Origin: Candidatus Zhuqueibacterota bacterium | Lineage (GTDB): Bacteria > Zhuqueibacterota > Zhuqueibacteria > Residuimicrobiales > Oceaniaggregativiventaceae | Assembly: GCA_014728085.1 (NCBI GenBank) | Contig: WJMF01000144.1 | Location: 1-32,607 of the forward strand | Reading direction: 5' to 3' | Length of the DNA: 32,607 bases | In this document: piece by piece, positions 1-32,607 of the stretch | Layout of the letters: each line of letters begins with the position of its first letter | Numbering within the stretch: the stretch's first letter is position 1 | The notes under the pieces: model-generated | Databases searched by the model: none | What the model saw: only the letters and a program-made list of their open reading frames with translations | Told to the model about the DNA's origin: nothing | Made by a program: the position numbers and the translations under genes

Positions 1-365
1 AGCAAAAGATGATACATCATCCGGCCTTATTGCGATGTCCAAGCTCTTGATGCTTATAGTCCAGAGCGATTGCACACGTGATACTCGGCTCATTCCATGC
101 TGTTTTCCCCAGCCCTGGATTCCTGCGTTCGCAGGAATGACGCCCGGTTGCTAGTCTGTAATAGCCAGCTTGAGCAGGAATGACGTCTCTACTCATTTAC
201 AACACCCCAGGTAAAAAATGAATCCCATTCTTTCTGAATGTTCATTTCCATCCAAACATTACCCAGTCAAAGGTTGATTTTTTCCTAGAAATGTATTAAT
301 CTAATTCTAACAGCAATCCACACGAGAACGTTTCTTGTCCACAAATTTTCATTACGAGGAGCATT
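1..365. other. Leading intergenic region, no gene seen
   Basis: I see no convincing coding frame in this stretch. It holds a short palindromic repeat and a partial second copy (listed separately). An AGGAG ribosome binding site at about 357-361 serves the UroD-family gene that starts at 366. I could not define a -35/-10 pair with confidence. Confidence 0.6.
119..138. repeat. Short dRS3-like palindrome (ATTCCTGCG-TT-CGCAGGAAT)
   Basis: This is a perfect 9-bp inverted repeat around a 2-base centre. The right arm plus its flank (GCAGGAATGACG) recurs at 174-185, so a partial second copy lies 36 bp downstream. The pattern ATTCC-N-GGAAT is that of the dRS3-type intergenic repeats known from Neisseria and of similar dispersed palindromes in other bacteria. 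Membership of a genome-wide family is inference, because only one full copy is in the window. Confidence 0.6.
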
Positions 366-1517
366 ATGACCAGTCGAGAGCGACTTTTGGCCGCCTGCCG
401 GCATCGAGAACCTGACCGGGTGCCTTATGATCTGGCCAGTACCCAGGTCACAGGGATTTCCGTGTATGCGTATAAAAATTTGATAGATTATATGGGAATT
501 GAGGACGATCATCCTGAAATATGTGATCATATTCAGCAAATCTGTCTGCCCAAAGAGTCGATATTGCAAGAGTTTGGAGTCGATACGCGGGGCTTGTGGC
601 CGGTGACCAATCATACCGGTCCCTTTGACGATGAGGAACAGGGTGATTATCTGCATCATGAGGATGAGTGGGGATTTGACTATCGCATTCATAAAACACG
701 TGGACTCTGGTATGATCTCTATCGGCATCCTCTACCGCAGGAAACCGCCACTCTGCAAGATGTCAATGCCTACTCTTTTCCAAGGGGCGGTGACGCGGCA
801 CGGGTTGAGGGGCTCAGGGAGCAGGCTAAACGGTATCGTCAGCAGGGATATGCCGTGGTACTCAAAAGCGTTTGCGCTGGTCTCCTGGAGGTGGCCATTC
901 GTATACGAGGTATGGAAAATGCACTCACCGACTTGTTGATCAATAAACCGGTGATGGGGGATATTCTCGACGGCATCCTCCAGGTCAAACTCGATTACTG
1001 GCAGACTGCCCTGGCAGAGCTCGCCGATGTCGTCGACATTGTTGCTGAAGGCGATGACTTTGGTACCCAACTTTCTCCTCTCATTTCACCGGAAACGTAT
1101 CGCGAAATGATCCGGCCCCGGCAAATCGAGATGATTCAGAGCATGAAAAAGTGGGCGCGCGATTCCTATGTCTTTTTTCATTCCTGTGGTAATATCCGGC
1201 CGTTTTTACCTGATTTTATCGATATGGGGATTGATATTATTAATCCTGTCCATATTACAGCAGAGGGCATGGATCCTGTAAAACTGAAAAGGGACTTTGG
1301 TAAGGATGTGGTGTTCTGGGGAGGCGGCATCGATACTCAGGATGTGTTGCCTCATGCCAAACCCCAGCAGATCCGGGATCATGTCAAAAAGAATATCGAT
1401 GCGCTGGCACCCGGCGGGGGGTTTGTATTCAATACGATCCATAATATTCAGGCCGATGTGCCGCCGGAAAATATTCTCGCCATGATCGAGACGTTGCAGG
1501 ATTATGGACGGTATTGA
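366..1517 (+). CDS. Uroporphyrinogen decarboxylase (UroD/MtaA-like) family protein
   Basis: This 383-residue protein belongs to the URO-D superfamily, which includes heme-pathway decarboxylases and corrinoid-dependent methyltransferases such as MtaA and CmuA. The N-terminus (TSRERLLAACRHREPDRVP) is typical of the methyltransferase-like branch. The HSCGN motif at residues 272-276 matches the H-x-C-G zinc-binding motif of methyltransferase members, and a conserved WGGGIDTQ segment follows. It is cytosolic, with no signal peptide. The start is fixed by AGGAG 5 bp upstream. There is no corrinoid protein or heme gene next to it, so a heme role is unlikely. The next gene is an organic-anion type MFS transporter, which suggests catabolism of an imported small molecule, perhaps methylated. 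Family is certain; substrate is unknown. Confidence 0.88.
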   Translation: MTSRERLLAACRHREPDRVPYDLASTQVTGISVYAYKNLIDYMGIEDDHPEICDHIQQICLPKESILQEFGVDTRGLWPVTNHTGPFDDEEQGDYLHHEDEWGFDYRIHKTRGLWYDLYRHPLPQETATLQDVNAYSFPRGGDAARVEGLREQAKRYRQQGYAVVLKSVCAGLLEVAIRIRGMENALTDLLINKPVMGDILDGILQVKLDYWQTALAELADVVDIVAEGDDFGTQLSPLISPETYREMIRPRQIEMIQSMKKWARDSYVFFHSCGNIRPFLPDFIDMGIDIINPVHITAEGMDPVKLKRDFGKDVVFWGGGIDTQDVLPHAKPQQIRDHVKKNIDALAPGGGFVFNTIHNIQADVPPENILAMIETLQDYGRY

Positions 1518-1540
1518 GAGCTTGATCAGAGACGCTGGTC

Positions 1541-1566
1541 TCACGCAAAGGCACCAAGGCGCAAAG
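1541..1566. repeat. Short imperfect CGCAAAG direct repeats
   Basis: The gap between the UroD-family gene and the MFS gene contains CGCAAAG twice, with a CACCAAGG variant between them. Short G/C-AAAG tandem units of this kind occur in the intergenic DNA of many environmental bacteria. No function can be inferred from this copy. Confidence 0.4.
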
Positions 1567-1627
1567 AAAAAAAAGTATTAAATCAGGCTGCTGCCCAAAT
1601 GTATCTCATTTGAACCGGAGGAGCTGA

Positions 1628-2833
1628 ATGGAAACCAACTATCCCAACCGCTATCGCTGGGTGATTCTTTCGTTGCTGTTTGTGGCGACGACGGTCAACT
1701 ATATGGATCGGATCGTCCTGTCTGTGCTCATTCCCACGATTAAATCGGATTTAAATCTCAACGATATTGCATTTGGTCATATTCTCAGTGCTTTTCAGCT
1801 GACCTATACGCTTGGTTTTCTGTTTGTCGGCAAGATGATCGACAAGCTGGGTACAAAACTCGGGTATTTACTCTCGATTCTTCTCTGGTCTGCTGCCGCT
1901 GCCATGCATGGAGTTTGCAAAAGCGCTTCCTGCCTGGCCATATGGCGCGGTGCATTGGGGATTACCCAGTCCGGTAATTTCCCGGCTGCTATTAAATCCG
2001 TATCCGAGTGGTTTCATGTGCAGGATCGCAGCTTTGCCACCTCGTTGTTTAATGCCGGTTCGAGTATTTCGAACATTATCGGGCCCCCGCTCATCGTTGC
2101 GCTTGCGTTGCAGGCGGGTTGGCGATGGACGTTTGTCGCGTTTGGACTGTTGGGATTTTTACTGGTGACTGTATGGCAGGTACTGTATAAATCCGAGAAA
2201 CAGCCCGAATTAGAGCAGGATCAGACCAAAGAACATATTCCCTGGTTGCAGCTCTTGCGAGATCGGCGCAGCTATGCCATCATGCTGGGCAAATTTTTTA
2301 CAGACCCGGTATGGTGGTTTTATCTGTTCTGGATGCCCAATTACCTCTCTTCCCAGCGCGGCTTTGATCTCAAGGAAATCGCATTTGCCACTCCTCTTAT
2401 CTATATCGTGGCGACACTGATCGGCTTTGTAGGCGGCTGGTTTCCCGGATTCCTCATGCGCAAGGGATGGAGTGTCAGCCGGGCACGTAAAACCACTATG
2501 GCTCTTTCAGCTGCGCTGTTGCCCGTAACCGCCTTTGCTGTCTTTGCTCCCAGTCCCTGGCTGGCCATTGCCTTGGTCAGTCTGGCTTGTGGAGCTCATA
2601 ATAGCTGGTCAGCCAATATATTCACGTTGACCAGTGACTGTTTCCCGTCCAGAGCAGTGGGGTCGATGACCGGGCTGGCCGGATTTGCCGGCGGGCTGGG
2701 AGGACTGTTGTTTGCAACGCTGTTGCCCGGATATATTGTGGAATATTTTGGCTATGTGCCGATTTTTGTGCTTATGGGAATCCTGCATCCTATTGCATAT
2801 GGCTGTGTACATGTTTTTTTAAAGTCAAGATGA
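1628..2833 (+). CDS. MFS transporter, anion:cation symporter (hexuronate/sugar-acid) type
   Basis: This is a 401-residue integral membrane protein with about twelve hydrophobic helices. Its N-terminus (NYMDRIVLSVLIPTIKSDL) is typical of the ACS branch of the major facilitator superfamily, which includes ExuT, GudP and DgoT-like sugar-acid transporters. After helix 2 comes the loop GKMIDKLGTKLG, matching the MFS G-x-x-x-D-(R/K) motif A. A GGAGGAG ribosome binding site sits 3-9 bp before the ATG. It lies 110 bp after the UroD-family gene in the same orientation and may be co-transcribed with it. Import of a hexuronate-like or aromatic acid anion is the best guess. The substrate cannot be read from sequence alone. 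Confidence 0.85.
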   Translation: METNYPNRYRWVILSLLFVATTVNYMDRIVLSVLIPTIKSDLNLNDIAFGHILSAFQLTYTLGFLFVGKMIDKLGTKLGYLLSILLWSAAAAMHGVCKSASCLAIWRGALGITQSGNFPAAIKSVSEWFHVQDRSFATSLFNAGSSISNIIGPPLIVALALQAGWRWTFVAFGLLGFLLVTVWQVLYKSEKQPELEQDQTKEHIPWLQLLRDRRSYAIMLGKFFTDPVWWFYLFWMPNYLSSQRGFDLKEIAFATPLIYIVATLIGFVGGWFPGFLMRKGWSVSRARKTTMALSAALLPVTAFAVFAPSPWLAIALVSLACGAHNSWSANIFTLTSDCFPSRAVGSMTGLAGFAGGLGGLLFATLLPGYIVEYFGYVPIFVLMGILHPIAYGCVHVFLKSR

Positions 2834-2974
2834 GTAAAATGAGAAATATCTATATGTTTGCATCGTTTATGAAATGTAGGTTTTGATCGTCTTGTTACAC
2901 CTTTTGTGCTGACATGAATCATTACAAGGATCACTCCTTAACAGGATCGAGGAATATAGGACAGGTAAAAAATT

Positions 2975-4513
2975 ATGAATCAGACCTATACAAACCCCTT
3001 GCGGGAAGGCATGCGGCTAAAGCGTATGCCGGAATCCAATACCCTTGTCATCATGGGAGCCACCGGTGACTTGACCCGACGGAAATTGATCCCGTCGCTC
3101 TTTAGTCTGTATCGACAAGGATTTTTACCGAACCAGTTTCGAATTATCGCTTTTGCCCGGCGGGATAAAGATGACAAAGAGTTCCAAAACGAGATGGCAG
3201 AAGCCCTGAAAAAATTTTCAGGCTATAAAAACGATTCCAAAGAACAAATTCAGCGGTTTGTCCAGTTGATCAGTTATCATCGGGGTGATTTTACTGAAGA
3301 CGCAGCGTTTGAACGGTTGAAAAACCGGTTAAAAGAATACCAAAAAGAAACCAATGGAATCAGCAACCGCTTGTTTTATCTGGCCACCCCCCCGTCGGCA
3401 TTTGAGCCCATCATCGATCTTTTGGGCGAGCATGAATTGGCGCATCAAAAAGATGGCTGGACACGAATCATTATCGAAAAACCCTTTGGCGAGGATCTCG
3501 AGAGTGCAAACGAACTCAATGATATGATTACGCGTGTCTTTGATGAAAATCAGATCTACCGTATTGACCACTATCTCGGCAAAGAGACGGTGCAAAATAT
3601 TCTCGTGTTTCGATTTGCAAATGGCATATTTGAACCCATTTGGAATCGGCGCTATGTTCAACAAGTACAGATCACTGTCGCTGAAGAACTGGGACTCGAA
3701 GGTCGTGCTAACTTTTTCGAGTCTACCGGGATCATGAGAGACATTGTCCAAAATCACATGATGCAGTTATTGAGCCTTGTGGCCATGGAGCCCCCCTCAT
3801 CGTTTGATCCGGATGCGGTACGTGATGAAAAGGTCAAGGTGTTACAGGCCATTCAGCCTATACATCAGGCTGACATCGAAAACCAGGTCATTCGGGCACA
3901 ATATGCCGCAGGCTCGTTGTGGGGCGAAGAGATGCGCGGCTATTTGCAAGAAGAGGGCGTTGATCCCCATTCCACGACAGAGACGTTTTTTGCCATGAAA
4001 TTGGGATTGAATAATTGGCGTTGGGCAGGCGTGCCGTTTTATATCCGTGCCGGCAAGCGGTTGCCCAAAAAGGTAACGGAAATTGCGATCTATTTCAAGG
4101 ATGCACCCTTGCAAATCTTTGGACCGGAAGCAGAGGATTCTCTGGCGACCTCAAATGTCCTGGCCCTCAACATACAGCCAGACGAAGGGATTTCCCTGGG
4201 ATTTGATTCCAAAGTGCCGGGCTATAGCAGCTTGATCCGGCCGGTCAATATGGAGTTCCGTTATGGTACCAGTTTTGGCGATGAACCGCCTGATGCCTAT
4301 GAGAGATTATTGCTCGATTCCATGTTGGGCGATGCCACACTGTTTACCCGAGCCGATGAGAATGAAATGGCCTGGCGACTCATCCAGCCGATCCTTGATT
4401 ACAATGCATCGTATCGTGATGTAAAATTGCCTCAATATTCCATCGGAACATGGGGACCCAGGGAATCGGATCGATTGTTGTACCAAGATGGATTTCAGTG
4501 GAGACGTTTATGA
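2975..4513 (+). CDS. zwf: Glucose-6-phosphate 1-dehydrogenase
   Basis: Zwf oxidises glucose 6-phosphate to 6-phosphogluconolactone with NADP+, opening the oxidative pentose phosphate branch in the cytosol. The 512-residue length is normal. The nucleotide-binding [10 protein letters not shown] is at residues 28-37. The substrate-binding and catalytic signature RIDHYLGK is at residues 196-203, with the active-site Asp-His pair intact. An EKPFGEDL segment precedes it, as expected. The gene overlaps opcA by 4 bp (ATGA), so the two are translationally coupled, and pgl and cysK follow. The start has only a weak upstream purine stretch (ACAGGT). The internal Met13 and Met18 are alternatives but would trim only non-conserved residues. 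Confidence 0.97.
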
Positions 4514-5592
4514 ATAATCTGACTATCGGAACTCCTGTTGCGCTGAGAGATATTGAAAAAAAACTGACCTCGCTTTGGCAGGAATCCGCTGACAAGGAGG
4601 CAGGAAAGCCCGTTATCAGGGCCAGTACCATTAATTTTATCGTGCTCAGTCATCATCCGGATCAGGTCGAGTCGATCAACAGAGTTGTGAGTGAGATCAG
4701 CGATCATCACCCCAGTCGCATTATCGTGGCCCTCGTAGATCCGGATAGTAGTTCGGCAGATATTTCCGCCAGGATTAGCCTGCAATGTAATCTGAATGTC
4801 GCGATGAACAAGCAGATTTGTTTTGAACAGGTGGTGCTCGAGACTGGTCCCGGCGGATTTGCCAAACTCTCTGGTATCATATTACCTCTGTTGTTACCCG
4901 ATTTGCCGGTCTTTTTGTGGATGGCCGACAACCAATTCGAACTGATCGATGATTTGCATCCTTTGCATGGTGCGATCGATCGCTTGCTCATCGAATCATC
5001 GGGTATGGTCGATGATTGGTCCGCTTTTCAGCGATATCGCAAACAACTGTTGGACATTAACGAGAGGATGGGCATCAGTGACCTGCACTGGGGATACCTC
5101 ACCGAGTGGCGCGAGGCGCTGGCTCAGTTTTTTGACCAACCCGCTCGACAGGATTGGCTCGAGAATATACGTGAAATCACTCTCTTGCATAAATCCGGGG
5201 GGGCAAGTATCGACGGCCTCTTTTTGGTCGCATGGATGGCTTCCCGGTTGGGTTGGACCTTAAACTCTGTTTCCGATCGCGAGAAACTTTTGATAAAATT
5301 TACCAGTGCCAAGCAAAAGGTTGATGTACGATTCGACAACCAGGGCAACCGCCCGCTCGACCGCGTTGTTATTCATTCCGATGATAAAGAGAGATCTATG
5401 CATTTCACAGCTGAATTTAAAGATGACCATATTGTGATGGAGGTTCGTCAGGGTGAAAAGATTATAGAATCAGGAATGGTGGCCGCTCCCTCTGATGAAC
5501 TGGGAGCGCTGGTTTGTCATGAATTGGATTTGCTGAAAAACGATCGCATCTATCTGGCGATGCTCAATATTTTGGAGAATCATAATGATTGA
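4510..5592 (+). CDS. opcA: Glucose-6-phosphate dehydrogenase assembly protein OpcA
   Basis: OpcA is a cytosolic protein that promotes assembly or activation of the Zwf oligomer in cyanobacteria and actinobacteria. This 360-residue copy fits the family in length and in core patterns such as the acidic-patch region [16 protein letters not shown] and the N-terminal [16 protein letters not shown] chose ATG 4510, which overlaps the zwf stop as ATGA. An in-frame ATG at 4450 would sit deep inside zwf and lacks a ribosome binding site. The gene overlaps pgl by 8 bp. The zwf-opcA-pgl order strongly supports the call. OpcA is best known from cyanobacteria and actinobacteria, so its presence here is a useful lineage marker. 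Function is inferred from family and context. Confidence 0.9.
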
Positions 5593-6298
5593 ATGGGATA
5601 TATATTCCTCACCTGACTTGCTATTTAGTGCCTGCGCCGAACAAATGATAGAGATTGCCCAAAAGGCGATTCAACAACGAGGCTCGTTCTCGGTGGCTCT
5701 TTCTGGTGGATCCACTCCCCGGGGGTTGTATAATGAATTAAAAAGTCATTATGCAACGGAAAAGTTGTGGCGGGATAGCTTTTTTTTTGTGAGTGATGAG
5801 AGAAATGTTGCACTGGATAATCCTGAAAGCAATATGGGGCTTGCCATGTATAGTTTATTGAATCCGCTCAATATTAAAGCCCCGCATGTCTTTCCCGTTA
5901 TGACCCACATGCAATCTCTGGAATTGGCTGCCCGGGATTACGAGATGCGCATTCAAACTCAGGTAGGGCAAGAGGGACAGTTTGATTTAATACTTTTAGG
6001 ACTTGGAGACGATGGTCATACTGCTTCTTTGTTTCCGGATACACCCGCATTAAAGGAACAATCCCGCTGGGTGGTTGAAAACTGGGTGGAAAAGCTGAAT
6101 ACGTGGCGCATTACATTTACCTATCCTTTGATCAACAGGGCCCGGCATGTAATGTTTTTGGTGCAGGGAGATAAAAAAGCAGAGATTGTGGCGGATATTT
6201 ATCACGACCGAAAAGAGTATCCTGCCAGTTTTATCGATCCTGCAGACGGGCGACTGACGTGGTTACTGGATGATAAAGCGGGAAAAGGCTTGAAATAG
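5585..6298 (+). CDS. pgl: 6-phosphogluconolactonase
   Basis: This enzyme hydrolyses 6-phosphogluconolactone, the Zwf product, to 6-phosphogluconate in the cytosol. At 237 residues it is the DevB/NagB-fold type. The family signatures SGGSTPRG (40-47), DERN (71-74) and [13 protein letters not shown] (139-151) are all present. The start overlaps the opcA stop by 8 bp, so translation is likely coupled. The gene ends 8 bp before cysK. The gnd and edd genes are not in the window, so it cannot be seen whether flux goes on to the pentose phosphate or the Entner-Doudoroff branch. Confidence 0.96.
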
Positions 6299-6306
6299 GA
6301 CTTTAT

Positions 6307-7242
6307 ATGGCAAAAATTTTCAATGACATCACAGAGACCATAGGACGTACACCGCTCGTTCGCGTCAACCGCCTGGCAGCGGATGTGCCCGCAACCATTC
6401 TCGCTAAACTGGAATTTTTCAATCCTCTGTCATCTGTCAAAGATCGTATCGGACTGGCCATGATTCAGGCTGCTGAGGAACAGGGTAAAATTCATAAAAA
6501 GAGTGTGATCGTGGAACCGACCTCCGGCAATACCGGGATCGCCCTGGCCTTTGTCTGTGCCGCGAGGGGCTATCAGTTGGTTCTAACCATGCCCGAAAGC
6601 ATGAGCATCGAACGCAGAGCATTATTACGGGCTTTGGGTGCCGAGCTTTATTTGACTCCTGCTGAATTGGGTATGCAAGGGGCCATCGATAAAGCCAAAG
6701 AGATTGCCGGCCAGCGCAAGGATGCATTTATGCCGATGCAGTTCGAGAATCAGGCCAATGTCGATATTCACTACCAGTCAACGGCGCAAGAGATCTGGGA
6801 AGATACGGATGGAAAGGTCGATGTGCTTGTGGCTGGTGTCGGTACCGGAGGAACGATTACCGGTGTGGGCAAGTTTTTAAAAGAAAAAAAGCCAGAAATC
6901 GAAATTGTTGCTGTGGAACCACACAGCTCAGCTGTGCTCAGCGACCAGGAGCCGGGTTCTCACAAGATCATGGGGATCGGAGCCGGATTTATCCCGCCGA
7001 TTCTCGATCAGGAGCTCGTGGATCAGGTTATTACCATCAGAGACAAGTATGCTTTTGAAACGGCACGCCAGGCTGCCAAACAAGAGGGTATCTTGTGCGG
7101 AATTTCGTCAGGTGCGGCTTTGCTGGCTGCGCTGGATCTGGGGAAAAAACCGATACACCGGGATCAGACCATCGTGGTGATCATTCCGTCAAGCGGAGAG
7201 CGGTATTTGAGTACAGATTTGTACAGGAATTATATGTATTAG
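6307..7242 (+). CDS. cysK: Cysteine synthase (O-acetylserine sulfhydrylase)
   Basis: CysK is a PLP enzyme that makes cysteine from O-acetylserine and sulfide. The 311 residues show the PLP lysine at K45 within NPLSSVKDR, the TSGNTG substrate and PLP loop at 72-77, and the glycine-rich phosphate loop VGTGGTITG. The C-terminus is short, as in CysK/CysM-type catalytic-core enzymes, so there is no CBS regulatory domain. It starts 8 bp after pgl with AGGA 7 bp before the ATG, and appears to be the last gene of the zwf block. The cognate serine acetyltransferase gene lies at 8174, separated by a minus-strand module, so a cysK-cysE pair has probably been split. Confidence 0.96.
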
Positions 7243-7323
7243 GAAGGTATATTTAGACAAAGAGCTAAGAGACGGTCGACTATTCTGTTTTGAATTGATA
7301 AACTATTGATATATAATCGTGCT

Positions 7324-7796
7324 CTAGTTTTCATCCTCTTGCTTTTGCTTGTCTTGATGTGTGAAGATATAAATGATGCTTGCTAATCCCGTACTACTTA
7401 ATAGAGGTCCCATAATATGGGCAGCTGTTGACTCGGAATATAAAGCAATAATTACACCACAAGTCACAACGAACAGAACAATAAAAAATGCGAATATTTG
7501 ACCCCATTTTCTTTGCTGAAACTCTTTTCGAATAGCAAATTCGCCTATTCGATAGTCTTCTTTTTCAAGAAACTGACGGTGTTCTGCTTGCTTTTCAGCC
7601 ATTGCAATAATTCGTTCTGCTGCACCTGGTAGAATTCTGTCATAATACTCTAGATACTCAGGAGGAGGTAGAATTCCTTTAAACTCTTTTTTCTCTAATA
7701 CAACTGAAGGCTGTTTTCGGGTTGCCCTGGCTGCTCATGATTTGCCCTTCTTGGAATACTAGAGGTGTGTGATTGTTTTTTACGATTTTTGCTCAT
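7324..7796 (-). pseudogene. DUF2335-family two-helix membrane protein, frameshifted near the N-terminus
   Basis: The continuous reading frame runs from 7734 to the stop at 7324. It contains the DUF2335 hallmark GILPPPEYLEYYDRILPGAA followed by ERIIAMAEKQAEHR, an amphipathic helix, and two membrane helices near the C-terminus (IFAFFIVLFVVTCGVIIAL and a second after HIMGPLLSSTG). No usable start lies upstream of the hallmark in that frame; the first in-frame ATG is at 7602. A different frame starts at ATG 7796 (MSKNRKKQSH), overlaps the end of the preceding small ORF, and reads a basic polar N-terminus before a TAG at 7695-7697. Joining the two needs one frameshift between about 7735 and 7695. 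The gene is therefore a recent pseudogene, a sequencing error, or a recoded gene. DUF2335 function is unknown. Confidence 0.7.
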
Positions 7797-7974
7797 GATC
7801 ATTTCGATGAAAAGAAAACGCTGTTGAAATATCTTTTCCTACTTTGTGCCAATCATCAGCAATGGCATGTTTGTCGGAGAAAAAAGGTGTTCTTTTTGGT
7901 ATATATGATACGCTTTTTCGAGGATAAAGGCTTAATATGGTAGAAGCACCCTTTAAATAGTCTTTCTTTGACAT
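7780..7974 (-). CDS. Small basic protein upstream of the DUF2335 gene
   Basis: This 64-residue protein is rich in Lys, Ser and Arg, with no membrane helix, starting MSKKDYLKGASTIL and ending HEQKS. I do not recognise a family. It has a good GAGGAG ribosome binding site (7984-7989 on the opposite strand) about 9 bp before its ATG. Its last 17 bp overlap the start of the DUF2335 reading frame, the arrangement of a translationally coupled two-gene unit. The unit is AT-rich compared with the cys genes on either side. Function is unknown. Confidence 0.6.
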   Translation of the reverse strand: MSKKDYLKGASTILSLYPRKSVSYIPKRTPFFSDKHAIADDWHKVGKDISTAFSFHRNDHEQKS

Positions 7975-8173
7975 TTTATTTTACTCCTCGTTAATATACT
8001 AAATATTATAATATTTAACAAAAGATGCAAATAAATTGTTTCAAGAGATATAACACTTTATAAATAGTGATAACTTTTTTTGTTGATTGAAATGTAATAC
8101 CCTTTGCTTTAGAAATACCTTGTTCAGAAATGCTGTTTATGCAAAAAAAGTAAAATTTATTTTAGGAATGATT
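7975..8173. other. AT-rich divergent intergenic region before cysE
   Basis: This gap separates the minus-strand small ORF from cysE on the plus strand and should hold promoters for both. It is strongly AT-rich. AGGA at 8164-8167 lies 6 bp before ATG 8174 and decides that cysE start over the upstream in-frame ATGs at 8087 and 8168. Confidence 0.5.
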
Positions 8174-9127
8174 ATGGATGGCACAAGCAAACGATTGATG
8201 GATTCTGCATCCAAAATGATCGATACCTATGAAGAGACCGGTGGTGTAAATCGGATTGACGGCAAGAATCTGCCCACCCTAAAAGCGGTAGTAGAGATAT
8301 TGGATGATTTGATGCAGATCCTGTTTCCCGGCTATTTTGGCTCTCGCGTTCCGGCACGATCCAATGTATTGTTTTTTATCCAGAGTGCCGTCGATTCAAT
8401 CTATTTACGATTGACAGACCTGGTTACACGCGCCTTGCAAAGCGAATGCAAGCTGGAAGATTGTCAAAAATCAATGTGCGAACAGATGGCCGAGGATTAT
8501 GCCCTGAGATTCATCGATCGTTTGCCCGAAATAAGATCCCGGCTAAAGCTGGATATTCGCGCCGGTTTTGAGGGAGATCCGGCAGCCAAAAGTACTGAAG
8601 AAGTGATCTTGTGTTATCCGTTTGTCTATGCCATTTCTGTGCACCGTATTGCGCATGTCCTGTACAATTTGGAGATTCCGCTGATCCCTCGTATCATGTC
8701 TGAATGGGCGCATCGCCGTACAGGGGTCGATATTCATCCCGGCGCTCGTATTGGTGAACGGTTTTTTATCGATCATGGCACCGGCGTGGTGATCGGCGAA
8801 ACCACGGAAATCGGCAATGATGTCAAGATATACCAGGGCGTCACCCTGGGGGCCTTGTCGTTCCCCAAGAATCCCGATGGCAGTATCGTCAAGGGCGGCA
8901 AACGCCATCCCACCATCCATGACCGGGTGACGGTTTATGCCGGGGCCACGATTCTGGGAGGAGAGACTGTGATCGGAGAGGATTCTGTTATCGGAGCAAA
9001 TTCATGGATTACGGCTTCTGTGCCCAGGCGTACATTGGTTACGTTTCAGGAACAACAAAGTTTTCGATCCCTGGATCGTTCACCCGAACCCGAATCCTCA
9101 AAGCCTGCGATCGATTTCCAGATTTGA
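8174..9127 (+). CDS. cysE: Serine O-acetyltransferase
   Basis: CysE acetylates L-serine with acetyl-CoA to O-acetylserine, the CysK substrate. From ATG 8174 the protein has 317 residues. It has the long helical N-terminal domain of EpsC-type bacterial serine acetyltransferases and then a left-handed beta-helix of hexapeptide repeats (HPGARIGERFFIDHGTG, then VIGETTEIGNDVKIYQGVTLG). The catalytic-loop histidines are present. The frame stays open upstream to 8087, but those residues (MKCNTLCFRN) are unlike the family, and the ribosome binding site favours 8174. The gene converges with the ZIP gene, with a 12-bp gap. Confidence 0.94.
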   Translation: MDGTSKRLMDSASKMIDTYEETGGVNRIDGKNLPTLKAVVEILDDLMQILFPGYFGSRVPARSNVLFFIQSAVDSIYLRLTDLVTRALQSECKLEDCQKSMCEQMAEDYALRFIDRLPEIRSRLKLDIRAGFEGDPAAKSTEEVILCYPFVYAISVHRIAHVLYNLEIPLIPRIMSEWAHRRTGVDIHPGARIGERFFIDHGTGVVIGETTEIGNDVKIYQGVTLGALSFPKNPDGSIVKGGKRHPTIHDRVTVYAGATILGGETVIGEDSVIGANSWITASVPRRTLVTFQEQQSFRSLDRSPEPESSKPAIDFQI

Positions 9128-9139
9128 TGCATCGAGTGA

Positions 9140-9952
9140 TTATCCCAGGGCCACATCCAGCGTCATCATCACGGCAAAACCCAGCATGGCGCCCATGGTT
9201 GAAATGTCGGTGTTTTTCTCTGCCTGTGATTCCGGGATCAGCTCCTCGACCACCACATAGATCATGGCGCCAGCGGCAAAGGCGAGTGCATAAGGCAGTA
9301 TAGGGCGCATGACCAGAACCAAGGCTGCTCCGAGAACTCCTGCAATGGGCTCTACGATGCCCGACATTTGACCATACCAAAAACATTTAAAGCGACTCAG
9401 ACCTTCCCGGCGCAAGGGCACAGAAACGGCTGCCCCTTCGGGAAAATTTTGAATTCCGATACCGATTGCCAGGGCTATTGCTCCGGCGAGTGATGCCGCC
9501 GGAAGGTTATGCGCTACTGCCCCAAACGCTACGCCAACAGCCAGTCCTTCAGGAAAGTTGTGGAGGGTTATTGCGAGCACCAGCAATACACTTCTGCGCC
9601 AGGTGGTGGGAATTCCTTCGACCTCTTCATCGGGTGCCCAGAGATGCAAGTGTGGCAACAGGGCATCGATGAGCCGCAGAAAAAGTCCACCCAATAAAAA
9701 TCCCACCACGGCCGGCATCCAGGCGGGTAGTGGACTTGTAAGTTCAGCCATTTCAATGGCAGGAGCGAGCAATGACCAAAAGCTGGCAGCGATCATGACG
9801 CCGGCTGCAAACCCCAGCATGGCATCCAGAATTTTTCGATGAATCGTCGTGAAAAAAAAGACGACCCCGGCTCCAGAAGCTGTCATGAACCAGGTAAACA
9901 ATGTACCTATCAGTGCCTGGATGACGGGTGAAAGTGATACAAACCATTCCAT
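9140..9952 (-). CDS. ZIP-family divalent metal transporter (GufA/ZupT-like)
   Basis: This 270-residue inner-membrane protein has about eight hydrophobic helices. The ZIP metal-site motifs are intact: [10 protein letters not shown] at 131-140 (helix 4) and QNFPEGAA at 168-175 (helix 5). The loop between helices 3 and 4 carries [10 protein letters not shown], a His/Asp/Glu-rich stretch of the sort that binds metal in ZIP proteins. It probably imports Zn2+ and possibly Fe2+ or Mn2+. The layout is closest to GufA-type ZIP proteins. It is a single gene convergent with cysE, with no metal regulator beside it. Confidence 0.92.
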
Positions 9953-10224
9953 GATTTTTTACCTTTGTTTTATAAAGTAAAAGGGTCAGTTTTTGTATGA
10001 TGGATCAGGCGCATGCAAAGATTATTCCTTCAATCACCAACGCTTAAAATACAAAATATAATAAATAAAACAAAAGTCACTCTTTCAGGCCTGTAGTTTT
10101 TATAAAAATAATATGTTCATTTTTTATGATTTTTGCTCCTTGATCTTGCTTGTCCTTGATTTTTTTGTTACTTTGTTACGCACCTGTTGAATTTGCCTCG
10201 TTTGGTTTCCCCATCTCCTTTTAA

Positions 10225-11157
10225 TTGTGGAGTTTTGAATTGTCCCTGGTAAAAATCAGTGCTGGTTTCCAGTTCGCTCATCTCTATTCTCGACTGTTTT
10301 TTTTGGGTTGCTTTATTGCTTCCTTTCTTTATTGTATTATTACGCGTCAAGTCCCTTCTTCATACATGTTTATCCTGCAACTGTTTCTATTTGCGCTTGC
10401 ATTCAAACGAGGTAAAGAATTCATAAAGGATTGGGCTCTGTTTTTTGTTTTTTTTATACTCTATTCGCAAAGCCGTGGCCTGGTATTTCAACTCATAAAA
10501 TATACCCGATTGAATATTCATACTGATACTCTTCTTATCTGGGAAAAAGCTCTTTTCGGAGAAATCATTCCAACAATTTGGGTCCAACAATATGTTGCTG
10601 ATGTACCCACTGTAATCGATTATTTTGCTCTATTTATCTATTTGTCATTTTTTTGGCTTCCGATGACCTTTGCTTTTTATTTGTGGATAAAAAATAAAGA
10701 GGTTTTTAAAAGATTCCTGACCGCTTTTGCTCTTTTGAGCTTTATGGGATTACTCACCTACCTCATCTTTCCTGCTTATCCGCCGTGGATGGCTTCTGAT
10801 TTTGGATTATTGCCTCCTCTTAAGCGCCATTTGTGGAATCTCAATATCGGTCAATGGGCGCTCTCTATCTTTTCTGGATCAAATTATAACCCAATTGCCC
10901 CTCTGCCTTCTCTTCATGCTGCCTGGGCTCTATTGACTTCATATTTTATGGCCAAAGTATTTTACTCGCGTTTGGGAATACTGTCCCATTTCTTTTATAT
11001 CTACTTTATTCTTGTATCCATGACCATTATTTATTCAGGGGATCACTATGTCGTTGATATCCTGGCAGGTGTCCTTTATACCATTATAGCAGTTATTCTA
11101 ACGAATCCAGAAATTGGAAAAATGCGATTTATGGCAAAAAAGAGACAAACAACATGA
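10225..11157 (+). CDS. PAP2-superfamily membrane phosphatase/transferase (Aur1-like)
   Basis: This protein of about 310 residues has at least six membrane helices. Two PAP2 active-site blocks are visible: PSLHAAWA at 228-235, with the conserved His231, and SGDHYVVD at 271-278, with His274 and Asp278. An FPAYPPWMA segment before them is typical of the PAP2_3 branch, related to yeast inositol phosphorylceramide synthase Aur1. It may transfer or hydrolyse a lipid phosphate group at the membrane. TTG 10225 is a nominal start with no clear ribosome binding site. The TTG at 10240 or the first in-frame ATG at 10366 are alternatives, though the latter would remove one predicted helix. Substrate is unknown. 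Confidence 0.82.
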   Translation: MWSFELSLVKISAGFQFAHLYSRLFFLGCFIASFLYCIITRQVPSSYMFILQLFLFALAFKRGKEFIKDWALFFVFFILYSQSRGLVFQLIKYTRLNIHTDTLLIWEKALFGEIIPTIWVQQYVADVPTVIDYFALFIYLSFFWLPMTFAFYLWIKNKEVFKRFLTAFALLSFMGLLTYLIFPAYPPWMASDFGLLPPLKRHLWNLNIGQWALSIFSGSNYNPIAPLPSLHAAWALLTSYFMAKVFYSRLGILSHFFYIYFILVSMTIIYSGDHYVVDILAGVLYTIIAVILTNPEIGKMRFMAKKRQTT

Positions 11158-11642
11158 TCTCGTAAAACCAAGTGTCAAGGCTTGATCATTCCAATTTACA
11201 GGGTTTTTTACGTGTCGAAAATTTAATTATGGACAAATCTTTTGAATATTTTTTTTCTGGTATTGGTCGTTATTTGGTTAGACGTTTTGACAATTGAATA
11301 TTGCATTGGGAATCTCTGTCCCCGCTGAAAACGTATGGGTTCAACATTGTCTTACATTAGAATTTTGACATATTCGCATATTTTGTAAAAACCGTATCCT
11401 GAATCTAGTCCTTGCAAATGATATCCCTTTAAACGAGCATATTTGTAATGTTTACAATGAAAATTTTCAATGATAATCTCCTGAAAGTGATAATATGACC
11501 ATTTAGTCAAGACCTGGGGCATGATAACCGGTTGATAATCCCGATCTTTTCATATCTTGTTTTTTTGACATAAATTTATGATATTTAAGCCAATGTGAAC
11601 CATTCTTGATTGTCTAGTTTTACGATCTAGTGAGGAGGGAGC
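11158..11642. other. 485-bp intergenic region, no gene seen
   Basis: This region is AT-rich with stops in all frames and no tRNA-like fold that I can find. A TTGACA at 11565-11570 is a possible -35 element, but no matching -10 at 16-18 bp is present. A strong GGAGG at 11634-11639 is the ribosome binding site of the FAD oxidoreductase gene. Confidence 0.5.
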
Positions 11643-12971
11643 ATGCGCCGTCGAAAGTTCTTGACGACTCTGATGGGGTCGGCAGCTGCCGCAATAAGTG
11701 GTGTCGGATGTGGTGAACGTTCATCCAATGAGCGGATCTCTGAATCGAGACCTTTGGGCAAAGGTTATATCACCGAACCCGCCAGAGAAATTCCTGTCAT
11801 CGAAGAACCCGATGTGCTGGTTGTCGGTGGAGGCCCTGCAGGCGTTGCCGCGGCATTGGCCGCTGCCCGGGTGGGTGCCAATACCCTACTGATAGAGCGC
11901 TACAATCACCTGGGAGGATTGTGGACCGGTGGCCTGGTTTTACCCTTGCTTTCTACTCATGCAAGAGATAAAGCCGGCCAATTCAAGCAAGTGATTTTTG
12001 GTATTGGTGATGAGATTGCTCGACGTCTGGCCGACCTTGGTATGGCTATTCATGAGGTCAATCCTGTGATCGACCCCGAAGCCGGTAAATATGTTCTCGA
12101 TGCGATGATGCTCGAGTCTTCGGTAAAGACCCTCTATCATTGCTGGGCCTCCAATGTCATTGTCGAGAACGGCTGGATCAAGGCCGTTGTCCTGGAAACC
12201 AAATCAGGCCGTGTCGCCATCGCTCCCAAAATGGTTGTCGACAGCACCGGCGACGGCGATATCCTTCACTTTGCAGGAGAAGGCTATGAGAACATGAAAT
12301 ATCATATCGGTCTGGTTCACCGACTGGGTAATGTGGATCAAATCGATCCTTCCAGACCGGGCTATGAAAAGTGCAATGTGGGGAAACCCACCCCCATCCC
12401 CAGTGTCAATTGGTTCAATATGCACGGAGAAGATGATCAGGATGGCATCGATCTGTATACCTTGTCAGAGTTGCAGCAAAAATATCGAATTCAGATCTGG
12501 GAAAACACCCAGAAAATTCGTTCCACTCCGGGTCATGAAAAAGTATTTTTGCTCGATACAGCCTCGCAAATAGGTGTACGTATGTCCCGGATCCTCGAGG
12601 GAGAATACCGGCTGACACTGGAAGATTCGATGACATTTAAACGTTTCAGTGATGTCATCGGCGTCAGTGGCGCCTGGACCTCTATTCTGTACAAGGGCGA
12701 GAGGATCCCCGTAAAGGAGCGCCCCTTGTGGCAGATTCCATATCGGTCTTTGCTGCCTCAAAAAACCAAAAATCTCATCGTATCCGGGCGATGTTTTTGT
12801 TTTGAAAAAAGCCTGGTTGAGGACACTCGGATTATCGGAACCTGTCTGGTTACCGGCCAGGGTGCAGGTGTTGCCGCGGCTGTGGCTGCACAGTCCCAAA
12901 CCTCTGCACATAAAGTCGATATCGCCGGGGTACAATCGATTTTAAAACGTCAAAACGTCAACCTCGGATGA
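11643..12971 (+). CDS. Exported FAD-dependent oxidoreductase
   Basis: This 442-residue protein opens with a Tat-type signal (MRRRKFLTTLMGSAAAA), so it is exported folded, with its cofactor. The FAD-binding Rossmann motif VGGGPAG is at 61-67, the acidic residue at the end of strand 2 is E85, and a GGLWTGG segment follows, as in the FAD_oxidored family. The C-terminus carries GTCLVTGQGAGVAAA, the second FAD contact of that family. The stop overlaps the start of the polyferredoxin gene by 4 bp (ATGA). This suggests electrons from substrate oxidation pass to, or come from, that membrane protein. The natural substrate is unknown; related genes often sit in polysaccharide or sulfatase loci. Confidence 0.85.
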   Translation: MRRRKFLTTLMGSAAAAISGVGCGERSSNERISESRPLGKGYITEPAREIPVIEEPDVLVVGGGPAGVAAALAAARVGANTLLIERYNHLGGLWTGGLVLPLLSTHARDKAGQFKQVIFGIGDEIARRLADLGMAIHEVNPVIDPEAGKYVLDAMMLESSVKTLYHCWASNVIVENGWIKAVVLETKSGRVAIAPKMVVDSTGDGDILHFAGEGYENMKYHIGLVHRLGNVDQIDPSRPGYEKCNVGKPTPIPSVNWFNMHGEDDQDGIDLYTLSELQQKYRIQIWENTQKIRSTPGHEKVFLLDTASQIGVRMSRILEGEYRLTLEDSMTFKRFSDVIGVSGAWTSILYKGERIPVKERPLWQIPYRSLLPQKTKNLIVSGRCFCFEKSLVEDTRIIGTCLVTGQGAGVAAAVAAQSQTSAHKVDIAGVQSILKRQNVNLG

Positions 12972-14104
12972 GAGTGCACCGTCCTATTCGTTCCGGGATG
13001 CTTGTATTGGCCGTATTCTTTTCACTGCCCCTTACTCTGGCAGGATGGGGAGGATTATATATATGGTCAAGTCCATATTTATTGCTAAATCGACTGATTT
13101 CCACACAAACCCTTTATTGGTTTGCGCTGCTGGGGGTAGCAAGTCTTGTTTTGGTTGCACTGAGACATCGCTGGTTTTGTCGATACCTTTGCGCGCCGGG
13201 AACGATGTGCCGTTATGTCTCCAGGTTCGGTTTAAATAAGAGAGCATTGAACCGGTTTCCCAGGCTTGGCTCCGGTCTGTTCATGGTCGCCATAGCCCTT
13301 TCGATGCTGGGTTTCCCGGTTTTGATTTTTCTCGATCCTGTCGTCATGTGGAAATCGTTTTTTGATGGGTTGGCCGTGCATCAGGATGCGACTTTTGTTG
13401 TCCTCAAGAGCCTGGGGCTCTTTGCAATTCTGTTGATCAGTGCCTTGTTTCCGCATTTGTGGTGCGCCCGCCTTTGTCCCCTCGGCGGATTGCAGGATGT
13501 GTTTTCAAAAGTGAAAAGGATATTCTCTCAACATAGAACAGCCCCTGAATTTCATTTGCGCCGATCGTTTGTCCTAATGATCGGCACTGTCGGGGTGGGG
13601 CTGTTCGCAAAGTCTTTTTTCAAATCCAGAGAGCACCCCATGCGCCCCCCTGGAGCTTTGCCGGAAGATCGATTCAAAGTCACCTGTGCCCGATGCGGCA
13701 ATTGTGTTGCTGCCTGTCCCACGCATATCCTCAAACCAGACTGTGAATCGGATCTTTCCGGTCTTTTTACGCCTGTCATTACATTCGACAAGAGTTATTG
13801 TCTCCCTGACTGTGTCCGTTGTGGAAGCAAATGTCCGAGCGGAGCGATTACCCCTTTTTCACGGCAAAAGAAATCTGAATTAAAGATCGGCATAGCCAGA
13901 CTCGTTTTTGACAAATGCCTTTTGGCGCAAAACAGCGAGTGTGACCGATGCAAATTTTATTGTGAATTCGATGCGATTAAAATCGAAATCAGCGATGGTG
14001 GAATCTCTGCTCGACCTGTGATTTCCCATGCAAAATGTGTGGGATGCGGTGCATGCAAAATCGCCTGTCCTGCGGACGCACTTGATATTGTTGCTGCGAT
14101 TTAG
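12968..14104 (+). CDS. NapH/YccM-like membrane polyferredoxin (4Fe-4S)
   Basis: This 378-residue protein has an N-terminal half with about four membrane helices and the paired motifs C71-RYL-C75 and C166-ARL-C170-P, as in NapH/MauN/YccM quinol-linked proteins. At 199-215 lies a Tat-like RRSFVLMIGTVGVGLF stretch that resembles the start of a separate NapG-like protein, so the gene looks like a NapH-NapG fusion. The C-terminal half has four cysteine clusters: 240/243/246/250, 278/282/285/289, 317/325/328/332 and 357/360/363/367. These could hold up to four [4Fe-4S] clusters. It is translationally coupled to the FAD oxidoreductase and likely links the quinone pool to that exported enzyme. Confidence 0.86.
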   Translation: MRVHRPIRSGMLVLAVFFSLPLTLAGWGGLYIWSSPYLLLNRLISTQTLYWFALLGVASLVLVALRHRWFCRYLCAPGTMCRYVSRFGLNKRALNRFPRLGSGLFMVAIALSMLGFPVLIFLDPVVMWKSFFDGLAVHQDATFVVLKSLGLFAILLISALFPHLWCARLCPLGGLQDVFSKVKRIFSQHRTAPEFHLRRSFVLMIGTVGVGLFAKSFFKSREHPMRPPGALPEDRFKVTCARCGNCVAACPTHILKPDCESDLSGLFTPVITFDKSYCLPDCVRCGSKCPSGAITPFSRQKKSELKIGIARLVFDKCLLAQNSECDRCKFYCEFDAIKIEISDGGISARPVISHAKCVGCGACKIACPADALDIVAAI

Positions 14105-14138
14105 TACTTTAAATTTTAATTATTATTCAGGGGTGCTT

Positions 14139-15836
14139 ATGAACAGACGATGTTTTATGCAATTGGCTGCCACTGCGATGGCTGCCGGTACCAGTTCTTG
14201 GGTGTTTTCAAAGAGAGCAGCTGCAGAGCCGAAAAAACAACCGAACATCTTGTGGATCTCTTGTGAAGATATCAGTCCCAGGCTGGGTTGTTATGGTGAC
14301 CAGGTTGCCCGGACACCGAATCTCGATAAACTCGCCAGCGAGGGGATGCGCCTGGATAATGTTTTCACCACATCTCCTGTTTGTGCCCCGGTACGATCCG
14401 GAATCATCACCGGAATGTATCCGACGACCATCGGAACGCACCACATGCGTACGAGCCATACCGGCCGTACCGATGAATTGCCAACACCTTATCAGACTGT
14501 TCCTCCGCCTTTTGTCAAAGCCTTTCCCGAGTTTATGCGTGCGGCGGGGTACTATTGCACTAATAATTCAAAAACAGATTATCAATTCTCTGATTTTTCC
14601 TATACACCCATTACCATCTGGGATGAGTGCAGCAAAACTGCCCACTGGAAAAACCGACCGGATAAAGATCAGCCATTTTTTGCGGTATTTAACGACACTC
14701 AGACCCATGAGAGCAAAACGTGGCAAGAACCTGAGATGACTGACCCGGCCAGCGTAGAGGTGCCCCCGTATTATCCCGATACCTTGCCGGTACGCAAGGC
14801 TATCGCGCGTTTGTACGATCAAATCCACAAGATGGATACCAGAGCCGGAGAACTGCTGAAAGAGCTCGAGGATGAAGGGGTTGCGGACAATACGATCGTG
14901 TTTTTCTGGGGAGATCATGGCGACGGGTTACCGCGAGGTAAACGCTGGCCTTATGATTCCGGCACATTGATTCCCTTGATTATTAAATGGCCGGATGTTA
15001 TTCAGCCCGAAAGTGTGAATGATGATCTGGTCAGCTCGATCGATTTTGGTCCAACTGTCCTTTCCATGGCCGGAATTCCCATTCCAGCCTGGATGCAGGG
15101 AAGAGCTTTTCTGGGTGATCAAAAGGCAAAACCGCGTGACTATGTCTTTTCTCATCGCGACCGGTTCGATGAATCCTATGACATGATAAGATCCGTAAGG
15201 GACAAGAAATATCGTTATGTCAGACAGTACTGCCACCAACAACCTTTTGTACAGTGGATCCCCTATCGGAATAACAGTCCGATCATGCAGGAGCTATTGC
15301 GATTACATGCCGAAAACAAGCTGACCGGGCCACAAAAGCTGTGGCTGAGTGACACACGGCCGCCGGAAGAGCTGTATGATTGCGAAAAAGATCCGCACCA
15401 TATAAATAATCTCGCCAATGATCCGGCATATAAGGACCGTTTAGAGCGATTACGATCCGTGCTGGATCAGTGGCGGCTTGAAACCGGGGACCTTGGAGAT
15501 ATTCCCGAATCTCAGCTGGTAGAATCGTGGTGGCCAGGAAGGGTACAGCCAGAGACCAGCCCTGTGTGGTTTATCCCCAATGCTCCTGAAAATCGGGGTA
15601 AATCCCGCATCACAGAAACGGCTGTGCAGTTTACGGCACCTGCGCTCGTTAAATTTTATTGCGCAACCCAGGGTGCCTCGATGGCTTATACGTTTGAACA
15701 GGGTGAAAATGCACGGTGGTTGATTTACTCTGGTCCTATTCGATTGCCAAAAGGCAAAAGCACCTTGCGCGCCCAGGCAATCAGGTATGGGTACAAACCA
15801 AGTAAAGAAACGCTATGCGCCTTTACGATAAGTTGA
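14139..15836 (+). CDS. Exported sulfatase (N-sulfoglucosamine sulfohydrolase-like) with C-terminal chitobiase-like domain
   Basis: This 565-residue type I sulfatase hydrolyses sulfate esters or N-sulfates. The formylglycine site is C82 in CAPVR (C-x-P-x-R), the Cys form that needs a maturase. The N-terminal metal site is in ILWISCEDISP, a variant seen in heparan N-sulfatase-like sulfatases. The N-terminus (MNRRCFMQLAATAMAAG) is a Tat-like export signal. The last ~75 residues (ATQGASMAYTFEQGE onward, with KSTLRAQAIRYGYKPS) resemble the chitobiase/hexosaminidase C-terminal beta-sandwich. I chose ATG 14139, which has GGGG upstream; the frame is open from 14028 but that part lies inside the preceding gene. 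The likely substrate is a sulfated amino sugar or polysaccharide. No maturase is in the window. Confidence 0.9.
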   Translation: MNRRCFMQLAATAMAAGTSSWVFSKRAAAEPKKQPNILWISCEDISPRLGCYGDQVARTPNLDKLASEGMRLDNVFTTSPVCAPVRSGIITGMYPTTIGTHHMRTSHTGRTDELPTPYQTVPPPFVKAFPEFMRAAGYYCTNNSKTDYQFSDFSYTPITIWDECSKTAHWKNRPDKDQPFFAVFNDTQTHESKTWQEPEMTDPASVEVPPYYPDTLPVRKAIARLYDQIHKMDTRAGELLKELEDEGVADNTIVFFWGDHGDGLPRGKRWPYDSGTLIPLIIKWPDVIQPESVNDDLVSSIDFGPTVLSMAGIPIPAWMQGRAFLGDQKAKPRDYVFSHRDRFDESYDMIRSVRDKKYRYVRQYCHQQPFVQWIPYRNNSPIMQELLRLHAENKLTGPQKLWLSDTRPPEELYDCEKDPHHINNLANDPAYKDRLERLRSVLDQWRLETGDLGDIPESQLVESWWPGRVQPETSPVWFIPNAPENRGKSRITETAVQFTAPALVKFYCATQGASMAYTFEQGENARWLIYSGPIRLPKGKSTLRAQAIRYGYKPSKETLCAFTIS

Positions 15837-15846
15837 CCTTGACTTT

Positions 15847-15876
15847 TTGACATTTTTTTGGTATTTCAATTATTAT
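15847..15876 (+). promoter_or_regulatory. Candidate sigma70-like promoter for the Gfo/Idh/MocA gene
   Basis: TTGACA at 15847-15852 is followed 18 bp later by TATTAT at 15871-15876. It lies 55 bp before the chosen ATG at 15932 and just after the sulfatase stop, so this gene may be transcribed separately from the cluster upstream. Confidence 0.5.
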
Positions 15877-15931
15877 ACTCGCAATGTTGGCAAGAGTATT
15901 GAACGTACACTTGGAAAATAACGGAGGAATC

Positions 15932-17113
15932 ATGATTGAAGGAAGCAACACAGAAGCGACGCGTAAACTGCGTATGGGAATGGTTGGGGGTGGTCCAGGT
16001 GCCTTTATCGGTGAAGTGCATCGCAAAGCAGCTCGTATGGACGGCATGATCGAGCTTGTTGCAGGCGCATTTGATGCAGACCCGGCCAAATCTCAGGAAA
16101 TGGGCAAAATTCAAAATTTGAATCCAAACCGCGTCTATGACACCTATGAGGATATGGTAAAGGCGGAAGCGGCTCTTCCCGAAGATGAGCGTATCGATTT
16201 TGTGGCTGTGACGACTCCAAACAACTTGCATTATCCGATTGCCAAAGCTTTCCTGGATGCAGGCTTTAACGTGGTATGCGAAAAGCCGATGACCATGAAT
16301 GTAGAGGAAGCCAAAGCGCTCAAAGAAGCGGTTGAAAAGTCTGGTAAAGTGTTTGCCCTGTTACACAATTATACAGGATATCCGATGGTCAAGCAGGCAC
16401 GACACATGGTCAAGGAAGGTATGCTGGGAAAGATTCAAAAAATCGTTGTTGAATATCCACAGGATTGGCTACTGGAACGCATAGAACTGACAGGTCAAAT
16501 GCAGGCATCCTGGCGAACCGATCCCAAACAGGCGGGTGCAGGCGGTTGTCTGGGGGATATCGGTACGCATGCTGAAAATCTCGCCGGCTATATCACCGGA
16601 CTCGAAATCGAAGAATTGTGCGCCGATCTGACCAGCTTTGTCGAGGGTCGTCCTCTGGATGATGACGTCAATATTTTGCTGCACTATAACAATGGTGCGC
16701 GCGGAGTTTTGCACTCTTCTCAGATTTCCACCGGACAAGAGAATAATCTCAATATTCGTGTTTGGGGTACCAAAGGTGCCATTCAATGGTTCCAGGAAAA
16801 TCCCAATTATCTCTATTATTTTCAACAGGGCAAACCGGTGCAAATTTATCGTCGCGGTAATGATTATTTATGCCAAGCAGCGCAGCGAGCCAATCGCATT
16901 CCCCCTGGTCACCCAGAGGCGTTTTTGGAAGCTTTTTCCAATATCTATAAAAATGCCACCGATACCATGCGCGCTCATATGCTTGGAAGTGAGCCCACCG
17001 AACTGGAACTCGATTTCCCCAACGTGGATGATGGTCTGGAAGGGATGCAATTTATCGAAACGGTTGTCGCCAGCAGCAAGAGTGATAAAAAATGGGAAAA
17101 GTTCCACCGTTAA
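15932..17113 (+). CDS. Gfo/Idh/MocA-family NAD(P)-dependent oxidoreductase, cytosolic
   Basis: This 393-residue protein has the N-terminal dinucleotide-binding loop GMVGGGPGAFIG (16-27) and the family catalytic/binding motif EKP at 117-119. A C-terminal alpha/beta domain has GDIGTHAENLAGY, which carries the usual active-site His. No signal peptide is present. ATG 15932 is preceded by GGAGG with ideal spacing, so the longer frame from 15884 is rejected. The family oxidises or reduces hydroxyl groups of sugars, inositols and their derivatives. It follows the sulfatase, so it may act on the imported sugar product. Exact substrate unknown. Confidence 0.92.
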   Translation: MIEGSNTEATRKLRMGMVGGGPGAFIGEVHRKAARMDGMIELVAGAFDADPAKSQEMGKIQNLNPNRVYDTYEDMVKAEAALPEDERIDFVAVTTPNNLHYPIAKAFLDAGFNVVCEKPMTMNVEEAKALKEAVEKSGKVFALLHNYTGYPMVKQARHMVKEGMLGKIQKIVVEYPQDWLLERIELTGQMQASWRTDPKQAGAGGCLGDIGTHAENLAGYITGLEIEELCADLTSFVEGRPLDDDVNILLHYNNGARGVLHSSQISTGQENNLNIRVWGTKGAIQWFQENPNYLYYFQQGKPVQIYRRGNDYLCQAAQRANRIPPGHPEAFLEAFSNIYKNATDTMRAHMLGSEPTELELDFPNVDDGLEGMQFIETVVASSKSDKKWEKFHR

Positions 17114-17119
17114 TTCAAA

Positions 17120-17148
17120 ACCGGGTTTCTGTGTATCAGAAACCCGGT
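17120..17148. terminator. Hairpin terminator between convergent genes
   Basis: A perfect 12-bp stem (ACCGGGTTTCTG with CAGAAACCCGGT) encloses a 5-base loop, starting 6 bp after the Gfo/Idh/MocA stop. On the minus strand it is followed by TTTTGAATTA, and on the plus strand by ATTTC. It may serve both the plus-strand gene and the convergent MFS gene, although the U tracts are short. Confidence 0.7.
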
Positions 17149-17226
17149 ATTTCAAAAAAATGCTGTACGAGAATCCCCTTATCGATTTTGCTTTTTTGAC
17201 GATCAAGCCATTTCCAGGTCGAATCA

Positions 17227-18384
17227 TCAAGTATCCGGGCTGTGTTTACGAAAATAAATTCTCATCACCATCAATAGGATGAATGTAAAGCCTGACCCCA
17301 GGAACATGATCTGTTGCATGGAAATCAGGTCGGAAAGCCGGCCGATAAGGAGATTTCCCACCGTTACGCCTGCCCCGGCATGAAATGCCCATATCAAGGA
17401 CTGCCCTGTTGAGCGCCATTCCCGGGGAATGATCAGCTGCATAAAATCGGTCGCAGACACCCAGAAAAGCGACAGGGTGAATCCCTGCAAAACCCCCATC
17501 ATGACGGCAAGGGTCGGAGTTGATATGAAACCGTACAGGAGCAACCTGATTACAGCCACAGTCACGACCGCGAGAAGCAAGTTGGGGGATTGGAATTTTT
17601 TTAACAGCCTGCGACCCAGAAAGAAAAAAGGGATTTCGCTCAGTGCTTGTATGGCGAACGCGAGTCCGACCATTTGATTCGAGGCACCGATATCTCTGTA
17701 ATAGAGATTGATGAATACATAGATTGGTGCCAAGCCCGTTCCCAATAAGGTCAGGAGAACGAGAAAAACAACGATATGTTTTTGGCTGAACAACCGCAGC
17801 GCTACTTTGCTGTTTGTGTCGGGCAGTACCGGAGGCGTGGATTCAGGCAACCTGACCAACCGGGTGCCTGCCAGAATAAAGATATATATGAACGTGGCTA
17901 CAACAAAAATGATGACCATGTCCCTGGTCAGTAATACCCAACCCATCACAGTTGTTCCGATGGCCCACCCTAATGATCCCCAAACCCGTAAATGTCCGAA
18001 TGATGATTTTTGTTCTGTAAAGATATAATGCAGAGTAAGGCTATCCAACAGGCTCCCCAAGGGATGGTGAAAAAAGGCGAGAAAAAGCATGAAAACAATA
18101 AATAGGGCAAGAGTCGATATATATTGCATGCTCCAGAGCAATATAATCGAACCCAGCAGAGCTATTCTCAGGACAGGCAGAGTTCCTTTACGATCCGAGA
18201 TGATTCCCCACGTGGGTACGACAAAAAAGAGCATCGCCTGAAAAATGGCGGCGATGATGCCTATCAAGGTACCGCTATATCCTAAATCTTTGAGATAGAG
18301 GTTGAAAAAGGGCAACCACGAAGAAAGGCCCATATAAAACAAAAAGTATAGTGATCCGATGATTGTCCCGTTTGAAAAGCTCAC
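17227..18384 (-). CDS. MFS transporter (MFS_1-like, LacY/nucleoside-permease type)
   Basis: This 385-residue protein has about twelve hydrophobic helices. The opening YFLFYMGLSSWLPFFNLYLK and the loop GIISDRKGTLP are typical of the MFS_1_like/LacY-related branch, which includes sugar and nucleoside proton symporters. The start is GTG at 18384, with AGAGG 6 bp upstream; an ATG two bases upstream is out of frame and followed by a stop. It is convergent with the Gfo/Idh/MocA gene and may import the sugar released by the sulfatase cluster. The substrate is inferred only from context. Confidence 0.82.
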   Translation of the reverse strand: MSFSNGTIIGSLYFLFYMGLSSWLPFFNLYLKDLGYSGTLIGIIAAIFQAMLFFVVPTWGIISDRKGTLPVLRIALLGSIILLWSMQYISTLALFIVFMLFLAFFHHPLGSLLDSLTLHYIFTEQKSSFGHLRVWGSLGWAIGTTVMGWVLLTRDMVIIFVVATFIYIFILAGTRLVRLPESTPPVLPDTNSKVALRLFSQKHIVVFLVLLTLLGTGLAPIYVFINLYYRDIGASNQMVGLAFAIQALSEIPFFFLGRRLLKKFQSPNLLLAVVTVAVIRLLLYGFISTPTLAVMMGVLQGFTLSLFWVSATDFMQLIIPREWRSTGQSLIWAFHAGAGVTVGNLLIGRLSDLISMQQIMFLGSGFTFILLMVMRIYFRKHSPDT

Positions 18385-18810
18385 ATGAATCCTCTGACTT
18401 TTTTATAGCTAATAGTCGGTTAAGATAGGGCGATAATCTATTAAATTCCATAAAAAATTAATTTTTGGGGACCTGTAAAAAGGGAATATTCAGAGCAGAA
18501 TTTGCGCTACAGTTGTCATGAAAACGTGTGGGTTGTCATGGAGGAGAAAAGTGGAAAAAAGATGTGCTTTTTCGGCTTAAAATTTGACATTGGCAGATAT
18601 TATGTTTATCTTGAGCAATATGCGAATGTCAAACTATTTACATTTTCTGTCTGCGAGTACCCTTCAGCTACATTCCTTTAATTTTTTCTTCTTTTGACAA
18701 TTCTTGGTTTAATCATTGCCATTGATTGTATCATTAGGCAGGCGATTCATTTTTATTTCTATTCTAATCTATGTGTTTTTCGGGGGAATAGAATTATCCA
18801 TACTAAATAG
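18385..18810. other. 426-bp divergent intergenic region
   Basis: This region lies between the divergent MFS gene and the porin-like gene and should contain promoters for both. I see one reasonable plus-strand promoter (listed separately) and no coding frame or RNA fold I would defend. Confidence 0.5.
18584..18612 (+). promoter_or_regulatory. Candidate promoter for the porin-betaine transporter unit
   Basis: TTGACA at 18584-18589 and TATCTT at 18607-18612 are spaced by 17 bp. The same -35/-10 pair with the same spacing occurs at 29612-29640, which adds some support. The resulting leader would be about 230 nt. Osmotic control would be expected for a betaine system, but no operator can be named. 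Confidence 0.4.
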
Positions 18811-18846
18811 ATGGATAAACAGTTATTCACTTATCATGGAGGAATG

Positions 18847-20049
18847 ATGCAGTATTCTAACAAACCATTTCGCAAAGCACCGTTGTTTCTACTTTTCGTC
18901 GCACTTTTCTTTGGCTTTTCTCCCACACAGGGATTCTCACAAGCAGATGATGTCGGTTTTCATATTGGAGGTGCCGTACGTTATAATCTTTTGCTACAAA
19001 ACTATAAAGATTTTGGTGATGATGAAATTACGGTAAATGACGGGCAATTTACCTGGGACACCTGGCGACTCAACGTGACTGGAAAAAATGCTGCGGGTGT
19101 TCAGTTGAGTTTTGAATATCGATTCTATCCAACGTTTGGCACCCATTTTATCCATCATGGCTGGGTGGGATATGAATTCAATGAGATGAATTCGATACAG
19201 TTGGGCGTGACTCAGGTTCCCTTTGGTGATCTCACTTATGCTTCCCATAGCTGGTGGTTCATTACCCCCTATTATGTGGGACTGGAAGATGATTATGATA
19301 TGGGCCTGAAATATTTGCACCAAAAAGGCAACCTGGATTTGCAATTTGCCTATTTCTTTTCTCCCGAGCCTGCGGGTCCTGCACCTACGGCGATTGAAGA
19401 CTGGCCTTCTTATGGGGTGGGTGGCTCTGGCCGATATTCTTATGATATCATTCCCAGATCAGGAGCACATAATCAGGAACGCAACCAGTTCAATGGTCGT
19501 ATCGCTTATGCACTCGGAGAAACCGAGGTGGGATTTTCCGCTCAGTATGGACAGCTGTACAACTCTGTATTGGACGAGATGGGTAGTCATGTCGCACTTG
19601 GATTGCATACAGATGCCAATGTAAATCGTTTCAACATTAAGGCCAGTGTGATTACCTATTCACATGATGCCAAAAATGATGACGGCAGCGAGGCCGAACT
19701 GGTGCATATGGGCGCTTATGGCTCCGGCACCTATCCCGTGGCCGCCGAAGCTACCATGTATACCCTGGGAATCGCCTATTCATTACCCGTAGAGTGGGGC
19801 CCGATCTCAAACCTGACCTTTTATAATGACTATACCCTGACGAAAAAAGCGAATGACGCTTTTTATGATACTCAGCAGGATATTTTAGGCTTTATGGTCA
19901 CAGCTGGTAGTGTATATACCTATTTCGATATTGCCAATGGCAAGAATCAGCCATGGCTGACGAACAGCTTTGGCACTGGATTGGGTGAAGGCCTTGACGA
20001 TGCCAAATGGAATACCCGCTTTAACATCAATATCGGATACTATTTCTAG
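18847..20049 (+). CDS. Outer-membrane porin-like beta-barrel protein
   Basis: From ATG 18847 this is about 400 residues. It has a signal peptide (APLFLLFVALFFGFSPTQGFSQA, cut before DDVGF) and then alternating beta-strand sequence rich in Tyr, Gly and Asn. The C-terminus FNINIGYYF has the terminal aromatic typical of BAM-assembled barrels. GGAGG at 18838-18842 gives poor spacing to ATG 18844 and short spacing to 18847; ATG 18811 is a further option, so the start is uncertain by up to 12 codons. The gene ends 36 bp before proV, same strand, and probably shares its transcript. A role as the outer-membrane entry route for betaine or similar osmolytes is inference from position only. Confidence 0.78.
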   Translation: MQYSNKPFRKAPLFLLFVALFFGFSPTQGFSQADDVGFHIGGAVRYNLLLQNYKDFGDDEITVNDGQFTWDTWRLNVTGKNAAGVQLSFEYRFYPTFGTHFIHHGWVGYEFNEMNSIQLGVTQVPFGDLTYASHSWWFITPYYVGLEDDYDMGLKYLHQKGNLDLQFAYFFSPEPAGPAPTAIEDWPSYGVGGSGRYSYDIIPRSGAHNQERNQFNGRIAYALGETEVGFSAQYGQLYNSVLDEMGSHVALGLHTDANVNRFNIKASVITYSHDAKNDDGSEAELVHMGAYGSGTYPVAAEATMYTLGIAYSLPVEWGPISNLTFYNDYTLTKKANDAFYDTQQDILGFMVTAGSVYTYFDIANGKNQPWLTNSFGTGLGEGLDDAKWNTRFNINIGYYF

Positions 20050-20085
20050 ATCAATGATGATTGGCATAGATAAAGGATCACAATT

Positions 20086-21357
20086 ATGAGCGTAATCAAA
20101 GTCGAAGGATTGTACAAAATATTCGGCCATAACCCTCAACGGGCATTCCCTTTAATCGAAAAGGGAATGTCCAAAGAGGAAGTGCTGGATAAAACCGGAT
20201 GTACAATCGGCATTCATGATGCCAGTTTCGAGATAAAACAAAAAGAGACCTTTGTCATCATGGGGCTGTCGGGCAGCGGCAAATCTACCGTTATCCGCTG
20301 TTTGAACCGCCTCATTGAACCGACAAGAGGTCAGGTTCTTATTGATGGTAAAGACATTGTCAAGATGAACAAAAAAGAGTTGATGCAGGTGAGACGCCGC
20401 AAGCTCTCTATGGTCTTTCAGCACTTTGGACTATTGCCTCAGCGGACCGTGATTGCCAATGTGGAATACGGCCTCGAAATCAGTGGCGTAGACAAGGACG
20501 AAAGAAGAGAAAAAGCTCTCAACGCCATCGAATTGGTGGGATTGAAAGGGTATGAAGAGAGCAAGCCGAGCGAATTGAGCGGTGGCATGCAGCAGCGTGT
20601 TGGATTGGCCAGGGCTCTGGCCAATGATCCTGAGATTCTGCTCATGGATGAAGCGTTTAGTGCTCTCGACCCCCTGATTCGCACGCAGATGCAGGACGAG
20701 TTGCTCGAATTACAGGCCAGGATGCACAAAACTATTGTCTTTATCACGCACGATCTCGATGAAGCCCTGAAAATTGGTGATCGTATTGCCATTATGAAGG
20801 ACGGCAAGGTGGTGCAAATCGGAACTCCGGAGGAGATCCTGACCGAACCTGCCGATGAATATGTTCGCAATTTCATCCAAAATGTCGATCGATCCAAAGT
20901 GATTACCGCATCGACCATTATGCGCAAACCCCCTACGATTACCGTGCCCAAGGAAGGCCCCAATGTGGCTGCTCGCAGAATGGAAAAACACGGCGTTTCC
21001 ACTATTTATGTGGTGGATTCGGATCGGATTTTACAGGGCATTCTGACCATCGATGAAGCCATGAAATTGTCTAAAGAAAATAAAAAATCTGTTGACAAGA
21101 CAACCATCCAGGAAGTCTATGTCACGAATCCGTCTACCTCGGTTGCAGATTTATTACCGACTGCTATGTCAAGCCGTTATCCCCTTGCTGTCGTGGATGA
21201 TGAATATCGACTGGTCGGTATCGTAGACCGCGCCTCGATCATGAATGAAGTGTACGGAGATGTGAGCGATGAATCCACCACTTCTCTTAAAGATTATCTC
21301 AAAGAGGTCAATACAAATGGCGGTTCAGTCGGAACCAAAGAGGAGGCTGAAAAATGA
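20086..21357 (+). CDS. proV: Glycine betaine/proline-type ABC transporter, ATP-binding subunit
   Basis: This 423-residue cytosolic ATPase belongs to the OpuA/ProU osmoprotectant importers. Walker A GLSGSGKST is at 60-68, signature LSGGMQQR at 164-171 and Walker B LLMDEAFSALD just after residue 185. The N-terminal extension before Walker A (FGHNPQRAFPLIEKGMSKEE) is diagnostic of ProV/OpuAA. The C-terminus has a tandem CBS pair (about 270-400), which in OpuA senses ionic strength. The stop overlaps the permease start by 4 bp (ATGA). Substrate could be glycine betaine, proline betaine or choline. Confidence 0.95.
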   Translation: MSVIKVEGLYKIFGHNPQRAFPLIEKGMSKEEVLDKTGCTIGIHDASFEIKQKETFVIMGLSGSGKSTVIRCLNRLIEPTRGQVLIDGKDIVKMNKKELMQVRRRKLSMVFQHFGLLPQRTVIANVEYGLEISGVDKDERREKALNAIELVGLKGYEESKPSELSGGMQQRVGLARALANDPEILLMDEAFSALDPLIRTQMQDELLELQARMHKTIVFITHDLDEALKIGDRIAIMKDGKVVQIGTPEEILTEPADEYVRNFIQNVDRSKVITASTIMRKPPTITVPKEGPNVAARRMEKHGVSTIYVVDSDRILQGILTIDEAMKLSKENKKSVDKTTIQEVYVTNPSTSVADLLPTAMSSRYPLAVVDDEYRLVGIVDRASIMNEVYGDVSDESTTSLKDYLKEVNTNGGSVGTKEEAEK

Positions 21358-22178
21358 TTAATCTAGATGTAGGTGGATTTTTTGAAAATATCATCACCTG
21401 GCTGACAGAAAACCTCGGGTCTGTTTTCGACGCAATCAGCAATTCCGTCTCTTCTATGCTGGATGCGTTTGAAGGGGTGCTGATGTTGCCGCATCCCTTT
21501 ATTCTCATTGCCCTCCTATCAGGACTAGCCTGGTGGGTGGCAAAAAAGGGAGTCGGTATTTTCACTTTGCTCGGATTGCTGTTGATCTATTCGATGGGGT
21601 ATTGGGTTCCCACGATGGAGACCCTCGCGCTCGTCATTACTTCAGTGGTCCTGGCGCTCGTCATAGGAATCCCGATCGGTATTTGGGCTTCAAAAAGCGA
21701 TATTGTGGAAAATATTATGCGGCCTATCCTAGATTTTATGCAGACACTGCCAGCCTTTGTCTATCTTATCCCCGCAGTTCTGTTTTTTAAATTGGGTGAA
21801 GTCCCTGGGGTGATCTCGACCTTGATTTTTTCCATCCCCCCCACAGTAAGACTGACCAATCTGGGCATTCGACAGGTTCCCTCTGATATTAAAGAGGCTG
21901 CTCAGGCATTTGGGTCCACTCCCAATCAGCAGTTATTTAAAGCTGAACTGCCTGTGGCTTTACCCACCATCATGGCCGGAGTCAATCAGACGATTATGCT
22001 CGCTCTGTCCATGGTCGTAATCGCTGGAATGATCGGGGCCGGAGGCCTGGGAAACGAGGTGCTGAAAGGCATCACCCAGCTGCGTATCGATGTTGGATTC
22101 GAAGCCGGTATATCTATCGTTATTCTGGCTATCTTTTTGGATCGGGTAACCCATGCCCTTGGAGTATCCGCAAAATAG
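21354..22178 (+). CDS. proW: Glycine betaine/proline-type ABC transporter, permease subunit
   Basis: This 274-residue inner-membrane permease has an amphipathic N-terminal helix and about six membrane helices. The coupling loop is visible around EAAQAFGSTPNQQLFKAELP, matching the EAA motif of ProW/OpuAB. The preceding segment PILDFMQTLPAFVYLIPA is highly typical of ProW. It is translationally coupled to proV and followed 30 bp later by the binding-protein gene. It forms the membrane channel of the importer. Confidence 0.95.
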   Translation: MINLDVGGFFENIITWLTENLGSVFDAISNSVSSMLDAFEGVLMLPHPFILIALLSGLAWWVAKKGVGIFTLLGLLLIYSMGYWVPTMETLALVITSVVLALVIGIPIGIWASKSDIVENIMRPILDFMQTLPAFVYLIPAVLFFKLGEVPGVISTLIFSIPPTVRLTNLGIRQVPSDIKEAAQAFGSTPNQQLFKAELPVALPTIMAGVNQTIMLALSMVVIAGMIGAGGLGNEVLKGITQLRIDVGFEAGISIVILAIFLDRVTHALGVSAK

Positions 22179-22208
22179 AGTCGAATTTTTTTATCCTAAG
22201 GAGGTTTT

Positions 22209-23093
22209 ATGAAACGTCTAAATGTAATTCCCAAGCTTTTAGCTTTAACTCTGATCATGTCTTTCGCATCATTTTGGTTTGCCTGTGGTGGACCCGGTGC
22301 TGTTGATGAAAAATCAGCAGATCTGGTCTATGTCAACTGGGCCGAAGGGGTGGCTTATACGCATGTCGCTAAAGCAGTTCTTGAAGAGAAAATGGGGTAT
22401 ACCGTAAATCTGACCGCTGCTGATGTCGGCCCAGCCTATACGTCAGTCGCTCAGGGTGATCAGGATGCCTTTATGGAAACCTGGTTGCCGGTATTGCATG
22501 CCGATTATGTGGAAACTTATCAAGATGATATTATTGACCTTGGTCATATTTATGAAGGTACAAGGAGCGGTCTGGTTGTGCCTGCCTATGTAACCATTGA
22601 CAAAATTTCCGAACTCAATCAGCATGCAGATAAATTCGATGGCCAGATTATCGGTATCGATGCCGGTGCCGGAGTTATGAAAACAACGGAAAATGTCATC
22701 GAACAGTATAATCTCGATTTCGAATTGGTCGCCTCCAGTGGTCCGGCCATGACCGCCGCATTGCAGGATGCCATTACCAATGAAGAATGGGTCGTTGTCA
22801 CCGGCTGGAAGCCGCACTGGATGTTTGGTCGCTGGGATCTCAAATTTTTGGAACAGGACGAGGATAAAATGCTCTGGAAATCGGGCAATATCCATATCAT
22901 GGGCCGGAAAAATCTCAGAGAAGAAAAGCCAGAGTTGGCGCAATTTCTGGAAAATATGTTTTTGACTGATCCTCAACTCGCGGATTTGATGCTGCAAGTC
23001 AAAGAGTCCGATGAGGAAGTCGAAGTTGTCACCCGGAATTGGATGAATGCCAATATGGACATTATCGAACAGTGGATGCCAGATAATATGTAG
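22209..23093 (+). CDS. proX: Glycine betaine-type ABC transporter, substrate-binding lipoprotein
   Basis: This 294-residue OpuAC/ProX-type binding protein has an N-terminal signal that ends SFWFAC, with the Cys as the probable lipid-anchored residue, although the lipobox is not canonical. The mature start carries VNWAEGVAYTHVAKAVLEE, typical of OpuAC proteins that cage betaine with aromatic residues. Further Trp residues occur at GWKPHWMFGRWDLKFL. An AGGAGG ribosome binding site is perfectly placed. It is the last gene of the operon, closed by a strong terminator 28 bp downstream. Confidence 0.94.
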   Translation: MKRLNVIPKLLALTLIMSFASFWFACGGPGAVDEKSADLVYVNWAEGVAYTHVAKAVLEEKMGYTVNLTAADVGPAYTSVAQGDQDAFMETWLPVLHADYVETYQDDIIDLGHIYEGTRSGLVVPAYVTIDKISELNQHADKFDGQIIGIDAGAGVMKTTENVIEQYNLDFELVASSGPAMTAALQDAITNEEWVVVTGWKPHWMFGRWDLKFLEQDEDKMLWKSGNIHIMGRKNLREEKPELAQFLENMFLTDPQLADLMLQVKESDEEVEVVTRNWMNANMDIIEQWMPDNM

Positions 23094-23120
23094 GTTTTCT
23101 GCTGATCTGATTAGACTAAT

Positions 23121-23157
23121 AAAGCCGACCCGATTTATCGGGTCGGCTTTATTTCGT
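23121..23157 (+). terminator. Rho-independent terminator of the betaine transporter operon
   Basis: A perfect 13-bp stem (AAAGCCGACCCGA with TCGGGTCGGCTTT) closes a TTTA tetraloop and is followed by ATTTCGTTT. It lies between the proX stop and the convergent DUF1080 gene, and its A/T-flanked stem could work in both directions. Confidence 0.9.
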
Positions 23158-23168
23158 TTAGTAAATCG

Positions 23169-23864
23169 CTAGTCGATCTCTTTGAGACGAATATTGCGCC
23201 ATCGTACCGAATACGGACCGCGCACCCCCACCCCGTGCACTTGTAGTCCGATGACTCCTTTTGAACTCATCGAGTCTTTGAAATCTGCACAGGGGATACC
23301 ATTGATAAATGTTTTGATGGATGATTCCCTGCACTCGACACGATATTGATTCCATTCCCCATCTTTGAAGGCTTTGCTGGCTTTGGCATCATTGGATACA
23401 TCTTGGAGGAAGAAACGTCTCCGGGCTTCGTCATAGACCCCACCCGAGGTTCCATTCTCCTGTGCTGAGATTTCCACCTGATAGCCATAAAGCCGGTCTT
23501 TGTCCAGTGTCCAGGTCTTTGGCTTGCCATCATTATCCCGGAAAATAAATACCATTTCTTGCGGTGCAATGTGACTGCGAAACTGCACGCCCGAGTTGAG
23601 TTCCGGGTCATCGAGCATGACCTCGAATTCCAAAATGAAATCATCATACTCTTTGTCGGTACACAAAAAAGTGTTCGGACTGTTTTTTGCTGTGGTGCCT
23701 ACGATCACACCTTCTTCAACCTCGTAGGTCGCAAAGCCGCTGTGGACAGACCATCCTTTAAGTGATTTTCCATTAAACAGGTCTACCCATTCTTGAGGCC
23801 ATACCGTACTCGCAAACAGCAAAATCCAGATGGCCATCCCTGATACGGTTCTGTTTTTGAACAT
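23169..23864 (-). CDS. Secreted DUF1080 protein (3-keto-disaccharide hydrolase-like)
   Basis: This protein of about 231 residues has a signal peptide (TVSGMAIWILLFASTVWPQ) and then the DUF1080 opening EWVDLFNGKSLKGW. The family has a concanavalin/GH16-like beta-sandwich fold. It has been linked to lyase or hydrolase cleavage of 3-keto-glycosides. Typical segments DFILEFEVMLDDPELNSGVQ and VIGLQVHG are present. I chose ATG 23864, which has CAGGAGA 7 bp upstream, over the longer frame from 23894 that runs into the upstream gene. It follows the exported Gfo/Idh/MocA gene by 13 bp, so both probably act on the same sugar outside the cytosol. Confidence 0.88.
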   Translation of the reverse strand: MFKNRTVSGMAIWILLFASTVWPQEWVDLFNGKSLKGWSVHSGFATYEVEEGVIVGTTAKNSPNTFLCTDKEYDDFILEFEVMLDDPELNSGVQFRSHIAPQEMVFIFRDNDGKPKTWTLDKDRLYGYQVEISAQENGTSGGVYDEARRRFFLQDVSNDAKASKAFKDGEWNQYRVECRESSIKTFINGIPCADFKDSMSSKGVIGLQVHGVGVRGPYSVRWRNIRLKEID

Positions 23865-23877
23865 AATTTTCTCCTGG

Positions 23878-25293
23878 TTATAATGTCCATCCATTATGAT
23901 AATCCGGACGAATCCATGACTCTACCTCCGGGTGATTGACAATGGTCATCGTGTCTGCATCCCAATAGATTCTTTCTTCCAGACGGATCGCCATGACACC
24001 CAAAAGCACCAGTTGTGTCAGAGGCCCGGAATAAGAAAAATCTGCACCTGTTTTTTGTCCGGATTTGCAGCCATTTATCCATTCACGATGCGGGCCCTCT
24101 ACACGGGGCAGTGTTTTTCGTGGTAAAGAGTAATTCTGCATGTGTTTTTCGGGAATGAGTCTTGGAGAACCTGCCCACCCCCCACACACCATTTTGCCTT
24201 TGTCGCCGATAAACAATATTCCGTTATCGCGTTCTCCCAGTTGGCGTCCTGGCTCCAGTTCTTTTGGCCTGGGGGGTGTCAAGCCAGAATACCAGGTCAG
24301 GTCCAGCGAATCCCTCGTCTCGGTTGCTTTGAAATGATATGTGACGATCGAGGCAAACGGACGTTTATCCTTGTCTCCCCAGGCCGAGCGCGCTTCTATC
24401 CATTCAGGGTGCCTCAAATCCATTGCAAAAAAAGCCGGATCCATATTATGACATCCCATATCGCCGATTTTACCGGTGCCAAAATCCCAAAAGTCGCGCC
24501 AGCGTACCGGCGTATAGGCAGGATGATAGGGACGATATTCTGCTGGTCCCAGCCATAACCTCCAGTCCAGGCCCCGTGGCACCGGTGGATGGCCTTGTGG
24601 TTGTCCCTCCAGGCACCCCGATCTGCTGGCACTGGAACTCCAGGCATGAATTTCTCTGACCTGGCCGATCGCGCCATCCCAAAGCCACTCGGCGGTTAGC
24701 CGCAATCCCTCTCCGGCATGTCCCTGAATCCCCATTTGGGTAATGACTCTTGATTGATCAGCCATTTCAACGAGTTTTCGAGTTTCATAGAGCGTGCGAG
24801 CCAGGGGTTTTTCCAGATAAACATGTTTGCCTCTTTGCATACATGCTATGGCAGCGACATAGTGAGTGTGATCCGGGATAGAAATGATCACCGCATCGAT
24901 CTCTTTGACCTGATCGAGCATATCTCTAAAGTCGACAAACCCTTTACACCGCGGGGTGTGTTTGGATTTATTTTGTTGATCGTGGGTGGTGATGAGCTGC
25001 AAGCCTGGCTCTCGTCCTCCCGGGTCCTTGAAATACCATTGACTGTAATCCGCCTTTTCGGTGACATCTGCCAGGGCAATCACCTGCACATCCTCAAAGG
25101 GAAGAATCGATTTCAGGTTTCTCATTCCCTGTCCGCCGGTACCGATCATGGCGATGTTGAGTTTATCAGAGGGAGCTGTATAACCCTGTCCTCCCAGGAC
25201 GTGACGCGGCACCAGGGTGATGCCGGCCCATGCACTCAAGCCCGATTTGAGGAGTTGTCGGCGGGAAATAGCCGAGTCATGACGTTTTTGCAT
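23878..25293 (-). CDS. Tat-exported Gfo/Idh/MocA-family oxidoreductase
   Basis: This 471-residue protein starts with a Tat signal (SRRQLLKSGLSAWAGITLVP). The dinucleotide loop MIGTGGQG is at 49-56 and EKP at 161-163. A C-terminal domain has GKIGDMGCHNMDPAFFA, as in the periplasmic members abundant in Planctomycetota and FCB bacteria. Such exported members are thought to carry tightly bound NAD(H) and oxidise sugar hydroxyls. Pairing with the DUF1080 gene fits the proposed 3-keto-glycoside route, in which oxidation at C3 precedes bond cleavage. That pathway role is inference. Confidence 0.9.
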   Translation of the reverse strand: MQKRHDSAISRRQLLKSGLSAWAGITLVPRHVLGGQGYTAPSDKLNIAMIGTGGQGMRNLKSILPFEDVQVIALADVTEKADYSQWYFKDPGGREPGLQLITTHDQQNKSKHTPRCKGFVDFRDMLDQVKEIDAVIISIPDHTHYVAAIACMQRGKHVYLEKPLARTLYETRKLVEMADQSRVITQMGIQGHAGEGLRLTAEWLWDGAIGQVREIHAWSSSASRSGCLEGQPQGHPPVPRGLDWRLWLGPAEYRPYHPAYTPVRWRDFWDFGTGKIGDMGCHNMDPAFFAMDLRHPEWIEARSAWGDKDKRPFASIVTYHFKATETRDSLDLTWYSGLTPPRPKELEPGRQLGERDNGILFIGDKGKMVCGGWAGSPRLIPEKHMQNYSLPRKTLPRVEGPHREWINGCKSGQKTGADFSYSGPLTQLVLLGVMAIRLEERIYWDADTMTIVNHPEVESWIRPDYHNGWTL

Positions 25294-25611
25294 TCTCTCT
25301 CCAAATAATGGTTACCTAAAGTAATCCAATAATTTGTTTAAAGGCAAGCAGATTTTCTGGTGATCATTAGCTTTGGCCGGATTGTTAAAACATGTTTCGA
25401 TCACACTTGGCCAGTAAAGATCAAGGCAGGGGACGCAGAGGTCTTTAATGAAAGCAAAATGCAAAAGCCACACAAGAGTTCGACGCCCCTTTGCCAAGCG
25501 ATAGAGGGGTCCGGGTCTGCTGTGGATGGATCGGGAAATTCTGATGAGCAAGTTCTGTCAGAGTGATTCCTTACCGGCAGAATCCCCCATTCTGCCGGCA
25601 AGTTTTCAAGT
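25294..25611. other. 318-bp intergenic region
   Basis: This region lies upstream of the exported Gfo/Idh/MocA gene and downstream of the 200-residue unknown, both on the minus strand. Apart from a hairpin at 25574-25598 I see no gene or RNA. It should contain the promoter of the Gfo/Idh/MocA-DUF1080 pair, but no clear -10/-35 was identified. Confidence 0.5.
25574..25598. terminator. Hairpin after the 25612-26214 gene
   Basis: A perfect 10-bp stem (CCGGCAGAAT with ATTCTGCCGG) closes a CCCCC loop. It begins 13 bp past the stop of the minus-strand gene. The downstream minus-strand sequence TAAGGAATC lacks a U run, so termination may be factor-assisted, or the hairpin may protect the mRNA 3' end. 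Confidence 0.55.
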
Positions 25612-26214
25612 TTAAATTCCGGTGGGGACCTCTGCTTCGACCACGCCGACGATATTGAGATATATTTTCACGGCTAGAATAAAGTCGAGATCGGTAGAGC
25701 TGGATGAAGAAGCCGTACCTCTGACACGATAGTAGAGTCTTTTACTGCCAAAGGTGAGCTCACCGCCACTAAAAATAGACAATGCACTGTTGATCACCTC
25801 TACGCCCTCGGCATTGAGATCGGGTGCTTGTTCCACTCCGAGTATTGCGTCAAGATTGACGTCATCGAGCCGGACAACCGTTTTATACGGTCCGGATTCT
25901 GATTCGCTCACCTCGATAAATCCATCGATCATGGTGCCGGGACTGCTGTTGTTGGTGCGCAGGGTATAGGTGACACTTTGCAAATTAACGGTGAGGATTT
26001 CCAGAAATTCTTCTTCTTCTTTGATTTGATTGATATCATCGCTGGCATTATACATACCTGATTGTTGGAATGCAGATTCTGAGGTTCTTACCCAAAGAGG
26101 GGCTTCGCTGAAATGCAGGACCGGAACTTGTACATTACGGGTTTCGCATTTCATAGCGGTCAAGGAAAACCAGATCAGGCCTGCGAACAAGAGTATTGTC
26201 ACTGTTTTTTTCAT
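25612..26214 (-). CDS. Secreted protein of unknown function
   Basis: This 200-residue protein has an N-terminal signal (MKKTVTILLFAGLIWFSLTA). The following MKC could be a non-standard lipidation site, but the lipobox is weak. The mature part is acidic and Ser/Thr-rich. It contains beta-type segments such as QSVTYTLRTNNSSPGT and RLYYRVRGTASSSSSTD, suggesting a beta-sandwich. I do not recognise a family. It starts 10 bp after the DUF6588-like gene and is surely co-transcribed with it, so the two may form an outer-membrane or surface complex. Confidence 0.75.
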   Translation of the reverse strand: MKKTVTILLFAGLIWFSLTAMKCETRNVQVPVLHFSEAPLWVRTSESAFQQSGMYNASDDINQIKEEEEFLEILTVNLQSVTYTLRTNNSSPGTMIDGFIEVSESESGPYKTVVRLDDVNLDAILGVEQAPDLNAEGVEVINSALSIFSGGELTFGSKRLYYRVRGTASSSSSTDLDFILAVKIYLNIVGVVEAEVPTGI

Positions 26215-26224
26215 GTTTTACCCC

Positions 26225-27118
26225 TTATAATCCGAGTGAGATACCCGTACTTAGAATTGTGCGTTGACCAAAGGTGACGTCACCATAAATTCGCGCAAAT
26301 AGTAAATTCAAACCCAGTCCGGTTGTGATCTGCACGCCATTATCACCTTTTATTTCATAATTCAATGTGGCGGTTTCAAGGGCATTGTCAAAGGTATAGC
26401 TGATATCGGCGTGAGTGTTGTCTATTCCCAATCCACCATAGAGCATCAGGGCGCCGAATTTTTTACTCGCTTGCACACCATAATATAATGTTGAAAAATC
26501 GAGCAGGTTATCGCCGATCGAAATGTTTTGGTAAAAGAATCCCGCAGAAAGAGCAACGGGAAACAGAGGAAAGTATTGACTGATGCTATGGCGCACTCCA
26601 TACCCTGTCAAAGAAAACTCTCCAAGATCCTTGTTATCAAAATCAGCCTTAAAAAATCGCAGGGTAAATTCAGTGCCGAAAAGAGACCCCACAGTCAATT
26701 GAGGAACGGCCACGCCAAGGCTGTTCATATCAAAGCCGCCCGGAAATGAATAGATGGTTCCTCCCTGACCGGTGACCGAGGTGGATTTTTCACTGCCGAC
26801 AATCGTTGAGACCTGTGCTGTTTGTTGGGGAGAAAACTGTCCCTGGGTGGTAGCGGCAAAGGTTTTGTCGTCATCCGGAACAGGAGCCAGCATGGCATGT
26901 ACACTCAGACGCAATCGCAATCCCAGAACGGGTATATTCCCCCCCTGAGTCCAGCCTCGGTTCATGGATGCTCCCAGGCCATCCACAAGAGGCTTGAGAT
27001 ATCCGGTGCCATTTTCTTCGCTATAGCGTTCGAGATTTTCCTTGATTTGTGCGCTTCCGGTAGTGGTCGCCAAAAAGGCAATGATGATCAGGATGGAGAA
27101 TGAGTTAATGGATTTCAT
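26225..27118 (-). CDS. DUF6588-like outer-membrane beta-barrel protein
   Basis: This 297-residue protein has a signal peptide (MKSINSFSILIIIAFLATTTGSA). An N-terminal helix reads ENLERYSEENGTGYLKPLVD and is followed by GLGASMNRGW. This layout is familiar from DUF6588 proteins of Bacteroidota and relatives. The remainder alternates polar and hydrophobic residues in barrel-like strands (FTLRFFKADF, ALSAGFFYQNISIG, GALMLYGGLGID) and ends in TGISLGL. GGAGGGG gives a strong ribosome binding site. The DUF assignment is from memory of the N-terminal pattern and should be verified; an outer-membrane barrel is well supported. Confidence 0.7.
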   Translation of the reverse strand: MKSINSFSILIIIAFLATTTGSAQIKENLERYSEENGTGYLKPLVDGLGASMNRGWTQGGNIPVLGLRLRLSVHAMLAPVPDDDKTFAATTQGQFSPQQTAQVSTIVGSEKSTSVTGQGGTIYSFPGGFDMNSLGVAVPQLTVGSLFGTEFTLRFFKADFDNKDLGEFSLTGYGVRHSISQYFPLFPVALSAGFFYQNISIGDNLLDFSTLYYGVQASKKFGALMLYGGLGIDNTHADISYTFDNALETATLNYEIKGDNGVQITTGLGLNLLFARIYGDVTFGQRTILSTGISLGL

Positions 27119-27392
27119 GTCCCCTCCGCAGGTTTAGAAGGTTTTGGTGGGATGCCTAACTTTATGGTTGCGAGTATATGATTTATAACTGCCGGGTTTT
27201 ATGATTCATTCCCGGGTTTTATCGGAACTTGCCTGCTATATTAAATTTATTCATTGCTGGCTGAATTTCAAGGACTAAAAAAATAATTCGGGAACTGGCA
27301 ATTTTGTACACAATCCGTACAAATGCAGGCTGTTCAGTATTCTGCTTGCAACAGTAATCGTATCGGATCAAAATCACAAGGCGGAAAGAGAG

Positions 27393-27420
27393 TGAGCCGT
27401 CATTTTATATGGACGGCTCA
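27393..27420 (-). terminator. Hairpin terminator overlapping the selD stop
   Basis: A 9-bp stem (TGAGCCGTC with GACGGCTCA) encloses a 10-base AT-rich loop. On the minus strand the first stem base is the selD stop codon itself. The tail CTCTCTTTCC is only weakly U-rich, so efficiency is uncertain. Confidence 0.55.
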
Positions 27421-28473
27421 TACAATATACAAAAATTTATCTTTGAGCGGTTGCACCGAGCCAATGAGTATGGCCGGCACCCGGGCGGTTTGCAATGCAG
27501 CTTTGATATCATTTTGACGTTCAGGGGGTACGGAAATCAGCAGTCCTCCGGAAGTTTGCGGGTCGTTGAGGATAAATTTTTGATCCTCATTCAGATGGGA
27601 GGCATAGGAGACACTGGGTTCGGTATAGAGTCTGTTCGCTTTGGTGCCGCCGGGGATGAATTTTTTTGCTGTGGTTTCCATGGCATAGTCCAGAATGGGG
27701 ACCCGGTTATATTCTATTTCCAGCGAAACCTTGCTGCCTTTGGCCATTTCCATGGCATGGCCCAACAATCCAAAACCCGTAATATCGGTACAGGCATTGG
27801 CCTCAACCGCAATTGCGACTTCAGACGCACGTCGATTTAACACTGACATGATCTCCGACACATAGGTTTCCATATCCGCGGATCCTTTGCCTGCTTTCAG
27901 GCAGGTGGTGATGGTTCCGGTGCCAATGGGTTTGGTGAGGTACAAGAGGTCACCTGCTTTGGCATGGCTGTTGGTCAGGATCGAATGGGGATTAACAATA
28001 CCTGTAACAGCCATACCGTATTTCAACTCGTCATCGCTGATCGTGTGGCCGCCAATGACCGCCACACCCGCTTCCAGGGCCTTGTCTTGTCCGCCTCGAA
28101 GAATTTCTCCGAGTATTTCCATGGGAAAGATATCTCTGGGAAATCCCACGATGTTCAGGGCGGACAATGGTTTGCCACCCATGGCATAGACATCGCTCAG
28201 CGAATTCGCGGCTGAAATCTGTCCGTACATATAGGGATCATCGACGATGGGGGTGAAAATATCTACAGTCTGCACCAGTGCGATCTCATCGTTCAGCTTG
28301 ATCACACCGGCATCGTCGGCGGTATTGAATCCCACGAGAACGCGTGGGTCGTGTTGGGTTGGCAGCTTTTCCAAAGCTGCGGCCAGCTCATGCGGCGCAA
28401 TTTTGGATGCTCAGCCAGCGCACTTTACTGTTTCGGTCAGGCGTTTGTGTTTTTTCAGGTCTGGATTTAGCAT
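27418..28473 (-). CDS. selD: Selenide, water dikinase, a selenoprotein with in-frame UGA (Sec21)
   Basis: SelD makes selenophosphate from selenide and ATP, the selenium donor for selenocysteine synthesis. The uninterrupted frame starts only at 28374, but the family's conserved N-terminus lies upstream in the same frame, across a TGA at 28411-28413. Reading TGA as Sec gives LTETVKCAGUASKIAP from ATG 28473. U21 and K24 align with catalytic Cys17 and Lys20 of E. coli SelD. The full protein is 351 residues, normal for the family. ADDAGVIKL and SLSDVYAMGGKPL supply ATP and metal ligands. A candidate SECIS hairpin follows the UGA. The gene starts 9 bp after the asparaginase stop. It implies selA, selB and tRNA-Sec elsewhere in the genome. 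Confidence 0.93.
28377..28400 (-). promoter_or_regulatory. Candidate bacterial SECIS element in selD
   Basis: Counting from the base after the UGA, nucleotides +11 to +34 can fold with UUGCG pairing CGCAG, then CC with GG past a bulged C, then GC with GC past a bulged U, around an AUGA loop at +20. Bacterial SECIS elements sit within the coding region just downstream of the UGA, with the apical loop about 16-37 nt away, so position and shape fit. A second hairpin (CAGCUUU with AAAGCUG) lies immediately downstream. This is a hand fold only. Confidence 0.45.
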
Positions 28474-28482
28474 AGGATTTTG

Positions 28483-29496
28483 TTATATTTTGACTTGTTT
28501 ACCATTAATGTATTGCATTCCTTTGGAAGAGATTGCAGAGCAGATTGGTCCTTTGATGGGTTTGAACTGGGCACAGCCGATCTGTCCTTTTTTATTGATG
28601 GCGATATATTTGACATTAAAGTCTATATCGGTATTCACCTGGGCGATCCGTTTCAATGCGTATTCGCATGCTTGTTGGGGAGACATCCCGTCCCGCATTT
28701 TTTCTACGATGAGAAAAGAACCGCACGTCCGAATTACCTCTTCGCCTCGTCCGGTGGCACCGGCTGCACCGACAGTATTGTCGAGATAGAGTCCGGCCCC
28801 GATGATCGGCGAGTCGCCGACGCGTCCGGGGATCTTGTATGCGAGTCCGGAAGTCGTGGTAATGCCAAAGACATTGCCCTGATCATCGATTCCGAGGACA
28901 TTGATGGTGCCGGTAATACGTTCGTTATTGCGGGACGTGTCGTGATCGGCCGGAAGCCAGTCATCGCGTTCACTGAGCGTCTCTTTCCATCTCAGCCATT
29001 CGATGCGTGACTTTTCGGTCAGGAGGTTTTCTTTTTTGAATCCATGAGCCCGGGCAAACCGGTAGGCATCTTTACCGACGAGCATGATATGGTCTGTTCG
29101 TTCCATGACGAGTCGGGCGACAGAGCTGGCATGGACGATATTTTCCAGTGCAGCCACAGATCCGCAACGATGGCCCGGCCCTTTCATGATCGAGGCATCG
29201 AGGGTCACTTTACCTTCTTCATTTGGCAGGCCCCCGTATCCGACAGAATTATCGTCGGGATCTTGTTCGACGACATTGGCACCGGTTTCGACAGCATCGA
29301 GCATATTTTGCGAGGTCAGCCATTTTTGCCATGCGGGTTGCAGGACCCGTTCGCCCCATTTACGACCGCGGCTGCAGATCATGACAGGGAGGAGAACCCG
29401 GACCTGTTGTTCTGCTCGGGACTTGTTTGCCCCCAGTGACAGGGCACTCAGCGTAAGGCTTTTTTTAACAAAGGTTCGTCTGTCAAAAGATTTCAT
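28483..29496 (-). CDS. Exported N4-(beta-N-acetylglucosaminyl)-L-asparaginase-like Ntn hydrolase
   Basis: This 337-residue enzyme of the glycosylasparaginase (type 2 asparaginase) family is made as a precursor that self-cleaves before a Thr nucleophile. The likely site is Thr197 in GTINVLGID. Downstream IPGRVGDSPIIGAG and DNTVGAAGATGRGE match the substrate-binding segments of human aspartylglucosaminidase. The residue before the Thr is Gly where many members have Asp. The N-terminus (SFDRRTFVKKSLTLSALSLG) is a Tat-type signal, so it acts in the periplasm, probably on GlcNAc-Asn from glycoproteins. I chose ATG 29496 at the signal, not the longer frame from 29559 that lies in the promoter. selD follows 9 bp later. 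Confidence 0.88.
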   Translation of the reverse strand: MKSFDRRTFVKKSLTLSALSLGANKSRAEQQVRVLLPVMICSRGRKWGERVLQPAWQKWLTSQNMLDAVETGANVVEQDPDDNSVGYGGLPNEEGKVTLDASIMKGPGHRCGSVAALENIVHASSVARLVMERTDHIMLVGKDAYRFARAHGFKKENLLTEKSRIEWLRWKETLSERDDWLPADHDTSRNNERITGTINVLGIDDQGNVFGITTTSGLAYKIPGRVGDSPIIGAGLYLDNTVGAAGATGRGEEVIRTCGSFLIVEKMRDGMSPQQACEYALKRIAQVNTDIDFNVKYIAINKKGQIGCAQFKPIKGPICSAISSKGMQYINGKQVKI

Positions 29497-29530
29497 TCTG
29501 GTCCTGTGGATTTTCTTGACATTGATCATA

Positions 29531-29559
29531 ATTATACTTAATTTTGCCATCAAAATCAA
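29531..29559 (-). promoter_or_regulatory. Sigma70-like promoter of the asparaginase-selD operon
   Basis: On the minus strand TTGATT (29554-29559) is followed after exactly 17 bp by a perfect TATAAT (29531-29536). It lies 35 bp before the chosen start codon at 29496, which also argues against the longer frame that would begin at 29559. Confidence 0.75.
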
Positions 29560-29611
29560 GCTCAGAACAGTGTTGAGGCAAAAAAGTTTGGGAGCTGCGT
29601 TTAAATTTTTC

Positions 29612-29640
29612 TTGACATTTTGTAAAAAATAAAGTATCTT
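29612..29640 (+). promoter_or_regulatory. Sigma70-like promoter for the small membrane protein and tRNA-Val
   Basis: A perfect TTGACA at 29612-29617 and TATCTT at 29635-29640 are spaced by 17 bp. The start codon at 29651 is only 10 bp past the -10 box, so the leader would be very short or absent. The same transcript would run straight into tRNA-Val. Confidence 0.6.
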
Positions 29641-29650
29641 ATCTAGCTAT

Positions 29651-29899
29651 ATGGTTAAAGACAAAAAGAAAAAAAAGCGTACAGCAAAGCCATTAGGGCT
29701 GATAAAGGTAAATTACCTGGTCTTTGCGTTGGCAGTTGCGACGCTGATCATCGGTTATTACTTTTTGTCCCAAGGGCCAGCGGACAGCACGGCTTCCTTG
29801 ACAATTGCGCCGATCGTATTGGTGATTGGTTATTGTGTTTTGGTTCCTCTGGCGATTTTCTGGAGACCCAAAGCGCGGCAATCTGAAACGCAAGAATAG
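29651..29899 (+). CDS. Small two-helix membrane protein (DUF3098-like)
   Basis: This 82-residue protein has a Lys-rich cytosolic N-terminus (MVKDKKKKKRTAKP), a first helix (YLVFALAVATLIIGYYFLSQ), a short loop, a second helix (TIAPIVLVIGYCVLVPLAIF) and a charged tail. The layout, with LTIAPIVLVIGY before the second helix, resembles DUF3098 proteins of Bacteroidota, which are of unknown function. No ribosome binding site is evident and the promoter -10 box lies just upstream, so translation may be leaderless or nearly so. Its TAG stop is directly adjacent to the first base of tRNA-Val, a sign of co-transcription. Confidence 0.7.
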   Translation: MVKDKKKKKRTAKPLGLIKVNYLVFALAVATLIIGYYFLSQGPADSTASLTIAPIVLVIGYCVLVPLAIFWRPKARQSETQE

Positions 29900-29974
29900 G
29901 GGCTGTTAGCTCAGCTGGTTTAGAGCGCCTGCCTTACAAGCAGGAGGTCACTGGTTCGAATCCAGTACGGCCCA
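29900..29974 (+). tRNA. tRNA-Val(TAC)
   Basis: The sequence folds as a complete cloverleaf. The acceptor GGGCTGT pairs with ACGGCCC (one G-U), D arm GCTC/GAGC, anticodon stem CCTGC/GCAGG with loop CTTACAA giving anticodon TAC, and T arm ACTGG/CCAGT with TTCGAAT. The discriminator is A and no CCA is encoded (CTA follows). It reads GUA valine codons. The first base abuts the stop codon of the upstream small CDS. Confidence 0.95.
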
Positions 29975-29997
29975 CTAGGTGACAACGTTTTATATAC

Positions 29998-30033
29998 GGG
30001 GACATAGTGCGGATTGGTTAGCACATCCCGAAC
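29998..30033 (+). repeat. Truncated tRNA-Asp-like repeat, copy 1
   Basis: About 28 bases resemble the acceptor-to-D-arm half of the intact tRNA-Asp downstream (GGGGACATAGTGC...TTGGTTAGCAC). The sequence then turns into ATCCCGAAC instead of the anticodon stem. There is no T arm or 3' acceptor strand, so this is not a functional tRNA. It starts 57 bp before copy 2. Confidence 0.8.
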
Positions 30034-30054
30034 GATAAGTTTTGAATTATATAC

Positions 30055-30089
30055 GGGGACATAGTGCAGTTGGTTAGCACATCCCGAAC
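30055..30089 (+). repeat. Truncated tRNA-Asp-like repeat, copy 2
   Basis: This is nearly identical to copy 1, including the ATCCCGAAC ending and the following ATAA(A)GTTTGA spacer. It starts 56 bp before the intact tRNA-Asp, so the three tRNA-like 5' halves form a regular 56-57 bp tandem array. Confidence 0.8.
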
Positions 30090-30110
30090 TATAAAGTTTG
30101 ATACAGATAC

Positions 30111-30184
30111 GGGGTCGTAGTGCAGTTGGTTAGCACACCGGCCTGTCAAGCCGGAGGTCGCGGGTTCAAGTCCCGTCGGCCCCG
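30111..30184 (+). tRNA. tRNA-Asp(GTC)
   Basis: This is a complete cloverleaf. Acceptor GGGGTCG pairs with CGGCCCC, D arm GTGC/GCAC, anticodon stem CCGGC/GCCGG with loop CTGTCAA giving GTC, and T arm GCGGG/CCCGT with TTCAAGT. The discriminator is G and CCA is not encoded. It is the third unit of the 56-57 bp array and the only intact one. Confidence 0.96.
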
Positions 30185-30190
30185 CCCATA

Positions 30191-30224
30191 AAGGGGAGCT
30201 GATAACAATCAGCTCCCCTTTTTT
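30191..30224 (+). terminator. Rho-independent terminator of the tRNA unit
   Basis: A perfect 13-bp stem (AAGGGGAGCTGAT with ATCAGCTCCCCTT) closes an AACA loop and runs into TTTT. It starts 6 bp after tRNA-Asp and should end the tRNA-Val/tRNA-Asp transcript. Confidence 0.92.
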
Positions 30225-30225
30225 A

Positions 30226-30336
30226 GTTGTATTTTGTGAGGAATATGCTACCCGTGCAGACGCATGTAAACGCGAAACAGAGTTAAAGCGCAAAAAGAAC
30301 AAATCAGAGATTATCAAATTGCTCAACGGGGCATAG
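30226..30336 (+). pseudogene. C-terminal remnant of a GIY-YIG-type nuclease
   Basis: In one frame the DNA reads VVFCEEYATRADACKRE, then TELKRKKNKSEIIKLLNGA and a stop. This matches the C-terminal part of small UPF0213-type GIY-YIG endonucleases, where an E-E-(Y/F)-x-T-R-x-(D/E)-A segment precedes K-R-E-x-E-L-K-x-K-K. The GIY and YIG motifs are missing, since upstream lies the tRNA terminator, so only about 37 codons remain. The stop TAG at 30334-30336 lies inside the following tRNA-like sequence. The family call is by pattern recognition and needs a profile search. Confidence 0.6.
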
Positions 30337-30403
30337 TGCATTAGGTTATCACATCCCGAGCGTGTCTTTTCGGGAAGATCGCGGACCAGTCCCGTCGGCT
30401 CCG
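30328..30403 (+). pseudogene. Degenerate tRNA-Asp-like sequence
   Basis: This is a 76-nt relative of tRNA-Asp. It keeps the 5' end GGGGCATAGTGC, the GGTTA D loop, part of the T arm (GCGG...CAGTCCCGT) and the acceptor 3' strand CGGCTCCG. The D stem has a mismatch, the T loop is shortened, and the anticodon arm is replaced by TCCCGA-10 nt-TCGGGA. It shares CACATCCCGA with truncated copies 1 and 2, but not with the intact tRNA-Asp. It is unlikely to be a working tRNA. Confidence 0.75.
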
Positions 30404-30647
30404 TCATCAGTAGGGGGAATCCTTTTCCCAGGACTGCTGCCATGAGCTATTTTGTTACGCCCCTCCGGGGTTTGGGCTGTGCATGGTGAGCGGGATCTGG
30501 GTGTCATACATAGGCTGTCATGCTGTAAGCATCTTTGTCGGTAGCGCTCGATCTCTGGAGTCGAACATTTTGTCCGGCGATTTCTGTTCGTCATTGGTAT
30601 CCTTTAACTCACTGCTCTTTCTGATTCAGGACCGCTCCGGCTCTGTC
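30404..30647. other. Non-coding stretch after the tRNA-like sequence
   Basis: The frames here are short and have no family signature, codon bias or ribosome binding site that I trust. A small hairpin (CCCCTCCGGGG) lies near 30461-30471. The stretch may be remnant mobile DNA, given its neighbours. Confidence 0.45.
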
Positions 30648-30745
30648 CCCGCACCTATCGCTAGGGTCTTTAATCTTTTAATTGGGTTTGGCAGAGTTTT
30701 TCATTTTTGAGAATACTGCAGGTTCGGTCGGCGATAGATGCGGGG
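30648..30745. repeat. Inverted-repeat module A (98 bp)
   Basis: CCCGCACCTATCGCT at 30648-30662 is mirrored by GGCGATAGATGCGGGG at 30730-30745 (two mismatches), with a 67-base interior that ends CGGTC. It is the first of two modules with the same termini and the same interior length. Confidence 0.75.
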
Positions 30746-30775
30746 CCAGGATCCTGCGCGGGCTCGGCACGCTTT

Positions 30776-30872
30776 CCCGCACCTATCGCTCATCGTACCG
30801 GTAATCCTGGTGATTTGTTGTTTCACGTATTTTGAACGGTAAATTATGGGGCCGGTCAGCGATAGGTGCGGG
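30776..30872. repeat. Inverted-repeat module B (97 bp)
   Basis: CCCGCACCTATCGCT at 30776-30790 and its exact reverse complement AGCGATAGGTGCGGG at 30858-30872 flank a 67-base interior. That interior also ends CGGTC, but is otherwise diverged from module A. The termini would give a long hairpin in RNA or a MITE/REP-like element in DNA. Confidence 0.8.
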
Positions 30873-30954
30873 ACGATCGCGCCTCGCTGAATTTAGGAAA
30901 GAGCTCTACAGTCGGTCAATTAAATTGAGGTTAGACGTTTCTTGCTCTGTCTTT

Positions 30955-30991
30955 TACGTTCCCACGTTTCCACGTTTTACGTTTCCACGTC
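30955..30991. repeat. Degenerate ACGTTTCC direct repeats
   Basis: Four ACGTT(T/C)CC-type units follow one another (TACGTTCCC, ACGTTTCC, ACGTTTTA, CGTTTCCACGT). They may mark the outer boundary of the IS110 element or be older junk DNA; the window does not show which. Confidence 0.45.
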
Positions 30992-31035
30992 TCGTATGTT
31001 AATTTTATATGGTCAAATAATCAAAGTCATAAAAA

Positions 31036-31200
31036 GTTCTTTGGATTGTCCAAAAAAGTCATATCCTGATAGATGAGGAGGATCGCGTCTTGTGGCTTCG
31101 AGCCCGTCACAAAGTTTCTCCCTTCTGTCAGGGTAAAATCGGAGAGTAACTTAGCACGTTGATGCTGTATTTTACGAGATTGATGTTCCTGACTTTTATT
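31036..31200 (+). ncRNA. Candidate IS110 bridge RNA / structured leader
   Basis: IS110-group elements encode a structured bridge RNA in the non-coding end before the recombinase gene. Here the ~200 bp before the transposase is non-coding and has successive hairpins: TTTGGA/TCCAAA (31040-31054), TTGTG/CACAA with inner GGC/GCC (31090-31112), TCTCC/GGAGA (31117-31145) or the alternative CCCT/AGGG, and AGCA/TGCT near 31153-31166. Position and shape fit, but boundaries and guide loops cannot be assigned without the right end of the element. Confidence 0.4.
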
Positions 31201-31221
31201 TAAAATCTAAAGAGGTGTTTT

Positions 31222-32607
31222 ATGGCTAACTATTATCTAGGTTCCGATGTTAGCAAAGGCTATGCTGATTTTGTTCTGATCAACCAAAAAAAGAAAATCA
31301 TCGAAAGTAATTTTCAGCTTGATGATACCCGTGTTGGTCATCAACGGTTAGAACAGTTTCTGGTCGAGTTCTTTGAAAACAACCCGAAAGCAACCATATT
31401 TGCCGCATTTGAAAGTACTGGCGGATATGAAAACAACTGGATTCAAACAATGCACAAAATTGGCCTTAACCTACCGGTGAATGTGGCCAGGTTGAATCCT
31501 ACCGGAGTCTACCATGACAAACAAGCTAGTTTGAAACGCAACAGTACTGATCCATTGAGCGCTCTTGCTATTGCAAAATATCAGATTAATCATGCAGATG
31601 TGATCAGGTATAATGAACAAGATCCATTCAAAAGTATGAAAAAATACTATGTAACCTATCGGTCATTTTTTAAGACAAGAACGAAAATGCTCAATCAATT
31701 GGAATCTTTCTTTTATACTGCACATCCAGAGTTAGTCAAATATCGTAAAGATAAAACACCCCTTTGGCTTTTACGATTAGTGAGCCAATATCCGGTTGCG
31801 GATGATTTGGCAAATGCGAAAATCCAAGATCTTGTAAAAATTCCATTTATCACCAACGAACGTGCTGAAGAAATAATTTTAGCTGCTCAACAAAGTGTCG
31901 CTTCAGCTGTGGACTATCCAACACGATTAGCCATGAAAGAATTAGTAGACCATGTTCTTAATCTTGAAAAATCTATAAAAAACCTGGAAAAACAGGCCAA
32001 AAATTTTGTCAATGTACCAGAAATAGACCTTCTTTGCTCCATTGAGTCAATCGGTATTATGTCAGCAATCGGTCTTTTTATCGAAACAGGGGGCAATATT
32101 GACAATTTTCTTAATGCTAAAAAGCTTTCTGCCTACTGGGGGCTACCTCCTCGTCTCAAAGAAAGCGGCGATGGTAGCCTGGTGCCCAAAATGTCAAAAG
32201 AGGGTCGCGTCATGCCAAGGGCTATTCTCTTTATGGTAGTTCTGAATAACATTCAGCGCGATGGCCATATTGCAGAGATATATAAAAGAGAACTGCAAAA
32301 AGGCAAATGCAAAATGTCCGCCATTGGTGTGTGCATGAATAAAATGTCCCGTATTATATATGGAGTTTTAAAGAACAGAACTCCTTACAACCCTGATATT
32401 GATCGTCACTATCAGCATCGTGCAAAACCCAAAACAGAGTCAGCAAAACCTAAAAATGATCATCGAAGATTTCAAAAGGCAGATCCCGACGCACCCATCT
32501 CAAGAAAACAAATCAAAAAAAGAAAGGAGCGGAAACAGTCTCAAAGCGAACAAGTCGCTGTATCCGAGATCAAGTCCCCGCCCCTTGTGGCGTTAACTAA
32601 AATATCG
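31222..32607 (+). CDS. IS110-family transposase (bridge-RNA-type recombinase), partial, runs off the window
   Basis: The frame is open from ATG 31222 (GAGG 6 bp upstream) for 462 codons to the last base, so the 3' end is missing. The N-terminal RuvC-like DEDD domain has D9 in GSDVSKG, E64 in AAFESTGGYE and D110 in NSTDPLSALAIA. The fourth acidic position (113) is Ser. A coiled middle follows, then the IS116/IS110/IS902 C-terminal domain with SIESIGIMSAIGLF at 273-286, Ser315 in KESGDG (the candidate Ser nucleophile), and MSKEGRVMPRAILF. After about residue 405 comes a long Lys/Gln-rich tail. Most family members have 320-420 residues, so this one is long. Confidence 0.92.
   Translation, partial: MANYYLGSDVSKGYADFVLINQKKKIIESNFQLDDTRVGHQRLEQFLVEFFENNPKATIFAAFESTGGYENNWIQTMHKIGLNLPVNVARLNPTGVYHDKQASLKRNSTDPLSALAIAKYQINHADVIRYNEQDPFKSMKKYYVTYRSFFKTRTKMLNQLESFFYTAHPELVKYRKDKTPLWLLRLVSQYPVADDLANAKIQDLVKIPFITNERAEEIILAAQQSVASAVDYPTRLAMKELVDHVLNLEKSIKNLEKQAKNFVNVPEIDLLCSIESIGIMSAIGLFIETGGNIDNFLNAKKLSAYWGLPPRLKESGDGSLVPKMSKEGRVMPRAILFMVVLNNIQRDGHIAEIYKRELQKGKCKMSAIGVCMNKMSRIIYGVLKNRTPYNPDIDRHYQHRAKPKTESAKPKNDHRRFQKADPDAPISRKQIKKRKERKQSQSEQVAVSEIKSPPLVALTKIS
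31222..32607 (+). mobile_element. IS110-family insertion sequence, truncated at the window end
   Basis: The transposase defines the element. The left end must lie between the inverted-repeat modules (ending 30872) and the start codon, probably within the leader at about 30995-31221, but IS110 elements usually lack clear terminal inverted repeats, so no boundary can be drawn. The right end is outside the window. The neighbouring tRNA-like debris, nuclease remnant and repeats mark this as an insertion hotspot. Confidence 0.8.

Follow-up and report, generated by a model that had tools for sequence, protein, structure and literature searches.

The window, by which we mean the whole 32,607-nucleotide stretch of DNA analyzed, is contig C53 of a 5.19-Mb draft genome (244 contigs, 97.9% complete). 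It carries on its minus strand a selD gene interrupted by one in-frame TGA, with an asparaginase-like gene immediately upstream. The features discussed below are the following.

27418–28473, minus strand: selD(Sec), predicted selenophosphate synthetase of 351 aa, with AIRS and AIRS_C domains (TIGR00476, 384 bits); start ATG 28473, stop TGA 27420–27418
28420–28422, minus strand: Cys18 codon, forming a CxxU motif (C-A-G-U) with codon 21
28411–28413, minus strand: codon 21, the in-frame TGA and predicted selenocysteine codon, at the position of E. coli Cys17; TGA kept in all 39 loci fetched from class relatives
28402–28404, minus strand: Lys24 codon, aligned to E. coli Lys20
28382–28396, minus strand: helix 1, the proximal SECIS-like hairpin, of which the window copy keeps 4 bp; loop about 18 nt after the UGA
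28362–28380, minus strand: helix 2, the distal SECIS-like hairpin, of 8 bp; GGA loop 38 nt after the UGA; found in the order-level clade
28483–29559, minus strand: asparaginase-2/glycosylasparaginase-like gene (PF01112, 230 bits), upstream of selD with a 9 nt gap

The original prediction had proposed that selD is itself a selenoprotein gene, running from ATG 28473 to 27418 and encoding LTETVKCAGUASKIAP near its start. Both the coordinates and the translation proved exact. The 351-codon frame contains a single internal TGA and also uses TGA as its terminator. Aligned to SelD profiles, as had been suggested, it scored as a full-length SelD on both TIGR00476 (cut-off 125 bits, profile positions 1–310 matched) and NF002098 (339 bits, cut-off 299), and the match ran on through the codons either side of the TGA. 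Against E. coli SelD (3u0o), the phmmer alignment of the N-terminus was gap-free over RLTETVKCAGUASKIAP (RLTQYSHGAGCGCKISP). This placed U21 at Cys17 and K24 at Lys20, as predicted, with Ser in place of E. coli Cys19. A plain table-11 ORF listing gave only the uninterrupted frame from TTG 28374 to 27418, a 318-aa product without the catalytic loop. The expected truncation by 33 residues therefore holds for a plain table-11 caller but not for Sec-aware callers such as Selenoprofiles (PMC4561486).

The asparaginase-like gene probably shares an operon with the window selD. In this genome the only homologue found for it immediately precedes a second Sec-type selD on contig C27, and the asparaginase-selD(Sec) pair recurs in three relatives (G004, G013 and G009) and as a fragment in a fourth (G007). 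By gene order it looks like a lineage-specific operon. We know of no functional tie of the asparaginase-like gene to selenium. The N-terminus of the C27 asparaginase-like protein resembles a Tat signal. Elsewhere in the window are two plus-strand tRNA genes, tRNA-Val(tac) and tRNA-Asp(gtc) (29900–30188), choline/glycine-betaine ABC transporter genes for an ATPase, a permease and a binding protein (20086–23093), and adjoining genes resembling 3-keto-disaccharide hydrolase and Gfo/Idh/MocA glycoside 3-dehydrogenase (23169–25293).

Conservation of the TGA was examined with the SelD profile and its cut-off in 60 genomes, comprising this genome and 59 relatives from the class. A SelD match above cut-off with exactly one internal TGA was present in 41 of the 59 relatives. 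Loci were fetched for 39 of these 41, and all 39 had TGA at the catalytic codon. The C27 gene (L003, G000:C27:102642–104614) has its own in-frame TGA and is 64% identical to the window copy. Similar TGA-containing SelDs occur in Bacillota, Campylobacterota, Chloroflexota and Deltaproteobacteria. Near sequence hits also included Calditrichaceae, and the window is accordingly placed in the Caldithrix class of Calditrichota. The in-frame UGA is thus both conserved and aligned to Cys or Sec of homologues.

A complete Sec system had been predicted for the organism, and a search of the rest of the genome recovered all of it above cut-off: selA on C172 (563 bits, cut-off 268), selB on C165 (352 bits, cut-off 242) and tRNA-Sec on C230 (68.5 bits, cut-off 47; anticodon TCA, read UCA). 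Two peroxiredoxin-family frames with an internal TGA are further candidate selenoproteins (L178:768–1340 and L179:785–1519). The sequences around their TGA codons read RGFMUPHC and FTFVUATE, respectively, and we take the TGA in both to mark the peroxidatic position. A formate dehydrogenase alpha-like match was rejected as a selenoprotein, having no internal stop and a score below cut-off. The genome search returned no SelW-like or CMD/AhpD family members. It also gave no selenouridine synthase (TIGR03167) match above cut-off, so a use of selenophosphate for tRNA selenouridine is not obvious.

RNA structure after the UGA was assessed by folding. Shuffles preserving dinucleotides alone gave no more than a hint of structure (window copy z -2.2, C27 copy z -0.3), and we therefore used codon-preserving shuffles, in which the protein is kept and synonymous codons are drawn from the same gene. 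For the 51 nt (17 codons) after the TGA of the window copy, z was -3.7, with 0 of 300 shuffles as stable. The same 17 codons gave a mean z of -1.82 in the order (n=12, p 0.0002) and -1.38 in the rest of the class (n=25, p 2e-6). The 17 codons that follow were near zero (mean z 0.02 and -0.22, respectively), and a control stretch 40 codons downstream showed mild structure (-0.88 for the order, -0.52 for the class). At the equivalent position of Cys-type SelD fusions, described below, z was only -0.40. Covariation in the two helices amounted to 35 double-changed cells against 15.4 expected, a value reached in 0 of 500 shuffles, and theirs was the best register of all slides. Helix 1 is common to the class, with double changes at five of its seven pairs, some of them clade-wide and so maybe few events; helix 2 is a feature of the order. 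Codon-controlled folding and covariation thus both point to structured RNA after the UGA.

Like bacterial SECIS (bSECIS) elements, these hairpins lie in the coding region right after the UGA and can present a small loop with GG. Published bSECIS constraints are a G in the first two loop positions and a UGA-to-loop distance of 16–37 nt (PMC13188914). The order differs in having two hairpins, the stronger at the far edge of this range. In the window copy, the GGA loop of helix 2 stands at 38 nt, one beyond the published limit, and the loop of helix 1 is suitably placed but lacks G at its first two positions. In the C27 paralogue, helix 1 has a GGA loop at 20 nt, in line with both constraints. 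As judged from sequence, the match of the window copy to the bSECIS consensus is imperfect, and a scan of the window against Rfam, at its gathering scores, returned no SECIS family.

We put at about 95% the probability that 28473–27418 encodes a selenocysteine-containing selenophosphate synthetase, Sec insertion and enzyme activity being ascribed by analogy with studied SelDs. A miscalled TGC or TGT, or a true nonsense mutation in a pseudogene, would need one base change in a draft assembly of 244 contigs. The same TGA nevertheless stands in every one of the 39 loci from other assemblies, which excludes an assembly error for practical purposes and contradicts the sequencing error that the original prediction had named among the findings that would refute it. 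It stands also in the divergent C27 copy, and the 351 codons hold no other lesion; conservation of the TGA already refutes this reading, whose probability we regard as negligible. Translation from TTG 28374 alone, yielding the 318-aa protein, would fit the uninterrupted frame and the lack of an obvious Shine-Dalgarno sequence upstream of ATG 28473. That TTG, however, sits inside helix 2, the 8-bp GGA hairpin, and the codons preceding it are conserved at the protein level across phyla, making exclusive use of this start very improbable; a minor internal product may arise from it. Decoding of the UGA as another amino acid, or plain readthrough, has a precedent in the Sec-free readthrough proposed for insect SPS1-UGA (PMC4561486). 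We give it scarcely any credence here, given the complete selA/selB/tRNA-Sec set, termination of the same gene at UGA, and an internal UGA that stands opposite Cys in homologues, with structured RNA just downstream.

The genome encodes three SelDs: the two Sec-type CxxU proteins of C53 and C27, and a Cys-type protein on C33 (L001, G000:C33:26406–27326); remaining TIGR00476 matches were weak and below cut-off. The C33 frame encodes 740 aa, joining a NifS/IscS-type desulfurase (PF00266 at 8–367) to SelD (TIGR00476 at 397–703) with the catalytic motif GLGCACK. Such a NifS-SelD(Cys) fusion is present in at least 26 of the 60 class genomes, this one and 25 relatives in which it was confirmed by homology of the desulfurase half (further loci L031–L053, L055 and L058). 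Fifteen of the 26 also have a TGA-containing SelD above cut-off. Another 27 relatives with a Sec-SelD lack a verified fusion, many of them fragmented MAGs; the number falls to 24 on leaving out G005, G009 and G056, whose Cys-type pieces are unchecked or sit at a contig edge. A tree of 93 SelDs placed the fusions in one clade and the Sec-SelDs of the order in another. Both Sec-SelDs of this genome fall in the order-level clade without being sisters, the window copy grouping with that of G007 (98/85). At one contig end (L099, G008:C25:1–3500), the first 120 residues of a SelD resemble the Cys fusions (66–75% identity) and the rest resembles the Sec-SelD of the genus mate G004 (72–83%). This sequence pattern may stem from recombination that replaced Sec by Cys, or from a chimeric contig end.

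Sec-containing SelD is a common and long-known form of the enzyme. A 2015 survey put its share at 19% of prokaryotic SelDs (PMC4561486), and among prokaryotic selenoprotein families only one is more widespread than SelD (PMC13188914). As in Pasteurellales, clostridia, Campylobacterota and vertebrate SEPHS2, the Sec of the window protein occupies the one position at which it is always found in this enzyme, and Cys homologues are common. The window SelD differs in its CxxU motif (CAGU), found in about 5.6% of single-domain Sec-SelDs (PMC2398784), in the Ser at E. coli Cys19 and in the presence of two such genes in one genome. NifS-SelD fusions built like the C33 gene, with the desulfurase domain N-terminal to SelD, have been recorded twice among 8,263 prokaryotic genomes, in Geobacter sp. 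FRC-32 and a second prokaryote (2015 survey, PMC4561486); another paper lists one, in Geobacter, with CxxU (PMC2398784). Whereas the Geobacter fusion carries Sec, the class fusions read here all carry Cys (GLGCACK), and they often co-occur with a separate Sec-SelD. Our literature text search for NifS-SelD returned PMC4561486 only, and further reports outside the searched set are possible.

The Sec-SelD copies might be specialized, for example tied to the neighboring asparaginase, with the NifS-SelD(Cys) fusion as the main source of selenophosphate. Three SelDs in one genome would suit such a division, as would the repeated asparaginase-selD(Sec) pairing, twice here, in three relatives and partially in a fourth, and the existence of fusion-only genomes with selA (G011, G024, G026 and G036). 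Against it, the Sec-SelDs keep their catalytic residues, and G010, G025 and G030 have a Sec-SelD as their only SelD together with a full selA, so that Sec-SelD alone seems enough there. We consider specialization unlikely.

With the window gene read as a Sec-SelD, established biochemistry suggests that SelB, directed by the hairpin or hairpins downstream, would deliver Sec-tRNA-Sec at the UGA, and that the finished enzyme would make selenophosphate from selenide and ATP for SelA. From gene content, the NifS-SelD(Cys) fusion would use its desulfurase half to draw selenium from Sec/Cys, setting the pathway in motion, and the Sec-SelD copies would form a selenium-dependent second tier. Having Cys at its catalytic position, the fusion needs no Sec for its own synthesis. 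We infer that it can start selenophosphate synthesis, freeing Sec-SelD from the need for its own product. Tentatively, and as a possibility short of an even chance, Calditrichota would supply selenophosphate in two tiers: a widespread NifS-SelD(Cys) starter drawing directly on Sec/Cys, plus one or two Sec-needing SelDs that track selenium supply, with fusion and stand-alone genes sometimes recombining and changing Sec to Cys.

A literature search combining Calditrich* with selenoprotein found nothing relevant. The present analysis points strongly to selenocysteine use in a phylum that has received little study, and it restores the full length of a gene cut short by plain callers. The window gene is a further case of the textbook Sec-SelD; it is the mixture of SelDs that deserves further attention. 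Co-occurrence of a Cys fusion with Sec-SelD bears on how an enzyme that needs its own product is first made, and on the delivery of selenium to SelD in cells, a step described as incompletely elucidated (PMC13188914).
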